NCBI RefSeq assembly: GCF_010092505.1
Contig: NZ_CP048021.1
Span: 1,054,001 to 1,118,000 of the forward strand
Source of the DNA: Virgibacillus sp. MSP4-1
GTDB lineage: Bacteria > Bacillota > Bacilli > Bacillales > Alkalibacillaceae
DNA: 64,000 nucleotides
Direction: 5' to 3'
The position numbers and the translations under genes are program-made. Below the pieces are notes generated by a model. It was given only the letters and a program-made list of their open reading frames with translations, had not been told where the DNA came from and did not search any database. Shown here piece after piece: positions 1 to 64,000 of this stretch. Numbering within the stretch: the stretch's first letter is position 1; each line of letters begins with the position of its first letter.

Positions 1-1
1 T

Positions 2-757
2 GCGGTTGGGAATAGCCCCCCCATTTCGGCCTTTTTACAGGATGAGCCGACCATTGAATTCTTAAATCGCACTGGCTTTGATGCTGGTACAGTAGGTAAT
101 CATGAATTTGATCAAGGCCTAACAGAACTGAAACGACTGATTTACGGAGGGCATCATGAAAAAACCGGTTATTTTCAGGGAGCAGACTTTCCGTATACAG
201 CGGCTAATGTTATTGATAAAGCAACAGGTAAGCCCATCCTTCCCCCTTATATCATCAAAAAAGTACAGGGTGTTCCAATTGGAATCATTGGAGTTGTCAC
301 AACTGACACAAAATCAAGGGTAGACGAAGAACTTGTCAGAAATCTGGATTTTAAAAATATTACGGATTCTCTTAATCAAACGGTCAAACAATTAAAAGAA
401 AAAGGTGTAAAAACCATCGTTGTACTGGCACATGCTTCAGCAAGCTCAAAAAAAGATGGCTCAGAACCTTCAGGAAAAATACCGGAAATCGCACCAGAGC
501 TTGACGATGAAATTGATGTCATTTTTGCCGGACACAACCATAAATACGCCAATACAGTTGTAGATAATAAATTGATTATCCAGGCCTACTCAAAAGGAAA
601 AGCTTTTTCTGTAGTAAATCTTCAAATTGATCCCCTTACCGGAGATGTCATTTCTAAAAAGGGTAAGGTCATGAAAACCTTTCATAAAGGAATAAAACCT
701 CACCCTCAGCTGAAGGAGTTTGTCAATGAACTGAAACTTATTAAACATGTGCGATGA
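2..757 (+). pseudogene. 5'-nucleotidase/UDP-sugar hydrolase family metallophosphatase, 5' end outside window and C-terminal domain missing
   Basis: Open from the left edge in frame 2, giving 251 residues. The metallophosphoesterase motifs GNHEFD (about residue 38 of the visible part) and AGHNH (about residue 178) are intact, so the N-terminal dinuclear-metal domain of the family is present. Full-length members are secreted or wall-bound and carry a second, C-terminal substrate-binding domain of about 200 residues. Here the protein stops at TGA just where the inter-domain linker would begin (PHPQLKEFVNELKLIKHVR), and no C-terminal domain follows in any frame before the next gene. I infer a truncated gene; a single-domain functional phosphatase is the alternative. 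The N-terminus and any signal peptide lie outside the window. Confidence 0.75.
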
Positions 758-826
758 ATCTACTCATGCCCGTTGTAACAGAATCAACCATTTATACCTC
801 TCAAGATTCTTTATCTGCAATTTATA

Positions 827-853
827 AAGAATCGGCTGTATAAGCCGATTCTT
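827..853 (-). terminator. Rho-independent-type hairpin ending the 15-kb catabolic operon
   Basis: Perfect 11-bp inverted repeat AAGAATCGGCT / AGCCGATTCTT with a 5-nt loop (838-842), lying 5 bp beyond the stop of the binding-protein gene. The U tract on the minus strand is weak (TTTATAAA), so it may act in both directions, also ending the truncated nucleotidase gene. Confidence 0.7.
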
Positions 854-858
854 AACCT

Positions 859-2028
859 TTATTCCACTTTTATAGGGACAATCTCTCCGTCCTCAACTGC
901 TGCCACTCGAGTATTGATTTCAAATCCGCCATTTTCATCAATACCAGGAATAACGTATACCTTTTTTTCTTCTGGTAAACCGTCTAATCCTGACTGAATA
1001 TTTTCATAAATCGCTTTTGCATCCTCTGTATTGCCAGCTGCTTTCATCGCTTCAACAAATATATACATAGAAACGTAATGAAATCCAGCTTCAGAACCAG
1101 GGTCCTCATTATATTTCTCCCGATACTTTTTCACAAATTCTTCAGTTCCGGGATAATTCGCATTAACGAGAGGCATGGTTCCAATTGAACCTTCTAATGG
1201 CTTATAGGATTCACCAATAACTTTTTTCATTTCATCCAATTTCGCCTGATCCATAATCATAAATCCACCTTCATAACCGAGATCACGTGCCTGTTGTACC
1301 ACTTTTGCAGTAGGTTCAGATGGTCCGCCAACCAGCATCACATCTGGCTCCTTTTTTATAGCGTTGGTGAGTAAAGTGAAGAAATCCGTGTCTTTTGAGA
1401 AATCAATGGAGGCATTATGAACGACTTCCCCTCCCTGGTCTTCCCAGTGAGGAATTAAACCCTCTGCCCAGTCCTTTCCATATTGTGTAACAGGCGGTAG
1501 TGCAGCCAGTTTATTTCCGAAACGATCCATCATGTACTTCGTGAAAGGTTCAACATAACCCGCATAGCTCGGAGGTATTCGAACCGTTAAGGAGTTCCCT
1601 GTTTCTGTAATGGCGGGCTCACTTGTATATGCGCCAATAATAAAATTTTCCTTTTCATTAAATACTTGGAGGGCTTTCACTCCTCCACTATGTGGAGTAA
1701 AGATTATGGGTGTATTATGTTCTTGAACTAAGCGCCTTGCATTTGCTGCTGCCTCATTAGGAAGATACTGGTCATCAAGTGTTTCAAGATTTATCGTATA
1801 GGTTGTTCCATTCACTTCAAAGCCTTCCTCATTTATTTCTTTAACAGCCATTTCCAAACCATTTAACGTATTTTCACCATAATAGGCAGCAGCACCACTT
1901 AAAGGTCCGGTATACCCAATGTTGACAACTGCCTCGCCATTTCCTCCCGCTTTTTCTCCTGAGCAAGCTGACAAGATGAAACCAAGAAAGACAAAACTAA
2001 TGACACTAAAGAATACATTTTTCTTCAT
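859..2028 (-). CDS. livJ: Liv-type ABC transporter substrate-binding lipoprotein
   Basis: 389 aa. A lipoprotein signal peptide with lipobox LSAC places Cys near residue 22, followed by SGEKAGG, then a type 1 periplasmic-binding fold (VNIGYTGPLSG start, Peripla_BP_6 type) typical of the HAAT/branched-chain amino acid class. It is the last gene of the long minus-strand unit, 57 bp after livF; the gap contains a 9-bp hairpin. SBPs of this class bind branched-chain amino acids, but also aromatic and aliphatic acids, urea or amides. The acyl-CoA genes upstream suggest an organic acid rather than leucine, which is inference. The substrate cannot be told from sequence alone. RBS AGGAGG precedes the ATG. 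Confidence 0.85.
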   Translation of the reverse strand: MKKNVFFSVISFVFLGFILSACSGEKAGGNGEAVVNIGYTGPLSGAAAYYGENTLNGLEMAVKEINEEGFEVNGTTYTINLETLDDQYLPNEAAANARRLVQEHNTPIIFTPHSGGVKALQVFNEKENFIIGAYTSEPAITETGNSLTVRIPPSYAGYVEPFTKYMMDRFGNKLAALPPVTQYGKDWAEGLIPHWEDQGGEVVHNASIDFSKDTDFFTLLTNAIKKEPDVMLVGGPSEPTAKVVQQARDLGYEGGFMIMDQAKLDEMKKVIGESYKPLEGSIGTMPLVNANYPGTEEFVKKYREKYNEDPGSEAGFHYVSMYIFVEAMKAAGNTEDAKAIYENIQSGLDGLPEEKKVYVIPGIDENGGFEINTRVAAVEDGEIVPIKVE

Positions 2029-2052
2029 ATTCGGCCTCCTATTTATAATATT

Positions 2053-2079
2053 CAGATATTTATTCGAAAAAAATATCTG
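2053..2079 (-). promoter_or_regulatory. Intergenic hairpin between livF and livJ
   Basis: Inverted repeat CAGATATTT (2053-2061) / AAATATCTG (2071-2079) with a 9-nt loop, between the livF stop and the livJ RBS. Such hairpins often protect the downstream message so that the binding protein is made in excess over membrane components; that role is inferred. Confidence 0.5.
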
Positions 2080-2085
2080 ATTCTT

Positions 2086-2793
2086 CTAAGCCCCGATATA
2101 AGCTTTTCTCACCTTTTCATTGGCAAATAACTCTTCTGAACTACCCTCAACAACAATTTTTCCATTTTCATAAACATAACCTTTGTTGGCAATTGCTAAA
2201 GCGGCATGAGCATTTTGTTCGGCGAGTAGAATAGTTGTTCCTTCCCTGTTAATTTGCCGGATACTTTCAAACATTTGATCAACAATTAAAGGAGCTAAAC
2301 CAATAGAGGGTTCATCTAACAACATAAGTTTTGGCTTAGACATTAATGCTCTTCCTATGGCCAGCATTTGCTGCTGACCTCCACTTAAGGAGCCTGCCGG
2401 ATTTTTTCTTTTTTCATATAATATTGGAAATAGTTCGTAGACTTCTTGAAGTGTCTGTTTAATGATTGCTTTTCTTTTTCGATGGACGTAGGCACCCATC
2501 ATTAAATTTTCCTGTACTGACATTTCAGGAAACAACTTTCGATCTTCTGCACATTGAACAATCCCTTTATTTACAATTCGATCCGGTGTTTTGTTATGAA
2601 TAGGCTCATTTTCAAATTTTACACTTCCTGCTGAAGGATTTTTCAGTCCACTTATAGTTCGAAACGTTGTACTTTTACCTGCACCATTAGCACCTAGAAG
2701 TACTACTATCTCACCCTTATCCACACGAATATTTATGTCTTCAACAGCTGTAAAATTTCCAAATTTAACAGACAGATTTTCTAAATCAAGCAC
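2086..2793 (-). CDS. livF: Liv-type ABC transporter ATPase, LivF-like
   Basis: 235 aa, usual length for LivF. Walker A GANGAGKST at residues 34-42, signature LSGGQQQ near 137, Walker B LMLLDEPS near 158, and the LivF-typical IGLAP and LLAEQN stretches. One of two cytoplasmic ATPases energising the importer with LivG. The start overlaps the end of livG by 8 bp, indicating translational coupling. RBS GGAGGG lies 8 nt upstream of the ATG. Confidence 0.9.
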   Translation of the reverse strand: MLDLENLSVKFGNFTAVEDINIRVDKGEIVVLLGANGAGKSTTFRTISGLKNPSAGSVKFENEPIHNKTPDRIVNKGIVQCAEDRKLFPEMSVQENLMMGAYVHRKRKAIIKQTLQEVYELFPILYEKRKNPAGSLSGGQQQMLAIGRALMSKPKLMLLDEPSIGLAPLIVDQMFESIRQINREGTTILLAEQNAHAALAIANKGYVYENGKIVVEGSSEELFANEKVRKAYIGA

Positions 2794-3550
2794 TCGTACT
2801 CCCTCCTAAATAAGCCTTTATGACTTCCTCATTACGATTAATTTCATCAGGGGGGCCTTGCGCAATTTTTTCTCCATAGTTTAATACCATGATTTGTTCT
2901 GCTAAGTTCATAATCATTTGCATTTTGTGCTCAATTAGACAAATCGTCAGGCCGGATTCAGCCATTTTTTCGATTAACTCGGATAGTTCTGCCGTTTCGT
3001 CAGGATTAATGCCTGCAGTTGGCTCATCAAGAAAGACAATTTCCGGGTCAGTAGCCAGGGCAAGCGCGAATGCGACACGTTTCTTCTCTTCTTGTGAAAT
3101 ATTGGCAACCCGTTGATCGACGGCATGATTGAGTCCTGCGAATTCCAAAACCTGAAGAGCCTTTTCTTTACACTGGTCTTCTTCACGTTTTAATCGTTTA
3201 GTCCTGAATATTGAATCAAAAAGGTTTGATTTTGTTCTTAACCGGTGCCCTACCACCACATTATCGAAAACGGTTGCCTGCTCAAATAAATTAGTCGTCT
3301 GAAAGGTTCTGGCCACACCTAATTTTGCTACTTTATTAGCACTTAAGCTGGAAATATCCCTGCCTTTAAAGATCACTTGCCCTGCAGATGGACGATATAG
3401 GCCACTGACTAAGTTGAAAAATGTCGATTTCCCAGCTCCATTAGGCCCTATAATGGCATTGATTTTACCTTTTTCAATCGTAAAATCCACATCTTTAACT
3501 GCAAATAACCCGCCGAATTGTTTCGTCAATTGTTTTGTTTCCAGTATCAT
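2786..3550 (-). CDS. livG: Liv-type ABC transporter ATPase, LivG-like
   Basis: 254 aa. Walker A GPNGAGKST at 35-43, Walker B IVFLDEPTAGINPDE near 170-184, and a C-terminal YLGG as in LivG proteins. The signature loop reads ISQEEKKR instead of LSGGQ or the usual LivG LPYGQQRR; I recall LSQE-type loops in some Firmicutes HAAT ATPases, so this may be a subfamily feature rather than a defect. Pairs with LivF on the LivH/LivM membrane dimer. Lies 11 bp after livM. Confidence 0.88.
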   Translation of the reverse strand: MILETKQLTKQFGGLFAVKDVDFTIEKGKINAIIGPNGAGKSTFFNLVSGLYRPSAGQVIFKGRDISSLSANKVAKLGVARTFQTTNLFEQATVFDNVVVGHRLRTKSNLFDSIFRTKRLKREEDQCKEKALQVLEFAGLNHAVDQRVANISQEEKKRVAFALALATDPEIVFLDEPTAGINPDETAELSELIEKMAESGLTICLIEHKMQMIMNLAEQIMVLNYGEKIAQGPPDEINRNEEVIKAYLGGSTSA

Positions 3551-3561
3551 CTGTCCACCTC

Positions 3562-4548
3562 CTAAACCTGTTCTTCCGCTTTTGTAAACTTTGCGCTTTT
3601 CTTAAGATGTCTTTTTGCATACCACTGGGAGAAGAGTCCGGAAATCCCACCAGGTGAAAAAATGACCATCAAAGTTAATAGAGGTCCAAAGATAAGCATG
3701 CGATAGTCCTGTAAGAATTGCAGATTTTGTGAGAGCCAGACAATTAATAGCGTTCCCACAATTGGACCCGAAAGAGTGCCGATCCCACCCACAATTAAGT
3801 AAGTCAATAAGTCAAAGGTGATGTTGATATTACCTATATCAGGACCAATGAAACGAATGAAGCACGCATACAAAGTACCCGCAATACCTGCAAAAAATGT
3901 AGATAAAACAAAGGATAATAGTTTGTTTTTTGTTGTAGATATGCCTAAAGACAGTGCCAGATCTTCACTGTTTCGTATGGCGATGAATGTACGTCCGGTT
4001 AAGGAATGAATCAACCGATAGATCACAAGGATGACGAGTAACAAGATGGCAAAAACAAAATAGTATTGTGCCAATGGAGTTGACAGGCTGACAGGACCGA
4101 TATTCGAGGGAGGAGGAATACCAATAAGTCCGCGCACACCTCCTGTTAGTCCTTCCCATTTATCAATAACCAGGTAGATAATATATCCTACACATAGCGT
4201 GTAAATGGCAAAAAAATGTTCCTTTGTTCGAAGGGCGATTAATCCAATTAAAAAACCAATGGCTGCTGTTATCATTGGCGCTATAAGAAATGCCGGCCAG
4301 AAGCCAAATCCTGCTTTTACGGTAAGTAAACCGAAAGCATAGGCCCCAATCGCAAAAAATCCTGCATGCGCTAACGATAAATATCCAGTGTATCCTGCTA
4401 GTAAATTCAATCCATAAACCGCGATCATCCAGATAAAGGCTAACGTCATGACATGAAGAAAATATTCATTTTGTGTTATAAATGGGAAGAGTATGGCTAA
4501 GAAAATCAGGCCGATGATGATATTTCGACTTCTTAAAATGGATGTCAT
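3562..4548 (-). CDS. livM: Liv-type ABC transporter permease, LivM-like
   Basis: 328 aa, strongly hydrophobic, about 9-10 membrane segments. Contains the HAAT permease hallmark GYLSLAHAGFFAIGAYA (about 52-68) and the conserved region IRNSEDLALSLGIS that contacts the ATPase. Ends in a short basic tail (KRHLKKSAKFTKAEEQV). The start abuts the livH stop with no gap, so the two permeases are translated together. Confidence 0.9.
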   Translation of the reverse strand: MTSILRSRNIIIGLIFLAILFPFITQNEYFLHVMTLAFIWMIAVYGLNLLAGYTGYLSLAHAGFFAIGAYAFGLLTVKAGFGFWPAFLIAPMITAAIGFLIGLIALRTKEHFFAIYTLCVGYIIYLVIDKWEGLTGGVRGLIGIPPPSNIGPVSLSTPLAQYYFVFAILLLVILVIYRLIHSLTGRTFIAIRNSEDLALSLGISTTKNKLLSFVLSTFFAGIAGTLYACFIRFIGPDIGNINITFDLLTYLIVGGIGTLSGPIVGTLLIVWLSQNLQFLQDYRMLIFGPLLTLMVIFSPGGISGLFSQWYAKRHLKKSAKFTKAEEQV

Positions 4549-5412
4549 TTAGGCTCCCCCCTTTGAAAAGATCCCCTGAGGCTTAATCGTTAGAATTATG
4601 ACCAAAAGTGCAAAGGAAATAATATCACTGTAATTACTAGATAGATAAGTGGCTCCAATACTTTCACTGAACCCAATAATATAGCCACCAAGTATAGCTC
4701 CGGGAATACTCCCCATACCACCAATAATAATGATAACGAAAGCTTTCAGAATGACGAGGTGCCCCATGCTGGGGAATACCAGATTAATCGGTGAAGTCAG
4801 GGAAGCACCAAGCGCAGCTAAAACCCCTGCAATAAAGAACGTAAGCATCGCAACCTTATTGGTATTAATCCCAACCAAATGTGCGCCTTCCCGATTTTGT
4901 GCCATGGCAATAATTGTGGCACCTGTATAGGTTCTTTTTAGAAATAAATAAAGGATGATCATCGCTACAATAGCTGTTATCACTATAATCAGCCTTTGCA
5001 TCGTTACTGTTAAACCAAATAAGTCTATAACCTGAGCGAAAGGCGTTTCCATTTGCTGATAATCAGCTCCCCAAATCAATTGGGCTAATGATTCTAAGAA
5101 TAACAACATACCTATTGCAGCGACTTTATGCTGGATGGGTGTTGACTCTTTTAATGGATGAAACACCAATCTTTCCATTAAAACACTTATAAACCCAACA
5201 ACTATAATGGAGATAACTAGTGAGATTAAATAGTGGAATCCTAAGGAGGACATCATGGTATAAGTAATATAGGCACCAATCATATACAAAGCGCCGTGGG
5301 CAAAATTAGGAATGTGTAAAATACCGTAAACTAGAGTCAAACCTAAAGCTACCAAACTATAAACACTTCCAACAGTAAGACCGTTAAAAAGCTGCTGAAG
5401 GAGTACATCCAA
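4549..5412 (-). CDS. livH: Liv-type ABC transporter permease, LivH-like
   Basis: 287 aa, about 8 membrane segments. Starts MDVLLQQLFNGLTVGSVYSLVALGLTLVYGIL with the LivH signature IPNFAHGALYMIGAYI (about 34-49); the coupling loop MAQNREGAHLVGIN lies near 172-185. First gene of the importer block, 106 bp after the enoyl-CoA hydratase stop. That gap holds a nested inverted repeat (5439-5501), so the importer could have its own control, but no convincing sigma-A promoter was seen. Confidence 0.9.
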   Translation of the reverse strand: MDVLLQQLFNGLTVGSVYSLVALGLTLVYGILHIPNFAHGALYMIGAYITYTMMSSLGFHYLISLVISIIVVGFISVLMERLVFHPLKESTPIQHKVAAIGMLLFLESLAQLIWGADYQQMETPFAQVIDLFGLTVTMQRLIIVITAIVAMIILYLFLKRTYTGATIIAMAQNREGAHLVGINTNKVAMLTFFIAGVLAALGASLTSPINLVFPSMGHLVILKAFVIIIIGGMGSIPGAILGGYIIGFSESIGATYLSSNYSDIISFALLVIILTIKPQGIFSKGGA

Positions 5413-5438
5413 AATCCCTCTCCCCTTTCATTAACACA

Positions 5439-5501
5439 AATGGAAGTGTATGGTCAGACTCTCATAATCTAACCATACGCATAAATGAAACCGCTTCCAT
5501 T
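5439..5501. repeat. Nested inverted repeat between the enoyl-CoA hydratase gene and livH
   Basis: Outer arms AATGGAAG (5439-5446) / CTTCCATT (5494-5501) and inner arms GTATGGT (5448-5454) / ACCATAC (5472-5478). It has no U tract, so it looks more like an RNA-processing or protein-binding structure than a terminator. Confidence 0.45.
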
Positions 5502-5518
5502 CGATTGCTGATAAATAA

Positions 5519-6307
5519 TTATTTCTCTTTAAAGTTCGGCTCTCGCTTTTCTGTAAAAGCTTGAACTCCTTCTTTATGACTTTCTGTTGTGACAATGGTT
5601 GCCTGTGAAATCCTTTCAAGTTCCAGAATTTCATCCAATGTAGAGTTGAAGGACTGATTCGTAATCTTTTTCATAAATTGATAGGCTTCAGAGGGGCCGT
5701 TTGCAATTTTATCAGCAAACTTTTCAACCTGATCTTTAAATTCCGCCAGAGGATAGGTATGGTTTACAATACCTAATGAGTGAGCTTTTTCTGCTGTAAT
5801 AGGCTCAGCTGTAAACAATAATTCTTTCGCTAAATACGGACCAATCAATCTGGGCAGAAAATAAAGTCCTCCCCCATCTGAACTAAGCCCAACTCTCGAA
5901 AAACTTAAAACAAATTTACTCCCTTCCGCTGCTAAAACCATGTCACAGGCCAGAGCGAGATTAAATCCTGCACCAGCGGCATAGCCATGAACAGCTGCGA
6001 TGATAGGTTTATTCAAATCTCTCATTGCTAAAATGAGTTCATTAAGATTTCCAATATGATGATAAGTAGCCAATGAATCAGCAGAACCCATCGTTTTGAC
6101 ATCACCACCGGCACTAAAAGCACGGCCTGCTCCGGACAATGTAACGACACGTATAGAATCGTCGCTTTTCGCTTCCTCGATCGACTTCTTAAGACCTGAC
6201 ATCATATCCGGACTAAAGGCATTTAGGCTGTCAGGCCTATTAAGCGTAAGATGCATCACCCCATTGTTTTTACTAACTAGCAAATGCCTGTTTTCAGTTT
6301 GTTCCAT
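5519..6307 (-). CDS. Enoyl-CoA hydratase/isomerase family protein
   Basis: 262 aa, crotonase fold. Oxyanion-hole motifs GRAFSAGGD (about 58-66) and AGAGFNLALACDM (about 105-117) are present. The position of the usual second catalytic Glu reads SFSRVGLSSDGGG, with Ser-Asp rather than Glu, as in isomerase- or PaaG/PaaB-like members. I chose the ATG at 6307 because a GGGGAAAG Shine-Dalgarno precedes it; an earlier ATG at 6349 would overlap the upstream gene by more than 50 bp. As chosen, the overlap with the ComB-like gene is 14 bp. Likely hydrates or isomerises an enoyl-CoA intermediate of the operon's pathway. Confidence 0.85.
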   Translation of the reverse strand: MEQTENRHLLVSKNNGVMHLTLNRPDSLNAFSPDMMSGLKKSIEEAKSDDSIRVVTLSGAGRAFSAGGDVKTMGSADSLATYHHIGNLNELILAMRDLNKPIIAAVHGYAAGAGFNLALACDMVLAAEGSKFVLSFSRVGLSSDGGGLYFLPRLIGPYLAKELLFTAEPITAEKAHSLGIVNHTYPLAEFKDQVEKFADKIANGPSEAYQFMKKITNQSFNSTLDEILELERISQATIVTTESHKEGVQAFTEKREPNFKEK

Positions 6308-7064
6308 GAATCTTTCCCCTTTCTTTTTGATATTGTTCCGCCACCACAAACCTTTTATCTTTCACATACGGAACGATTGGAAACGCATCTTTTTGAGAGA
6401 CAAATTCCAGTTCCTGATCAAATCCAAACTCCATTAACATTTGACCTACACTTGACGATTGCAGGACTTCTGCACTTTTATTTTGTTTACTCTTAAAAAA
6501 TTCGCAGGCAGCATAAGCAGAATCGGATAATGACCAGTCAGTATGTGATTGTTCAATTAAGGCATGAATGAAATGACCAGCCCCATAAAAATCTTCTACA
6601 TTAAACATTCCTGATGAGCCTGAGCATACTAAGATAATGGTTTCATTTTGATAATGTTTCAGCAATTGTTTAGCTACATATTTAGTATTTAGCAGGGAAG
6701 CAACGAATACAAACTTGGAATGTTCAGAGTTACGGATTGCAACTGTACCGTTTGTAGTAGATAAAATGACATTCTTATCAAAAACTTTTCCCTTTAGAGC
6801 TTTAGGATTAGGAGATTGAAAACCTTCTATAGGTAATCCCTCATATTCGCCTGCCAGAAGATAGGAGCCCCGCTTTTCGTTACGGACAATCTGTCTGGCT
6901 TCATCCCCATTCAAAACGGGGATGACTGTACGGGCTCCATATTGAAGTGCAGTAGTGATGGTTGAGGTGGCAAGTAAAATATCAAAGACAACCACAAGTT
7001 TATCTCCTTGTAGTTTTTCTTTATTTAATTCTTCTTTTTTCAATAGAACATGTATTTTCCCCAT
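6294..7064 (-). CDS. 2-phosphosulfolactate phosphatase (ComB) family protein
   Basis: 256 aa. Family hallmarks: VVFDILLATSTITTAL near residue 26 (family pattern VDVLRATST), VILSTTNGT near 98 and VFVASLLN near 115, then a VCSGS stretch near 144. Characterised ComB enzymes dephosphorylate 2-phosphosulfolactate, a phospho-hydroxy acid. No sulfolactate or coenzyme M genes are nearby. The gene sits between an APH-type kinase and an enoyl-CoA hydratase in a beta-oxidation-like operon, so its substrate is more plausibly a phosphorylated hydroxy acid of that pathway; this is inference. The DILLATS variant of the usual DVLRATS is worth noting. Confidence 0.75.
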   Translation of the reverse strand: MGKIHVLLKKEELNKEKLQGDKLVVVFDILLATSTITTALQYGARTVIPVLNGDEARQIVRNEKRGSYLLAGEYEGLPIEGFQSPNPKALKGKVFDKNVILSTTNGTVAIRNSEHSKFVFVASLLNTKYVAKQLLKHYQNETIILVCSGSSGMFNVEDFYGAGHFIHALIEQSHTDWSLSDSAYAACEFFKSKQNKSAEVLQSSSVGQMLMEFGFDQELEFVSQKDAFPIVPYVKDKRFVVAEQYQKERGKIHGTN

Positions 7065-7087
7065 TTATAGCACCTCAAATTTCAGAT

Positions 7088-8143
7088 TTACATTCGCTTA
7101 CTTGCCATTTCAGACGCATAATGAATTAAATTTTTTACAAAGAGGTCTAAGTGAGCAAAGCGTTCATCCTGCGTTTGACCTTTTTTGTAACGATAATAGA
7201 TTTGCTGACAAATAACCGCTAACTTGAAGTAAGCAAATGTAAGATAAAAATTCATATTTGTCACATCACGGCCGCTTTTTTTCGCATAAGACTCCATAAA
7301 TTCCTTTCTCGTCATAAACCCGTACCGGGCTGTAATTGGCTCATCCCCCAATCCTCTTTTTAATAAATCGGAGTCATCCACTTCAATCCAATAACTCATG
7401 GCGACACCTAAATCTGCCAATGGATCTCCTACGGTGGTCATCTCCCAATCAAACAGCCCTATGACTTCACTGAAATCATCATTAAACATGGAATTGTTTA
7501 ACTTAAAATCATAGTGGATAATGGCAGGTTCTGGAGAAGGAGGAATATTATTTACCATCCATCTGGTTAATTGATCAACTCCGTCAATTTCATCTGTTTT
7601 AGAACGTTCATATCGTCTAATCCAGCCATGTACCTGCCTTTCGAGGAATCCTTCTGGTTTTGTTATATCTTTTAAACTCGTTTTTGTGTAATCAATACTA
7701 TGAAGGTTGACTAATGTATCGACCATCCGTTCAGATATTTGACTGCAGAGGTTTTCTGTAACCTGTACTCCATCTGGAAAATTTGAATCTAGGACAATGC
7801 CATGCTTTCGTTCCATGACAAAAAATGGACGGCCAATGACATTCTGATCCGCCAATACGTATGGTTTCGGTGCGGGTGAAAAGTATGGATGGATTTCTTT
7901 TAAAATGGTATATTCCCGTTCCATATCATGGGCTTTTGGGGCTACAGGTCCGAGTGGTGGTCGTCTGAGAACACCCTCCCACTCCCCAATTTGTAAAGCA
8001 TAGGTTAAATTAGACCTTCCAGCACCAAATTGTCTAATTTCTAACGGAGCATTGGGTAAGTCCCGTATGTGTTTTCTTAAAAAAGTGTCAATCACTTCTA
8101 CGTTCAATTCTTCTCCCTTACGAATGGGGATTGTGTCTGACAT
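7088..8143 (-). CDS. APH-fold phosphotransferase, ACAD10/11 kinase-domain-like
   Basis: 351 aa, aminoglycoside phosphotransferase/choline kinase fold. Catalytic loop HYDFKLNN (about 208-215) with Asp as base, and metal-binding loop FDWEMTTVGDPLADLG (about 227-242). This subfamily is fused to acyl-CoA dehydrogenase in animal ACAD10/ACAD11 and stands alone as LvaA in Pseudomonas, where it phosphorylates a 4-hydroxyacyl-CoA. The matching ACAD11-like dehydrogenase is encoded three genes upstream in this operon. I infer a 4-hydroxyacyl-CoA kinase; antibiotic resistance is unlikely. RBS GAGGAGG lies 7 nt before the ATG. Confidence 0.82.
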   Translation of the reverse strand: MSDTIPIRKGEELNVEVIDTFLRKHIRDLPNAPLEIRQFGAGRSNLTYALQIGEWEGVLRRPPLGPVAPKAHDMEREYTILKEIHPYFSPAPKPYVLADQNVIGRPFFVMERKHGIVLDSNFPDGVQVTENLCSQISERMVDTLVNLHSIDYTKTSLKDITKPEGFLERQVHGWIRRYERSKTDEIDGVDQLTRWMVNNIPPSPEPAIIHYDFKLNNSMFNDDFSEVIGLFDWEMTTVGDPLADLGVAMSYWIEVDDSDLLKRGLGDEPITARYGFMTRKEFMESYAKKSGRDVTNMNFYLTFAYFKLAVICQQIYYRYKKGQTQDERFAHLDLFVKNLIHYASEMASKRM

Positions 8144-8164
8144 GATTTTCCTCCTCTTCCCAGA

Positions 8165-9337
8165 TTATGCTTCCCGTTCAATAATGGTTGAGATTCCCTG
8201 GCCTCCGCCAATACACGCTGTTATGAGCGCTCGCTTCCCACCGGATCTTTGTAATTCATATACGGCCTTCGTCATCAAAATAGCTCCTGTTGCACCAAGT
8301 GGATGACCATGGGCAATTGCCCCACCATTGACATTCAGCTTATCAGGGTTCATATTCAGTTCCCGGTCAACGGCAAGAACCTGTGCAGCAAACGCCTCAT
8401 TTAGTTCGATCAGGTCCATATCCTCTAACGTGAAGCCACTCTTTTCCAACACTTTATGGGTAGCTGGTACTGGACCAATTCCCATGATGTTTGGATCGAC
8501 ACCGGCAACTGCTGAATGCCGGATAATGGCTAATGGCTGTAATCCCAGTTCATCCGCTTTTTCTCTTGACATGACGACAAGTACCGAAGCTGCATCGTTT
8601 AAACCGGAACTACTGCCTGCTGTTACTGTTCCATCCTTTTTAAAGACAGCTTTTAAATTTGACAGTCCTTCCAAGGTAGTACTTGGACGTGGATGCTCAT
8701 CCTTTACAAATTGAACAGGGTCTCCCTTCCTTTGAGGAACTTTGATAGGAACAATTTGTTCATCAAAACGGCCCTCTTCCATTGCACGAGCCATTCTTTG
8801 CTGACTGCGTAGCGCAAATTCATCTTGTTCCTTACGGCTGATTTCATATTTTTCAGCTAAATTTTCCGCTGTTATCCCCATAGGCGGATCACCAATATCC
8901 TCAGGCGAAAGTTGCGATTTTCTTATCTGAGGCGGAACCGGACTATAAGCTCTTTCGGGACGATCCATCAGATAGGGGGCTCGACTCATACTTTCTGTTC
9001 CACCAGCTATATAAATATCTCCTGATCCAGCCTGGATGGCTTGAGCTGCGAGAACAACAGCATTTATCCCTGAACCACATTGGCGGTCAACGGTTAAACC
9101 TGGCAGATTTAATGACAATCCTGTTTGCAGAGCTGTTAATCTGGCTATATTCCCTCCACCGCTTAACACATTCCCCATAATGACATCATCAATGCTTTCC
9201 GGCTCCACTTTCGTTCGTTTGATGGCTTCTTTTATCACCTCCGCTCCAAATACGTGTGCCGGAACAGAAGCTAATGTACCTCCCTGCCTGGCGATTGGCG
9301 TGCGGACAGCTGATACAATCACTGCATCTCTTTTCAT
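8165..9337 (-). CDS. Acetyl-CoA acyltransferase (thiolase)
   Basis: 390 aa, standard thiolase length. Nucleophilic Cys87 in DRQCGSG, catalytic His about 345 in GGAIAHGHPLG, and second Cys about 375 in TACIGGGQG are all intact. Degradative (FadA-like) rather than biosynthetic activity is inferred from context: it would cleave the 3-ketoacyl-CoA made by the dehydrogenases and hydratases of the same operon. 21 bp separate it from the kinase gene downstream. RBS AGGAGGG precedes the ATG. Confidence 0.9.
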   Translation of the reverse strand: MKRDAVIVSAVRTPIARQGGTLASVPAHVFGAEVIKEAIKRTKVEPESIDDVIMGNVLSGGGNIARLTALQTGLSLNLPGLTVDRQCGSGINAVVLAAQAIQAGSGDIYIAGGTESMSRAPYLMDRPERAYSPVPPQIRKSQLSPEDIGDPPMGITAENLAEKYEISRKEQDEFALRSQQRMARAMEEGRFDEQIVPIKVPQRKGDPVQFVKDEHPRPSTTLEGLSNLKAVFKKDGTVTAGSSSGLNDAASVLVVMSREKADELGLQPLAIIRHSAVAGVDPNIMGIGPVPATHKVLEKSGFTLEDMDLIELNEAFAAQVLAVDRELNMNPDKLNVNGGAIAHGHPLGATGAILMTKAVYELQRSGGKRALITACIGGGQGISTIIEREA

Positions 9338-9406
9338 TTTTTCTCCCTCCTAAAAAGTGAAACTTCAATCACTGAGTTTTCTCCATTCTCCATGATGCCT
9401 TTCGGT

Positions 9407-10612
9407 TCATTGATATTTTTTCAGTTCTTGTCTGGCTACGGTACGACGATGGACTTCATCAGGACCATCTGCCAAGCGTAGCGTTCGAATATTGGCCCAG
9501 CTTGCCGCCAGTGGAAAATCCTCACTCACACCTGCTGCTCCTAATGCCTGGATAGCTCGATCGATAACCTTCAAAGCCATATTTGGCGCTACCACTTTAA
9601 TCATGGCAATTTCTGCTTTTGCTTCTTTATTTCCGACTGTATCCATCATATAAGCTGCCTTAAGAGTCAATAATCTCGCTTGCTCAATGTCCATTCTTGC
9701 GTCTGCTATCCATTCTTGAATGACCCCTTGCCGGGCAAGCTTTTTCCCAAATGCCTCCCGATCCTGTACCCGCTTACATAAAATTTCTAAAGCTCTCTCT
9801 GCTGCACCAATGGTTCTCATACAATGATGAATGCGTCCAGGTCCTAATCTTCCTTGTGCAATTTCGAACCCTCGCCCTTCACCTAAAATCATATTTGATG
9901 CAGGAACTCTTACGTTGTTGTATTCGATTTCCGCATGACCGTGGGGAGCATGATCATAACCAAAGACAGGCAAAGTCCTTTTCACATTAACCCCGGGTGT
10001 ATCAAGGGGTACCAGAATCATAGATTGCTGTTTATATTTTGAAGCTTCTGGATCATTTTTTCCCATAACAATGGCAATTTTACAACGTGGGTCTCCCGCA
10101 CCTGATGACCACCATTTCGTTCCATTGATGATATACTCATCTCCATCACGGATAATACTTGCTTCAATGTTCGTTGCATCCGATGAGGCGACATCTGGCT
10201 CAGTCATCGAAAAACAGGAGCGAATCTCACCTTCCAAAAGCGGAGTTAACCACTCATCTCTTTGCTCCTTAGATCCATATCTTGCTAGCACTTCCATATT
10301 TCCGGTGTCAGGTGCTGCACAATTGAATACTTCAGGAGCAATGGCAGACCTGCCCATGATTTCACACAGAGGCGCATATTCAAGATTGGAAAGCCCGGCA
10401 CCATATTCACTTTCTGGCAAAAACATATTCCATAATCCCTGTTCCTTTGCTTTTTGCTTTAATTCCTCCATAATAGGGGGAACTGTTGCAAAACGATTCT
10501 GTTCATCCAACTGTTCACGATACGTCTGTTCGTTTGGATACACATACTCTTCCATAAAGTGATTCAGCTTTGCTTGATATTCCTTCACTATATCTGAATA
10601 TTCAAAATTCAT
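9407..10612 (-). CDS. Acyl-CoA dehydrogenase family protein, ACAD10/11-like
   Basis: 401 aa. FAD/substrate motifs [15 protein letters not shown] (about 134-148), [12 protein letters not shown] (about 165-176), [21 protein letters not shown] and the C-terminal [12 protein letters not shown]. The KWW..G..DPRC and [10 protein letters not shown] stretches resemble the dehydrogenase half of ACAD10/ACAD11 more than short-chain acyl-CoA dehydrogenases. In that group the flavoenzyme can eliminate phosphate from a 4-phosphoacyl-CoA. ATG at 10612 chosen because AGGAG lies 8 nt upstream; a GTG at 10621 would overlap that SD. Works with the APH kinase of this operon (inference). Confidence 0.85.
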
Positions 10613-10640
10613 CAGCCACACTCCTACTAATTTAAATCAG

Positions 10641-10659
10641 AATCGACCTCCTATCGATT
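10641..10659. promoter_or_regulatory. Perfect palindrome in the gap between the MaoC and ACAD11-like genes
   Basis: AATCGA (10641-10646) / TCGATT (10654-10659) with a 7-nt spacer, 28 bp upstream of the dehydrogenase ATG and within an 89-bp gap that is long for this operon. It could be a repressor site or an mRNA hairpin. No -10/-35 pair was convincing. Confidence 0.3.
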
Positions 10660-10701
10660 AGGTAAAAGGATAAGAGGTCATGTTCCTGAATGTTTCAATA
10701 C

Positions 10702-11103
10702 TTAATACTTTGCAAAACGGACCTTACCCTTAATTACGGCTTTATCGTCCTGATTTACAGCCGCTACTGCAAAATCCATATATTCATTGGATTGATCAAT
10801 CAGAGTGGCCTTTAATGTAATGACATCATTTAAAAATACCATACCGGAAAAGCGAATCTGATAATCCTGAATAAATCCTTGCTCCCAATAAGGCGTAAAT
10901 AGCTTACCTAAATTCCCCATCGTCCACATTCCATGTGCGATGATACCAGGAAGTCCTGCTTTTTTGGCTTCTTCATCAATGGTATGAATAGGATTAAAAT
11001 CACCAGATGCTCCCGCATATTTAATTAGATCTAATCTTGAAACTGGTTCCAGGGTGACTTCTTCCAAGGTTTCATTCGGGTTCAGCTCTGCAATACTCTT
11101 CAT
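10702..11103 (-). CDS. MaoC-like (R)-specific enoyl-CoA hydratase subunit
   Basis: 133 aa, single hot-dog domain. Contains the hydratase-2 motif SGDFNPIHTIDEEAKKAGLPG (about 33-53, Asp and His catalytic), then IAHGMWTMG. Its start overlaps the stop of the preceding hot-dog gene by 4 bp (ATGA), indicating coupled translation and probably a heteromer. Likely hydrates a trans-2-enoyl-CoA. Confidence 0.87.
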   Translation of the reverse strand: MKSIAELNPNETLEEVTLEPVSRLDLIKYAGASGDFNPIHTIDEEAKKAGLPGIIAHGMWTMGNLGKLFTPYWEQGFIQDYQIRFSGMVFLNDVITLKATLIDQSNEYMDFAVAAVNQDDKAVIKGKVRFAKY

Positions 11104-11549
11104 ACCGTCATCGCCTTCCTTACTGTTTCTGTAATTATGACCGTTTGTTCTTCGGTGAAAATCACGTTTTCATTGGAATCTTCACCGAAGCGCTTTAAAA
11201 TAAAGAATCCCATTAGACCATTCTTACCTTGTTTTTCATAGTAATCTTTCACTTCCGAATAGCAATAGATTTCTTCCCCGACGAACAGAGGACGCTCATA
11301 ATGATAGGTTTCCTCACCATGAATGAGTCCTTTTTGGGGTAATGGTAGTCCCTCAATTTCTCCATATTCAAACACACGAGGAAAGGTTGGAGGGGCAATG
11401 TTCTGCCCATATCTGGACTTCCTGCCAAACTCTTCATCAACAAAAATCGGATGTAAATCCCCGATAGACTCCGCGAACCTCTTTACCAATCCGCGTTCAA
11501 CAGTATTTTTCATTTTTTTGGATGCTCTTCCTATATAAGCTTCCAGCAT
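11100..11549 (-). CDS. FAS1-like dehydratase domain (MaoC N-terminal type) protein
   Basis: 149 aa, hot-dog fold, the partner type of MaoC. Motifs: FAESIGDLHPIFVDEEFGRKSRYG (about 24-47) and APPTFPRVFEYGE (about 50-62), then HGEETYHYERPLFVGEEI. Upstream in-frame codons extend to 11723 but overlap the SDR gene; ATG 11549 follows an AAAAGGGGG SD and gives the family length. Split N- and C-type hot-dog subunits form active heteromers in steroid and fatty-acid catabolism of actinobacteria; the same is inferred here. Confidence 0.82.
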   Translation of the reverse strand: MLEAYIGRASKKMKNTVERGLVKRFAESIGDLHPIFVDEEFGRKSRYGQNIAPPTFPRVFEYGEIEGLPLPQKGLIHGEETYHYERPLFVGEEIYCYSEVKDYYEKQGKNGLMGFFILKRFGEDSNENVIFTEEQTVIITETVRKAMTV

Positions 11550-11568
11550 TCTCTTAAGTCCCCCTTTT

Positions 11569-12333
11569 TTAAGCTTTTGGACCTCCTGCAACATAAATGA
11601 CCTGGCCATTAACAAATGAAGACTTTTCATCCGCAAAAAATGCAACGGCATTCGCAATATCCTCTGGTTTTCCACTTCTGCCGACTGGAATTTGACTGAC
11701 ACTTGCCTGGACCAAATCTTCAAAAGAAATCCCGATTCTTTCAGCTGTTGCTTTTGTCATATCTGTTTCAATAAATCCAGGTGCAACGGCATTTGCAGTA
11801 ATTCCAAATTTCCCGAGTTCGATTGCCAGCGTTTTTGTAAACCCTTGCAATCCTGCCTTTGCTGTGGAATAGTTCGCTTGACCTCGATTGCCCAGTGCTG
11901 ATGTTGAAGATGTATTAATAATACGGCCATACTTTTGTTTAACCATATATTTTTGAGCCGCCCGTGCAGCATTAAAGGATCCCTTTAAATGTACATCCAT
12001 AACCTGCTCCCAGTCACTATCCGTCATTTTAAACAGCATGTTATCACGAATAACACCAGCATTATTGACTAAAATATCAAGCGAACCAAATTGGGATACC
12101 ACTTCTTCCATAGCGGACTCTACTTCATCTGAATGCACAACATTTGCCTTTTTCACATATATGTCATATCCTTGTTCCTTAAATTCAGCCTGTGTTACAT
12201 TTAATGCTTCTTCATTCACATCAATAATCGCAACTTTGGCTCCTTCTTCAGCAAACCTTTTAGCAACCCCTTTTCCAATTCCACGGCTGCCGCCGGTTAC
12301 AAATGCAACTCTGCCTTCAAATTGATGACTCAT
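11569..12333 (-). CDS. SDR family 3-oxoacyl/3-hydroxyacyl reductase (FabG-like)
   Basis: 254 aa, classical short-chain dehydrogenase. Cofactor motif TGGSRGIG (about 14-21), NNAGVIRDN (about 91-99), catalytic Ser then YxxxK in YSTAKAG (about 155-161), C-terminal YVAGG. In this operon it probably oxidises a 3-hydroxyacyl-CoA or interconverts a keto/hydroxy group. A D at the end of beta2 (VAIIDVNE) favours NAD(H) over NADP(H). RBS GGGAGGG precedes the ATG. Confidence 0.87.
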   Translation of the reverse strand: MSHQFEGRVAFVTGGSRGIGKGVAKRFAEEGAKVAIIDVNEEALNVTQAEFKEQGYDIYVKKANVVHSDEVESAMEEVVSQFGSLDILVNNAGVIRDNMLFKMTDSDWEQVMDVHLKGSFNAARAAQKYMVKQKYGRIINTSSTSALGNRGQANYSTAKAGLQGFTKTLAIELGKFGITANAVAPGFIETDMTKATAERIGISFEDLVQASVSQIPVGRSGKPEDIANAVAFFADEKSSFVNGQVIYVAGGPKA

Positions 12334-12379
12334 TCAAGACCCTCCCGGTTATTTTTGTAAAATTCACACTACTATTATT

Positions 12380-13555
12380 CTATATGAAATCTCCAATTTT
12401 TACATGTCCTTTTAATAGATTTCTGGAAATGATGACGCGTTGAATTTCATCTGTACCATCATAAATTCTCCATAACCTTGCTTCACGATACCAGCGTTCA
12501 ATAGGTAATTCTCTTGTATATCCCATACCACCATGGATTTGAAGCACACGGTCTACAACTCGATTGCCCATATTTGCTCCGTATAGTTTGGCCATTGAAG
12601 CTAAATGACGATTATCTTCGCCATTATCCAAAGTGTAAGCAGCATTTAAGACAATCCATTTTGCTGCCTCAATTTCAACGGCAGAATCAGCAATCTGCCA
12701 TTGAATCGCCTGTCTGTCCGCAATCGGTTTTCCAAAGGTTTTACGTTCTTTTGCATAGTCAATGGCCATTTGAAGTAAACGTTCAGCTGTCCCTACTGCA
12801 CGAGCTCCAACAATCCATCTGGCAAACCCAATCCATTCTAATCCGAGTTTATATCCACCATGTAATTCCCCTAATATATTTTCTTCAGGAACCCTTACAT
12901 TATCGAAAATGAGACTGGCAGGTCCCCACTCGCCCATAGTGTGAATATATTCTGATTTCCAGCCCATATCCCGATCAACAATGAAGCAGGTAACACCTTC
13001 GCGGCCTGTAGCTGCGTGTTTCTCTTTGTCAGTAATCGCAATGACCATGACAAAGTCCGCTTCATTACCGCCAGTAATAAAAGTCTTTTCACCATTAAGA
13101 ACCCATTCATCTCCTTCTTTATGAGCGGTCATCTTAATGTTTCTGGTATCTGAACCTGCATCAGGCTCTGTCATAGCAAAACAGGATTTTTTATCCCCAT
13201 TAATCGTTGGAATAAGATATTTTTCCTTTTGCTCTTCATTTCCATAGTAAAGAATGTTGTCAGCAGAGCCCCCAAATGTGAATGGAACAAAGGTTTTTGC
13301 TACTTCCATCGTTACGATTGCCTGCATCATTTGCCCCAGATCAGCTCCACCATATTCAGCAGGTGTATTAATCCCCCAGAAACCTGCTTCCTTCGCCTTT
13401 AACTGCAATTCCTTCTGTTTTTCATTTGATAAACCAGGCTTTCCCTCAAGTTCATTTTTAAGCACTTCATTTTCCAGCGGGATTAATTCCTTTTCCACAA
13501 ATTTTCGAATGGTTTCCTGTACCATTTTTTGTTCTTCTGATAATCGTAAATCCAT
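12380..13555 (-). CDS. Acyl-CoA dehydrogenase
   Basis: 391 aa. Motifs CFAMTEPDAGSDTRNIKMTA (about 129-148), WVLNGEKTFITGG (about 155-167), the Arg-rich ARWIVGARAVG region, and C-terminal signature IHGGMGYTRELPIERWYREARLWRIYDGTDEIQR. A typical flavin-dependent alpha,beta-dehydrogenase. ATG 13555 chosen because GGGAG lies 8 nt upstream; a GTG at 13564 lies inside the SD spacing. Second dehydrogenase of the operon, distinct from the ACAD11-like one, so the pathway likely has two separate desaturation/elimination steps. Confidence 0.9.
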   Translation of the reverse strand: MDLRLSEEQKMVQETIRKFVEKELIPLENEVLKNELEGKPGLSNEKQKELQLKAKEAGFWGINTPAEYGGADLGQMMQAIVTMEVAKTFVPFTFGGSADNILYYGNEEQKEKYLIPTINGDKKSCFAMTEPDAGSDTRNIKMTAHKEGDEWVLNGEKTFITGGNEADFVMVIAITDKEKHAATGREGVTCFIVDRDMGWKSEYIHTMGEWGPASLIFDNVRVPEENILGELHGGYKLGLEWIGFARWIVGARAVGTAERLLQMAIDYAKERKTFGKPIADRQAIQWQIADSAVEIEAAKWIVLNAAYTLDNGEDNRHLASMAKLYGANMGNRVVDRVLQIHGGMGYTRELPIERWYREARLWRIYDGTDEIQRVIISRNLLKGHVKIGDFI

Positions 13556-13596
13556 GTCATCCACTCCCTATATTTGTTGTTTGAAATAAATAAGTT

Positions 13597-13610
13597 ACTG
13601 ACTTGTTAGT
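13597..13610. promoter_or_regulatory. Short imperfect palindrome in the ligase/dehydrogenase gap
   Basis: ACTGAC-TT-GTTAGT, a 6-2-6 palindrome with one mismatch, 42 bp upstream of the dehydrogenase start. Resembles TetR-type operator half-sites in form only. It does not match the FadR consensus TGAATGANTANTCATTCA. Confidence 0.2.
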
Positions 13611-13623
13611 ATGAAAGGGCGAC

Positions 13624-15207
13624 CTATGCGTTCGCTCCTTCTTTTAAGGCTCTTTTCAGAATTTTTCCTACTGCTGTTTTCGGAAGCTCATCGGCAAACT
13701 CGACTATTCGTGGAACTTTGTATGCTGCAAGTTCTTTTCTGCAATGTTCAATCACTTCTTCTTCTGTCAGCGAAGTATTTTCTTTGCAGACAACAACGGC
13801 TTTTATGGTTTCCCCTCTATATCTATCGGGGACTCCAATAACAGCAACCTCAAGGACATTTGGATGTGTATAAAGGACATCTTCTACTTCAATTGGATAC
13901 ACATTATAACCACTGGCAATGATTAATTCCTTCTTTCGGCCAACAATATAGAAGAAACCGTCCTCATCCATCCTGGCTAAGTCACCTGTCGAGAGCCATT
14001 CATCTTTTAACACTTGCTTCGTTTCTTCCGGCAATCCCCAGTAACCTTTCATTATTTGGGGACCTTTCACCACTAATTCACCAACCTCACCAACAGGCAA
14101 TGTGTCTTCCCCTGTAGCCGAATCAACTATTTTAGCATCGGTATTTGGGATTGGTATTCCGATACTGCCAGCTTTTTGCAGGCCGGCAACTGGATTTCGA
14201 TGAGTGACAGGAGAAGCTTCTGATAACCCGTATCCTTCCGCAACCGTTGTTCCGCTTAGTTCATTAAAGCTGTTCAGCATTTCAACTGGCAGCGGCGCAG
14301 AACCACTTATACATGTTTTTAAGACACTTAAGTCAAAGTGATGTTCCTTATAATAATTAAGCAGGGCATTATACATTGTAGGAACACCAGGAAAAATGGT
14401 CGGTTTGGTTTCTTCAATCACTTCTGCTACCTGTTCGACATCAAACTTAGGGACTAAAATTAAATTTCCGCCAATTTTAAAGTTCAAATTCATTGCGCTG
14501 GTCATTCCATAGACATGAAACAATGGGGAAATAGCCAGAATGCGTTCCTCACCTAAATTTGTTTTAACCTCTGATGTTGCGGTGCTTTGTAAGGTGTTAG
14601 CCACTAAATTATAGTGGGTAAGCATAGCTCCCTTTGAACGACCTGTCGTTCCCCCTGTATATTGAAGAACTGCAATGTCTTCCTTAGGTTCAATCGGAAT
14701 ATCCGGAACTGGCAATCCTTTGTTTTCTAAAAGACTATTAAACTTGCAATCGTTTTCAAAAGAAACGTCCACAATAGTTTTTAATGATGTTTTGTCCTTA
14801 ATAGCTTCGATTAAAGAAATGGTCTGATCAAGAGCAATGATTGCTTCTGTTTCAGTATCGTTCAGTACGTGTAACAACTCAGAAGATTTATACATCGGAT
14901 TGATTTGCACAATAATAGCTCCGCATGTCAAAGCTGCATAATAACTGATTGGATATTGAGGACAGTTTGGTAACATAAGAGCAACCCGATCGCCTTTACT
15001 AATTCCCATATTATATAAGGCGGCTGCCATCGTTTGAATGGAATCTCCCAATTGTTCGTAAGTATAAGTTCTATCGAAAAATGTCATGGCGGTATGTTGC
15101 GGATACTTTTCTATAGATTGCTTCAATAGCTCAGGGAGAGAAATTTCAGGAATCTCTATTTCCTGTGGATTTCCTTTTACTACATGTTTTAACCATGGTC
15201 TATCCAT
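13624..15207 (-). CDS. Acyl-CoA synthetase (AMP-forming, FadD-like)
   Basis: 527 aa, ANL superfamily. P-loop-like AMP motif YTGGTTGRSKGAML (about 176-189), VAEGYGLSEASP (about 326-337), hinge region STGDLARMDEDGFFYIVGRKKELIIASG, and C-terminal catalytic Lys in KTAVGKILKRAL. Activates a free carboxylic acid to its CoA thioester, presumably the acid brought in by the Liv-type importer. Chain-length specificity is not readable from sequence. RBS AAAGGAGG precedes the ATG. Confidence 0.9.
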   Translation of the reverse strand: MDRPWLKHVVKGNPQEIEIPEISLPELLKQSIEKYPQHTAMTFFDRTYTYEQLGDSIQTMAAALYNMGISKGDRVALMLPNCPQYPISYYAALTCGAIIVQINPMYKSSELLHVLNDTETEAIIALDQTISLIEAIKDKTSLKTIVDVSFENDCKFNSLLENKGLPVPDIPIEPKEDIAVLQYTGGTTGRSKGAMLTHYNLVANTLQSTATSEVKTNLGEERILAISPLFHVYGMTSAMNLNFKIGGNLILVPKFDVEQVAEVIEETKPTIFPGVPTMYNALLNYYKEHHFDLSVLKTCISGSAPLPVEMLNSFNELSGTTVAEGYGLSEASPVTHRNPVAGLQKAGSIGIPIPNTDAKIVDSATGEDTLPVGEVGELVVKGPQIMKGYWGLPEETKQVLKDEWLSTGDLARMDEDGFFYIVGRKKELIIASGYNVYPIEVEDVLYTHPNVLEVAVIGVPDRYRGETIKAVVVCKENTSLTEEEVIEHCRKELAAYKVPRIVEFADELPKTAVGKILKRALKEGANA

Positions 15208-15223
15208 GATTTATGACCTCCTT

Positions 15224-15628
15224 TTATTTATCCCGTACCAATTTAAACGTTCCAATTGCTTTTGCCAGGACCGTTCCGTCAGAATCAAACATTTCCCCTT
15301 CAGCAATAACCGTACGATAACCTTGTTTAATGACTTTTCCTTCCGCGTAAACCACACCGCTATCACTTGGAGAAAGATAATGAATATTTAAACTGACCGT
15401 CAAACATCTGGTACCGGTTATCGATCTTATAGTCATTCCCAGCACCGTATCCAGGACGGTTGCATGTACTCCTCCATGCATCGTTTTGTTCACATTTAAC
15501 AGTTTTTCTTCTACGGGCAGTTTCAGAAGTACATCGCCTTCTTCAAAATGGACAATGTCTAAACCAATATGAGATATAAAGGGACTATCCTGAAAACTCT
15601 CACGTATCTCTGTTATTGTCGTTTTCAA
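15224..15628 (-). CDS. PaaI-type hot-dog thioesterase
   Basis: 134 aa. Motif NKTMHGGVHATVLDTVLG (about 45-62) carries the HGG and Asp typical of PaaI/YbgC-like acyl-CoA thioesterases. The TTG at 15628 is taken as start: AAGGAGG stands 8 nt upstream and the protein then begins MKTTITEIRESF, at family length. Longer starts would run into the SDR gene. It may recycle CoA from dead-end acyl-CoAs of the pathway. Confidence 0.82.
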   Translation of the reverse strand: MKTTITEIRESFQDSPFISHIGLDIVHFEEGDVLLKLPVEEKLLNVNKTMHGGVHATVLDTVLGMTIRSITGTRCLTVSLNIHYLSPSDSGVVYAEGKVIKQGYRTVIAEGEMFDSDGTVLAKAIGTFKLVRDK

Positions 15629-15641
15629 ATGCACCCCTCCT

Positions 15642-16412
15642 TTACAAGGTACTGCCACCATCAACACTTATAACTTGACCGGTTATGTAATTGCTTGCAT
15701 CTGATGAAAGCAATAGAGCCACACCTTTAATAGCGTCATCATTACCAATCATTTGAAGCGGGTTCTGCTCCTTGATACGATCTCCATATCTTTCCAGTAC
15801 AACTTTTGTCATTTTGGTAGGGAAGAATCCAGGTGCGATCGCATTCACATAAATGTTATGCCTTGCCCATTTTCTGGCTAAGTCTTTTGTGAAATGAATA
15901 ACCCCTGCTTTACTTGTACTATACCCAATAGTATTCAGTACTTCAGGGGGCTCCGCTTTTATACCTGCAGCTGAAGCAATGTTAATAATCTTGCCGGATT
16001 TCTGTTCAATCATATGTTTGCCTGCAGCTTTTGACATGAGAAAAGTTCCTGTAACATTGACCTTGATTACTTTTTCCCAGGCTTCCAGAGGCATGTTTTC
16101 TACATCTTCTCCCCATGTAGTTCCACTATTATTGACCAGGATATCAATGCCTCCAAAATCTTCTGCTACCGCTGCAACTGTTTGATTGACAGAATCTTCA
16201 TCGGTTACATCACACTGGTAGGCTTTAGCTTGAATCCCTTTCTTCCGCAACTCTTCCGCTGTCTCTTCGCAGTTTTCCCGCTTTCTGGAACAGACAGCAA
16301 TCGAACAACCTGCGTCTGAAAGTGCTTCTGCCATTTGTTTCCCTAATCCTCTTCCACCACCAGTAATTAATGCTACTTTGCCTTTTAATTGAAACAATTC
16401 AAAGGTATTCAC
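15642..16412 (-). CDS. SDR family oxidoreductase
   Basis: 256 aa. TGGGRGLGKQ (about 17-26), NNSGTTWGE (about 93-101), catalytic YSTSKAG (about 160-166), C-terminal ISVDGGSTL. CSRKREN after beta2 suggests NADP(H). First gene of the operon; GTG start at 16412, since an in-frame TAA lies 2 codons upstream. The SD AGAGGAG is 13 nt away, longer than usual. By analogy with LvaD it could reduce a keto group of a ketoacyl-CoA to hydroxyacyl-CoA; this is inference. Confidence 0.85.
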   Translation of the reverse strand: MNTFELFQLKGKVALITGGGRGLGKQMAEALSDAGCSIAVCSRKRENCEETAEELRKKGIQAKAYQCDVTDEDSVNQTVAAVAEDFGGIDILVNNSGTTWGEDVENMPLEAWEKVIKVNVTGTFLMSKAAGKHMIEQKSGKIINIASAAGIKAEPPEVLNTIGYSTSKAGVIHFTKDLARKWARHNIYVNAIAPGFFPTKMTKVVLERYGDRIKEQNPLQMIGNDDAIKGVALLLSSDASNYITGQVISVDGGSTL

Positions 16413-16475
16413 GGTTTAATCACAACTCCTCTGCATCATATCTGACACCATAAAGTTTTGTTCACTGAATTTAAA

Positions 16476-16491
16476 TGCAAAAATCATGCCA
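16476..16491 (-). promoter_or_regulatory. Sigma-54 (SigL) -24/-12 promoter of the catabolic operon
   Basis: On the minus strand TGGCATGATTTTTGCA, matching the -24/-12 consensus TGGCACG-N4-TTGCW with the invariant GG and GC at correct 10-bp spacing. It lies 64 bp upstream of the first gene (16412). An activator gene of the sigma-54 class and repeated upstream sites lie on the expected side. Confidence 0.85.
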
Positions 16492-16624
16492 TGATAATCG
16501 GAACTAGGAGATGAGCAAGTTCGTTCTTACTTAAATCTGTTGTTATATCAGGATTAAAATGGATTCAAAAAATTTTAAAATATTTATCATTTGCCTTTTT
16601 TATTATGAAGATGATCAATCATCA

Positions 16625-16705
16625 TTCATTTTTGAATTATTTAAGTAGTAAAAGAGCCATGACAGCGGATTCATGTTTGAATCAAAAATTCATATTTGAA
16701 TCAAA
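16625..16705. promoter_or_regulatory. Upstream activating sequences: repeated TTCATRTTTGAATCAAA
   Basis: Two near-identical 17-mers, TTCATGTTTGAATCAAA (16670-16686) and TTCATATTTGAATCAAA (16689-16705), 19 bp apart, each containing the palindrome TTTGA-A-TCAAA. A weaker third copy TTCATTTTTGAATTA is at 16625-16639. They stand 134-214 bp upstream of the -24 element, classical enhancer distance. Likely bound by the helix-turn-helix of the neighbouring activator (inference). Confidence 0.7.
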
Positions 16706-16730
16706 GAAAAAAAGACCCTGTTACGGGCCT
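16706..16730 (-). terminator. Terminator of the sigma-54 activator gene
   Basis: Stem AGACCC (713-718) / GGGCCT (725-730), with one G-U pair and a 6-nt loop, followed on the minus strand by a run of T. It directly abuts the activator stop codon and separates it from the enhancer/promoter region. Confidence 0.75.
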
Positions 16731-18137
16731 TCATTTTAGGTGGATATCATATTTTTTTAATTTCCTGACGATTGTTGGCTGACTTGTATTTAGAGCTTTT
16801 GCCAATTCGTATGTATTCGTATACTTTTCTGCTGCCAGTGCAATAACTTTCTTTTCAGCCATTTCTACGGCTTCTTTTAAGGGAACAACTACATTGGCTG
16901 TCAGTTTATTCGTTGTCAGATATTCTTCAGGAAGACTCTCAATGTTAATGAGGTCCTCACGTGAAGTTACAGCAAGCCGTTCAATTAAATTAAAAAGTTC
17001 CCGAATATTACCCGGCCATTCATAAGATAAAAAGAAGTCCTGCAGATCATAATCCAACTCTTTATACAATTGGTATTTATGGTTTACTTCATCTAAAAAC
17101 TGTTGAATAAGCGGCAGAATATCTTCCCGTCTGTTTCTGAGAGGTGGAATTTCAAGGGGGATAACATTTAAGCGATAATACAAGTCCTCCCGAAATTCGC
17201 TGTCTTCCACCATCTTCTGCAAATCCTTATTCGTTGCTGCAATAATTCGTACATCAATTTTTTTAGGTTTGGTTCCGCCAATCCGCTGTATTTCTCCTTC
17301 CTGCAATACTCGAAGGAGTTTGACCTGGAGAGATAGTGGAAGTTCTCCAATTTCATCTAAGAATAATATCCCTTTATGGGCTAATTCAAACATCCCTGGT
17401 TTACCATCACGACTGGCCCCGGTAAACGCACCACCTTCATATCCGAACAATTCGGATTCCAATAAATCAGGAGGAATAGCCCCGCAATTTATTTTGATAA
17501 AATCTCCTTTTTGTGATCGATTACTGTTTGTATAAATATAATGTGCAAGTACATCTTTTCCGACTCCTGTTTCACCCAGTATTAAAACCGTAGCATCAAT
17601 ATTGGCAATACGAGTGGCTGAATCATAAATTTGTTTCATTGACTTACTTTTCGTTACAATTCCCTTTACCTGATCTGGTTTATTTTTTAGTCTTTCCAAT
17701 TCCTTTTTATATTGGGTATTCAATTGGTTTGCTTTTCGTAATTCAGTCTGTAGTTTATTCAAATCAGAGAGATCCCGAATATTTGTTACTACTTTTTCCA
17801 CCTCTCCATTTTCATTGAATACAGGGGTTCCAGTTAACAGGGTTTCATTCCCTTCATAGTTATTCTGAACAAGAGATACGGTTCTCTTTTCTTCTACTAC
17901 TTTTCTAGTTACGGAATTTTTCAGTATGCCCCGTTTTATCAGGTCTTTGACATTTTTACCAATGTAGTATTCTTTAGGAATACCTGTAATCCGTTCGATA
18001 GCGGAATTTGTTTTTAATGTAACCCCATTTTTATCCGTAATATAAATCCCATCATATGAGTTCTCAATAATGGCATCCAGTTCCCGATTGACATCTTTAA
18101 GGTTCTGATTTTCTTTTTGCAGGTTTACACCGTCCAA
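16731..18137 (-). CDS. PAS domain sigma-54-dependent transcriptional activator
   Basis: 468 aa. N-terminal coiled segment and PAS domain (about 15-125: IIENSYDGIYITDKNGV, then RDLSDL), linker helix, AAA+ domain with Walker A GETGVGKD (about 180-187), the sigma-54 contact loop GAFTGA (about 228), Walker B ILFLDEIGELP, and a Fis-type HTH at the C-terminus (YELAKALNTSQPTIVRKLKK). All motifs needed to open sigma-54 promoters are intact. TTG at 18137 is preferred (AAGGGGG SD 8 nt upstream); GTG codons up to 18146 are alternatives. No receiver domain is present, so it probably senses a pathway metabolite through PAS. Architecture resembles RocR/BkdR; target is presumably the adjacent operon. Confidence 0.9.
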   Translation of the reverse strand: MDGVNLQKENQNLKDVNRELDAIIENSYDGIYITDKNGVTLKTNSAIERITGIPKEYYIGKNVKDLIKRGILKNSVTRKVVEEKRTVSLVQNNYEGNETLLTGTPVFNENGEVEKVVTNIRDLSDLNKLQTELRKANQLNTQYKKELERLKNKPDQVKGIVTKSKSMKQIYDSATRIANIDATVLILGETGVGKDVLAHYIYTNSNRSQKGDFIKINCGAIPPDLLESELFGYEGGAFTGASRDGKPGMFELAHKGILFLDEIGELPLSLQVKLLRVLQEGEIQRIGGTKPKKIDVRIIAATNKDLQKMVEDSEFREDLYYRLNVIPLEIPPLRNRREDILPLIQQFLDEVNHKYQLYKELDYDLQDFFLSYEWPGNIRELFNLIERLAVTSREDLINIESLPEEYLTTNKLTANVVVPLKEAVEMAEKKVIALAAEKYTNTYELAKALNTSQPTIVRKLKKYDIHLK

Positions 18138-18312
18138 ACAGCACACCCCCTTAATAGTTCATTTCTTTATTAGTAGCGTAAATCCTCTATGTCTTTTCAA
18201 AGGACTTCATGAAAATAAGGACATTTTCGCAAAACAAAACTACTGCATCGTGGATAAACATATAGTAAAATAAAATAACACCAGTTATCAGGATCACTAA
18301 GGAGAGATTAAT

Positions 18313-18639
18313 TTGGAACTGAAGATCACTGCATCAGCTGAAAAGGCATTGAAGGAACTTAATAAAAAAGGAGATTCATATCTATTGCTGTGGTATGACA
18401 CTGATGATTGCGGCTGTGGTGTGAATGGCCTTCCTATGGTTAGTTTTGTTAGGGAATTGAACTCCGATTATCAGAAAGTTGAGAATGATATTTACCCAAC
18501 TTATATCGATCGACAACAGGCCGTTTTCTTTCATCCGAATCTGAAACTTGATGTGGTCAATAACGGTACATTTCGACTCTCGAGTCCTGAAGGCATTTTA
18601 AATCCTTTCATTTCTGCCTTTAAAGTCAAGAGCATTTAA
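18313..18639 (+). CDS. HesB/YneR-like iron-sulfur biosynthesis family protein
   Basis: 108 aa. The N-terminus MELKITASAEKALKEL and YDTDDCGCGVNG (about 29-40) fit the small HesB/IscA-like family of Bacillus (YqkB/YneR type). It lacks the C-terminal CxC of true A-type scaffold proteins, so cluster binding is uncertain. TTG start at 18313 with AAGGAGAG SD 7 nt upstream. Monocistronic, divergent from the activator gene, with its own terminator downstream. Confidence 0.75.
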   Translation: MELKITASAEKALKELNKKGDSYLLLWYDTDDCGCGVNGLPMVSFVRELNSDYQKVENDIYPTYIDRQQAVFFHPNLKLDVVNNGTFRLSSPEGILNPFISAFKVKSI

Positions 18640-18710
18640 AGGAAGGAAAGAAACTAAATAAATCCTTTTGAACTGTGAAGTGTATACTGGCTTTGGGAAT
18701 TTTAACATGG

Positions 18711-18742
18711 ACGCCTGGTCTAATCAGTACGCAGGCGTTTTT
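18711..18742 (+). terminator. Rho-independent terminator of the HesB-like gene
   Basis: ACGCCTG (18711-18717) / CAGGCGT (18732-18738) stem followed by TTTTT on the plus strand. Confidence 0.8.
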
Positions 18743-18776
18743 AAGTGTATTAGGGGGGTCTCTTTCCCCCCAATAT

Positions 18777-19325
18777 TTATTTATGAAAATCAGTTAAATT
18801 TTCCCATTCCTCGCGAAGCAGCCCCATACGTATGGAATCATAAAATTTCCCGTTATAATATCGGCATTTTCTCAATCGTCCTTCAAGTTTCATTCCGAGT
18901 TTCTCACCGACTCTCATCATACGTTCATTGCCTGACCACGTAGTAAAGCCGACTCTTTCCAAGGGTAATGTGTTAAACAGATGATTTATCCATAAGCGAA
19001 GTGCTTTTGTGCCATAACCTCCGCTCCAGTATTCAGGATCAAAAATGCCAATTCCCATTTCCAGCCATAATGAAGCTTTATGTTCCCAATAATAGCTGAC
19101 AGTACCCATTACAGAATGATTTACTTCGATCACCCAGCGATCCTCCTGGTCAATCCATTTATTTTTTCTTTCAAGAAACCTTTCATAGGAAATAGGAACA
19201 AGTTCAAAATAAGGGGCATCCCATTGCTTCCATAGCGGATCTTCTTCTTTGTAAATGAGCTCCCATAATCGTGGTAAGTCTTTTTGTTCAATTGGACGTA
19301 TAATTAGTTCATTATCCTGATACAT
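18777..19325 (-). CDS. GNAT family N-acetyltransferase (RimJ/RimL-like)
   Basis: 182 aa. Begins IIRPIEQKDLPRLWEL; acetyl-CoA-binding region MGIGIFDPEYWSGGYGTKALRLWINHLF (about 91-118) has the GxG/A motif; then ERVGFTTWSGNERMMRVGEKLGMKLEGRLRKCRYYNGKFYDSIRMGLLREEW, the usual end of RimJ/RimL-type acetylases. Target unknown. RBS GGAGG lies 7 nt before the ATG. Confidence 0.88.
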   Translation of the reverse strand: MYQDNELIIRPIEQKDLPRLWELIYKEEDPLWKQWDAPYFELVPISYERFLERKNKWIDQEDRWVIEVNHSVMGTVSYYWEHKASLWLEMGIGIFDPEYWSGGYGTKALRLWINHLFNTLPLERVGFTTWSGNERMMRVGEKLGMKLEGRLRKCRYYNGKFYDSIRMGLLREEWENLTDFHK

Positions 19326-19446
19326 CTAAGGACCTCCAAACGGCTTAAGGTTATTTTTAATTGGTAGGATAGATATCAAGTTTAGAATAGAAAGCGTAAC
19401 CATCATACAAACTATAGATGGAATCTGCAGAAAGGTGGGATCTTCA

Positions 19447-19620
19447 ATGGCCGAAGAAACCCGGGAATATCGGACCGGACAAGGTGTTCCTTTGACGGGT
19501 GAATATATCTGTCAATCAGGTGAAATCGCAAAATTAAATGAGAACGATTCTTTCCCCAGATGTCCTGTGACGGGACAGGAGACTACCTGGAAGCATGAAA
19601 ATGAAGAACCCTCTAGTTAG
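19447..19620 (+). CDS. Small YjzC-like protein of unknown function
   Basis: 57 aa: starts MAEETREYRTGQGVPLTGEY, has Cys at two places (YICQSGE and FPRCPVTG). Layout (GQ..P..G.Y.. then SFP..) recalls the small YjzC family of Bacillus, but I am not sure. The single Cys pair could bind metal. ATG at 19447 has AAAGGTGGG upstream; a GTG at 19435 lies within that SD. A strong terminator follows, supporting a real gene. Confidence 0.65.
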   Translation: MAEETREYRTGQGVPLTGEYICQSGEIAKLNENDSFPRCPVTGQETTWKHENEEPSS

Positions 19621-19636
19621 TCACCCATGTAAGGAC

Positions 19637-19673
19637 GAAAGTAACCCTGATGATCTGTATAAGGGTTACTTTC
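19637..19673 (+). terminator. 12-bp hairpin terminator
   Basis: GAAAGTAACCCT (19637-19648) / AGGGTTACTTTC (19662-19673), perfect, following the small gene ending at 19620. The T tract is short on both strands. Confidence 0.65.
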
Positions 19674-19802
19674 TCACCCACCTCTATATCACCCAATTGG
19701 ATAACTAACCAAATAGTGAAATAGCTGATTATGTTTACATAATACGGTTATTGTAAATCCAATACGAATGAATTTGCTGTGATTTATTGCTCTGAATGAA
19801 CA

Positions 19803-21356
19803 TTACTCTGTAAGGTCCCTTAATTCCTTCTTGATTCCTATAGTAAGTTCTGTCGGAGTAACTCCATAACGTGACCATTCCCCAGCTTGATGTTCTCCAG
19901 CTTTCGCATGTAAATAGACTGCCGCAATTAAGGCCTTATGAGGAGCAGCCTTCTGTGCCAGAAACGAGGCAATCAGACCTGTAAGTACATCTCCGCTTCC
20001 TCCCTTACTTAAGGCATCATGGCCGATCGGGTTAATAAAGATGTCTTTATCAGGGGTGGCAATAACAGACCGGTGACCTTTTAACAATAAATATACCTTA
20101 TATTTATGGGCAAAGTTCCAGGCGACGTTTATCCGATTTTCCTCTACTTTCTTAACGGTTGTACCGAGAAGCCTGGCCATCTCCCCTGGATGAGGAGTAA
20201 GAATAACATTTCCGTTAAGACGAGGTAAAATATCCAGTTCATCCTGGAGAAAATATAATCCATCTGCATCCACAATTAAATGCTGATCCTGAAGCAAGCG
20301 CAGAAAGGCAGACATCCATGCTTTCCCATTAGGAAAACGACTTAAACCAGGACCGATAGCAATGCTGTCAAATTGGTCCAATTTTCTGCTTAATACATCA
20401 AGAGCCTCATCATTCAAATGACCATCTTTATCTGGTAACGGCAGCATAAGTGATTCAGGATTCTGTGAGGCTGCCACCGGATACAGGCTTTCAGGGATGG
20501 CTAAAGTCACTAAACCGGATCCAGTGTGAATAGCGGTTTTTGCAGTGAACATGGGAGCACCAATATATGGACGGGAACCACCAATAACGAGAACATGACC
20601 AAAAGTACCTTTATGACCTTGTGGGATTCGTGCAGGAATGGACGTCTTTGCCAAATCTTTCGTAATAACAGACGGAAGATATAAGTCAAGCTTCTCCGCA
20701 TTGGTTACAGGAACAGAAATGTCCACAGCTTCCCATTCGCCTATGTACGCAGGACCCTGATTAAGAAAAAATCCTTTTTTCGGAAAAACGAAGGTGATCG
20801 TTTTTGTGGCTTTAACAGCTGTACTTTCTGCTCTTCCATTATCACTTCCAATCCCCGATGGAATATCAACAGCGAGGATCATTTTTTCTTCAGAATATTG
20901 ATTAACAGTAGCAATCATCTCATCTATAGGTTTTCGAACCGGACCCTGAACCCCGGTACCGAGTATAGCATCAACTATTACATCTGCTCCTTCAAGTAAC
21001 AGCGAGAGATTTTCCGGAGATTTTTCAGAGAAGTCAACGAACGGCAACTCCCGGTTTATGTATACATCAAAATGAACCCTTGCATCTCCTTTAATACGGT
21101 CTGGATTCACCATGAGGCATAATTGAACATTGATTCCTGAGTCATATAAACGTCGGGCGACCACAAATCCATCTCCGCCATTATTTCCACTTCCGGCAAG
21201 AACAATCACCTTCGACTGTTTATGAGACAGATGTTTCATCACTTCTTCGGCTACCCTGAAACCAGCATTTTCCATAAGCACAGGCCCAGGTAATCCCAGT
21301 TGTTCAATCGTGAACTGATCTATCATTTGCATGTCTTTTTGACCTGCTGCATACAT
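19803..21356 (-). CDS. nnr: Bifunctional NAD(P)HX epimerase / ADP-dependent NAD(P)HX dehydratase
   Basis: 517 aa. N-terminal YjeF epimerase domain (about 1-215; AGSGNNGGDGFVVARRL and VDIPSGIGSDNG), then a C-terminal ribokinase-like dehydratase (about 225-510; GTFGHVLVIGGSRPYIGAP, LTPHPGEMARLLG, and GHDALSKGGSGDVLTGLIASFLAQ, the nucleotide/catalytic loop). Repairs hydrated NADH/NADPH in the cytosol. RBS GGGAGG lies 8 nt upstream of the ATG. Confidence 0.93.
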   Translation of the reverse strand: MYAAGQKDMQMIDQFTIEQLGLPGPVLMENAGFRVAEEVMKHLSHKQSKVIVLAGSGNNGGDGFVVARRLYDSGINVQLCLMVNPDRIKGDARVHFDVYINRELPFVDFSEKSPENLSLLLEGADVIVDAILGTGVQGPVRKPIDEMIATVNQYSEEKMILAVDIPSGIGSDNGRAESTAVKATKTITFVFPKKGFFLNQGPAYIGEWEAVDISVPVTNAEKLDLYLPSVITKDLAKTSIPARIPQGHKGTFGHVLVIGGSRPYIGAPMFTAKTAIHTGSGLVTLAIPESLYPVAASQNPESLMLPLPDKDGHLNDEALDVLSRKLDQFDSIAIGPGLSRFPNGKAWMSAFLRLLQDQHLIVDADGLYFLQDELDILPRLNGNVILTPHPGEMARLLGTTVKKVEENRINVAWNFAHKYKVYLLLKGHRSVIATPDKDIFINPIGHDALSKGGSGDVLTGLIASFLAQKAAPHKALIAAVYLHAKAGEHQAGEWSRYGVTPTELTIGIKKELRDLTE

Positions 21357-21412
21357 GTTAGCGCCTCCCTTCCTCCATCATTTACATCTATTATAAGGAA
21401 TTATGATCTATA

Positions 21413-21446
21413 AAAAAACCTGAGAGATTCATCTCCCAGGTTTTCA
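21413..21446 (-). terminator. Rho-independent terminator of the YwnF-like gene
   Basis: AACCTGAGAGA (21418-21428) / TCTCCCAGGTT (21432-21442), one mismatch, with a T7 run on the minus strand. It lies immediately after the gene ending at 21447 and ahead of the NAD(P)HX repair gene. Confidence 0.8.
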
Positions 21447-21896
21447 TTAATTCCCGAACATTCTTTGTTTACGCTGATTTTCTTCATTTAAAAAGTTAAT
21501 AAAAGACTGAAAACCATACTTTGGCTGTTCTTTTATTGACTTAATATATTCTGTCTTGCTGTAGTCGTTCATATGCTCACTCTTTTTAATTCTCTTAATC
21601 ATTTGTTCTGTGCTTATTGTTTCTATTTGCTTTTTCACATGCTTGGATTCTTTGTAAAGAGCCAGCCCTATGGCAGCCATGAGTGCATATATGGCCAATG
21701 TCGGCAGCATATTGAGATACCAGCCGCCGGTGAATAAATAGAAAAGCAAATTAAAAATCGCAAACGTCATGAGTGGTATGGCAAAGATTATATATTTGGA
21801 GTGTTTTTTAATATACGGTTCAATGGTTTCAGAAATAGCCTCAAGTTCCTTTTTTACAAAATTTGGCATATGCTTAAACATCATTGGATTATTCAT
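21447..21896 (-). CDS. Small membrane protein, YwnF/DUF5392-like
   Basis: 149 aa. Two adjacent membrane segments (about 42-60 FAIPLMTFAIFNLLFYLF and 66-85 LNMLPTLAIYALMAAIGLALY), flanked by soluble, highly charged N- and C-terminal parts. The start MNNPMMFKHMPNFVKKEL resembles what I recall of B. subtilis YwnF; assignment is tentative. ATG 21896 chosen (GGAG 10 nt upstream); ATG 21905 is too near the SD. Function unknown. Confidence 0.6.
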   Translation of the reverse strand: MNNPMMFKHMPNFVKKELEAISETIEPYIKKHSKYIIFAIPLMTFAIFNLLFYLFTGGWYLNMLPTLAIYALMAAIGLALYKESKHVKKQIETISTEQMIKRIKKSEHMNDYSKTEYIKSIKEQPKYGFQSFINFLNEENQRKQRMFGN

Positions 21897-22139
21897 ATCC
21901 AGCATTCTCCTTTAATAATGGTAAGGGATCAGCGAATAGCTAATTGAGCCGCAACTACTTGGTAATCCCGACTTTGCAGCAAAATACTGTTCCCTATGAA
22001 TGAGCTCACCATTATTATAATAGAATTTGTGATTATAGTCACATAAAACGCTTACTGTCCTATTTTCCAAACGATTATATCCTTTTCTGTTCAATTTTAC
22101 TATAATAAAGAATGAGATATGCTAATGGAGTGATCAATT
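21897..22139. other. Intergenic region upstream of glmS
   Basis: 243 bp. It holds a 60-codon minus-strand reading frame (21912-22094) without a good SD and with no recognisable content, which I do not call. A TATAAT at 22101-22106 on the plus strand could be the glmS -10, but no matching -35 was found. No glmS ribozyme-like sequence was recognised. Confidence 0.4.
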
Positions 22140-23975
22140 ATGAGTGGAATTGTTGGTTATATAGGGAATCGTTCGGCACAGGAAATTTTGATACATTGTT
22201 TAACAAATCTGGAATACCGAGGCTATGATTCGGCAGGTCTTGCGATTTCAAATGGCGATCACATTGAGGTTCGGAAAGAAAAGGGAAGAATTCAGGATTT
22301 GGAAGCATCCTTACAATTGGATACTATGCATAACGGTACTCTTGGTATTGGGCACACGCGATGGGCTTCACATGGAAACCCGTCGGCAGAAAACTCGCAT
22401 CCTTTAACTGACGAACATAAGCAATTTTTCGTCGTTCATAATGGTATTATTGAAAACTACCACGTTTTAAAGAAGGAACTGATATCGGAAGGGTATTCCT
22501 TTAAAACAGATACCGATTCAGAGGTCATCCCTCATCTGCTTTCCAAGTATAATACAGATAATTTTGTTGAAACGGTTCGGATCATATTGCCGATGTTGCA
22601 AGGATCTTTTGCACTTGTGATGATGTCCGCCCTGCATCCGGATATGATTATCGGGATATCTCAGGAAAATCCGCTGATCGTCGGGTTTGGCGAATCCCAG
22701 GCGTATCTTTCTTCAGATATTTCCGCTTTACTTACCTATACGAAAGAGACCTATCCCATAAAAAATAATGAAATGGCCATCTTAACAAGAGAAGATATTA
22801 TGATAGAAACCGTTGATGGCATGCAGGTCCATCCTGATAAAGTAGCCATAGAATGGGACGAGGAAGAATTTTATTTAAATGAATATGATCACTTTATGCT
22901 GAAGGAAATTCTTGAACAGCCGTCTTCTATAAAGAATACGTTAAATAACAGAATTAAAGACAATCAGGTTTATTTACCAGAAGCAGAATTATTTTTTCGT
23001 GAGCATCCCTATGATCAATTTTGTAAAATCGACATCATCGGGAATGGAACTTCATATCATTCCGGAATCATCGGGAAGAGTATTATGGACAAATTATTAT
23101 CATTTCCCGTTGAGGTTTCTCTTTCCTCTGAATTTACATATGAACACGGTAAATTAAGTGAGCACCATTTGGTCATTGTCGTCAGTCAATCCGGAGAAAC
23201 AGCAGATTCACTTACGGCGATTAAAGAGGCTAAAGCAAATGGAGCGAAGACGATTGCGGTAACCAATAACGAACGCAGTAACATTGCACGTCAGGCTGAC
23301 TGCATCATCCCAATGAACGCAGGACCAGAGCTGGCAGTGGCCGCAACGAAAGCCTATACATCTCAAATTACGGTTTTAAGTTTATTATCCATTCATTTAT
23401 GTGAACAAACGGAAGATCCGAGTTCCAACTTTATAAAGGAATTAATAGAAGCTGTTCAATCTTTGCCTGAAATTGTACAGCAAACCTTAGTAATGACTGA
23501 GGATGCCATCGATTCCTTTGCTCAAGTTACAAATGATCAGACAAACTTATTTTTAATAGGACGCGGGCTGGATTATGTACTGGCATTAGAAGGCGCATTA
23601 AAATTACAGGAGGTCGCTTACCTGCATGCTAACGCCTATGCTGCTGGTGAGGTGAAGCATGGAACGATGGCACTCATTACTCCTGGAGTACCCGTTATTG
23701 CACTCGCCACACAGCCCCATTTGAAGGATAAAATGGTAAGTAATATACGAGAGCTTAAAACAAGGGATGGCTATGTTGTTGGAATAACGAATGTCGGGGA
23801 CGATGCGCTGACTGATGTCGTTGATGAAATCATGTATATTCCCGAAACACACCCGTTACTAATGCCCATTGTTGCAGCCATACCGCTCCAGCTCCTTGCC
23901 TATTATTCAGGAACTGTTAGAGGGTATAATGTAGACCGTCCCAGAAACCTGGCTAAAAGCCTGACTGTGGAATAA
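22140..23975 (+). CDS. glmS: Glucosamine-fructose-6-phosphate aminotransferase (isomerizing) with Cys1-to-Ser change
   Basis: 611 aa, full length. Glutaminase domain (about 1-240) with YRGYDSAG, GHTRWASHG, VVHNGIIENY and DTDSEVI, then two SIS domains (GNGTSYHSG about 303, SQSGETADS about 350, GRGLDYVLALEGALKLQE about 477) and the C-terminal RPRNLAKSLTVE. The N-terminus is MSGIVGYIG where every canonical GlmS has MCGIVG: the catalytic N-terminal Cys is AGT (Ser). In-frame TGA lies just upstream, so this is the only plausible start; SD GGAG 9 nt away. Other glutaminase and isomerase residues look intact. By knowledge of C1 mutants the enzyme should be poor at glutamine hydrolysis and may use ammonia, or be a paralogue; this is inference. 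Confidence 0.9.
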   Translation: MSGIVGYIGNRSAQEILIHCLTNLEYRGYDSAGLAISNGDHIEVRKEKGRIQDLEASLQLDTMHNGTLGIGHTRWASHGNPSAENSHPLTDEHKQFFVVHNGIIENYHVLKKELISEGYSFKTDTDSEVIPHLLSKYNTDNFVETVRIILPMLQGSFALVMMSALHPDMIIGISQENPLIVGFGESQAYLSSDISALLTYTKETYPIKNNEMAILTREDIMIETVDGMQVHPDKVAIEWDEEEFYLNEYDHFMLKEILEQPSSIKNTLNNRIKDNQVYLPEAELFFREHPYDQFCKIDIIGNGTSYHSGIIGKSIMDKLLSFPVEVSLSSEFTYEHGKLSEHHLVIVVSQSGETADSLTAIKEAKANGAKTIAVTNNERSNIARQADCIIPMNAGPELAVAATKAYTSQITVLSLLSIHLCEQTEDPSSNFIKELIEAVQSLPEIVQQTLVMTEDAIDSFAQVTNDQTNLFLIGRGLDYVLALEGALKLQEVAYLHANAYAAGEVKHGTMALITPGVPVIALATQPHLKDKMVSNIRELKTRDGYVVGITNVGDDALTDVVDEIMYIPETHPLLMPIVAAIPLQLLAYYSGTVRGYNVDRPRNLAKSLTVE

Positions 23976-23993
23976 TAAATAAATCTTATAAAT

Positions 23994-24051
23994 CCTTCCC
24001 GCTCAGGATAGACTAAAAATAAAGTCTGCAGGAAATCCTTTTTCGGGAAGG
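23994..24051 (+). promoter_or_regulatory. Nested hairpin: glmS terminator whose outer arm covers the next RBS
   Basis: Inner arms AGGAT/ATCCT (24005-24009, 24035-24039) and AGACT/AGTCT (24010-24014, 24023-24027) followed by TTTTT look like a terminator. Outer arms CCTTCCCG (23994-24001) and CGGGAAGG (24044-24051) are perfectly complementary, and the 3' arm contains the Shine-Dalgarno of the gene starting at 24061. Translation or read-through control is possible. Confidence 0.45.
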
Positions 24052-24060
24052 TGAATCGAA

Positions 24061-24366
24061 ATGAAAAAATGGCTAATGACTCTTGGACTTATTACCGGTA
24101 TCATGATAAACCCTGATTTAGCTTCAGCAAAGGAAGATGATCAACCAAAGGGAATTACACATGATTGGGAAAAAGTACATACGTATTCAAAAGAGCACTT
24201 GGTTGACAGCTTCCAAAAGAAAGTGCAGACATTTGTCAGTTATCATTATCATGATTACCATGTTTACCGAACCATTACTGTACACACATACCGCTGTACT
24301 CTTCACGGAGAGTATAAAACGAAAACCCACTTATCGGATAAGCGAGTAGAAAAACAGCCACATTAG
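24061..24366 (+). CDS. Small secreted protein of unknown function
   Basis: 101 aa. Signal peptide MKKWLMTLGLITGIMINPDLASA with cleavage expected after ASA (residue 23); the mature part is hydrophilic and rich in His and Tyr (SYHYHDYHVYRTITVHTYRC about 60-79), with one Cys. No family recognised; it resembles short exported Bacillaceae proteins. The SD GGAAGG lies inside an inverted repeat. Confidence 0.65.
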   Translation: MKKWLMTLGLITGIMINPDLASAKEDDQPKGITHDWEKVHTYSKEHLVDSFQKKVQTFVSYHYHDYHVYRTITVHTYRCTLHGEYKTKTHLSDKRVEKQPH

Positions 24367-24394
24367 CGTTAACGTTGACTTATCAGGACAACTT

Positions 24395-24778
24395 TTAGAA
24401 AATGACAGGCCCATCCAGAAAAAAGATTCTTTTGACATTCCTAAATTCGAATAATAATACAGTCCCTAACCGTTCTCCCGTTAATTGCTCCCAGGCAGAT
24501 TGATAGAACTCCAACTGAGACTGGTAATACTCTTCCAGTCTCTTTTTATCATCCCTTCTTTTTACACGATCGGTTTTAGAATCAACAATTTTCCATTTGT
24601 GATAGACTTTATATACGAATTCTAAATCTATAATTCCTTTCACATGGAAGGCTTCAACATCATGATTGTGCGCAGCAAAATCATAAACGGCTCTTTTACA
24701 GCAATAAAAAGATGGAACGTCAGGGGGTACCGTTCCATCATGATCATTATCCTTTACTTTTTTTGGCAAGTTCACCAC
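24395..24778 (-). pseudogene. PD-(D/E)XK nuclease domain fragment, AddA/RecB-type
   Basis: Up to 127 codons. The stretch GIIDLEF (about 49-55), then WKIVDSKTDR (about 62-71), then YYQSQLEFYQSAWEQLTGERLGTVLLFEF fits the D...(D)xK...QLxxY core of AddA/RecB/Cas4-like nucleases, with Lys present. The only in-frame start, GTG 24778, lies inside the end of the DUF3231 gene with no SD. A well-placed SD and ATG pair occurs nearby in another frame, which closes after about 33 codons, so a frameshift near the start is possible. I infer a relic or frameshifted small nuclease. Low certainty. Confidence 0.45.
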
Positions 24779-25763
24779 GATCGGCAGTCATTGGTGGTTG
24801 TTCCATCCATCGGTTTTTGATTAAAATATTTGTGCCATCTTCTGAGTATTTTTGGACTTCAAGAGATAATCGGTTATATAAAACACCTAAATCAACCCTT
24901 GGACTTTGAGACATTGCTGTACCGTAGAAACCTATACTTAAGCCAATTAATGCTGAAGTGAAAAACATCATCAGCTTATCAGAAAACGTAAACGAAGTAC
25001 TTGTTGTTACTTCCGATGAAATCGACATAGGTACAGGAAGATTTTCTTTTTCCAGTTTTCCCCCAAATACCTTAACATGCTTTTTCCCAATATCGATTCC
25101 TCTTAAAAGGAACTTTTTTACTTCCTTAGACTGTGCAACCTGACTAAAACCTGTCAATGTCACAACACCAAGTGCGTTTCTCTTCAGGTTGGAATATAAG
25201 CTGGAAACCTCGCTGGCAAGAAGAGGTCTTTTCTCACCTATGATATCCAGAACAAACCCCTGCTTCTCCACATAATCGATTTCTTCAATCTTTGGAAGTT
25301 TTGCTGATCTCTGAAACAAGCCCTTCTTTAACAGTAAATCCTTTGTGACTTTATATAAATGCATAGTTTCCTTCATGCATTCTATATAGTAATCGGTGAT
25401 ATCCCGTCGAATCGATCCTGAGACCGCACCGGAGTAATTGGTCTGACCAATAATGGCCATATGATTGAGATAATTTAACACATAAACATCTGAAAAAAGT
25501 TTTGGAGCTTTTAAATCGACATCCTCATCAAGTTTAAATCCATCTGGAATTGCATAATTTTCCCCTTTGAAAACCTCTGTAATTTTTTTTATGTGACCCT
25601 GAGACAATTCCAGAGCGTGTGAGGTTACCGATTTAATTTCTTCGTCCTCTATATTTCTTAAAAAATAGGACAGTATACAAATACTTGCGCTATCGTTTAA
25701 ATATTGGGCCCATAATGGTGAAATTTCCGAGGCTGTTAACCCAATATTTTTTTCATTTTCCAT
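24747..25763 (-). CDS. DUF3231 family protein
   Basis: 338 aa. Two similar halves of about 165 residues, each a predicted helical bundle (ASEISPLWAQYLNDSASICILSYFLRN in the first, ASEVSSLYSNLKRNALGVVTLTGFSQVAQS in the second), as in the tandem ferritin-like DUF3231 proteins of spore-forming Bacillaceae. One hydrophobic stretch near 265-285. Function unknown; homologues are often linked to spore coat or germination, which I only recall loosely. RBS GGAGGG precedes the ATG. Confidence 0.8.
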   Translation of the reverse strand: MENEKNIGLTASEISPLWAQYLNDSASICILSYFLRNIEDEEIKSVTSHALELSQGHIKKITEVFKGENYAIPDGFKLDEDVDLKAPKLFSDVYVLNYLNHMAIIGQTNYSGAVSGSIRRDITDYYIECMKETMHLYKVTKDLLLKKGLFQRSAKLPKIEEIDYVEKQGFVLDIIGEKRPLLASEVSSLYSNLKRNALGVVTLTGFSQVAQSKEVKKFLLRGIDIGKKHVKVFGGKLEKENLPVPMSISSEVTTSTSFTFSDKLMMFFTSALIGLSIGFYGTAMSQSPRVDLGVLYNRLSLEVQKYSEDGTNILIKNRWMEQPPMTADRGELAKKSKG

Positions 25764-25842
25764 CTGGTACCCTCCATGTCAAGACTGTTACTGGTTATTA
25801 TCTACAAAGACTAATGAATTATACTAAGGAATGTTTGAGAAG

Positions 25843-25878
25843 AAAAAGACTGCCTTCTCTTATAGAAGAAAAGCAGTC
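25843..25878 (-). terminator. Terminator of the csgA-like gene
   Basis: GACTGC (25848-25853) / GCAGTC (25873-25878) with an inner CTTCT/AGAAG pair, followed on the minus strand by TTTTT. It lies 8 bp past the csgA stop. Confidence 0.75.
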
Positions 25879-25886
25879 CTTCGCAA

Positions 25887-26138
25887 CTAATACAGAAGTT
25901 CATACACTTCATGTAATTGATACCCGCGTTCATGGTCGCCTGATTCATTGGCATGATGAATTTCTTTTAACAGGATTTCTCTTAGTAAGCGACTTTCCTC
26001 TTCATCCAGATCTCTTGAAAAAAGATTCTCCGACGAATAGTGATTTGCAGCAATTTTGTGATCAATATCCCTGACAGCATCAATGTCTTCTGTGTAGTTT
26101 GATAAAACTTCCTGTAAATACGATAAAGATTGATCCAT
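25887..26138 (-). CDS. csgA: Sporulation-specific SASP, CsgA-like
   Basis: 83 aa. Layout MDQSLSYLQEVLSNY...FSRDLDEEESRLLREILLKEIHHANESGDHERGYQLHEVYELLY closely parallels B. subtilis CsgA (YLRESLSN..., VRDLDDNE, LEKEI, LNEVYELLL) as I remember it. In B. subtilis the gene is transcribed by sigma-G in the forespore. Start at 26138 from GGAGG 7 nt upstream; a longer frame to 26201 has no SD. Confidence 0.72.
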   Translation of the reverse strand: MDQSLSYLQEVLSNYTEDIDAVRDIDHKIAANHYSSENLFSRDLDEEESRLLREILLKEIHHANESGDHERGYQLHEVYELLY

Positions 26139-26303
26139 CTTTATACCTCCTAACACTTGCTTCTTATTGTTAGGATGGATTGATACCTGGTGAATATTCA
26201 CCTAAATGAACTAGCGATGATAATAAGCAATGCTTAAAACACCTGTACGAATTTTCTGTCATTATGGCGTTTATTGTCACTCTTTGCGCTTACCCGGGAA
26301 ATA

Positions 26304-27776
26304 TTATAATAGCCTGGCTATAAAACCGACGATTTGATCCTCTATAGACTTGCCATACTCTTCATTCTTCATATTGTTTAATAAGATAGAGAAGGTCACT
26401 GTTTTTCCATTAATGGTATCCGCATAACCAGACAATGAACTAACGGTTGAAATTGTTCCGGTTTTTGCTTGAACCTGTCCGAGTAAAGGTGGTCTCTTCA
26501 TACGATAACGCAGTGTACCACCCTCCATTCGGTCGTCTGAGCCTGCAATTGGAAGAGAATTTTTATATAGAGAGAACCAGCTCTCCTCTTGAATACGAAA
26601 TAACAGCTTGGAGATTTGATTCGGTGTGACTAAATTGATATGGGATAGACCTGATCCATCCCGTAAAACCATAGAATTTGTATCGATATGATATTTTTGT
26701 AAATTCTTCTTCATAATACCCAGCCCCTTTTTCCAGCTCCCTTCTCCCGTTTTCACTCTCCCTAATTCCTTTATAAGAATTTCGGCATGACCATTGTTGC
26801 TTAACTTCATAAAAGGAATGAAAAGCTCTGACAGAGGAATTGACTTTTTGGTCAATAAAGTTTGGGCTGAGGAAGGTGTTTTTCCTTTAGCACTTTCTGA
26901 AACCGTAATTCCCTGATCCTTGAGATTCTTTTTAAACAGACGCATAGCATATTTGGCTGGATCCCAGACAGCTATCCATTCTTTTTCTATTGCTGAACCG
27001 ATTGGAATTTGCCCTGAAATGGTCACATCATTTGTCCCGTGTTTCCGATTTACTTCAATGTCTTTTCCTTCTTTAGCTGGAACGGTTTCAAGCTGATTAT
27101 TGATGGAAACATAATTGGTTTCAGGTGATAACGTAATTTTTGCCTTCCTGCCAGCCTGATTTGCAGGCGCTATATTGGCAATCATTGTCCCTGCATCATA
27201 ATCCCGGTCAGGTGAAATGGATAAGGCAGAAACCTGCGCTCCATAATACGTATCTTCATCCGTCCAGGGAAGGTCCTGTGAGTAACGCTTCTCATCATAC
27301 CAGGTATCATCCCCTATCAGTTTGCCCTCAATTTTATGTATACCTTTTGCCTTTAGCTGTTCAGCAAAATTTGCGAGATCCTTTTCCATTAGTGTGGGGT
27401 CTCCTTTTCCTCTGATATAAAGATTTCCCTTTAAAACACCACTTTTCACCTGTCCATTAGTTAAAACTTCTGTGGAAAATCGATATTCAGGTCCCAAAAT
27501 GGATAAGGCTGAAGCAGCTGTCAGCAATTTAAGATTCGAAGCAGGTCTGAGTAATTTTGATCCATTGTGCTGATAAAGAAGTTTCCCTGTTTTTGCATGG
27601 CGTATACTTATACCCGCTATTGCACCCTCCAAATGGGGTTCATTTTGCATAAGCTGCTGAATCTGACGGGAGAATGAATCCGTTTGTGCTTCAAGCGATG
27701 TTGCACTCCTGTTTCCGATTAGAGTCAAGACAAGTACCAGAACGAGGAAAATGAATCGAAGGGTATGTTTATTCAT
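26304..27776 (-). CDS. dacC: D-alanyl-D-alanine carboxypeptidase/endopeptidase, PBP4 type (S13)
   Basis: 490 aa, the length of B. subtilis PBP4a. N-terminal signal/anchor (HTLRFIFLVLVLVLTLIGN), then S13 motifs SNLK (about 73-76; SxxK nucleophile), SNN (about 325; SxN) and KTG (about 439; AKTGTISTVSSLSGY). Acts outside the membrane, trimming D-Ala and cleaving cross-links in peptidoglycan. ATG 27776 preceded by AGGAGG. The terminator at 27801-27844 insulates it from cvfB. Confidence 0.92.
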   Translation of the reverse strand: MNKHTLRFIFLVLVLVLTLIGNRSATSLEAQTDSFSRQIQQLMQNEPHLEGAIAGISIRHAKTGKLLYQHNGSKLLRPASNLKLLTAASALSILGPEYRFSTEVLTNGQVKSGVLKGNLYIRGKGDPTLMEKDLANFAEQLKAKGIHKIEGKLIGDDTWYDEKRYSQDLPWTDEDTYYGAQVSALSISPDRDYDAGTMIANIAPANQAGRKAKITLSPETNYVSINNQLETVPAKEGKDIEVNRKHGTNDVTISGQIPIGSAIEKEWIAVWDPAKYAMRLFKKNLKDQGITVSESAKGKTPSSAQTLLTKKSIPLSELFIPFMKLSNNGHAEILIKELGRVKTGEGSWKKGLGIMKKNLQKYHIDTNSMVLRDGSGLSHINLVTPNQISKLLFRIQEESWFSLYKNSLPIAGSDDRMEGGTLRYRMKRPPLLGQVQAKTGTISTVSSLSGYADTINGKTVTFSILLNNMKNEEYGKSIEDQIVGFIARLL

Positions 27777-27800
27777 ATTTATAACCTCCTGCATAGACAT

Positions 27801-27844
27801 AAAAAAGCTGGAAATATAGCCTGTAATCAGACATGATTTCCAAC
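27801..27844 (-). terminator. Terminator of the CvfB gene
   Basis: GCTGGAAAT (27807-27815) / ATTTCCAAC (27836-27844), one G-U pair, 20-nt loop, followed on the minus strand by TTTTTT. Located between the cvfB stop and the dacC RBS. Confidence 0.7.
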
Positions 27845-27905
27845 TTACTGTATTTCTATCCTATACATAGTTTAAGTTAACATAACCATTTTATAGTATA
27901 TTAAC

Positions 27906-28760
27906 TCACAATAAATTATTCCCATTTTTTTGTTCCACCTTTTTTTCCTTCAAAAGATGTCCCAAAGCCCGTTTAAATGCAGCTTTACTTATATGAAAGG
28001 TAGCACGAATCTCCTCAGGATTACTCTTATCATCAAATGGCATCATCCCTTCGTTAGCTTCCATATAAGTTAAAAGTGACGCAGCATCCTCTGTAATACT
28101 ATTTTGTTTCAATGGACGTAAGGAAACATTTACGGACCCATCAGTCTTCACATCAATGATTCTCCCCTGTACAATCTGACCGAGCCGGGGTTCCTCTTTC
28201 CTCTCGGTATGATGGATAAAACCACGATAACCATCATCAGTCAGCATTACACTTCCTTCTTTACTGGTTCTGTATATTCGTCCACTGACAGACTTATGAA
28301 GTACATCGTTACTGGCGTACAAAAAGTTCTCGCTTGTGAAGACATCCTCTGTGGCCGGTATTGCCAACAAACGATTTCTTTTGTCCAAATCTAAACAGAC
28401 ATACAGGAAATCCCCTGCTTTTGGCCAGACCGATTCATAAAGAGGTAAATCATCTTTGGATACAAGGATTTCTTTATCGATTCCAATATCCACAAACACA
28501 CCCAGATTCGGGATGACATCGACAACTTCGGCCCAGTCATATTGATCTCTCCGGACGGTTGGGATTGCAAAAGTTGCTGCTACCTCCCCTTTTTTATCCT
28601 GATACAGAAAGACATCCAGCTGTTGCAGGGATGGGTCGATGTTTTCAGCAGATTTTTCGACATCCATAGTGACATCAGAAGCCCCATCTGTTAATATCCA
28701 GGTCTGCCTTTTCTTTTCTTTCACTCTTAAAGATTGAATGGTTCCTGCTTTATCCTTCAT
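27906..28760 (-). CDS. cvfB: CvfB family S1 RNA-binding protein (YitL-like)
   Basis: 284 aa. Three S1-like OB segments (about 5-65, 70-135 with VIPNLGVFVDIGIDKEILVSKDDLPLY, 145-210 with SVMLTDDGYRGFIHHTERKEEPRLGQIVQGRIIDVKTDGSVNVSLRP) and a C-terminal winged helix (about 220-280, NPEEIRATFHISKAAFKRALGHLLKEKKVEQ). Known homologues bind RNA and affect virulence gene expression in Staphylococcus. ATG 28760 chosen: GGAG lies 8 nt upstream. Confidence 0.88.
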   Translation of the reverse strand: MKDKAGTIQSLRVKEKKRQTWILTDGASDVTMDVEKSAENIDPSLQQLDVFLYQDKKGEVAATFAIPTVRRDQYDWAEVVDVIPNLGVFVDIGIDKEILVSKDDLPLYESVWPKAGDFLYVCLDLDKRNRLLAIPATEDVFTSENFLYASNDVLHKSVSGRIYRTSKEGSVMLTDDGYRGFIHHTERKEEPRLGQIVQGRIIDVKTDGSVNVSLRPLKQNSITEDAASLLTYMEANEGMMPFDDKSNPEEIRATFHISKAAFKRALGHLLKEKKVEQKNGNNLL

Positions 28761-28788
28761 GTAAAACACTCCTTTTAACTCTAGAACA

Positions 28789-28817
28789 TTGACAATTTAT
28801 GTATCTGCAATTATTAT
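28789..28817 (+). promoter_or_regulatory. Sigma-A promoter of the DUF188 gene
   Basis: TTGACA (28789-28794), 17-bp spacer, TATTAT (28812-28817); about 55 nt before the SD of the gene at 28880. Confidence 0.65.
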
Positions 28818-28879
28818 CACACGTGAACTCGAAATTATTTTTCAATCGTATTTCAGCACCTGTTTTTTAGGAGGATTGG

Positions 28880-29317
28880 ATGAAAATATACGTGGATGCA
28901 GATGCAAGCCCAGTCAAGGATATCATTATTGCAGAGACAAAACCACTGAATATTCCTGTTGTACTCGTGATGAGTTTCTCACATTTCTCAAATCAAACGA
29001 ATGAACCTCATGTTGAAACCGTGTATGTGGATGCTGGGGCAGATTCAGCCGATTATCGTATTATGAAGCTGGCTCAATCTGGAGATATTGTCGTGACTCA
29101 GGACTATGGCCTGGCATCTCTGGCTTTGGGAAAGGGTTGTACCGTTCTTCATCATAAAGGGTTTCAATTTACCCATGATAATATTGATCAAATGATGACC
29201 ATGCGTTATGCAAATGCTAAAGCCAGAAAAGCCGGATTTAAAACGAAAGGACCAAAAGCCTTTACGGAAGAAAACAGGGAATATTTCAGGAATTTCTTTA
29301 GGAATATTATAAAGTAA
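28880..29317 (+). CDS. YaiI/YqxD family DUF188 protein
   Basis: 145 aa, family length. [19 protein letters not shown] at the N-terminus, then [34 protein letters not shown] (about 47-80) and a Lys/Arg-rich C-terminus ([15 protein letters not shown]). Related to PIN-like nucleases by the clustered acidic residues (D6, D8, D48, D75), but the biochemical function is undefined. RBS AGGAGG precedes the ATG. Confidence 0.88.
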
Positions 29318-29364
29318 AACGTCCATCAACAGGGGCCTTACAACAGAACGTTCATGCGTGAGAT

Positions 29365-29397
29365 AAAAAAAGCCCCCTTGGAAAGGGAGCTTTTTTA
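29365..29397. terminator. Bidirectional terminator between DUF188 and SASP genes
   Basis: AGCCCCCTT (29371-29379) / AAGGGAGCT (29383-29391), one mismatch, flanked by A7 on the left and T6 on the right, so it can stop transcripts from both convergent genes. Confidence 0.85.
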
Positions 29398-29415
29398 TTT
29401 CAAGTCCATCCGTAT

Positions 29416-29619
29416 TTATTTGTTCATAGTTTGTTGTGCCTGAGTTACAAGGCGCTTAGTAATTTCTCCACCTACGGAACCATTAGAACGAGATGTTGAA
29501 TCTGCTCCTAACTGCACTCCAAATTCTTGTGCAATTTCAGTTTTCATTTGGTTTAAAGCATTTTCAGCTCCAGGTACCACTAGTTGATTGGAATTATTGC
29601 TGCGGTTTTGTTGTGCCAT
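29416..29619 (-). CDS. Alpha/beta-type small acid-soluble spore protein
   Basis: 67 aa. Canonical [49 protein letters not shown], including the GPR protease site around TEIAQEF (about 31-37) and the DNA-binding C-terminal helix. Coats and protects forespore DNA. ATG 29619 with AAGGAGG upstream; likely sigma-G dependent, although I did not locate the promoter with certainty. Confidence 0.95.
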
Positions 29620-29738
29620 TATTCTAATGACCTCCTTGAGAAATTTATCGTCTTGCACCCTTAGCCTTATGGAGGATTGGATGTTATTATGCTCTCTTCA
29701 TCCATTTGTTGACTGGTAATGTTTGAGAATAATGGATG

Positions 29739-30473
29739 TTAATGGCCTTGATCAAAAGGTTTACGTGTAAATGCAGAATAGACATAATTGATCATACTGG
29801 TGTAATCAAACACAGGCAGATCCACTTCATCCTGTAAAGCTTCAGCATAAGGAGGAAGCATACTGCACTCCAATAAAAACATTTTAATATCAGGGTTTTC
29901 AGCACATAATTGTTTGGCTGCTGTTATTACCTCAACCTGAACTTCTTCCGTATCTAACATCCCTGATTCGTCGATAGCAAAGCTGCGAAAATTCGGCTCA
30001 TTTTCCAGACCTTTGATTACGATTGGATCCTCCATTGAATGAAAGTCTATACTTGATAGCAGATTTTGATCCAGTAAATTTGAATTTGCTGTTATAACTC
30101 CTATTTTTTCATCTTCTTGAATCAGATGTTTCAGAAAATGAAATTGAAGCAGACTGGACAGAAAAACCGGTACCTTTAAATCCCTTGACAGGCGCTTTTG
30201 GAAGATAGCCATATACCCGCAGTCACCGGTAATGGCTTTCACTCCACTTTGCACAAGATGACGAGCAGCCTCAAGAAACGGGTAATAAAACTTATCATCA
30301 GACTCAACCATATTATTTGGTTTTAGTCCTTTTACTGTCTCATACCTCACCGGAAAGGGAAACGTATGGGCATTTCCAATATCACCAGGTATAAAGGGAG
30401 CATAGGAATCAAGCATAAGTATTCCCAATGTTTCTCCATAGCTGACTTGACCAGGATTGGCGTAATAAATCAC
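29739..30473 (-). CDS. Aspartate/glutamate racemase superfamily protein
   Basis: 244 aa. Asp/Glu/hydantoin racemase fold inferred from two Cys-containing active-site segments, GDCGYM (about 85-90) and LECSMLPPYAEAL (about 204-216), spaced as in cofactor-independent racemases. The N-terminus YANPGQVSYGETLGILMLDS is typical of an uncharacterised subgroup annotated only at superfamily level. Substrate unknown. GTG start at 30473 with GGGGTG 8 nt upstream. Confidence 0.78.
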   Translation of the reverse strand: MIYYANPGQVSYGETLGILMLDSYAPFIPGDIGNAHTFPFPVRYETVKGLKPNNMVESDDKFYYPFLEAARHLVQSGVKAITGDCGYMAIFQKRLSRDLKVPVFLSSLLQFHFLKHLIQEDEKIGVITANSNLLDQNLLSSIDFHSMEDPIVIKGLENEPNFRSFAIDESGMLDTEEVQVEVITAAKQLCAENPDIKMFLLECSMLPPYAEALQDEVDLPVFDYTSMINYVYSAFTRKPFDQGH

Positions 30474-30525
30474 TTGGTTATCACCCCTTGTCCGATTAAA
30501 AAGTCCGTTCCTTTCTCATCCTTCA

Positions 30526-31209
30526 TCATGAATTCTGGAATAAACTCCAAGGAAATTCTCTTGGTGGATTACATTCAACATGAACATCATCCTCGCGTGT
30601 CGGATGGGGTAAATGAAGCGTATTTGACCAGAGTGCAATTTGCTGGCCCGGCTTATTGACAAACTGACCATATTTCTGGTCCCCATACAGAGGATAGCCT
30701 GTTTCCGACAGCTGTACCCTGATTTGATGGGAGCGCCCTGTCTCTAGCTGAATCGATAAGAGACTTAGATTTTCCTGTTCTGACTGTTGCAGTACACTGT
30801 AGTTAAGAACAGCTTTTTTCGCCTGTTTATGATTGGGCGAAACAGAAAAAACTTTATTTTGACGTCTGTCTTTATACAAATAGTGCTCTAACACTCCGTC
30901 TTGCTGATAAGGTAGACCACGAACCACAGCGAGATAGGTTCTCTCGAGCACTTTTCTGCGAATCATATCCGAAAGTCTTGACGCAGCCTTTGAGGTTTTT
31001 GCAAATACCATGACACCCCCTACCGGTCGATCCAGACGGTGAACGAGGCCCAGATAGACATTACCGGGCTTTTGATATCGGATTTTAATGTCTTCTTTTA
31101 GGATATTCAACAGGTCCTTATCCTTCGATTGGTCAGACTGAACAGGGATATTAACAGGCTTTTCCACAATTAAAAGGTGATTATCTTCATATAAAACAGG
31201 TATATTCAT
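30526..31209 (-). CDS. RluA family pseudouridine synthase
   Basis: 227 aa, shorter than RluD because no S4 domain is present. Catalytic Asp in HRLDRPVGGVMVFAKTSKAA (about 58-77), then LETGRSHQIRVQLSETGYPLYGDQKYG (about 157-183). Modifies uridine in rRNA or tRNA; the exact site is unknown. Start ATG 31209 (AAGGAG 12 nt upstream) is preferred over ATG 31230, which overlaps the SD. Confidence 0.88.
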   Translation of the reverse strand: MNIPVLYEDNHLLIVEKPVNIPVQSDQSKDKDLLNILKEDIKIRYQKPGNVYLGLVHRLDRPVGGVMVFAKTSKAASRLSDMIRRKVLERTYLAVVRGLPYQQDGVLEHYLYKDRRQNKVFSVSPNHKQAKKAVLNYSVLQQSEQENLSLLSIQLETGRSHQIRVQLSETGYPLYGDQKYGQFVNKPGQQIALWSNTLHLPHPTREDDVHVECNPPREFPWSLFQNS

Positions 31210-31330
31210 TGCTCTTATTAACTCCTTCATTCAAACTTAACTATCATATCTTAATCCTAGTGTTACCCAAAAGATTGCCGATTAAAAGGCGTGAAGCGGG
31301 GGTTGCGGCCAGTGAATGCGTGACATAATA

Positions 31331-32200
31331 TTATACTTCTATAACATGTGCTGAAGAAATAAAGGTTTGTATGCGTTCAGTATCCATTTTTGCCTGTTCA
31401 TACCCCTGATCATATAATCTCTGCAGTTTGACAGGATTTTTTTCAATTCGTCCAACATCCAGCTTTTCTTTTGGCCGAATGATCAATACATTTCCCTTCT
31501 CTTCCTGCTCCTCTAAATAGTCCATCGTCTGATTATATTTTTCATGGCGGTTCATCACGGATTCAATTAACCCTTCATAATGACCGTATTTTTTCTTCAG
31601 CAGCCATTTGTATTTTGCTTTACTCTTTCGATATCCTTTATTTCTGGTTAGCACGACAATGTTTTTACTGTATCCATCCTGCTCTGCTTTTTTAATCGGT
31701 ATAGGATCAGCAATTCCGCCATCTAATAAGTACCGGCCTTCAAATTCAATTTCCGGAGCCATAAACGGTAAAGAGCTTGATGCCCGCAGCAGAGTCAGCA
31801 TGTCATGTTTATAATTTGACTTATCAAAATAAACAGGCTCGCCAGTCTGACAGTCCGTGGTACCGACAACAAATTCTTCGGGTGCCTGATTAAAGGCTTC
31901 ATAGTCAAATGGGACCAATTGATTAGGCAATTGATCAAAAATAAAGTCCATTCCAAAAAGCTCTCCCTGTTTTAAAAATCGCTTGTACGAAATATATTCG
32001 GGATGAGTAATATAATCAATGTTAACGGTTCGATTACGATCTATTTGTCTGGCTAAGTATGAGCTGCCATTACATGCACCTGCTGAAACACCAATGACAT
32101 ATGGTAGGTAAAGTTCTCTTTCCATCAGATAATGTAAAACACCACCGGTAAAAACGCCTCTCATACCCCCGCCTTCTAATACTAAACCAGTATTTTGCAT
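31331..32200 (-). CDS. Patatin-like phospholipase family protein
   Basis: 289 aa. Oxyanion hole GGGMRGVF (about 10-17), nucleophile elbow GVSAG (about 38-42) and catalytic DGG (about 157-159): a complete Ser-Asp dyad. Similar in length to the bacterial RssA/YjjU type. Likely a cytoplasmic lipid acyl hydrolase. RBS GGAG precedes the ATG. Confidence 0.9.
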   Translation of the reverse strand: MQNTGLVLEGGGMRGVFTGGVLHYLMERELYLPYVIGVSAGACNGSSYLARQIDRNRTVNIDYITHPEYISYKRFLKQGELFGMDFIFDQLPNQLVPFDYEAFNQAPEEFVVGTTDCQTGEPVYFDKSNYKHDMLTLLRASSSLPFMAPEIEFEGRYLLDGGIADPIPIKKAEQDGYSKNIVVLTRNKGYRKSKAKYKWLLKKKYGHYEGLIESVMNRHEKYNQTMDYLEEQEEKGNVLIIRPKEKLDVGRIEKNPVKLQRLYDQGYEQAKMDTERIQTFISSAHVIEV

Positions 32201-32279
32201 AATCAGTCATTCTCCTCATCTGTAAAATCGTTTAAATCCTATTTTAACATAATGATTAGCTCATTTAAGTGTATGGCAT

Positions 32280-32306
32280 GAAAAAAGCTGACACAAAGTC
32301 AGCTTT
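32280..32306 (-). terminator. Terminator of the M20 peptidase gene
   Basis: AAAGCTGAC (32284-32292) / GTCAGCTTT (32298-32306), perfect 9-bp stem with 5-nt loop, T6 on the minus strand. Confidence 0.85.
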
Positions 32307-32356
32307 CACACGTCCCTGTTCGAATAAAATACGACAGCAGGAATTTCTTAACCTCC

Positions 32357-33724
32357 CTAGGATTTGCTTACAGAATTCCAGTAGTAAACGATCGTTTCCA
32401 TTCCTTTGTCAAAGCTCTCAAGAGGGAAGCTCTCATTTGGTGAATGAAGTCCATCTTCTGGTGTCCCAAACCCCAGTAATACAACAGGGTGTTTATAGAG
32501 TTGATCAATCAATTCAACTACAGGAATCGAGCCACCCATCCGGACAAAGACGGTTTCTTTCTCAAAGGCTTTAGTAAAACTCTCGGCTGCTTTTTGTATA
32601 AGAGGATGTTCAGGATCAACTTTATAGGCCTTTGCTGATAAAGGCTCTCTTGTTATCTCAATCGTTACACCTGCAGGTACGTGAGTTTCCAAATGGTTCA
32701 CAATTAAATCCTGGATTCGATCCGGGTCCTGGCCAGGTACTAATCGGCAGGTAATTTTTGCAGTAGCAGCAGAAGGAATGATGGTTTTTGTTCCTTCTCC
32801 CTGATATCCACTGTAAAGGCCGTTGATTTCCATCGTAGGACGTGCCATCGTGTGTTCTTTTGCCGTAAATCCTTTTTCAGGTGTGGTTTCCGGTACACCC
32901 GTACTTGTTACAAAATCCTCTCCCGGCACTTCTTTTATTAGCTTTCTCTCCTCTGCTGAGAGCTCTTCAACTCCATCATAAAAACCGTCTACGGTTACAA
33001 CCTCTTCTTCATTTTTCAGAGATGTAAGGAGGTGGGCCATGGCCATTGCCGGATTACGGACAGCCCCGCCATACATACCTGAGTGCAAATCACTGGAAGG
33101 TCCATTTAATGTAAATTCAAGACCTGTAAACCCTTTTAATCCATATGTAATCGTCGGCTGACCCTGTTCAACCATTCCTGAATCAGAAATAACAGAAAAA
33201 TCAGCGGCAAACTTGTCTTTCTGCTCTTTTAAAATTTGAGTTAAGTTTTCACTCCCAATTTCCTCTTCTCCCTCAATGCATACTTTTACATTAAGAGGAA
33301 GCTCACCTGTTGTATTCATGAAGGCTTCGAATACAGCTAAGTGCATAAAAACCTGCCCTTTATCGTCACTTGAACCCCTGGCATAGATACGCTCATTTCT
33401 AACTTCCGGTTTAAATGGCTCACTTTTCCATTCCTCATATGGATCGGCAGGCTGGACATCATAATGGCCATAAAATAAAGCAGTTGGGGCTCCCTCTGCC
33501 TTCATCCATTCACCGAATACCAATGGATGTTTGTCCGTTTCCATCACTTCTACCTTGTCAAATCCAATTTCGGTTAAGTAATCCGCAACGAATTGAGCGC
33601 CCTTTTTAACATCTTCCTTATGTTCAGAATCGGTACTGACACTTGGTATGGACAAGAATTCATACAAACGATTAAGCAAAGCTTCCCGGTTATCCTGTAA
33701 GTATTGTACAACTTTATCAGTCAT
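32357..33724 (-). CDS. M20 family dipeptidase
   Basis: 455 aa. Metal-binding motifs YGHYDVQPADP (about 86-96), SSDDKGQ (about 117-123), EGEEEIGS (about 150-157) and SDSGM, with a central dimerisation domain (about 200-350). A cytosolic zinc dipeptidase/carboxypeptidase of the ArgE/DapE/CNDP type. Monocistronic, with RBS AGGGAG before the ATG. Confidence 0.9.
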   Translation of the reverse strand: MTDKVVQYLQDNREALLNRLYEFLSIPSVSTDSEHKEDVKKGAQFVADYLTEIGFDKVEVMETDKHPLVFGEWMKAEGAPTALFYGHYDVQPADPYEEWKSEPFKPEVRNERIYARGSSDDKGQVFMHLAVFEAFMNTTGELPLNVKVCIEGEEEIGSENLTQILKEQKDKFAADFSVISDSGMVEQGQPTITYGLKGFTGLEFTLNGPSSDLHSGMYGGAVRNPAMAMAHLLTSLKNEEEVVTVDGFYDGVEELSAEERKLIKEVPGEDFVTSTGVPETTPEKGFTAKEHTMARPTMEINGLYSGYQGEGTKTIIPSAATAKITCRLVPGQDPDRIQDLIVNHLETHVPAGVTIEITREPLSAKAYKVDPEHPLIQKAAESFTKAFEKETVFVRMGGSIPVVELIDQLYKHPVVLLGFGTPEDGLHSPNESFPLESFDKGMETIVYYWNSVSKS

Positions 33725-33818
33725 GATATTTATACTCCCTTTCTTACTATGCCTGTTTTACTCCTCTCCCTTATTGTAGCATAATTCGATTGATTGCATA
33801 TAAATGGAAAGTCTGAAT

Positions 33819-35381
33819 TTAAGATTCTGACGGCAGTTCACCCTCTTTTTTCTTTCGTTTCCTGTCAGGTCTGGGCTCTCTCTTTCTTTTTTGCCTCGGC
33901 TCCCTGCTTAGAGCTTTAAATAACGAATAGCACATCATAATTAGAATGACTGCAAAAGGAAGTGCCGAGATAAGTGAAGCCGTTTGCAGTCCTTGTAAAC
34001 CACTGCTGATAATCAATACTGCTGCAATAGCTGCCTGAAGTACACCCCAAATAATTTTAACAAGCATAGATGGGTTCAAGTCTCCATTTGTGGTCATAAT
34101 GCCTAATACGAAAGTTGCGGAATCAGCTGAGGTAACTAAAAAAGTAAAGATTAATAGAATGGCCAGAACGGATAACAGCATAGTAAATGGAAAATGATCA
34201 AATGTTGCAAATAAAGCACTTGTTACATCCTGATTTACAGCCTGGGCAATGTTTGTACCATGAAATAAATCAAGGTTTAACGCGGAACCACCAAAAACAG
34301 ACATCCACACCATAGCCAGCACAGGGGGGACAATTAGAACTCCTAAAATAAACTCTCTTATTGTTCGCCCTTTAGAAACCCTGGCAATAAAGGAGCCAAC
34401 AAAAGGTGACCAGGCAATCACCCATGCCCAGTAAAAGATGGTCCAGTCCTGAACCCATGTTCCACCTTCATACGGAGTAAGACGCAGGCTCATACCTAAA
34501 AAATGCTGGAGATAATCCCCAATCCCAAGGGTTAGTGAATTTAAAATAAATACAGTAGGTCCCAAAAATAAAAAGAACAGCATTAATAGCAGGGCAAGAC
34601 TTAAATTTAAGTTACTAAGAAATTTAATCCCTTTATCCAGCCCTGTTGTGGAGGAAAGCAGGTACAGCACAAGCAAAACAGCAGTGATGATCAGCTGTGT
34701 TGTTGTTCCACTTGGCCACTGAAAAACATAATTCAGTCCTCCATTTATTTGCATTATTCCCATACCAAGAGAAGTTGCAACCCCCATAACTGTTGCAATT
34801 ACAGCAAGCGTATCTACAGGAATTCTGATTCCACTTTTCTTCTCCTTACCGATAATTGGATTTAATGTTGAGCTGATTAAACCGGTTGTCTTTTTTCGAT
34901 ATTGAAAATAGGCCAAAGCAAGCCCTACGACAGTAAACACAGACCACTGGTGAATCCCCCAGTTAAAAAAAGCATATCGCATCGCCTCCCGTGCTGCGTC
35001 TGCTGTAAGTGGTTCTGTATCAACCGGGGTAATCAGAAAATGCTGCATCGGTTCTGCTACACCCCAAAATACAAGTCCTACTCCAAAACCAGCACTGAAT
35101 AACATCCCAATCCATGTGAAAAAAGGATAGTCAGGCTTACTGTCATCACCGCCCAATCTGATTTTTCCATATCGGCTGATCGCCAGAAAAACACAGAAAA
35201 ATACAATGCCCAATACCGTTACAAGATAAAACCAGCCAAACGCACGTGTCGTAAAACCATAAATGGCTGTCGCTACCTCAGCAAAGCTTTCAGGTGATAC
35301 CGCTCCCCATATAACTAAAATTGTAATAAAAAAAGAAGATGCCCAAAAAACAATATTATTGGGTGAATGATTTCGTTTCAC
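33819..35381 (-). CDS. BCCT family osmolyte transporter (glycine betaine/carnitine/choline)
   Basis: 520 aa with 12 membrane segments. BCCT signature DWTIFYWAWVIAWSPFVGSFIARVSKGRTIREF near 310-342 and the Trp-rich substrate box around WGIHQWSVF. C-terminal tail very basic (REPRQKRKREPRPDRKRKKK), a feature tied to osmosensing in BetP, though the match is only in charge. GTG 35381 is chosen (GGGGG SD 8 nt upstream); a longer frame to 35486 starts in low-complexity sequence. Supports a salt-tolerant host. Confidence 0.92.
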   Translation of the reverse strand: MKRNHSPNNIVFWASSFFITILVIWGAVSPESFAEVATAIYGFTTRAFGWFYLVTVLGIVFFCVFLAISRYGKIRLGGDDSKPDYPFFTWIGMLFSAGFGVGLVFWGVAEPMQHFLITPVDTEPLTADAAREAMRYAFFNWGIHQWSVFTVVGLALAYFQYRKKTTGLISSTLNPIIGKEKKSGIRIPVDTLAVIATVMGVATSLGMGIMQINGGLNYVFQWPSGTTTQLIITAVLLVLYLLSSTTGLDKGIKFLSNLNLSLALLLMLFFLFLGPTVFILNSLTLGIGDYLQHFLGMSLRLTPYEGGTWVQDWTIFYWAWVIAWSPFVGSFIARVSKGRTIREFILGVLIVPPVLAMVWMSVFGGSALNLDLFHGTNIAQAVNQDVTSALFATFDHFPFTMLLSVLAILLIFTFLVTSADSATFVLGIMTTNGDLNPSMLVKIIWGVLQAAIAAVLIISSGLQGLQTASLISALPFAVILIMMCYSLFKALSREPRQKRKREPRPDRKRKKKEGELPSES

Positions 35382-35511
35382 AAAAAAACCCCCATTTTGT
35401 TCATTCATACAGTTATTATTCGAAAAACAACCGGAATTATACAAGGGGGGTAAAATTATACTTTTGTATAATATCAAAACAAACATAATATTGTTACGAT
35501 TATTTTGATAA

Positions 35512-35568
35512 ATGAGCGTTTCTAATGAATGTTTCTGAAGAGGGATTGTTCGTTTTTTAAACGTTCAT
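35512..35568. repeat. Three ATGA-N2-GTTT-like repeats upstream of the DUF4870 gene
   Basis: ATGAGCGTTT (35512-35521), ATGAATGTTT (35525-35534) and an inverted copy AAACGTTCAT (35559-35568), just upstream of the SD. Possible operator; no regulator is adjacent. Confidence 0.25.
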
Positions 35569-35595
35569 ATGTACAAACCACAAGGAGGTATTATG

Positions 35596-35967
35596 ATGTC
35601 TGAGTCCGTAAATGAACAGAATGAACAACAGACAGAAAAGTCTTCAACGGGAATGGATTTAAATGTAGCTGGATTGCTGTGCTATTTAGCCGGTATCGTA
35701 ACAGGAATTATTTTTCTGGTCATAGAAAAAGAAAGTCCCTTCGTTAAGTTTCATGCCCTGCAATCGATTTTCACTTTCTTAGGCGTTTTTGTGATCAGTA
35801 CGATTTTAGCTTTCATCCCAATAATTGGATGGATATTGAGTCTGCTTCTCTATCCATTGGTATTAGTCCTATGGATTATTTTAATGGTGAAAGCCTATCA
35901 GGGAAAGCAAATAAAACTTCCCATTGTAGGCGATATGGCCGAAAAGCAGGCAAAATCACCATCGTAA
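35596..35967 (+). CDS. DUF4870 membrane protein
   Basis: 123 aa. Acidic, Gln/Glu-rich N-terminus then about three membrane segments (NVAGLLCYLAGIVTGIIFLVIE; TFLGVFVISTILAFIPIIGW; LLYPLVLVLWIILMVKAYQGK). Pattern matches DUF4870 (TIC20-like fold). AAGGAGG precedes two adjacent ATGs (35593, 35596); the second has the better spacing. Function unknown. Confidence 0.8.
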   Translation: MSESVNEQNEQQTEKSSTGMDLNVAGLLCYLAGIVTGIIFLVIEKESPFVKFHALQSIFTFLGVFVISTILAFIPIIGWILSLLLYPLVLVLWIILMVKAYQGKQIKLPIVGDMAEKQAKSPS

Positions 35968-36004
35968 GTAAGATACTTTCCTCTTATCCAGCCTTGGAGT
36001 AAGT

Positions 36005-36499
36005 TCATGATATATTGATAAAAATATCAAGGAAAAACCAGATAATCATCACAAATTGAACAATGATTTTTGCAAAAGTACTGCCAAAGAAGCCTAGTAA
36101 TGATCCAAATGCAGCTTTAAATGACTTTTCCATGGACTTCTCCTGAATCATCTCCACAAGAAAAACAGTGATAAAGGGTAAGATCATTATCCCAAATGGC
36201 GGAATGATAAAAGATCCTACAATAACGGCTATGGCAGCGGACCTTTCCCCCCATTTACTCCCACCATATTTCTTGACATAATGACTGTTAACGATTATAT
36301 CAGCCACTAACAGGACAATCGTAAGAAATATCATTGGGATCCAGAAATAAATAGAAAGAGTTTCATTGTTCATTCCAAAATAATAAACGAGAAAACCGCC
36401 CCATATCACAAGAACTGAAGGAATAATTGGAAAAATCAGCCCCGCAAAGCTTAATACAAATAACCCCATAACAACGAACCATAGTACAATGTCCAGCAT
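36005..36499 (-). CDS. DUF456 family membrane protein
   Basis: 164 aa, three to five hydrophobic segments; GLIFPIIPSVLVIWGGFLVYYFG (about 21-43) and KYGGSKWGERSAAIAVIVGSFIIPPFG (about 79-105) are typical DUF456 stretches. Function unknown. RBS GGAGGG precedes the ATG. Confidence 0.85.
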   Translation of the reverse strand: MLDIVLWFVVMGLFVLSFAGLIFPIIPSVLVIWGGFLVYYFGMNNETLSIYFWIPMIFLTIVLLVADIIVNSHYVKKYGGSKWGERSAAIAVIVGSFIIPPFGIMILPFITVFLVEMIQEKSMEKSFKAAFGSLLGFFGSTFAKIIVQFVMIIWFFLDIFINIS

Positions 36500-36671
36500 G
36501 AAAAAGCCCTCCTGATTAACGATTTAACATTTTATTCTGTTCTCACCTAAAAACATACCAGAATTGTAAAGATTTTGTCACTCCTCATTCATGACTCATT
36601 CCAAATTAAAGGCATTTTTGTTATAAAATGAAGGTAGTCACAAAAGAAAAATGGAACCAGGAGTGATTCAT

Positions 36672-37085
36672 ATGAAAAAAATCTTGCTCATTTCTTCATT
36701 CTTCCTGCTTATATTATTCTTTACCGGCTGTGGTACACAGGAAGAAGAAGGGACACAATCAAAGACAGGTGATGAACAACTGCAAATGATTGACGTTTCC
36801 ATCCAGTTGCCATCATCCATTCAGATTAATGAAGAAGTGCCTCTGAAAGCAGCGGTTACATTAGGTGAAGAAAAGGTTGAGGATGCAACCTACGTAAAAT
36901 TTGAAATTTGGAAAAAGGGATCAGCTGAAGAAGATCATGAAAAAATCAAGGCAGAACATAAGGGTGACGGTGTCTATTCCATTACAAAAGCGTTTCGTGA
37001 GTCAGGTACCTATAATATGATTGCACACACCCAGGCCAGAGGAATGCACAACATGCCAAAAGAAGAGTTTACCGTGAGTGAATAA
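36672..37085 (+). CDS. FixH/YtkA-like lipoprotein
   Basis: 137 aa. Lipoprotein signal with lipobox FTGC (Cys about 20), then an Ig-like YtkA domain (DVSIQLPSSIQINEEVPLKAAVTLGEEKVEDATYVKFEIWKKG..., ending YNMIAHTQARGMHNMPKEEFTV). YtkA/FixH-like extracellular domains are often linked to copper or respiratory-oxidase assembly; that is family knowledge, not shown here. ATG 36672 with CAGGAG SD. Confidence 0.82.
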   Translation: MKKILLISSFFLLILFFTGCGTQEEEGTQSKTGDEQLQMIDVSIQLPSSIQINEEVPLKAAVTLGEEKVEDATYVKFEIWKKGSAEEDHEKIKAEHKGDGVYSITKAFRESGTYNMIAHTQARGMHNMPKEEFTVSE

Positions 37086-37092
37086 TAAATGT

Positions 37093-37140
37093 AAAAAGGG
37101 CTGGAGCCAAGTGTCTAACCTGGCAGAACAGCCCTTTTTT
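37093..37140 (+). terminator. Terminator of the YtkA-like gene
   Basis: AAAGGGCTG/CAGCCCTTT outer stem with an inner GCCA/TGGC pair, followed by TTTTTT on the plus strand. Confidence 0.8.
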
Positions 37141-37216
37141 GTTATTTTATATTCAGCCTTACATAGCAGTCTTTATCCTGTCGTACCTATTTTCTTCTTA
37201 AGGTTACAGTACAGGA

Positions 37217-37357
37217 TTAAATTTTAGTGTTTTTCTTCTTAGTGCGCTGCTCCAACTGTGATCTTGGCTGCTGATCAGCAACATCTTCAGAAAGACCTTG
37301 AGGATTTACGCTTGAAGCCTTTTGTCCTTTGTTACGGGATTTTTCATGTTTAGCCAA
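37217..37357 (-). CDS. sspL: Small acid-soluble spore protein L-like
   Basis: 46 aa, TTG start at 37357 with GGAGGTG upstream. The protein starts MAKHEKSRNKGQKASSVNPQ and ends SQLEQRTKKKNTKI. The NPQG...LEQR.KKKNTK pattern parallels B. subtilis SspL (TPQG...LEERAKKSNTK), a minor forespore protein. Easily missed because of length and TTG start; I found it by reading the minus strand directly. Confidence 0.75.
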   Translation of the reverse strand: MAKHEKSRNKGQKASSVNPQGLSEDVADQQPRSQLEQRTKKKNTKI

Positions 37358-37472
37358 AAGAAACACCTCCAGTCCTATTTTGGGAAGTGTTTCTTTTTTT
37401 ATTCTGTCTATAATGTTTGTATAAAAATTCGTCCTTTAGAAAAAAGTAAGAAACAGAAAGGTGGTGCTTCTC

Positions 37473-37661
37473 TTGGTCTTTCAACCGGAATTTCAACAGT
37501 TGTTTAAAGAGGTTGTACAAAAGCTTGAACGTGAAAATGTTATCTTTACACAAGACCAGCAGCAGTTGCTCAAGCAGGCCTTCAATGATTGTTATGATAC
37601 GGGCTATGAAGATGGTATAACAGATGGAACAGAAATCAGTGAACGACCGATTTCCGGGTAA
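37473..37661 (+). CDS. Small protein of unknown function
   Basis: 62 aa with likely TTG start at 37473 (AAAGGTGG 8 nt upstream). Amphipathic helical protein: FQQLFKEVVQKLERENVIFTQDQQQLLKQAFNDCYDTGYEDGITDGTE. The spaced acidic Y.GYEDG end is typical of several short Bacillus proteins, but I cannot assign a family. Convergent with, and 3 bp from, the exonuclease gene. Confidence 0.55.
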   Translation: MVFQPEFQQLFKEVVQKLERENVIFTQDQQQLLKQAFNDCYDTGYEDGITDGTEISERPISG

Positions 37662-37664
37662 AGG

Positions 37665-38540
37665 TTATACGATTTTATCTACTTGTTTCATCAAATTTTT
37701 AAACTCAAGCTCTTCAAATTTCTGGTTCACTCTGGTGATATCTACCGTCCACCTTGCGTCATCAAGGGTGCTATCCAGTGGAACCTCACAGAAAATCTCA
37801 GCCAGCTCTCTGGACAAATGGAGGTCTGCCAGATTTTCTTCAATCTTTTTTCGTATACCTTTTGAAAGATGGTTTAAATTTTCTAAAATGCCATCGATAC
37901 TTTCGTATTGTTGAATAAGCTTTAATGCCGTTTTTTCCCCAATGCCTTTTACACCGGGATAATTATCGGACGTATCCCCCATCAGTCCTTTGATATCTAC
38001 AATCTGCATGGGGTGAATTCCTTTTTCTTCGAGAAAGTTGTCTTTATGATAAACAGCATAATTCCCCTGACCTTTTTTCATGATAGCTACTCTAATGTTT
38101 TCGTCCACCAGTTGAAGAATATCCTGATCACCTGTCAAAATCAAAACGTTATCCTGCTTCCCGTACTGTTTTGCCAAGGTACCTATACAGTCATCTGCCT
38201 CGTAACCTTTCATTCCTATATTCGGTACACCAAAGGATTCTACAGCCTCCTTTACCAAATCAAACTGTGGTATGAGTTCCTCAGGTGGTGCACTGCGGTT
38301 GGCCTTATAAGATTCATATTTATCATTTCGAAATGTTTTGCTCCCCATATCCCAGCAGCAAATCACATGGGTAGGCTTAAATGTCTGAACCGCATTCAGA
38401 AAATATCTCATAAATCCGAAGATTCCATTGGTGGGTACGCCTTTTGAATTCATCATAAAGTTGCCTGTAAAGGATGTAGCAAAAAAACCTCTAAACAGAA
38501 GCGCCATGCCATCCACAATCATTAAGTCATTTTTATTCAT
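37665..38540 (-). CDS. ypcP: 5'-3' exonuclease (YpcP-like)
   Basis: 291 aa, the size of B. subtilis YpcP. PIN-like N-terminus LMIVDGMALLFRGFFA, acidic metal cluster in GYEADDCIGTLA (about 110-121) and LTGDQDILQLV (about 134-144), then a helix-hairpin-helix (MQIVDIKGLMGDTSDNYPGVKGIGEKTALKLI, about 178-209). Same as the N-terminal domain of DNA polymerase I; processes flaps and RNA primers. ATG 38540 chosen over upstream in-frame codons for family fit. Confidence 0.9.
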   Translation of the reverse strand: MNKNDLMIVDGMALLFRGFFATSFTGNFMMNSKGVPTNGIFGFMRYFLNAVQTFKPTHVICCWDMGSKTFRNDKYESYKANRSAPPEELIPQFDLVKEAVESFGVPNIGMKGYEADDCIGTLAKQYGKQDNVLILTGDQDILQLVDENIRVAIMKKGQGNYAVYHKDNFLEEKGIHPMQIVDIKGLMGDTSDNYPGVKGIGEKTALKLIQQYESIDGILENLNHLSKGIRKKIEENLADLHLSRELAEIFCEVPLDSTLDDARWTVDITRVNQKFEELEFKNLMKQVDKIV

Positions 38541-38710
38541 CGTTACGATTCCCTTCTTCATATTCTCAAATTCTATTTTATCAAATATTGTTCCCAAATC
38601 GTGCAGAGAATTACAGGAAAATCGTCCAATTAGAACGCTTATTTTTTAGAATATTTTAATAATGGGTGCGTATAATATCATGAAATCTCAAATGAGTGGA
38701 GGTTTTCTGT

Positions 38711-38971
38711 ATGGAACAGCAGGGAACACCAATTAAGCCTAAAGATCCAGACAGTAAAGGGATGGCCATAGCTGCTTTGGTGTGTGGGATTGTAGCACTG
38801 GTCCTATACTGGTTTCCCTTTCTCCCTTATCCTCTGGCTATTTTAGGAATTGTTTTTGGGTTCATTGGATTTAAACAGAGTAAGGCAATGGGATTGACAG
38901 GAGTGATCACCGGGATTATAACACTTATCCTGAAGGCCTGGTTCTGGATTGATTTCCTGTCCTATTTTTAG
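38711..38971 (+). CDS. DUF4190 small membrane protein
   Basis: 86 aa. Pro-rich N-terminus then two membrane segments: MAIAALVCGIVALVLYWFPFLPYPLAILGIVFGFIGFKQSKAMGLTGVITGIITLILK. Fits DUF4190. SD GGAGG 8 nt before the ATG; terminator follows. Function unknown. Confidence 0.78.
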   Translation: MEQQGTPIKPKDPDSKGMAIAALVCGIVALVLYWFPFLPYPLAILGIVFGFIGFKQSKAMGLTGVITGIITLILKAWFWIDFLSYF

Positions 38972-38980
38972 GGATTCCTT

Positions 38981-39018
38981 AAGGACTGCTATCCATGGAA
39001 AATAGCAGCCCTTTTTTT
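38981..39018 (+). terminator. Terminator of the DUF4190 gene
   Basis: CTGCTAT (38986-38992) / ATAGCAG (39002-39008), extended by AAGG/CCTT, then T7. Confidence 0.8.
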
Positions 39019-39032
39019 GATGATGCATATGC

Positions 39033-40028
39033 TCATAATTCCACGGCTTCAGCTAGAAGAGAATAGCTTTTTAGTTTAGCCTGAAAATCATAGATGTTCG
39101 TAATAATCATAAATTCATCCGTTTGATAAATCTCGCTCAGCTCTTCTAATTTTTGTTTTACTTCAAATGGGGTCCCAATCACACACCGCTTCCGATTATT
39201 CTGGACCTTTTCCAGTTCACGCTGTGTAAATGTCTTTCCTTTTACCTCATCAATAGATGGAACTCTTGTATCCTTTCCCATTTCCACGTTAAGTAACCAG
39301 AGATCCTGACTTAATGCCAATTGTTCAGCTTCAGTCCTCGTTTCAGCACAAACCACAAAAATACAGACATTTACATAAGGTTTCTTTTGTCTTGAAGAAG
39401 CCTGGAAATGTCTGTAGTAGGTATCAATGGCCTTTTCACCATTTGCAGGGTTAATAAAATGTCCAAAGGTGAAGCTGGTACTATTCTTAGCTGCGGTTTT
39501 TGCTCCTCTTTCGGATAAACCCAATACCCACAGATTCGGATTTGTAATGGTTTCCGGGGTCGCTTTTACCTTATGAAAATCATGGCTGGACGGTAGATTC
39601 CCACTTATGAAGCCGGATAGATCCTCAAGCTGTCTGGGGAAGTCATTTAAGCTTTTGTTCATGCCATCTGTTAACGCTAGTCGAGTTGAATGATTTCCAC
39701 CTGGAGATCGTCCTACGCCCAGGTCTATGCGGTTCGGGTAAAGGGTTTCCAGAACCTTAAAATTTTCTGCTACTTTTAAAGGGCTGTATTGTGGTAATAA
39801 TACCCCGCCTGATCCTACTTTTATATGGTTTGTTTTCGCTGCGATATGTGAGATAAGAACTTCTGGTGATGTCCCCGCCAGTCCTTTCGTATTATGATGC
39901 TCAGCTACCCAGAAGCGTGTATAGCCGAGGTTTTCTGTATGTCTGGCTAACTCAACCGATTTCCTGAATGATGTAGCAGCTGTATCGCCTTTAGATATTG
40001 GGGACTGGTCAAGTACGCTTAGTTTCAA
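39033..40028 (-). CDS. LLM class (luciferase-like) flavin-dependent oxidoreductase
   Basis: 331 aa. LSVLDQSPISKGDTAATSFRKSVELARHTENLGYTRFWVAEHHN at the N-terminus (the AEHHN motif near 44-48), GSGGVLLPQYSPLKVAE and LGVGRSPGG (about 103-111). Matches the YhbG/MsnO8-like group of F420/FMN monooxygenase homologues; substrate unknown. TTG start at 40028, with GAGGAG 8 nt upstream. Confidence 0.85.
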   Translation of the reverse strand: MKLSVLDQSPISKGDTAATSFRKSVELARHTENLGYTRFWVAEHHNTKGLAGTSPEVLISHIAAKTNHIKVGSGGVLLPQYSPLKVAENFKVLETLYPNRIDLGVGRSPGGNHSTRLALTDGMNKSLNDFPRQLEDLSGFISGNLPSSHDFHKVKATPETITNPNLWVLGLSERGAKTAAKNSTSFTFGHFINPANGEKAIDTYYRHFQASSRQKKPYVNVCIFVVCAETRTEAEQLALSQDLWLLNVEMGKDTRVPSIDEVKGKTFTQRELEKVQNNRKRCVIGTPFEVKQKLEELSEIYQTDEFMIITNIYDFQAKLKSYSLLAEAVEL

Positions 40029-40082
40029 ACTTGATTCTCCTCTCAATGTTCATGGTCCGTTGTATATTTTTTCATCGAATAT

Positions 40083-40649
40083 TTATTTCAGATGGTCCGG
40101 GTTATCCTGTTTGGTTCCGATTTCTGAAAATAGGTTTTGGGTATTTTCTGAAGGCTGTTGATCATACATATTCATTAGTTTCTTAAAATCTCTGACCGTT
40201 AACGGTTTTGCTTCATCAGCTAGTTCATACCCAATTTGACCATTCGGTTCAAGAGTAGCAGTTTTCACATCAGATATGCTTGATATCCCCTGCTGTCTGA
40301 GCCGCATTTCCAGCTGATCCACCGTGAAACGTAACGAGCGTAAGGTTTTTACATCAATCTGCCCATTCTTAATAATGACCTTCGACTTACCTGTAATCCA
40401 TTTCTCTAAAATATTAAATTTCAACTGTATGAACTCCATAATAATCAGTACTAAGATAAAGATTCCCGAAGCTAAAATCGTACGGATCACACTTTTCTCG
40501 ATAATCGGCTGAATAATAATGGATCCAATGGAAATCATGACAACCGTCTGTGCTAACGTCATTTGAGATATTGATTTTCTTCCGGCCATCCTCAATAATA
40601 ATACACCTGATAACACCAGAATAGCAGATTTTACAATAGCTGAAACCAA
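40083..40649 (-). CDS. DUF421 membrane protein (YetF/YrbG-like)
   Basis: 188 aa. Three N-terminal membrane segments, then a DUF421 soluble domain (about 85-150: KVIIKNGQIDVKTLRSLRFTVDQLEMRLRQQGISSISDVKTATLEPNGQIGYEL). Shorter than YetF because it lacks the second soluble repeat. TTG start at 40649 with AAGGAGG. Homologues are often found in spore-formers; function unknown. Confidence 0.85.
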   Translation of the reverse strand: MVSAIVKSAILVLSGVLLLRMAGRKSISQMTLAQTVVMISIGSIIIQPIIEKSVIRTILASGIFILVLIIMEFIQLKFNILEKWITGKSKVIIKNGQIDVKTLRSLRFTVDQLEMRLRQQGISSISDVKTATLEPNGQIGYELADEAKPLTVRDFKKLMNMYDQQPSENTQNLFSEIGTKQDNPDHLK

Positions 40650-40751
40650 TTTGGATCCTCCTTATATTCTTCTCTACTTCTTAGCATGTCTTTTTTAAAA
40701 GCATTCATTCCAGTTGCTGATAGAGAGTTAGGAATATGCGGAACGAAAATA

Positions 40752-40774
40752 GCCTGGATCCTTGTAATCCAGGC
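40752..40774 (-). terminator. Terminator at the end of the nar operon
   Basis: GCCTGGAT (40752-40759) / ATCCAGGC (40767-40774), perfect 8-bp stem, 7-nt loop, TATTTT on the minus strand, 46 bp past the narI stop. Confidence 0.75.
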
Positions 40775-40819
40775 CGAATGCTACAGTTATCGTATGTAGG
40801 ACACTTAAACATCATAAAC

Positions 40820-41521
40820 TTATTCAAGACCTTTTCTTCTGAACCCTGCTCTTGAGCGATATTGCTGTGGCGCACGATGAAGATACCCTAACGGTAGACT
40901 GTAAAAATGAACTAATTTTGTAAATGGAATGGCTGCAAACAGAAGCAAAGCGGTTATCACATGAATTTGAAAGATGGGCGGTACAGTCAACATTAGTTTA
41001 TATTCAGGCTGGAAGGTAAACAGACTTCTGAACCAGGGCCCTATCGTTGTCCGATACTCATATTCGATAACTGTAGTGTTGTAGATAAGAGTCATATAAA
41101 CACCAAGACCAGCTACAATGATGAGAGAAATAACAGAGAAATAATCGGCAAAAGTAGCGTGAACTCTAACTGGATCAATGACAATTTTCCTGATTAGTAA
41201 AATCACTGCACCGACGACGACCATTAATCCTGCCAATCCACCTCCCCAAATAGCTAAAAAGTGATACATATGATCAGAGATCCCGAGAGCGTGATAAAAT
41301 TCTATCGGAATCAAAATCCCCATAACATGTCCAATAAAGGCAAATAATAGCCCGTAATGAAACAGCGGGGATCCAAGTCGCAACCACCTCTTTTCAAAAA
41401 TTTCCGTAGACGGTGCAACCCAGCTAAGCTGTCGAAATGCAAAACGATAAAGACTTCCAAAAATCATAATAGCTAAGGTAATATAGGGCACAATCACCCA
41501 CCAGAAAACACCTTCATCCAT
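40820..41521 (-). CDS. narI: Respiratory nitrate reductase gamma subunit
   Basis: 233 aa with five membrane segments; starts EGVFWWVIVPYITLAIMIFGSLYRF. His residues for the two b hemes: HYGLLFAFIGHVMG (about 55-68, two His) and IHVITALLLFAAIPFTKLVHFYS (about 187-209, two His). Transfers electrons from menaquinol to NarH across the membrane. RBS AAGGAGG precedes the ATG. Separated from narJ by 192 bp, unusual for this operon, because a repeat element lies in between. Confidence 0.95.
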   Translation of the reverse strand: MDEGVFWWVIVPYITLAIMIFGSLYRFAFRQLSWVAPSTEIFEKRWLRLGSPLFHYGLLFAFIGHVMGILIPIEFYHALGISDHMYHFLAIWGGGLAGLMVVVGAVILLIRKIVIDPVRVHATFADYFSVISLIIVAGLGVYMTLIYNTTVIEYEYRTTIGPWFRSLFTFQPEYKLMLTVPPIFQIHVITALLLFAAIPFTKLVHFYSLPLGYLHRAPQQYRSRAGFRRKGLE

Positions 41522-41571
41522 ACGATTTCCTCCTTGTAAGTCATGATGGAAAACTTGTGTGACAATTTCCG

Positions 41572-41711
41572 GTCGCCTCCGCTTTTCTATTGTCTAGCTG
41601 CGGCTCCCAGGTCACGGCGGATATAAGCCAAAGCCTTTCCGTGGCCAAACCCATGCCACTCCATGTCTTCGTCTTATTCCGCATGACCTAACCAGTCGCC
41701 TCCGCTTTTCT
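41572..41711. repeat. Dispersed repeat element inserted between narJ and narI
   Basis: Two direct copies of the minus-strand unit AGAAAAGCGGAGGCGAC (41572-41588 and 41695-41711 on the plus strand as GTCGCCTCCGCTTTTCT) bracket about 106 bp with GGGAGCCGCAGCTAGACA next to one copy. The same modules recur at 60684-60856 and, degenerated, at 53867-53912. One copy begins 2 bp after the narJ stop codon. Confidence 0.75.
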
Positions 41712-41713
41712 AC

Positions 41714-42307
41714 CTACTGATACATGATTGGGTAGGGGAGTTCTTCGAGGTCGGTTTTTTCCTGTTGCTGTTCCATTTTTTCCAGGTCTTCTTTTGTCGG
41801 TGGTTCAAATACATATTGCATGAGCAGGGAGATGATTGGATAATATGGGTTTTCTTTTGGCAATTCATTTAATAGGCTTTGCGTAACTACAGACAATCGT
41901 TTAATTAAGCGATTTTTATTTTCCCCCTCCTCCATAATGGCTAAAAATTCATATAGCATGGGAATAAAATCGGCTAATTCTCCGTCTGTCCTTTCATATC
42001 CTGCCTCGTTGATGATTTTCTGCAGACGTATGAGGGCAGCCCCGCGTTTAGGGCTGTCCCCGAATTCATGGGCAGATAGGTATAATCCCAGCTTGGATCT
42101 TAAGTCAAAGGTTTCCACATAAAGCTCCTGCAAGTCTGTCATATCCATTTGGTACAGGGATTCAACAGCCTTTCTTGCGGCCTTTTTTTCACCGGCTGTG
42201 TCCTGTATTTCTTTCACCATTTCCATTACTTCCTGTTTATCTTCTTCCGTTGGATAGCTTAAAATACGGGAAGCTATGACTAATAGTTCAGACTTGAATG
42301 TATTCAC
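41714..42307 (-). CDS. narJ: Nitrate reductase molybdenum cofactor assembly chaperone
   Basis: 197 aa. SELLVIASRILSYPTEEDKQEV at the start, ELYVETFDLRSKLGLYLSAHEFGDSPKRGAALIRLQKII (about 50-88) is the conserved NarJ core, with LADFIPMLYEFLA after it. Chaperone for NarG Mo-cofactor insertion. GTG start at 42307 with AAAGGGG 8 nt upstream, 4 bp after narH; an upstream in-frame codon at 42403 would overlap narH deeply. Confidence 0.93.
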   Translation of the reverse strand: MNTFKSELLVIASRILSYPTEEDKQEVMEMVKEIQDTAGEKKAARKAVESLYQMDMTDLQELYVETFDLRSKLGLYLSAHEFGDSPKRGAALIRLQKIINEAGYERTDGELADFIPMLYEFLAIMEEGENKNRLIKRLSVVTQSLLNELPKENPYYPIISLLMQYVFEPPTKEDLEKMEQQQEKTDLEELPYPIMYQ

Positions 42308-42311
42308 ACTA

Positions 42312-43805
42312 TCAACCCCTTTCAAACGGATAAGTAACCATTCCTTCAGGAGGAGCAAGGTCCTCGAGACTGCACGCTCCCTGTCTATAGTGCAGATCAT
42401 CATTCATTTCTCTTCGGCCGGTAGGAATGACATAACGTTCATCATACTTCGCCACGCCTAATAAACGGGCCATTTCTTCAATCGTTTCTATATCCATATC
42501 CGCTTCCTCAAGTAATTTACTTTCATTCAATTCGTCAACTCCGCCTACGTTAACCCGTCTCATGTGAACACGCATAGCTGTTAACTTTAACAAAACTTTA
42601 CGAACCACTTTGGTGTCACCAGCCGAGAGCAGGTTAGCTAAGTATTCTACCGGAATACGCATCTGGTCTACAGTCGGAATATATCCATCTGTATCCAGCT
42701 CATCTTCATTCGTTACATGATTCATTATTGGACTGAGTGGCGGAACATACCAAACCATTGGCAATGTCCGATATTCCGGGTGTAAAGGCAGGGCTATTTT
42801 CCATTTGAGCACCATTTTATAAATAGGTGAATCCTGTGCAGCCTTTACCCATTCATTATTAATTCCATTCTTATAAGCCTCTTCCTGAACTTGTTCGTCA
42901 AATGGATCCAAAAAGACTGATAACTGAGATTCATACAAATCTTTAGGATCTTCTACAGATGCGGCTTCTTTCACCCGATCTGCATCGTACAACACAACCC
43001 CTATATAACGAAGTCGTCCTACACAAGTCTCTGAACAGATGGTTGGGAGGCCTGCTTCTGTTCTTGGATAGCAGAAGTTGCACTTTTCGGCCTTATGGGT
43101 ATTCCAATTATAATAAACTTTATTGTAAGGGCAGCCGTTCATACAGAAGCGCCACCCTCTGCATTCCTCCTGATCAACCAGCACAATACCATCTTCATCT
43201 CTCTTATAAAGAGCTCCGGATGGACAGGAAGCTACACAGGACGGATTTAAGCAGTGTTCGCAAATCCGTGGTAAATACATCATGAAGGTCTTTTCATATT
43301 CCATAGCGATATGCTCCTGCATCTGCTGGTTGCTTGGGTCACGTGGAACAACCTCACTTCCGCCAGCCAGGTCGTCATCCCAGTTAGGTCCCCATTCTGG
43401 TTTATCAATGTATTCACCTGTTATCATAGACTTTGGTCTTGCTACAGGCAGATGTTCTTTTTTAGGAGCATGGATTAAATGATCAAAATCGTAAGTCCAT
43501 GGCTCATAGTAATCATCTATAGACTCCAAATTTGGATTGTAGAAAATATTTAGTAGTTTCGTTACAGGACCACCGGCACGTAAACGGAGCTTTCCATTTT
43601 TGTATTCCCAGCCCCCTTTATAGCGATCCTGGTTTTCCCATTCCTGCGGGTAGCCGACGCCCGGTCTCGTTTCCACATTATTAAACCAGACATATTCCAT
43701 TCCGGGTCTGTTTGTCCAAGTCGTTTTACAGGTTACTGAACATGTATGACAGCCGATACATTTATCCAGATGCATGACCATCATTACTTGTGCTTTAACG
43801 TTCAA
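42312..43805 (-). CDS. narH: Respiratory nitrate reductase beta subunit
   Basis: 497 aa. Four Cys groups: CIGCHTCSVTCK (about 16-27), CEHCLNPSCVASCP (about 184-197), CRGWRFCMNGCPYNK (about 217-231; Trp in place of the second Cys, the mark of the 3Fe-4S cluster of NarH), and CNFCYPRTEAGLPTICSETC. Shuttles electrons from NarI to NarG. TTG start at 43805, overlapping the narG end by 11 bp, with GGAGG 9 nt upstream inside narG. Confidence 0.95.
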   Translation of the reverse strand: MNVKAQVMMVMHLDKCIGCHTCSVTCKTTWTNRPGMEYVWFNNVETRPGVGYPQEWENQDRYKGGWEYKNGKLRLRAGGPVTKLLNIFYNPNLESIDDYYEPWTYDFDHLIHAPKKEHLPVARPKSMITGEYIDKPEWGPNWDDDLAGGSEVVPRDPSNQQMQEHIAMEYEKTFMMYLPRICEHCLNPSCVASCPSGALYKRDEDGIVLVDQEECRGWRFCMNGCPYNKVYYNWNTHKAEKCNFCYPRTEAGLPTICSETCVGRLRYIGVVLYDADRVKEAASVEDPKDLYESQLSVFLDPFDEQVQEEAYKNGINNEWVKAAQDSPIYKMVLKWKIALPLHPEYRTLPMVWYVPPLSPIMNHVTNEDELDTDGYIPTVDQMRIPVEYLANLLSAGDTKVVRKVLLKLTAMRVHMRRVNVGGVDELNESKLLEEADMDIETIEEMARLLGVAKYDERYVIPTGRREMNDDLHYRQGACSLEDLAPPEGMVTYPFERG

Positions 43806-46800
43806 GCCAATTTACCTCCTTCAATGGTCTGATTACGGCCAATGTATCCCGTTGACTTCCCGTAGGACCATAATAATTAAATCCATAACTTAATTGTGAA
43901 TATCCGCCAATCATATGGGTTGGTTTCGCTTTGATCCGTGTCACACTGTTATGCGTACCCCCGCGTTTATTGCTGACCTTGGATCCAGGAACACCCATGG
44001 TTCGGTCCTGGGCATGATACATATAGGCCATTCCCTGTGGCATTCGATAAGTTAAAACAACTCGTGCGGAAATAGCCCCGTTACGGTTATATACTTCAAT
44101 CCAGTCATTATCCTTCAAACCAATCGAAGACCCGTCCTTTTCATTCATCCAAACCACTTGCCAGCCTCTGAACAGCTGGGTCATCCAGGCTGTTTCGGTA
44201 AACATTGTATGAATTCCCCATTTCTGGTGGGGAGTAAGGTAACGCAGGGTAATGGATTTCCCGTTTTCTTCAGCTTCCTGTTCCCCTTTTATATACGGAC
44301 CATAAGCTAAAGGGGGTAAGTATGTGGGTAAAGCTTCTCCGTAATCTAAAATCATCTCGTGGTCCAGATAGAAGCTTTGCCGACCTGTCAAAGTTCTCCA
44401 CGGAATGTTATATTCTGTATTCACGGTAAATGGAGAATATCTGCGATGGTCCTTCTCCAAACCGCTCCAAACCGGTGTTGAAATCGTATGGCGGGGCTGG
44501 GCTGTCAGATCCATTAACGTGTAGGCATCTTCTTCACGGCCTTTAGCAATGTCAGACAGTTTCTGGCCTGTTTTCTTTTCAAGCGAAGTCCAGCCCTCCA
44601 CGGCCCTTTTTCCATTCGTTGCCCCTGACATAAGCAAAATGGTTTCAATCGCTTTTTTATCCGTATATAAATCAGGATGTCCTTTCCCAATTCCTTCCCG
44701 TTTAGAGAGCCCTAACCGTTCCTTTAATTCTTCATAAACCTTATCTCCCGGAAGACTGACTCCCTTATTTCCGTAGCCTTTTTTCAGGGTATCCCCAATC
44801 GTTGTCATCTTTTGATAAACATTAGGATAATCCCGTTTGACCACTTGAAATTTTGGCATCGTCTTACCAGGAATCGCTTCGACTTCACCTTTTCTCCAAT
44901 CGAGAATTTCCCCATTCGGCTGGGCAATTTCATCCTCTGAATCATGACCTAACGGGGACATCATCAGTTCTTCTGTTTCAGGTAAGTGTTCTTCGGCTAA
45001 CTCAGAAAATACCTTACTGATTTCACGGAAAATATCCCAATCACTTCTCGCATCCCATGGAGGAGAAATCGCTGCATTAAACGGATGGATAAATGGATGA
45101 AGATCCGTTGTACTAATGTCATACTTTTCATACCAGGTTGCAGTAGGAAGAACAATATCTGAAAACAGCCCTGAACTGGTCATACGAAAATCAATACTGA
45201 CAAATAAATCTGTCTTCCCTTCTGCGGATTGTTCTTTCATATTCACATCCTCAGGCAGCCAGGAAACCTCAGAATCTGCCAGTACCTGATCATCTCCTCC
45301 AATTAGATGCTTTACAAAGTATTCATGACCTTTTCCACTGTCCCCTAATAAGTTTGAACGCCAATTAAAAAAGACTCTTGGGAAATTTCGCGGGTCATCT
45401 GGATTTTCAATGGCCCAATCGATTTCTTCCTTTTTTATTTTTTCAACGACATTGTTTACAATTTCTTCTTCCGTAGAAGCTCCACTTTGTCTTGCTTCTT
45501 TCACTAAATCAATCGAGTTTTGTGAGAATTGCGGGAATGAAGGGAGCCAGCCAAGTCTTGCAGCCAGTGCATTTACATCAGCCGGGTGCATATGTTTATA
45601 TTTACTTCCCCATTCATCCTCTGTTGTTTCTGACTTTTCTTCATATCGATATTGATCCGTTGCAAAGTAAAAGAAAGAGGTCCCATTTTGAAAACGAGGC
45701 GGTACTCCCCAATCTCTGGCAAAAGCAACGGTCTGCCACCCTTCAATGGGCCTTACTTTTTCCTGACCTACATAATGGGCCCATCCTCCACCGTTTACTC
45801 CTTGTGAACCTGTTAAGAGGACGAGGTTCAAAATCGCCCGGTAAATTTGATCACTATGGAACCAGTGATTTGTTCCACCTCCCATAGCTATCATCGACTT
45901 TCCTTTTGTTCTGGCTGCAGTATCAGCAAACTCTTTGGCCACTTGAATCACATGCTGCTTATTGACGCCCGTGATGCTCTCCTGCCAGGCTGGTGTGAAT
46001 GGTTTAGGATCGTCATAATCGACCGGATAATCACCGGGTAAACCACGATTTATACCTGTATGAGCCATCATTAAATCATATACAGTGGTCACACATAGCT
46101 CATCACCGTCTTTATTTTTAATGTATTTAACAGGGACTCCACGTTCCACGTTTTTGCCATTTTCCTGTGCAAACTGTGGAAACTCCACCTGAACAGTATC
46201 ATCATACTTGGAAATAAAACTAAGCTCAGGATTCATTTCTGTACCATCACTTTTTTCTAATTGTAAATTCCAGTTGCTTTCACCATCCCAACGATGTCCC
46301 TGTGTCCCGTTTGGTACCTCTAATTGATCTGTATTCGCATCCCATACTACCGTTTTCCACTCTCCAAGCTTCTGATTTTGGTCAAAATCTGCAGCATGTA
46401 AAAAGCGACCGGAACGGTGTTTGCCATTTTTCTGGTTAAGTGTGACTAAAAATGGTAAGTCCGTGAACTTTTTTGTATATTCCTCAAAGTATGGAGTGGG
46501 CTGCTTTACATAAAATTCTTTTAACACCACATGGGTCATGGCCATCGCAAGGGCTCCATCTGTTCCAGCCCGTGCCGGCAGCCAGATATCCGCAAATTTT
46601 TCATAGTCTGCATAATCCGGACTGACTCCGACAACCTTCGTTCCGTTATATCTGGATTCCACCATAAAGTGGGCATCTGGTGTCCTGGTTTGGGGGAGAT
46701 TGGTTCCCCAGATGATAAAATACTTGGTGTTGTACCAGTCAGCACTTTCAGGTACGTCCGTCTGCTCTCCCCATACCTGCGGAGAAGCTGGAGGCAGGTC

Positions 46801-47475
46801 TGCATACCAATCGTAAAAACTTAAAATGGTCCCTCCGATTAATGATAAAAATCGGGTTCCACCGGCATAACTCACCATGGACATGGCAGGTATCGGACTA
46901 AAGCCTGTCACACGATCGGGGCCGTATTTTTTTATTGTATGAATGGTTGCACTTCCAATCATTTCGCACACTTCACGCCAGCTTGCTCTTACAAATCCAC
47001 CTTTCCCCCTGGCATTTACATATTTAGCTCGTTTTTCCGGATCCGAGGTAATATGACTCCAGGCTTCTACTGGATTGTGCCCCTCTTCCATTTCTGCTTT
47101 CCACATCTTATATAAGTCGCCCCGAACATAAGGATATTTCACACGAACCGGGCTGTATGTATACCAGGAATAGCTTGCACCTCTAGGACAGCCTCTGGGT
47201 TCATATTCAGGAAAATCCGCACCTGTAGTTGGATAATCCGTTTGCTGAGTTTCAGATGTGATAATTCCATCCTTCACATAAATTTTCCAGCTGCATGACC
47301 CCGTACAGTTTACTCCATGAGTGGATCGGACAATTTTATCGTGCTGCCATCTTTTTCGATACATCCCTTCCCAATCACGGGGTCTGGGACTGTGTTCAGT
47401 GAAATTATCATTGATTCGTACCCCGTGCTTCAGGTGTTTCAGTCGTTGCCATACCTTGTTATGTTTATTAACCAT
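43795..47475 (-). CDS. narG: Respiratory nitrate reductase alpha subunit
   Basis: 1226 aa. Iron-sulfur ligands HGVNCTGSCSW (His53, Cys57, Cys61) and RGCPRGASYSW (Cys96); Mo-Asp region FYDWYADLPPASPQVWGEQTD (about 232-252); C-terminal GGYSQLSYGFNYYGPTGSQRD. Catalyses nitrate to nitrite with Mo-bisMGD, on the cytoplasmic side. ATG 47475 chosen: AGGATGAGG SD upstream and 8-bp overlap with the preceding small gene; a start at 47523 would overlap it by 56 bp. Confidence 0.95.
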   Translation of the reverse strand: MVNKHNKVWQRLKHLKHGVRINDNFTEHSPRPRDWEGMYRKRWQHDKIVRSTHGVNCTGSCSWKIYVKDGIITSETQQTDYPTTGADFPEYEPRGCPRGASYSWYTYSPVRVKYPYVRGDLYKMWKAEMEEGHNPVEAWSHITSDPEKRAKYVNARGKGGFVRASWREVCEMIGSATIHTIKKYGPDRVTGFSPIPAMSMVSYAGGTRFLSLIGGTILSFYDWYADLPPASPQVWGEQTDVPESADWYNTKYFIIWGTNLPQTRTPDAHFMVESRYNGTKVVGVSPDYADYEKFADIWLPARAGTDGALAMAMTHVVLKEFYVKQPTPYFEEYTKKFTDLPFLVTLNQKNGKHRSGRFLHAADFDQNQKLGEWKTVVWDANTDQLEVPNGTQGHRWDGESNWNLQLEKSDGTEMNPELSFISKYDDTVQVEFPQFAQENGKNVERGVPVKYIKNKDGDELCVTTVYDLMMAHTGINRGLPGDYPVDYDDPKPFTPAWQESITGVNKQHVIQVAKEFADTAARTKGKSMIAMGGGTNHWFHSDQIYRAILNLVLLTGSQGVNGGGWAHYVGQEKVRPIEGWQTVAFARDWGVPPRFQNGTSFFYFATDQYRYEEKSETTEDEWGSKYKHMHPADVNALAARLGWLPSFPQFSQNSIDLVKEARQSGASTEEEIVNNVVEKIKKEEIDWAIENPDDPRNFPRVFFNWRSNLLGDSGKGHEYFVKHLIGGDDQVLADSEVSWLPEDVNMKEQSAEGKTDLFVSIDFRMTSSGLFSDIVLPTATWYEKYDISTTDLHPFIHPFNAAISPPWDARSDWDIFREISKVFSELAEEHLPETEELMMSPLGHDSEDEIAQPNGEILDWRKGEVEAIPGKTMPKFQVVKRDYPNVYQKMTTIGDTLKKGYGNKGVSLPGDKVYEELKERLGLSKREGIGKGHPDLYTDKKAIETILLMSGATNGKRAVEGWTSLEKKTGQKLSDIAKGREEDAYTLMDLTAQPRHTISTPVWSGLEKDHRRYSPFTVNTEYNIPWRTLTGRQSFYLDHEMILDYGEALPTYLPPLAYGPYIKGEQEAEENGKSITLRYLTPHQKWGIHTMFTETAWMTQLFRGWQVVWMNEKDGSSIGLKDNDWIEVYNRNGAISARVVLTYRMPQGMAYMYHAQDRTMGVPGSKVSNKRGGTHNSVTRIKAKPTHMIGGYSQLSYGFNYYGPTGSQRDTLAVIRPLKEVNWLER

Positions 47476-47749
47476 TCGCCTCATCCTTTTTATTTTCTTG
47501 CGCAATTGGATTAAATCGTTCACCTAATACTTTAAAACTGCCCTCACCTTCCTGTAATTCCTCGAGGAAAGTTTTAAAATCCGGGGCATTCCCGGCAACG
47601 AGGAACAGCCTTTCGATGTCATCCAGTTTATTCTTTTTATAGATATCCTGAATTACTTCAGGAGGAAGGTCGCCAAAACGCATCGTTACCAACGCAATCA
47701 GGTCTTCCCGATCCTGAACGAGATCAGCCTGTTCTTCAAATTCAAACAT
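47468..47749 (-). CDS. Small acidic protein upstream of narG, unknown function
   Basis: 93 aa: MFEFEEQADLVQDREDLIALVTMRFGDLPPEVIQDIYKKNKLDDIERLFLVAGNAPDFKTFLEEL then a charged tail. No Cys, no membrane segment; probably helical. AAGGAG SD before the ATG and an 8-bp overlap with narG suggest co-translation with it. Not one of the classical narGHJI products. I cannot name a family. Confidence 0.7.
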   Translation of the reverse strand: MFEFEEQADLVQDREDLIALVTMRFGDLPPEVIQDIYKKNKLDDIERLFLVAGNAPDFKTFLEELQEGEGSFKVLGERFNPIAQENKKDEANG

Positions 47750-47763
47750 ATTTAATCCTCTCC

Positions 47764-48078
47764 TTAAGGTTTTATCATTTTAAAATAATCCGCAATCATG
47801 ATTTCCTTCATCTTTTCAGCGGATTCACGTATGAATTCTTTGATTTCATGACCAGTGTTTTCGATTTGTTTTGATGTGAAATTTTTTGAGAGCTGTTGAG
47901 AAAAGCTCTCTCCAAAATGAAGGATAATCTCCATTCCATCATCCTTTTCTATTGCCTTTGCCTGTACATCAAAAGAATGTATATGAAACTTTCCTAATTC
48001 TGAGATCAGCTCTTCATATAATGGTTTTGAAACGGTTCGAAGAGGCTGTACTTTGAGTTTATTTTCTGTTGACTTCAT
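47764..48078 (-). CDS. Small protein in the nar operon, unknown function
   Basis: 104 aa. Mixed alpha/beta pattern: basic N-terminus (ENKLKVQPLRTVSKPLYEELISELGKFHIHSFDVQAKAIEKDDGMEIILHFGESF), helical C-terminus. AAAGGTGG SD 7 nt before ATG; 15 bp before the hemerythrin gene's stop and 14 bp ahead of the next small gene. Conserved position suggests nitrate respiration support, which is inference only. Confidence 0.65.
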   Translation of the reverse strand: MKSTENKLKVQPLRTVSKPLYEELISELGKFHIHSFDVQAKAIEKDDGMEIILHFGESFSQQLSKNFTSKQIENTGHEIKEFIRESAEKMKEIMIADYFKMIKP

Positions 48079-48093
48079 ATCTTCACCACCTTT

Positions 48094-48510
48094 TTAATGT
48101 TCAGGTAATACCTTTTCTTCCTCGTCATTATGTAATTGGTCAATTAAAATCAATGCCTGAAATCGATCTAATACATTTTTGCCTACCCCGTCTTTATTAA
48201 GAAGGTCTTTAATTTCCCGGACGAGAATTCTTAACAAATCATGGTCTCTCGTTAATGCAATCACCGAATCCCTTAATTCTGAAGATTCTTCTGCCATTTC
48301 TTTGTATAACCCCTCTTCTTCTGAAGCGGCATGTTGTAACGTGCGTGTTTCCCAATGCTCTAAGGTTACAAATGCAATCTCTTCTGCCTTTTCCCAATCT
48401 CCTTTTTCTAATAGATATCCAAGAAGCTCCGTTAATTCCTGCGCCTCAATTATTGCAGCTTCATGAATGGCGGAATGACTGGCTAACTTTCTTAAGCCTG
48501 GCGCTGACAT
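48094..48510 (-). CDS. Hemerythrin-like HHE domain protein
   Basis: 138 aa. His/Glu ligand pattern of a four-helix di-iron bundle: HSAIHEA (about 12-18), LEHWETRTLQHAASEEE (about 50-66), TRDHDLLR (about 85-92) and QLHNDEEEKVLPEH (about 125-138), ending right after the last His. Binds O2 or NO, or senses iron in known relatives. First gene of the nar transcription unit. ATG 48510 from AAAGGAAG SD. Confidence 0.8.
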   Translation of the reverse strand: MSAPGLRKLASHSAIHEAAIIEAQELTELLGYLLEKGDWEKAEEIAFVTLEHWETRTLQHAASEEEGLYKEMAEESSELRDSVIALTRDHDLLRILVREIKDLLNKDGVGKNVLDRFQALILIDQLHNDEEEKVLPEH

Positions 48511-48583
48511 ATATTCACTTCCTTTCATTTGCACTTACCATTAATTATTTGTCGAACCAATTATTTCTATTCATGGAAAAGAA

Positions 48584-48616
48584 TAAAAAAGAGCTGGACC
48601 TGAAGTCCAACTCTTA
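48584..48616 (-). terminator. Terminator of the PAS histidine kinase gene
   Basis: GAGCTGGAC (48591-48599) / GTCCAACTC (48605-48613), one mismatch, T6 on the minus strand. Separates the kinase from the nar operon, so they are not one transcript. Confidence 0.75.
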
Positions 48617-48656
48617 AAAACACTTATTTTTATCCTATAAGATTCCTATATGTAAA

Positions 48657-50099
48657 TTATGTACCAGATTTGCAATCACTTAAACCTTGATAACTCTCTA
48701 TTTCTCTAACCTTAGGTAAACAAATCGTAAAAGTAGTTCCATCATCCGGTTTACTGTTCAGCTTAATTTTACCCTGATGATGTTCAATAATTCGATAGGA
48801 TACCATTAAGCCAAGGCCTGTTCCTTCCTCTTTGGTTGTATAAAAAGACTTGCCGATCTTTTCCAGTTGATTCTCAGGAATTCCCGCACCATAATCCGTT
48901 ACTTTTATATACCCATTTATGCAATCCTGACAAAGCTGAATTTCGACGTTATGGTTAGGAGCAGATGCCTCTATGGCATTCTTCACTAAATTAATTAATA
49001 CCTGTTTTAGTTGAGCTTCATCACCATGTACAAACACATCCGGTAAATGCTCATTCTTTTTTAGATATATATGATTCTTATTCGCCTGTATTTCCATAAG
49101 GGAGAATACATCCTGTATAATATCCTTCAAATTATGCTGACCAAAGTGATTATTTGGCTTTGCGAACGAAAGCATGTTTACTGCCATTGTTTCCATTCGT
49201 TCCACTTCCGCCTTTAATATATTGATATAGTCTTTCGTGTTAATAGTGCCTGCCTCCATGAGCTGTAGAAAACCTTTAATAGAAGTCAGTGGATTTTTTA
49301 TTTCATGAACTATACCGGCACTCAACTCTCCTGTCAGAGCCAGTTTTTCTGTTTGCATAGCCAGTTTTTCAGCTTCAATTTGTTTATCAATGGCCTTTAG
49401 ATTCCCCAATATGTAAGAGTCCTGATCTTTCTCTATTCGGTAAAACACGGAATCAACCCATACATAGGAACCTATATTTTTCTTTACACGAAAGCGTACT
49501 TGTTTCTCCTCAGAATTATACGATAGAGTTTTAAATATATATTTAACCCGGTTGCGGTCCTGGGGATGAACATAGTCAAAGGCCGAACGTCCTATCAACA
49601 GATCTGATTTGTAGCCAAAGGCATGATTTACAGATGGTGTTACATATGTGATCGCACCATTATCATTATAGTAAGCAATGACATCGGAAATATATTTTGA
49701 GAGATTATGATATTTCTCCTCCAGTTCAACAAAATCATTTCTGAGTTTTATGGTATCTGCATAATCCATGCAAAGCTGAACATAGTTTTGGCGACTGTCG
49801 TATGGGTATATGTAAAGCTTTGTTGTAACAAGATTGTCCCCATTGGTTCGCAAGGTTATATTTTGGATTTCTGCGGATATCCTACCTGTTAATACCTCAT
49901 CTATATATAATTGGAGGCGGTTATAGTCCTTTTCCGGAAATATATCCTGCAGGAAAACAGGCGAATTTTTCTCATATCCTAACAGTCGATAGCTTTGCTG
50001 GTTTGCATATACGATTGTATTGCTATCCGTAATCATAATTGGACCAGGTACATTGTCTAAAACCTTATTGAAGTTTAAAAGTGTTTCCTGCATGTTCAT
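48657..50099 (-). CDS. Cytoplasmic two-PAS sensor histidine kinase
   Basis: 480 aa, no membrane segment. PAS1 (about 10-115), PAS2 with PAC (about 135-250, ISDVIAYYNDNGAITYVTPSVNHAFGY), HisKA with SAGIVHEIKNPLTSIKGFLQLM (phospho-His near 267), HATPase with NLVKNAIEAS (N box), DYGAGIP (G1) and GTGLGLMVSY (G2). Domain order recalls KinA/KinE sporulation kinases that feed the Spo0 phosphorelay; no response regulator is adjacent, which fits an orphan kinase. The position beside nar could also mean redox sensing. ATG 50099 with GGAG 8 nt upstream. Confidence 0.88.
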   Translation of the reverse strand: MNMQETLLNFNKVLDNVPGPIMITDSNTIVYANQQSYRLLGYEKNSPVFLQDIFPEKDYNRLQLYIDEVLTGRISAEIQNITLRTNGDNLVTTKLYIYPYDSRQNYVQLCMDYADTIKLRNDFVELEEKYHNLSKYISDVIAYYNDNGAITYVTPSVNHAFGYKSDLLIGRSAFDYVHPQDRNRVKYIFKTLSYNSEEKQVRFRVKKNIGSYVWVDSVFYRIEKDQDSYILGNLKAIDKQIEAEKLAMQTEKLALTGELSAGIVHEIKNPLTSIKGFLQLMEAGTINTKDYINILKAEVERMETMAVNMLSFAKPNNHFGQHNLKDIIQDVFSLMEIQANKNHIYLKKNEHLPDVFVHGDEAQLKQVLINLVKNAIEASAPNHNVEIQLCQDCINGYIKVTDYGAGIPENQLEKIGKSFYTTKEEGTGLGLMVSYRIIEHHQGKIKLNSKPDDGTTFTICLPKVREIESYQGLSDCKSGT

Positions 50100-50310
50100 T
50101 ATGAATACTCCTTTAACTAGATTTCTCCGATGATGTGACAAGTGCGTTTATATCTATTTTATAAGCTTCATACCCTCAATTCCCTCTATATAAACACTTT
50201 ACACTTAAAAATGTATAATTTATTGAACTTCAGTTACATTTTAAGAATATGCATTATTTTATTTTTATCGTTCAACTTAATACAGAGTAAACCAATAAGG
50301 AGAATTCACA

Positions 50311-51273
50311 ATGCTTGAACTTTTAAAAAAAGGAAACAAGTCTTCAGGTATTGCCGCACTTGGAAATGCAGGACTGGCAGTAGCTAAAGGAATTGCTGCT
50401 GCCATCAGTGGCAGTGGTGCGATGTTTGCAACAACGATTCACTCCATAGCAGATGCTACAAACCAGGGATTTGTTTTTTTCGGAAGTGCATTAGCAGAAA
50501 AAGAACCAACAGAAAAATTCCCTGCCGGTTTTGGGCGAGTCGTAAACTTGTTCGTGTTAGTAGCTGTAGTTGTAATTTCAATAATGGCTTACGAGACCAT
50601 TATTAAAGGATGGCATTTCATTCAGAATCCAAGTGAAGCTACACATCTATGGTTAAATATTGGGATTTTAACCTTATCCATTATGGTTGATGGCTATATT
50701 TTATGGAAAGCAATGAAGGAAATTGCCGAGGAATCCCGTACAGAAGCGAGTGGATTTTCCGTTATTCCGGAAGCATTTCGTCATTTACAATATGCTTCTC
50801 CCCCTACACGCCTCGTTTTTTATGAGGATATTGTAGCGACATCAGGTGCATTCTTAGCCTTAATTAGTATTCTTCTTGCCCATTTTACAGGCTTTCTGCT
50901 TTTGGATGGTATCGGGACAATGCTTATAGGTATTCTTTTAATCGGAATTGCATTGAAAATCGGATATGATAATACGATTGGTTTAATTGGTGTTGCCGCA
51001 CCTGCCAAAATTGAAAATCGGATTGCTGAACTTATTTTAGATGAACCCCAGGTCGTCGATATATCTGAAATGAAGGTTATACAGGTAGGAAGACAATATC
51101 ATGTAGATAGTTATATCGAACTGACAGAAGGCTTGTCCCTCGAAAAAGCTGATGACATTAAAATTAAGGTTCAGAATAAAATCTTGAAGGATCCGGATAT
51201 TGATGATGTTACTTTAGGAATTTTAGAGTCTGATGACAAAAAATCATGGGAAGAGAGAAAACCCTCAAATTAA
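50311..51273 (+). CDS. Cation diffusion facilitator family transporter
   Basis: 320 aa, six membrane segments. Metal-site motif HSIADATNQGFVFFG (about 46-60) and C-terminal cytosolic domain with RQYHVDSYIEL and LSLEKADDIKIKVQNKI (about 270-300). Second D-motif region reads EDIVATSGAF (about 174-183). Probable Zn/Co/Mn efflux; metal not predictable. RBS AAGGAG precedes the ATG. Confidence 0.88.
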   Translation: MLELLKKGNKSSGIAALGNAGLAVAKGIAAAISGSGAMFATTIHSIADATNQGFVFFGSALAEKEPTEKFPAGFGRVVNLFVLVAVVVISIMAYETIIKGWHFIQNPSEATHLWLNIGILTLSIMVDGYILWKAMKEIAEESRTEASGFSVIPEAFRHLQYASPPTRLVFYEDIVATSGAFLALISILLAHFTGFLLLDGIGTMLIGILLIGIALKIGYDNTIGLIGVAAPAKIENRIAELILDEPQVVDISEMKVIQVGRQYHVDSYIELTEGLSLEKADDIKIKVQNKILKDPDIDDVTLGILESDDKKSWEERKPSN

Positions 51274-51278
51274 TTCAG

Positions 51279-51420
51279 AAGAGTTGGGACAAAAGTATTC
51301 AATTACCGATTATCCGTGGTCAGAGTCATGCCGCTCCGGACGAAACCGGGAGTGGCATGCATTTAACCACAGAATGTCTTATTTCCGACTTAAAGCAGGA
51401 GTCGCAGCCTGACAAACGGG
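51279..51420. repeat. Structured intergenic element with GAGTTGGGACAAAA start
   Basis: Begins GAGTTGGGACAAAA, a sequence I recognise from dispersed Bacillaceae repeats. Contains a nested hairpin: outer GTGGT/ACCAC and inner CATGCCGCTCC / GGAGTGGCATG, about 51324-51379. It could act as terminator for the CDF transporter; the T tract is absent. Confidence 0.45.
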
Positions 51421-51427
51421 CCCTTCA

Positions 51428-52471
51428 TTACATATCTTCCAGCTCCATTTCCATAAAGCGTCGTGTATTTGGACCATAGATCCCGTCATTATCCAGTGCG
51501 CTGAACATGGACTGGAATCTTGCCACAGCATCCTCAGTTAATGAACCATAGATGCCATCTATATATCTTGGATCAAAGTTTAACCGTTTCAAAGCTCTTT
51601 GTACTTGTTTTACTTCAGGTCCTTCATCGCCTTTCTGCAGAATTCCACCAGGTAAAGGAAAGTCTGTACTAGGTTTACTGGCGTTTGTAACCTCTTTTAA
51701 CTTTCCTAATGTCTGCTGACCTACCAATCCATCGACAGCAAGATGATAGTCTCTTTGGAATCTCATAACTGCTCTCTCTGTTTCGGAACCAAATACACCG
51801 TCAGCACCATATGCAGGTAAGGAATAGCCTGCTTTGATTAAGTCCTTTTGAATATCCCGGACAAACTCTCCACTATCACCTTTACCAACGGGCAACTGCA
51901 CAGAAGCACCACCCACAACTGGCTCTGGCAGACTTTCTTCTCCCTCAAAATATTTCCGATAGGCCTGCTCTACATCATTGAGGAAATCGTTCCAGGATAT
52001 CCCATAGCGATTCATTGCATTCTGTGGATCCGTTCTGCGGGAAGGATCAAGCATACTATGCCCAATAATATCTTCATCAGGATCCAAATTAAATTTGTCA
52101 ATTAAATAGGCATGGTACCAAACATAGCGTTTATAGGCTTCCTGGAAAGAAATATTCCCGCCATAACATAGTTCAACTCCAATTGCGGCATCATTTGCAT
52201 TTGCTCCGTAGCGACGGTTATCTGTAGATACATTATACCGAACATGCCATGCTTTTTCGTCTAATGGAATGATTTCAAGAATATATCGATCATCAATGAA
52301 GGTATGTGCTGATGCAGTTGGGTTCGTATTTTCAAAATAATTTCGATTGCCGTACGCACTTGAACCAGGATTACCGGTGTCATGACTTACAATGAATTGG
52401 ACATTCTGAATACTTTGACCGGATCGTGAATTTCCAATGCTTATATAGTCTCTTGTAATTTCGTACTTCAT
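51428..52471 (-). CDS. N-acetylmuramoyl-L-alanine amidase with two peptidoglycan-binding domains
   Basis: 347 aa. N-terminal Amidase_2 domain (about 20-155; VSHDTGNPGS, AHTFIDDRYILEIIPLDEKAWHV, AIGVELCYG, IIGHSMLDPSRRTDP, with zinc His residues), then two PG_binding_1 repeats (about 190-255 and 275-340, each GDSGEFVRDIQKDL / GDEGPEVKQVQRAL). No signal peptide is visible, as in phage-derived endolysins and some spore/mother-cell lytic enzymes, but there are no phage genes around. ATG 52471 chosen over GTG 52480. Confidence 0.88.
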   Translation of the reverse strand: MKYEITRDYISIGNSRSGQSIQNVQFIVSHDTGNPGSSAYGNRNYFENTNPTASAHTFIDDRYILEIIPLDEKAWHVRYNVSTDNRRYGANANDAAIGVELCYGGNISFQEAYKRYVWYHAYLIDKFNLDPDEDIIGHSMLDPSRRTDPQNAMNRYGISWNDFLNDVEQAYRKYFEGEESLPEPVVGGASVQLPVGKGDSGEFVRDIQKDLIKAGYSLPAYGADGVFGSETERAVMRFQRDYHLAVDGLVGQQTLGKLKEVTNASKPSTDFPLPGGILQKGDEGPEVKQVQRALKRLNFDPRYIDGIYGSLTEDAVARFQSMFSALDNDGIYGPNTRRFMEMELEDM

Positions 52472-52569
52472 ATTCCTCACCCCATATATCTCGTAAAATC
52501 CCCTATGCTTACTTTATTAAAGGGATAGAGAAGATGTGATAACAAAATGAGAAGACAGGAATAACGAAA

Positions 52570-52815
52570 TCAGCCACCTCTGTGAGTAGGCTTTTCAAGT
52601 GATCTGATATCCTCGTCTAAAGCCTCCATGTTTTGTTCCGCCATCATTCTGGCATCATGAACACCTTGATTATAAAAGAAGGGCGCAACTTCATTTTTTA
52701 TAAACTCAAATGCCTGATCTGCTGCCAGTTCTCCTATTTCCTCTCCCCGTTCTTCAAGAAAAAACATCTGGATTTTTCTAATTAGTACTCGCTTTTTTTC
52801 TAATGAAATCTTCAT
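52570..52815 (-). CDS. DUF2164 family protein
   Basis: 81 aa: KISLEKKRVLIRKIQMFFLEERGEEIGELAADQAFEFIKNEVAPFFYNQGVHDARMM, the DUF2164 core, followed by a charged tail. Function unknown. AAAGGATGG SD upstream of the ATG. Confidence 0.85.
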   Translation of the reverse strand: MKISLEKKRVLIRKIQMFFLEERGEEIGELAADQAFEFIKNEVAPFFYNQGVHDARMMAEQNMEALDEDIRSLEKPTHRGG

Positions 52816-52901
52816 CTGAAACCATCCTTTCTATGATTACTCTATACAATATACCATTTCCAGAGAAACATTTTAGTTGATGGATAAAATTTCTTTGCAG
52901 T

Positions 52902-52927
52902 TGTCACCTTTTTATGGAATGAACGTC
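52902..52927 (+). promoter_or_regulatory. ECF sigma-type promoter upstream of the DUF4349 lipoprotein gene
   Basis: TGTCAC (52902-52907), 16-bp spacer starting CTTTTT, CGTC (52924-52927) then TAA. Spacing and CGTCTAA match extracytoplasmic-function promoters (consensus TGAAAC-N16-CGTC), with the -35 differing at two positions. 35 bp upstream of the gene. Confidence 0.5.
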
Positions 52928-52962
52928 TAATTAAAAAAGTGTTCTAATAGGGGGTTTTGTGA

Positions 52963-53856
52963 ATGAAGTGGTTCATGAAATTAGGTATGATTTGCACCAT
53001 ATTGGTATTAGCTGCATGCAGTTCAGATGATACAGGTAAATCAGAAGAATCCAACCGTTTAGATCAGGCCGATTCTTCTGCGGACATGGTGCAATCGAAT
53101 GAAAAGGGGCAGGACCAAATGGGAACCGAGGAACAAGTTGAGCATCAAAAAGATACGAATACAGATAATCGCATGATTATGTATCATGCCCGGTTAACCC
53201 TTAACATAAAAGATATTGACAGGGCTGTCGAGGACATTACGAGTCGGACCAATCAGATAAACGGTTACGTGGTGGAAACAGCGTCAATGAATCGTGATGA
53301 AAATGTTCAATCTCACATGACGCTCAGAATTCCGAATCCTGAACTTCAATCGTTTATAAAAAAATTGGAAAAACTAAGTGAAAAAGTGGTGGAAAAACGA
53401 GTAAGAGGAGAAGATGTAACAGAAGAATATACTGATCTGGAGTCCCGCTTAAAGGCCAAAAAAGTGGTTGAGAACCGATTGCTTGATTTTATGAAAGGAG
53501 CTAAAAAAACGGAGGATCTTCTGAATATTTCAAAGGACCTGGCAAAAGTGCAGGAGGAAATAGAACAAATGGAAGGCAAAATAAAATACCTGGAAAACCG
53601 GACAGAATTTGCTGAAGTGAGCATTACCCTTAATGATATATCTGTAAATGTCCCGGGTATTGCAGAAGAAGACTTACAGACAGGAGAACGAATTCAAAAG
53701 GCATTTACAAATTCATTAAACCAGCTCTCGAGCTTCTTCTCCGGAGCAGTTGTTTTTCTAATTGGCTATTCCCCTTTCCTTATTATGTTAGTGATTTTCG
53801 GAGGGGCAATCTGGTTCTTTAAAAAAAGAAAGGTTCATAAAGACACGGATTCATAA
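52963..53856 (+). CDS. DUF4349 domain lipoprotein
   Basis: 297 aa. Lipobox LAAC (Cys about 19), Asp/Gln-rich linker, then DUF4349 (about 75-275) with NQINGYVVETASMNRDENVQSHMTLRIPNPELQSFIKKLEKLSEKVVEKRVRGEDVTEEYTDL and a coiled coil (about 150-210), and a C-terminal membrane segment (about 262-285). Anchored at both ends. Envelope stress role is suggested only by the ECF-type promoter. Confidence 0.87.
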   Translation: MKWFMKLGMICTILVLAACSSDDTGKSEESNRLDQADSSADMVQSNEKGQDQMGTEEQVEHQKDTNTDNRMIMYHARLTLNIKDIDRAVEDITSRTNQINGYVVETASMNRDENVQSHMTLRIPNPELQSFIKKLEKLSEKVVEKRVRGEDVTEEYTDLESRLKAKKVVENRLLDFMKGAKKTEDLLNISKDLAKVQEEIEQMEGKIKYLENRTEFAEVSITLNDISVNVPGIAEEDLQTGERIQKAFTNSLNQLSSFFSGAVVFLIGYSPFLIMLVIFGGAIWFFKKRKVHKDTDS

Positions 53857-53866
53857 CGTGTTTAAT

Positions 53867-53912
53867 AGAAATAGCGGAGTCGACCTTTGATGAGCGATCG
53901 TCTCCGCTTTTA
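53867..53912. terminator. Bidirectional hairpin terminator built from degenerate AGAAAAGCGGAGGCGAC repeats
   Basis: AGCGGAG-T-CGA (53873-53883) / TCG-T-CTCCGCT (53898-53908), with TTTTA after it on the plus strand. Both arms are recognisable degraded copies of the dispersed repeat unit, in inverted orientation. Sits between convergent genes. Confidence 0.65.
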
Positions 53913-53919
53913 CTCTGTG

Positions 53920-55053
53920 CTATTCCAGAGCCCTATTCAAGTCCTCAATCAAGTCTTCAGCATCCTCCAGTCCAACAGAAATACGAATTAAGCCGTCTGT
54001 TATACCTAATTCTTCTCTTCGGTCCTTTGGAATAGAGGCGTGAGTCATTCGTGCAGGCACGGAAATTAAACTCTCAACCGCTCCCAGACTTTCTGCCAAT
54101 GTAAAGTATTGAATTCGTTGTAAAACCTGATCAGCCATTTCACCACTGCCTGCATCAAAAGAGAGCATTCCACCAAAGCCAGCAGCCTGGGATGTATGAG
54201 TATCGTGGCCAGGGTGATTCTCTAAACCAGGATAATAAACGCTTTTCACCTTTGGATGGCTCTGCAGGAATTGGGCGACCTTGTTTGTGTTTTGCTCAAT
54301 TTCTTCCATTCTGACTCCAAGGGTTTTCATCCCACGAATAAGAAGATAAGAATCCTGTGGACCTAAGATACCACCAGCAGAATTAAGAATAAAATGCAGG
54401 TCTTCTCCAAGCACATCTGAATTAACCACAACTAATCCTGCGACCACATCACTATGGCCTCCTAAATACTTTGTGGCACTGTGAAGGACGATGTCAGCGC
54501 CATATTGAATCGGGTTCTGCCAATATGGAGTACTGAATGTGTTATCTACAATCAATAGCAGGTTTTCTTCTTTTGCCAGGTTGCTCATTTTCCTTAAATC
54601 CGTTACCTTTAACAATGGATTTGTCGGGGTTTCCACATAAATAGCCTTTGTATTAGATTGAATGGCTTTTTTCACCTCATCAGGTGAGCTTGTATCTGCA
54701 AATGTAACCTCGATTTGAAAACGGTTAAGAACTTTTGACACAACCCTGTAGGTACCGCCATAAACATCATCTGTCATAATTACATGGTCCCCTGCAGAAA
54801 ACAGCATAAATACAGACGTAATCGCTGCCATTCCTGAACCAAAAGCAAATCCCTGCTTTCCACCTTCTAAATCTTTGATAAATTCTTCTAATGCAAAGCG
54901 TGTTGGATTACCTGTCCGTGAATATTCATAGCCTTTATGATTGCCAGCTGATTCCTGCTGATAGGTGCTTACCTGATAAATCGGGACATTGACTGCACCT
55001 GTCTGTTCATCTCCTGTTATTCCGCCATGAATTAGTTTTGTTTTTTTACGCAA
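53920..55053 (-). CDS. mccB: Cystathionine gamma-lyase / homocysteine desulfhydrase
   Basis: 377 aa, Cys/Met metabolism PLP family. YEYSRTGNPTRFALE (about 42-56), GSGMAAITSVFMLF (about 73-86), VDNTFSTPYWQNP (about 169-181), PLP-Lys in HSATKYLGGHSD (about 190-201). Last gene of the yrrT-luxS-mccA-mccB operon; converts cystathionine to cysteine in the reverse transsulfuration route. TTG start at 55053 with GGGGAGGGG upstream, 14 bp after mccA. Confidence 0.93.
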   Translation of the reverse strand: MRKKTKLIHGGITGDEQTGAVNVPIYQVSTYQQESAGNHKGYEYSRTGNPTRFALEEFIKDLEGGKQGFAFGSGMAAITSVFMLFSAGDHVIMTDDVYGGTYRVVSKVLNRFQIEVTFADTSSPDEVKKAIQSNTKAIYVETPTNPLLKVTDLRKMSNLAKEENLLLIVDNTFSTPYWQNPIQYGADIVLHSATKYLGGHSDVVAGLVVVNSDVLGEDLHFILNSAGGILGPQDSYLLIRGMKTLGVRMEEIEQNTNKVAQFLQSHPKVKSVYYPGLENHPGHDTHTSQAAGFGGMLSFDAGSGEMADQVLQRIQYFTLAESLGAVESLISVPARMTHASIPKDRREELGITDGLIRISVGLEDAEDLIEDLNRALE

Positions 55054-55067
55054 TAAAAGCCCCTCCC

Positions 55068-55991
55068 CTAACTATTATATTGATAGATTCCCTTACTTAA
55101 GTAGCGTTCACTACTATCAGGAAAAACTGTCACAATGTTTGTACCAGGAACGGCCTGTTCAGCTTCATTTAAGGCTGCCTGAAATGCAGCCCCTGAAGAA
55201 CTGCCGACAAGCAATCCCGTTTTTGACGAAAGCTCCTTAACTCTGTTAAATGCCTGAATATCAGGGATGGTATGAATAGCATCAAAATACTGCGTTTCCA
55301 TATAATCAGGAATAAATTCCATCCCTATTCCTTCTGTATCATGGGAACCTGCCTCACCACCATTAAGAATGGAGCCCTCTGGTTCAACAATGACCGTTTT
55401 TATCTTATCGTTTTTTTCTTTCAGATATTGCGCAGTTCCCATAAATGTTCCACCAGTGCCTCCACCGGCTACAAAAACATCTGCTTTTCCGTCTAATTGC
55501 CGAACAATTTCCGGACCAAGCGTGTCATAATAGGCTTTGGGATTATTGTCATTTGAAAACTGTCTGGGGGAGTATGAGCCGGGAATCATTCTAAGAAGCT
55601 CCTCTGTTTTTTGAATAGCACCTTTCATTCCTTGTTCAGTGGGGGTATGAACGATTTCAGCACCAAGGGCCTTCATTAATTCCTGTTTTTCCATGCTGAA
55701 TTTTTCCGGTACGACAAACAGAACACGTATCCCCCTGCCGATAGCAGCTAAAGCAAGACCTATACCTGTATTTCCGGCGGTAGGTTCAATGATCGTCCCA
55801 TCTTTTGGGAGCTCTCCGCTTTGCAAGGCTTCTTCAAGTAATTTCTTACCTAACCGATCCTTAATACTACCACCGGGATTGAAGTATTCCAGTTTTGCAA
55901 AAATACGAACATCTTCAGGAATATCAAACTGATGAATTTCAATTAAAGGGGTTTCCCCTATAAGTTCCTGTACATTACGTACATACTCCAT
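55068..55991 (-). CDS. mccA: O-acetylserine-dependent cystathionine beta-synthase (cysteine synthase family)
   Basis: 307 aa, fold-type II PLP enzyme. PLP Lys44 in PGGSIKDRLG, EPTAGNTGIGLALAA (about 67-81), GGGTGGTF (about 180-187), GSSSGAA near 260. Condenses O-acetylserine with homocysteine. ATG 55991 with GGTGGGAG SD; an upstream in-frame codon at 56024 would overlap luxS. Confidence 0.92.
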   Translation of the reverse strand: MEYVRNVQELIGETPLIEIHQFDIPEDVRIFAKLEYFNPGGSIKDRLGKKLLEEALQSGELPKDGTIIEPTAGNTGIGLALAAIGRGIRVLFVVPEKFSMEKQELMKALGAEIVHTPTEQGMKGAIQKTEELLRMIPGSYSPRQFSNDNNPKAYYDTLGPEIVRQLDGKADVFVAGGGTGGTFMGTAQYLKEKNDKIKTVIVEPEGSILNGGEAGSHDTEGIGMEFIPDYMETQYFDAIHTIPDIQAFNRVKELSSKTGLLVGSSSGAAFQAALNEAEQAVPGTNIVTVFPDSSERYLSKGIYQYNS

Positions 55992-56002
55992 TTTACTCCC
56001 AC

Positions 56003-56467
56003 CTATGCAAATATCTCTGACCATTCATTTTTCTTATCAAGCATGTTACGGGCTAGCTCTTTGGCACCTTCAAGACTGTGACTGGCAGCCCAGCCGCATT
56101 GGACTTCATTACATGCAGGTACTTCGGTTGCCTCTAATATATCATTCAGCGTTTTTTCAAGCAGGTCTAATACATGATCGTAATCCGCATCATTTAAAAG
56201 AGCCATGTAAAAACCGGTTTGACACCCCATAGGTCCAACATCAACCACCTGGTCATGATGATTACGGCTGAATTCAGCCATCATATGTTCCAGTGAATGG
56301 AGTGCAGGCATATCCATATGCTCCTGGTTTGGCTGTTTGAAGCGAATATCATACTTATAAATCGTATCGCCTTTTGTTCCTTCTGTCTTACCTGCCAAAC
56401 GTACATAAGGTGCCTTTACCTTCGTATGATCGAGATTAAAGCTTTCTACGTTCATTTTACTCATCAT
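56003..56467 (-). CDS. luxS: S-ribosylhomocysteine lyase LuxS
   Basis: 154 aa. Metal site HSLEH (His57, His61) and Cys124 in [15 protein letters not shown], with GCQTGFY (about 81-87) also intact. Splits S-ribosylhomocysteine to homocysteine and DPD (AI-2 precursor), feeding homocysteine to MccA. Placed where B. subtilis has mtnN in the same operon. AAGGAG SD serves two adjacent ATGs (56467, 56464). Confidence 0.95.
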
Positions 56468-56480
56468 TTATCGCTCCTTT

Positions 56481-57113
56481 TTATTTTTTTGCTTCTAAAA
56501 GCCAGACAAAATCATTAAGCTGAGTGAACCTTATGCTAAAATCATTCTGTTCAAACATCTTTTTTATTTGTGGAAGGGTTGTATAATACTCTGTTTTTAA
56601 ATCGTCAGCCAGATTATAAAGTTGATCCTGCTCTGCTTTTTCTATCATATCAGATTTTTCCTTCTCGGTTAAAAAAATTGTATCTGCAAACACAACCTTG
56701 CCGCCGTCTGGAAGTATATGTTTGTATTTCTTAATGGCCTGCCCTTTTTCCAGCTCTGTTAAATGATGAAAGGCATACGTGCTAACAAAAGCATCGATGG
56801 GTTCATTTGTGGGAAAATTGAGAAAATCCCCATCAATTATCGTAGCCCCGGTTATTTTTTCTTCTGCTTTTTTCCTCATTAAAGGAGACGGCTCAATACC
56901 AATGACTCTGCATTTACGATTGATTAACTTTTCCGTTAAGTTACCGGTTCCTGTGCCGAACTCCATGACTGTACCCGTGACACTGTCAGCAACCACTTCT
57001 AATATATGGTTGTAATTTTCAAACACCTGCCTGTACTCAATGTCCAATCCCTTAACTGTGTCATCGTAGGAATCTGACCATTCATTAAACAGTTCAACAA
57101 ATTCTCTCCCCAT
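56481..57113 (-). CDS. yrrT: YrrT family SAM-dependent methyltransferase
   Basis: 210 aa. Class I methyltransferase: VMEFGTGTGNLTEKL (about 49-63, SAM loop), VIGIEPSPLMRKKAEEK (post-II), FVSTYAFHHLTELEK (about 108-122). First gene of the sulfur operon as in B. subtilis, 13 bp before luxS. Function unknown; produces S-adenosylhomocysteine, the start of the recycling path. SD GGGGTG before the ATG. Confidence 0.88.
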   Translation of the reverse strand: MGREFVELFNEWSDSYDDTVKGLDIEYRQVFENYNHILEVVADSVTGTVMEFGTGTGNLTEKLINRKCRVIGIEPSPLMRKKAEEKITGATIIDGDFLNFPTNEPIDAFVSTYAFHHLTELEKGQAIKKYKHILPDGGKVVFADTIFLTEKEKSDMIEKAEQDQLYNLADDLKTEYYTTLPQIKKMFEQNDFSIRFTQLNDFVWLLEAKK

Positions 57114-57134
57114 GTTGTCACCCCACTAAATTAT

Positions 57135-57163
57135 TATAATTCCTATGGGTATAGTATGAATTA
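57135..57163 (-). promoter_or_regulatory. CymR-like operator upstream of yrrT
   Basis: On the minus strand TAATTCATACTATACCC followed by ATAGGAATTATA. It fits the B. subtilis CymR consensus as I recall it (TAAWNC...ATMGGAATT) at nearly all fixed positions, downstream of the -10. Cysteine-responsive repression by the CymR-CysK complex is inferred. Confidence 0.7.
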
Positions 57164-57178
57164 GACTTAACAATGTTT

Positions 57179-57184
57179 ATTATA
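57179..57184 (-). promoter_or_regulatory. Extended -10 promoter of the yrrT operon
   Basis: TGTTATAAT on the minus strand (TG-n-TATAAT). No convincing -35, consistent with an extended -10 promoter; the CymR-like box begins about 15 bp downstream. Confidence 0.6.
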
Positions 57185-57217
57185 ACATAGAAATTTCATG
57201 AATTGGGCTGAATAAAT

Positions 57218-57246
57218 AAAAAGCCTGACACGAAGTCAGGCTTTTA
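57218..57246 (-). terminator. Terminator of znuA
   Basis: AAAAGCCTGAC (57219-57229) / GTCAGGCTTTT (57235-57245), perfect, overlapping the znuA stop, with T-rich sequence on the minus strand. It prevents read-through into the yrrT promoter. Confidence 0.85.
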
Positions 57247-58224
57247 ATCATTTAGAGCTGTAGATAAAGATTCCAGGTTTTTTCTCATAAGGCTGAAGTA
57301 ATCGTCCTGATTCTGAATCTCTTCCCGGGTACGCACGGATAAGTTATGAATGGGAAGAACCGTTGCCCCTACCTCATCTTTAATTAATTGAGCAACATTG
57401 GAAACAGACGTATTTTCAAATAGTAAATAATCGATTTGTTGTTCTTTCACTTCATTAATAATATTGGTTAATTCCTTTTGGGATAACTCACTGTTCTGGT
57501 TCATACCAGAAATGCCAATTTGCTTAATTCCATAGGCTTCTTCCCAGTACCCGTAAGCAGCATGGGAAACAACAAACTGCTTCCGGTCTGCATGACGAAT
57601 AACATTATGGAATTTGGAATCCAAAGCCTCAAGGTTAGCCTTCAGTTCCTGAAAATTTTTCTGAAAGAACTTTTTATGTTCTGGTTTTACTGAGATAAGT
57701 GATTCTTTAATCGTTTCTGCTATATCGATGGAACGCAGAGGATCCAGCCAAACATGAGGGTCTTTATCTCCATGTTGATGGTTATGATGACTGTCTTCTT
57801 CCTCACTCTCATGAACAGGCTTCGAAACAGTCACTTCTTTTCCATGACCATGATGAACTGTACCAACGTCTTTTGCTGCCTCTACAATCAATACTTCTTC
57901 AGACTCAACGGCCTTCGATATTTTCTCTGCATAGGCTTCTAAACCAGCTCCACTGTACATAAACAAATCGCTTTGTGCAATTTCTACAATTGTTTTTGAA
58001 GTAGGTTCATAAGTATGAGGATCCATACCATCTGACAATAGATTGGTCACCTCAACGTATTCCCCGCCAATTTTTCTGGTAAAGTCCTCAATGGGATATA
58101 AGGTTGTATAAATCGAAATTTTGTCCGTATGATTTTTATTTGCTTGGTTTTCACCCTGAGTACAGGCAGTAATAACAGGGATAAATACGACAAGAATGAT
58201 GATAGAACGTACTAAATGCCTCAT
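57244..58224 (-). CDS. znuA: Zinc ABC transporter substrate-binding lipoprotein
   Basis: 326 aa. Lipobox VITAC (Cys about 21), then cluster 9 fold: MDPHTYEPTSKTI (first His), a His/Glu/Asp-rich loop (about 127-155, GHGKEVTVSKPVHESEEEDSHHNHQHGDK), DPHVWLDPLRS, VVSHAAYGYWEEAYGIKQIGISGMNQNSE, VLPIHNL. Captures Zn outside the cell. No znuB/znuC adjacent and a terminator follows at once, so permease and ATPase must be elsewhere. Controlled by the Zur boxes upstream. Confidence 0.93.
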   Translation of the reverse strand: MRHLVRSIIILVVFIPVITACTQGENQANKNHTDKISIYTTLYPIEDFTRKIGGEYVEVTNLLSDGMDPHTYEPTSKTIVEIAQSDLFMYSGAGLEAYAEKISKAVESEEVLIVEAAKDVGTVHHGHGKEVTVSKPVHESEEEDSHHNHQHGDKDPHVWLDPLRSIDIAETIKESLISVKPEHKKFFQKNFQELKANLEALDSKFHNVIRHADRKQFVVSHAAYGYWEEAYGIKQIGISGMNQNSELSQKELTNIINEVKEQQIDYLLFENTSVSNVAQLIKDEVGATVLPIHNLSVRTREEIQNQDDYFSLMRKNLESLSTALND

Positions 58225-58264
58225 GAGTGTTTCTCCTCTCCGTTGATAACCTTAAAAAATTATA

Positions 58265-58301
58265 TCGTAATCGTTACTATTTGTAAATGTAAAGATTACG
58301 A
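58265..58301 (-). promoter_or_regulatory. Two Zur boxes upstream of znuA
   Basis: TCGTAATCGTTACTA (58265-58279) and ATGTAAAGATTACGA (58287-58301), each related to the Bacillus Zur consensus TCGTAATNATTACGA (13/15 and about 11/15 by eye), 22 bp apart. They overlap the likely znuA promoter. Confidence 0.75.
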
Positions 58302-58387
58302 TTTAGGAGAAGAATTTTATAAAGGGAAACTTTCATCAGTGGGAGGATCTCTATTCCCTGCCTATTCTGTTGCTTTAACTATAAAAC

Positions 58388-58421
58388 TTGAGGCGGGGGT
58401 ATTACGGCCAATTCATGCTTG
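58388..58421. repeat. Imperfect repeat shared with 31291-31325
   Basis: GCGGGGGTATTACGGCCA...CATGCTTGA here and GCGGGGGTTGCGGCCA...AATGCGTGA at 31296. Both lie in intergenic DNA; possible small dispersed repeat. Confidence 0.35.
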
Positions 58422-58444
58422 AAAAACTTTTTTCATAATAGAGA

Positions 58445-58466
58445 AACAGGGGTATAATCCCCTGTT
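58445..58466 (-). terminator. Terminator of zur
   Basis: AACAGGGG (58445-58452) / CCCCTGTT (58459-58466), perfect 8-bp stem touching the zur stop codon, TTTCTC on the minus strand. Confidence 0.7.
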
Positions 58467-58882
58467 CACTTACATTCTGGACATGTTCCATACACTTCAA
58501 ACTTATGGTTTTCGATTTCATAACCTGGAAGCAACGAATTGACCTGTTCAATCGCACAAATTTCAACGGGCTTTGTCCGCCCGCAATTTGTACAAATAAA
58601 GTGATGATGATGTCCAGTTGTATCACAATGTAAACGGAAAAGCTGTTCCCCATTTAAACTTGTTGATTCCAGAATATCCAGATCTTCAAGCGTATATAAG
58701 TTCCGATAAACCGTATTATAACTTGCTCCCGGAAATTCATCCTGAAATTCATCTAAAATATCTTTAACGGGAAAGTATTGATCCTTTTGTCTTGCTTCGA
58801 ATATTCGTATCAGTTTCTCACGTTGTTTTGTTTGTTTATAGCCATTTTCCTTTAATATTTCAATCGCCTGGTTAGCATTCAA
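58466..58882 (-). CDS. zur: Zinc uptake regulator Zur (Fur family)
   Basis: 138 aa. Winged helix (about 10-80; NGYKQTKQREKLIRIFEA, GASYNTVYRNLYTLEDLDIL), then HHHHFICTNCGRTKPVEICAIE (about 89-110) and a terminal CPEC: two CxxC pairs for structural zinc and the HHHHF sensing site. Represses zinc uptake genes such as znuA next to it. TTG start at 58882 (AAGGG 9 nt upstream) preferred; ATG 58891 would abut the SD. Confidence 0.88.
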   Translation of the reverse strand: MNANQAIEILKENGYKQTKQREKLIRIFEARQKDQYFPVKDILDEFQDEFPGASYNTVYRNLYTLEDLDILESTSLNGEQLFRLHCDTTGHHHHFICTNCGRTKPVEICAIEQVNSLLPGYEIENHKFEVYGTCPECK

Positions 58883-59068
58883 TAGTCTCATCCCTTTTTC
58901 GATGAAATCCTTTTTTATTATTATAATGGATTATTCATTCTATGTACATTCCATAGGTTCGCAAAGTCTTATGGTATGAAAACTTTATAATATCCTTACA
59001 TGAATTAAAACAGGATATGGAAGGATATTAAATGATGAATGAATTTTAGGGAAAGAGGCGATTATCAG

Positions 59069-60682
59069 ATGGATAACATGGATAAAAACAAAAGCAACCA
59101 AACCAACATTGAAAAGGATGATTCTCTAACCACAAGACAGGGCCATCCGGTTACTAATAACCAGGATATTCGGACCGTCGGAAACCGTGGTCCTGCAACT
59201 TTGGAAAACTACGATTTCATAGAAAAGATCAGTCATTTTGATCGGGAGAAAGTCCCGGAACGGATTGTGCATGCTCGTGGGGCGGGTGCTCATGGCTATT
59301 TTGAATCCTACGGGACCGTTGGAGATGAGCCTGTCAGCAAATATACCCGCGCAAAGGTATTTCAGGAGAAAGGAAAGCAAACCCCTGTATTTGTCCGTTT
59401 TTCCACCGTTGTTCACGGCAGGCATTCCCCTGAAACCGTCCGTGATCCCAGAGGGTTTGCGGTTAAATTCTATACAGAGGACGGAAATTGGGACTTAGTA
59501 GGAAACAATTTAAAAATCTTCTTTATTCGTGATGCGATGAAATTTCCTGATATGATTCATGCCTTTAGACCTGATCCCGTTACAAATATACAGGATAGTC
59601 AGCGTTTCTTTGACTTCTGCTCCAATTCTCCTGAAACCTTCCATATGGTGACTTTTGTATACTCCCCGTGGGGAATCCCTGCCAATTACCGTCAAATGCA
59701 GGGATCAGGAGTAAACACGTATAAATGGGTCAATAAAGATGGTGAAGCAGTGTTAGTAAAATATCATTGGGAGCCTAAACAGGGAATTAAAAACCTGACT
59801 GTAGAGGAAGCAGAGAAAATACAAGGGAAAAATTTTAACCATGCAACACAGGATTTATATGATGCCATTGAACAGGGCGACTATCCGGAGTGGGAATTGT
59901 ATGTGCAAATCATGAGCGATGATGAACATCCTGAACTGGATTTTGATCCACTGGATGATACAAAAATCTGGCCTGAAGATCAATTTCCATGGCTGCCTGT
60001 GGGAAAAATGGTTCTTAATAAAAATCCGGAAAATTTCTTTGAAGAAGTGGAACAGTCTGCTTTTGGAACAGGTGTCCTCGTTGACGGCCTTGACTTTTCT
60101 GATGACAAGATGCTGCAAGGGCGTACTTTTTCCTATTCAGATACTCAGCGTTACCGGGTAGGAGCGAATTATTTACAGGTACCAATCAACAGAGCCAAAA
60201 AGCGGGTCGCAACCAACCAGGAAGGCGGGCAATTGCGGTATGAAAGTGATAAAGGACCGAATCATAATCCACATATTAATTATGAGCCTTCCACATTCAG
60301 CGGCTTAAAAGAAACGGAACAGGTCGGAAAGGAATATACGCCGGAAGTAAAAGGAAACTTAGTACGGGAACCGATTGATCGTAAGGAAGTAACCAAACAG
60401 GCAGGAGAAACCTATCGCTGGTTTGAGGATTGGGAAAAGGATGAATTAATCAAAAATATGGCTGGTGACTTATCTGAGTGTGACCAGCGAATTCAGGACA
60501 AAATGATTGCCTTAGCTGAAGAAGCTGATGACGAATATGGACGTCGATTACGCGAAGGCCTGGAAGAAGCCAAGAAAATGAAAAAAGACGGAAGCTCAAG
60601 TCAAAACCCACTGGGAGCAAAAGACGCAGAACAAGCTCCTAAACAAGCAGAGCAAAACAGCCACAACTCCAGACCTTATTAA
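59069..60682 (+). CDS. Monofunctional heme catalase (KatX/KatA-like)
   Basis: 537 aa. Catalytic [13 protein letters not shown] (His about 67), [31 protein letters not shown] with the essential Asn, and proximal heme Tyr in [12 protein letters not shown] (about 342-353). The C-terminal tail is Gln/Lys/Asn-rich ([21 protein letters not shown]). Length and acidic hydrophilic N-terminus recall B. subtilis spore catalase KatX, but vegetative KatA cannot be excluded. No clear PerR box or sigma-F/B promoter. ATG 59069 from AGAGG SD. Confidence 0.9.
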
Positions 60683-60683
60683 T

Positions 60684-60856
60684 AGAAAAGCGAAGGCGAC
60701 TGGGAGCCGCAGCTGGACAGAGAAAAGCGGAGGGGTCTTGTCCAGACCTGACTGTGTAAGCAAGCCCCATGGAGCGGCTTTAGCCGCGTAGTGGGGCTTG
60801 CTTACATCGGCGAGGGTCTAGGCCTCGTAGCTGGACAAGAGAAAAGCGGAGGCGAC
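60684..60856. repeat. Composite repeat element with nested strong hairpin
   Basis: Three direct units AGAAAAGCGNAGGNGWC (60684, 60721, 60840). Between units 2 and 3 are nested inverted repeats: TCTTGTCCAG/CTGGACAAGA (60736-60745, 60831-60840), then a perfect 14-bp GTAAGCAAGCCCCA/TGGGGCTTGCTTAC (60756-60769, 60792-60805), then GCGGC/GCCGC (60774-60778, 60783-60787). Follows the catalase stop by 1 bp, so it may also terminate that gene. Same unit as at 41572-41711. Confidence 0.8.
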
Positions 60857-61145
60857 CGTTCAGGCCCGACTGCATAAGTAAGAGTAGCATAAAGGACAAA
60901 TAATCTAAGTCTTAGCTAAATAAATCAATCAATTTAATTCACAAGCTTATCAGCATTCCTAAAATAACTGAATTTTAACAGCAATGCGCATCTACCCATG
61001 CAGAATCATGCATGGGCTTTACATAATAGCTGCTTGATTAGTCCATTCCCTCATTCCCTCTCTTGTGTCAATTGATTTACTCTTTCCTTCAAAAGACATA
61101 CAATGGTACCGTACTTGATATATAGAATTGAAAAGGAGCATCAGC
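60857..61145. other. Intergenic region before the MoxR gene
   Basis: AT-rich, no open gene. Contains a perfect hairpin CCCATGCA (60995-61002) / TGCATGGG (61009-61016) and the promoter listed next; otherwise I see nothing. Confidence 0.5.
61076..61104 (+). promoter_or_regulatory. Sigma-A-like promoter of the MoxR/VWA genes
   Basis: TTTACT (61076-61081), 17-bp spacer, TACAAT (61099-61104), 42 bp upstream of the start at 61146. Confidence 0.55.
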
Positions 61146-62018
61146 ATGAATCTAGATTTACCAAAAGAGATTACCGACTATATTCAACAAAATCAGCAGA
61201 ACAACAATCATGATTTTGAACACTTAAATACCACTGACGGATATATGGAAACGGAAGATCTTGTTCGTAAGACAGCCATCGCTTTTTATTTAGGAAAAAA
61301 TATTCTTCTGAAAGGACCTACCGGAACCGGAAAAACAAAATTAGCCGAATCCCTGTCATCGTTATACCATAAGCCTATGCACAGCATTAACTGCTCTGTA
61401 GATTTAGATGCAGAAAGTTTGTTAGGCTTTAAAACCATAAACGAGAAAAACGGAGAATCCATAATCGAATTTGTCGAAGGACCCGTAATTCAGGCGATGA
61501 AAAACGGCCATACGTTGTATATAGATGAAATTAATATGGCCCGGCCGGAAACCCTTCCCATCTTAAATGGTGTGCTGGATTACCGTAAAACGATAACAAA
61601 TCCCTTTACCAATGAAGTGATTACTGCCCATAAAGATTTCAGAGTTATCGCTGCCATTAATGAAGGGTATGTCGGCACTACTCCTCTAAATGAAGCTTTA
61701 AAGAACCGATTCGTTATCTTCCAGGTTTCTTACTTAACGGGGCAACCTTTAAAAGAGGTTATTAAAAACCAAACGGCGTTGGAAGATCAACAGACCATCG
61801 ACTATATGGTGAAGCTCTCAGAGGAATTAATTAACGAAACGAAAAAAGGAAAAATTTCCGAGGATGCCGCTTCAACCAGGGCGCTGTTGGATGCTTGCGA
61901 TTTATCGGTTTATTTAACGCCTTTGACAGCGATTGAGCATGCGATAGCCGAAAAATTAGAAGACGAACGGGAAAAGCATTTTGTTCTGAACTTAGCTGAA
62001 ACCTACTTTAAGGAATGA
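61146..62018 (+). CDS. MoxR/NorQ-type AAA+ ATPase (YojN-like)
   Basis: 290 aa. Walker A GPTGTGKT (57-64), [12 protein letters not shown] (about 88-99), Walker [29 protein letters not shown], sensor region [28 protein letters not shown]. Close in plan to NorQ/NirQ/CbbQ activators and B. subtilis YojN, which pair with a VWA protein to insert metal cofactors or remodel enzymes. AAAGGAG SD before the ATG; 4 bp before the VWA partner. Confidence 0.88.
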
Positions 62019-62022
62019 TTTC

Positions 62023-63846
62023 ATGAGCTTTATTGAAAAAGAAACAAATTATTTCATGTTTATGCAGTTGAAAGATTTAGCTTTTTCCTTTATGAAAAAG
62101 GATGTCGATATTCAATATAATCAGGTTTCCTTTCTGGATATTCATGCTCCTAAAGTGACGATTAGCAGCTTCTGGGAGAATCGTACAACTAAAAAACATT
62201 TGGGTGAAAAAAGCGATATTTACCTGCGCGCTCTCGGAAATTATCATTTTAGTGACCGTCAGGCTTTTGTTCAATTTTTAAATCAAAATCAAAGCAACCG
62301 TCTCCCTGCTTTTATTAAACAACTGACAGCTTTTCTGGAAGATATACGACTCGAGGAAAAAATACGTTCATTGCGGCCTGGTACAGGAAGATCTTTTTCC
62401 TTCCGCAGAGAACAATATGCCCGTTTCTTTCAGGACCAATTAAAAGTCAACCGTAATCGAGGGTTTGATTCAGATACATTATTCTGTTATTTATCGTTAG
62501 CCATCTTTAAAGGCATGGATGTATTTGAAGAATCCATCTTAACTATTCCGGATGCGACAATGGCAAAGATAAAAGAAAGATTGTATCGTATTTTTGATTG
62601 CAGGAATACAGAAGAGGTTATTGATTTAGCATGGAATATTTACGAAATGACAGAGGAATATGTGGCCATAGATATGATTAACGCCTATTTTACCTTACCC
62701 AAAATTAAGAGCAGGGATATGAAAGAGAATGAAGAGGATGAGTCTATCGATGAACTGTTCCCTACGTGGAGCAGAAAACGTAAAAAGGAAACCAAGGAAA
62801 CCTTCCTGCAATTTGATGATGTAGATGGTGAGCATCAGGATACGAAATTTACAAAATCACCGAGAGAAAGTGAGTCTACAGATCAGGTAATGGCAAGTGT
62901 TCAAGGCCAATCACAGCAAGCTGATTTAAATGATCACTCAGAGGCCTCCAACCAGCAATTGCAGGATGAAGAGGATAAAGAGGAATTTAACAAAGGTAAA
63001 GCCAATCGGTATGCTTTAGCCATTGAAAAAGATATAGAACCCTTAACAGAGCAGGACCTGAACGATTATGAGAGGCTAAGACAAAAAGTAACCTTAGAAA
63101 AGAAAAGGCTGGTAAAGCTGCTTACAGATATACTTGACCGGAAAAAGGAACATAACTACAGACGTCTACATTATGGAAAGCTGGATAAAAAATTGGTTCG
63201 CTTTTTAACCGAAGAAAATCCTAAGATGTTTGTTAAAAAGGATGAAGACATGACGTTTGATTGCACGTTCTCCCTTTTAGTGGACTGCTCCTCATCCATG
63301 ATGAATAAAATGAACAAGACAAAGGAAACCATTGTCCTCTTCCATGAAACGTTAAAACAGCTGAACATTTCCCACTCTGTAATGGGATTCTGGGAGGATG
63401 GTCTCGATAGCGATGATGAATATCAGCCCAATTACTTTCATGAAGTCATTCCTTTTCAAAACAGCTTGCAAAAATCTTCCGGACCTCATATTATGCAGCT
63501 TCAGCCTGAAGAGGATAACAGGGATGGATTTGCGATTAGATATGCCGGGCACAAGCTGTCTAAACAAAACGAGCAAAATAAATTCCTTTTTGTATTAACA
63601 GATGGAAAGCCGGCAGCATTTAATTACTTTCAAAACGGAATCATGGATACAAAAGAAGCAATACAACAGTTGAATAAGAAAAATGTCCGAACCATTGGTG
63701 TCCAAATGGACCAACAGGATGAACAGCAGGAAAAAATTATGGAATCCATGTATAATCAGCATTATCTTATGATTGACAATTTAAATGAAATGTCTGCCCA
63801 GTTTGCGGGCATTCTAAAAAAATTAATCATGCAATCAGGAAGTTAA
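62023..63846 (+). CDS. VWA domain NorD/CbbO-type protein (YojO-like)
   Basis: 607 aa. N-terminal helical region (about 1-240), highly acidic low-complexity linker (about 250-330), and C-terminal VWA domain (about 415-605) with MIDAS DCSSS (about 421-425) and LTDGKP. Partner of the MoxR ATPase; in denitrifiers the NorQ-NorD pair activates nitric-oxide reductase. No nor genes are in the window, so the client is unknown. ATG 62023, SD AAGGAATG. Confidence 0.87.
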   Translation: MSFIEKETNYFMFMQLKDLAFSFMKKDVDIQYNQVSFLDIHAPKVTISSFWENRTTKKHLGEKSDIYLRALGNYHFSDRQAFVQFLNQNQSNRLPAFIKQLTAFLEDIRLEEKIRSLRPGTGRSFSFRREQYARFFQDQLKVNRNRGFDSDTLFCYLSLAIFKGMDVFEESILTIPDATMAKIKERLYRIFDCRNTEEVIDLAWNIYEMTEEYVAIDMINAYFTLPKIKSRDMKENEEDESIDELFPTWSRKRKKETKETFLQFDDVDGEHQDTKFTKSPRESESTDQVMASVQGQSQQADLNDHSEASNQQLQDEEDKEEFNKGKANRYALAIEKDIEPLTEQDLNDYERLRQKVTLEKKRLVKLLTDILDRKKEHNYRRLHYGKLDKKLVRFLTEENPKMFVKKDEDMTFDCTFSLLVDCSSSMMNKMNKTKETIVLFHETLKQLNISHSVMGFWEDGLDSDDEYQPNYFHEVIPFQNSLQKSSGPHIMQLQPEEDNRDGFAIRYAGHKLSKQNEQNKFLFVLTDGKPAAFNYFQNGIMDTKEAIQQLNKKNVRTIGVQMDQQDEQQEKIMESMYNQHYLMIDNLNEMSAQFAGILKKLIMQSGS

Positions 63847-64000
63847 TGAATATGCATTCGATGGATTAGTTTATCCAGATCCTGCAGAAGGACCTCTGCT
63901 TCCTCCCTGCTCAATCTTACAGGCATTTGATCATTTACGGTAATGACACAGGATTCATCATCCTGTATCTGTTTAATTAAGTATTCATGTAATGCCTCAA
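63843..64000 (-). CDS. Partial gene, C-terminus only, unknown function
   Basis: Open reading frame running off the right edge; about 51 residues seen, with ...LHEYLIKQIQDDESCVITVNDQMPVRLSREEAEVLLQDLDKLIHRMHIH at the end. Overlaps the VWA gene stop by 4 bp, convergent. No stop within the window; the codon use is normal. No family recognised. Confidence 0.55.
   Translation of the reverse strand, partial: EALHEYLIKQIQDDESCVITVNDQMPVRLSREEAEVLLQDLDKLIHRMHIH

Follow-up and report, generated by a model that had tools for sequence, protein, structure and literature searches.

Serine serves as the N-terminal nucleophile of an Ntn fold in hydrolases such as penicillin acylase, where its hydroxyl is activated by the alpha-amino group; these Ser-type enzymes belong to families other than the amidotransferases and mature by self-cleavage rather than by removal of the initiator methionine. 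Class II (Ntn) glutamine amidotransferases are defined by an N-terminal cysteine acting as the nucleophile (according to the accessible portion of PMC7948480), and in the GlcN6P synthase GlmS this Cys1 has been described as the sole catalytic residue at the glutaminase site and as the target of glutamine-analogue inhibitors (available excerpts of PMC9272926). Serine is not an easy substitute, since engineered Cys-to-Ser PurF of E. coli has no detectable glutamine activity, with ammonia use remaining, and the same exchange in AsnB abolishes function (excerpts of PMC3261824; changes of Cys1 in asparagine synthetase are also treated in the accessible part of PMC6342913). A natural class II amidotransferase paralogue without the N-terminal Cys, which coexists with a Cys-bearing copy, is the PurF' protein of Crenarchaeota, for which the same excerpts of PMC3261824 propose ammonia use and report Ala or Val at this position in many of the proteins.

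The window analysed here is a stretch of 64,000 nucleotides (positions 1,054,001-1,118,000) from the 3.33 Mb single-contig genome of Virgibacillus sp. MSP4-1. It encodes a GlmS homologue, hereafter Ser-GlmS, which likewise lacks the N-terminal Cys and coexists with a Cys copy, and which differs from many PurF' proteins in having Ser, the oxygen analogue of Cys, invariant in 14 proteins (Table 1). Its frame opens with ATG AGT GGA ATT, confirming the original prediction that Ser, encoded by AGT, replaces Cys directly after the Met, and the same Ser is found in 13 orthologues. The in-frame TGA (22131-22133) is followed by no Cys codon ahead of the ATG and bears out the related claim that a longer, Cys-containing protein is excluded; together with the Shine-Dalgarno-like GGAGTG directly 5' of the ATG it supports initiation at 22140. 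By reading, GAGGTG or GGAGTG lies closely 5' of the start at all 14 loci of the clade to which Ser-GlmS belongs (clade A, below).

Table 1. Positions in the window of the Ser-GlmS gene, its elements and the next open reading frame
Feature	Coordinates	Strand	Basis or remark
Ser-GlmS paralogue	22140..23975	+	ORF, 611 aa with Met (610 after Met removal); ATG at 22140-22142, stop ends at 23975
Shine-Dalgarno-like GGAGTG (22128-22133) and spacer ahead of ATG	22128..22139	+	
Codon AGT = Ser1, at the catalytic Cys1 position	22143..22145	+	
Glutaminase domain (class II GATase, Ntn), residues 1-238 as cut here	22143..22856	+	Pfam GATase_6/GATase_7; alignment to GlmS chains 3ooj, 1jxa, 4amv
Cys19	22197..22199	+	clade A 13/14 (Gly in one); Gly in 11/11 clade B and 27/27 canonical
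Arg26	22218..22220	+	kept in 14/14 clade A; His in the second Ser lineage (f78)
Q-loop R73 W74 A75 S76 H77	22359..22373	+	T76S clade-specific; W74 kept in 14/14
Isomerase, two SIS domains, residues 246-610 as cut here	22878..23972	+	Pfam SIS, 2 stretches
ORF following Ser-GlmS: 101-aa protein whose start resembles a signal peptide by eye	24061..24366	+	

Ser-GlmS shares with described GlmS proteins (TIGR01135; PDB 1jxa, 2j6h, 4amv, 3ooj) the same two-domain architecture and most of the pocket and isomerase catalytic residues. It scores 699.9 bits against the NCBIfam TIGR01135 glmS model (cut-off 418.05) in a full-length match over residues 2-610, also passes the cut-off of NF001484, contains the motifs RWASHG, HNGIIEN and DTDSEV, and aligns along its length with the PDB GlmS chains, of which 3ooj begins with Ala; the alignments to 1jxa and 4amv begin one residue later than that to 3ooj. 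It departs from these proteins in the Ser at the nucleophile position, in the fixed changes T76S, S401A and K489Q, in G19C (13/14), and in that no ribozyme was found at its loci. With Ser1 in place of the N-terminal catalytic Cys1 that marks GlmS, as in 14/14 members of its clade, it also falls outside the strict definition of class II (Ntn) glutamine amidotransferases by an N-terminal Cys nucleophile. A structure prediction from the window protein and one homologue (L039) only had a mean pLDDT of 34, too low for use, and promoter and terminator sites predicted across the window are no more numerous than in shuffled sequence.

A search across the order (397 genomes) with E values up to 1e-142 recovered a single match in each of 27 genomes. 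Clade A comprises 14 of them, the window's included (63-100% identity; seven genera of the three families f1, f14 and f41), and the 13 orthologues of the window gene, at 63-82% identity, have Ser at position 1 in every case. A sister clade B is formed by 11 genomes of families f35 and f36 (44-46% identity), and we assigned two matches at 43% identity to canonical GlmS. In the alignment of homologues that had been suggested as a check, position 1 is Ser in 14/14 clade A proteins and Cys in 11/11 clade B and all 27 canonical proteins examined, the latter being the loci on hand, a subset of the canonical matches. Twelve of the clade A Ser1 codons are AGT and two AGC, and their start codons are ATG (11), GTG (2) and TTG (1). 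In a tree built without residue 1, clade A is recovered as a single group with support of 100, on a long branch away from the canonical group. Ser-GlmS is a full-length, selected and distinct paralogue with Ser1 fixed, which upholds the earlier suggestion of a paralogue. It had been conceded that an alternative nucleophile shown to be normal for the clade would refute the prediction. This holds only by half: Ser is normal in the paralogue clade, whereas the remaining GlmS proteins that we examined do not share it, which strengthens the case.

In the tree, clade B GlmS falls with Ser-GlmS on one side, away from canonical GlmS, yet clade B keeps Cys in 11/11 proteins and at 7/7 loci fetched (L074-L080) occupies one conserved gene cluster of exopolysaccharide type. 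Judged by eye in one of these loci only (L076), the neighbours there appear to be hydrolase-like, HEAT-like and GlmU-like proteins, a GT2 glycosyltransferase, a response regulator and a UDP-sugar dehydrogenase. No operon or gene order is common to all 14 clade A genomes. A plasmid or phage origin of Ser-GlmS found no support among the 753 plasmid and 51 phage records matched, every one of which is below 60% identity. No natural Ser-GlmS came up among the titles and abstract openings retrieved from the open PMC literature, a coverage largely outside subscription journals.

Counting a residue as shared by clades B and C (the canonical proteins) when each has it in at least 90%, we found 26 positions at which clade A is fixed (at least 13/14) for a different residue. 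Ten of these lie at or before residue 231: C1S, G19C (13/14), T76S, H88L, S122T, Y156F, S176N, L206I, D208N and R231P. Residues R26, R73, W74, H77, H86, N100 (E. coli N98), G101 (G99) and D125 (D123) are identical in 14/14 clade A proteins, so that six of the seven glutamine-pocket residues (R73, W74, T76, H77, N98, G99, D123) are unchanged throughout and the seventh shows the conservative T76S; the roles of single residues, including that of R26 as part of the gate, are in part assumed by us. In the isomerase domain K487, E490, H506 and K605 are retained in 14/14, the first corresponding to Lys485 of E. coli, which we take to be a further catalytic residue. The catalytic residues given for the E. 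coli isomerase are Glu488, His504 and Lys603 (accessible part of PMC9272926). The equivalent of S401 is Ala in 14/14 and K489Q is fixed too, while that of S303 is Ala in 2/14 clade A and 11/11 clade B proteins. The claim that the rest of the pocket and isomerase is conserved thus stands for the motifs and for most residues examined, with T76S, S401A and, in 2/14 proteins, the S303 position as exceptions.

The motif GNGTSYH was read correctly in the original prediction, whereas the Cys regarded there as usual at its second position is not so in the order: clade A has N, S or T there, and of the canonical proteins examined 16/27 have Ala and 11/27 Cys. The canonical GlmS of the same genome (2880618-2882417, L001) itself reads AAGTSYH, so that this Cys is missing from the housekeeping enzyme as well, and its lack in Ser-GlmS is ordinary rather than a linked anomaly. 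Cys19, the sole near-invariant Cys of clade A, was considered as a relocated nucleophile; it is present in 13/14 proteins, yet one (L013) has Gly19 and still Ser1, so that Cys19 is not required.

The clade A glutaminase domain is under purifying selection. Ten close pairs with more than 78% identity were compared, of which seven had a computable dS and three were saturated, and dN/dS in the seven is 0.03-0.07 for the glutaminase and 0.03-0.13 for the isomerase domain, in agreement with the earlier statement that the gene is not decaying. The internal tree length of clade A is 2.66 and 2.76 substitutions per site for the two domains (about 2.7). On a fixed topology the glutaminase/isomerase ratio of tree lengths is 0.96 within clade A, 1.28 in B, 1.37 in C and 1.01 in D, a second group of Ser proteins from family f78 whose Cys sisters give a ratio of 0.70 on their end branches. 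On the stems, isomerase change exceeds glutaminase change in clade A (0.97 versus 0.54) and likewise in B (0.39 versus 0.35), C (1.22 versus 0.91) and D (0.17 versus 0.14). Positions invariant in B and C together are retained by all 14 clade A proteins at 45/62 glutaminase and 71/107 isomerase sites. Relaxation of the glutaminase domain, as would mark a PurF'-like pseudo-amidotransferase, is not seen in clade A by this gauge, which is a blunt one, since clade D, despite its changed gate, rises only mildly, to 1.01; for the same reason the rate ratio alone is no proof of glutaminase activity.

The genome contains two matches above the glmS cut-off. The second, sought as had been proposed, is a canonical protein with the start CGIVGYIG (2,880,618-2,882,417, the Met lying just before), about 41% identical to Ser-GlmS. 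All 14 clade A genomes carry such a further GlmS match, complete in 13, all of which begin MC, and partial in G313 (model positions 463-607 only). Scanning with Rfam at gathering scores, over all clade A Ser loci but L046 and the canonical partner in every genome but G313, we detected the glmS ribozyme at 13/13 canonical loci and at 0/13 Ser loci. This suggests that Ser-GlmS could be a second GlcN6P source beyond ribozyme feedback. Exact GlnR/TnrA-like and cre-like patterns were absent from the 330 bases upstream of the 14 clade A genes.

A start-pattern search of 398 genomes of the phylum led to a second instance, in family f78 (20 genomes). The pattern was exact, so that other spellings escape it; its Cys/Ser/Thr form matched 256/398 genomes, and in this draw it picked up Ser-GlmS only in four f78 genomes besides that of the window. 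Further Ser matches of the pattern (G130, G562, G555, G723, G704, G592, G413, G630, G446) lack GlmS motifs in their first 12-130 residues, and three Thr matches, when read, were not GlmS. Among the 20 f78 genomes, six have Ser-GlmS, 11 have Cys in the corresponding protein, and three, all drafts of one genus, have no GlmS beyond PurF-like matches (f78 loci: L089-L092, L101-L104, L111). Five of the Ser codons are AGC or AGT and one, in a fragment at a contig end, is TCT; this last codon arose either through a third Cys-to-Ser change or by a switch between Ser codons. With support of 100, the five longer Ser copies group together inside the Cys proteins; the Cys-to-Ser change arose independently in f78. 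This lineage has the same exchange as clade A at the same position and differs from it in its gate, with R26H in 5/5 longer copies and W74L together with T72I in 4/5; the TCT fragment has R26H and retains W74. It also differs in that the Ser copy is the sole GlmS match in 5/6 Ser genomes, the remaining matches being PurF-like, while G714 adds a Cys copy. Absence of GlmS is not proof here, because the genomes are incomplete drafts (the six Ser genomes 84-97% complete, the three without GlmS 77-89%). NagB, sought by family TIGR00502 only and thus not in its SIS-type form NagB-II, had no match in 12/12 f78 genomes tested.

On balance we favour, tentatively and with somewhat less than even confidence, the interpretation that Ser-GlmS is a ribozyme-free GlcN6P synthase which uses Ser1 as a slow Ntn nucleophile beside Cys-GlmS; a shade more cautiously still, the window's clade, and possibly the f78 lineage, may represent natural class II glutamine amidotransferases with an N-terminal Ser as the glutaminase nucleophile and a retuned pocket. 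Removal of Met would place the N-terminal Ser where Cys1 normally lies, and its hydroxyl, with the alpha-amino group activating it in the manner of the Ser-type Ntn hydrolases, would attack glutamine in a pocket slightly retuned by T76S and its neighbours. The ammonia released would then reach the isomerase site by way of the channel with its retained Trp74 and yield GlcN6P (a link of Trp74 to the ammonia channel is given in the available part of PMC7948480). Because the Ser copy lacks the ribozyme, it would supply GlcN6P while the canonical gene is switched off. We lean towards glutamine still being bound, given the intact gate and pocket. The conservation of Ser1 in 14/14 proteins over about 2.7 substitutions per site counts in favour of the Ser-nucleophile interpretation, because a codon released from constraint should have drifted; so do the unchanged pocket residues, the low dN/dS and the tree-length ratio of the glutaminase domain, the missing ribozyme and the second Cys-to-Ser change in f78. 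Against it stand the failure of serine in engineered PurF and AsnB and the bluntness of the rate ratio, and the pocket can persist for glutamine binding without cleavage.

The main competing explanation, which we consider somewhat less likely, is an ammonia-dependent GlcN6P synthase in which Ser1 would be inert, free NH3 would enter and react with Fru6P in the isomerase site, and the glutamine pocket would serve as a structural or allosteric gate. It draws on the ability of E. coli PurF without Cys1 to use ammonia (excerpts of PMC3261824) and on the independent f78 lineage, whose changed gate would be expected from ammonia use and whose Ser copy is the sole GlmS found in 5/6 Ser genomes, with TIGR00502 NagB matching 0/12 of the f78 genomes tested. 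GlcN6P synthase is, however, described as an exception within its subfamily, one that does not use ammonia (accessible part of PMC9272926), and the window's clade, unlike f78, keeps Trp74, Arg26 and, T76S apart, the glutamine-binding residues. Since gate and pocket are intact and the Ser itself is held, a Ser nucleophile seems a slightly better guess than ammonia for the window's clade. A regulatory or otherwise non-canonical paralogue, which would bind glutamine uncleaved and tune Cys-GlmS through mixed oligomers, or whose isomerase half would carry out another sugar-phosphate reaction, is in our view improbable: a second GlmS in 14/14 genomes (13 full, one partial), the greater change of the isomerase domain on the stem and the fixation of S401A and K489Q agree with it, but K487, E490, H506 and K605 are conserved in 14/14 and the cut-offs of TIGR01135 and NF001484 are passed. 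A point against the favoured reading too is that the isomerase changed more on the clade A stem and that S401A and K489Q are fixed, so that the sugar substrate might differ.

Still less probable is an extra GlmS favoured by selection because it resists natural glutamine analogues that attack thiols, those of the anticapsin/bacilysin type. Anticapsin acts on Cys1 by alkylation and FMDP forms a covalent bond with it (excerpts of PMC9272926), so a serine copy could escape, and a Ser nucleophile as favoured above would likewise be expected to be less sensitive to thiol-directed analogues. Yet no gene order is common to the 14 genomes, so that, by this measure only, no linked antibiotic cluster stands out; no Cys copy was found in 5/6 f78 genomes with a Ser copy; and activity would still need a Ser-nucleophile or ammonia mechanism. 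That the serine is an artefact of a base error or a wrongly called start, or the mark of a decaying pseudogene, is hardly conceivable: nothing speaks for it beyond the single-base difference between AGT and TGT, while the start position is conserved, dN/dS is about 0.05, and the agreement of 14/14 genomes on Ser rules out a sequencing error or wrong start.

A conserved Ser form implies either that Ser works in this fold or that GlmS was rebuilt for ammonia, which it reportedly does not use. Of the two Ser lineages, the window's clade retains the gate and f78 has altered it; the pair amounts to a natural experiment separating glutamine binding, hydrolysis and channel gating. Annotation by family models hides the Ser/Cys difference, because the models call both lineages plain glmS.

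The 101-aa protein encoded downstream of Ser-GlmS has no Pfam or NCBIfam match. It is present in 5/5 of the family f1 Ser-GlmS genomes, adjoining the Ser-GlmS gene in 4/5, and in 0/7 f1 genomes tested without Ser-GlmS, 0/9 f14/f41 Ser-GlmS genomes and 0/2 others. Further along, a 1090-aa S. kushneri protein with a PDDEXK nuclease domain is represented by a remnant only; the rest of it and its neighbours (810 and 237 aa) have no match in the window at E 1e-5, and the remnant (72 aa at 56%) lies at 24473-24688 on the minus strand, inside a 127-aa ORF.
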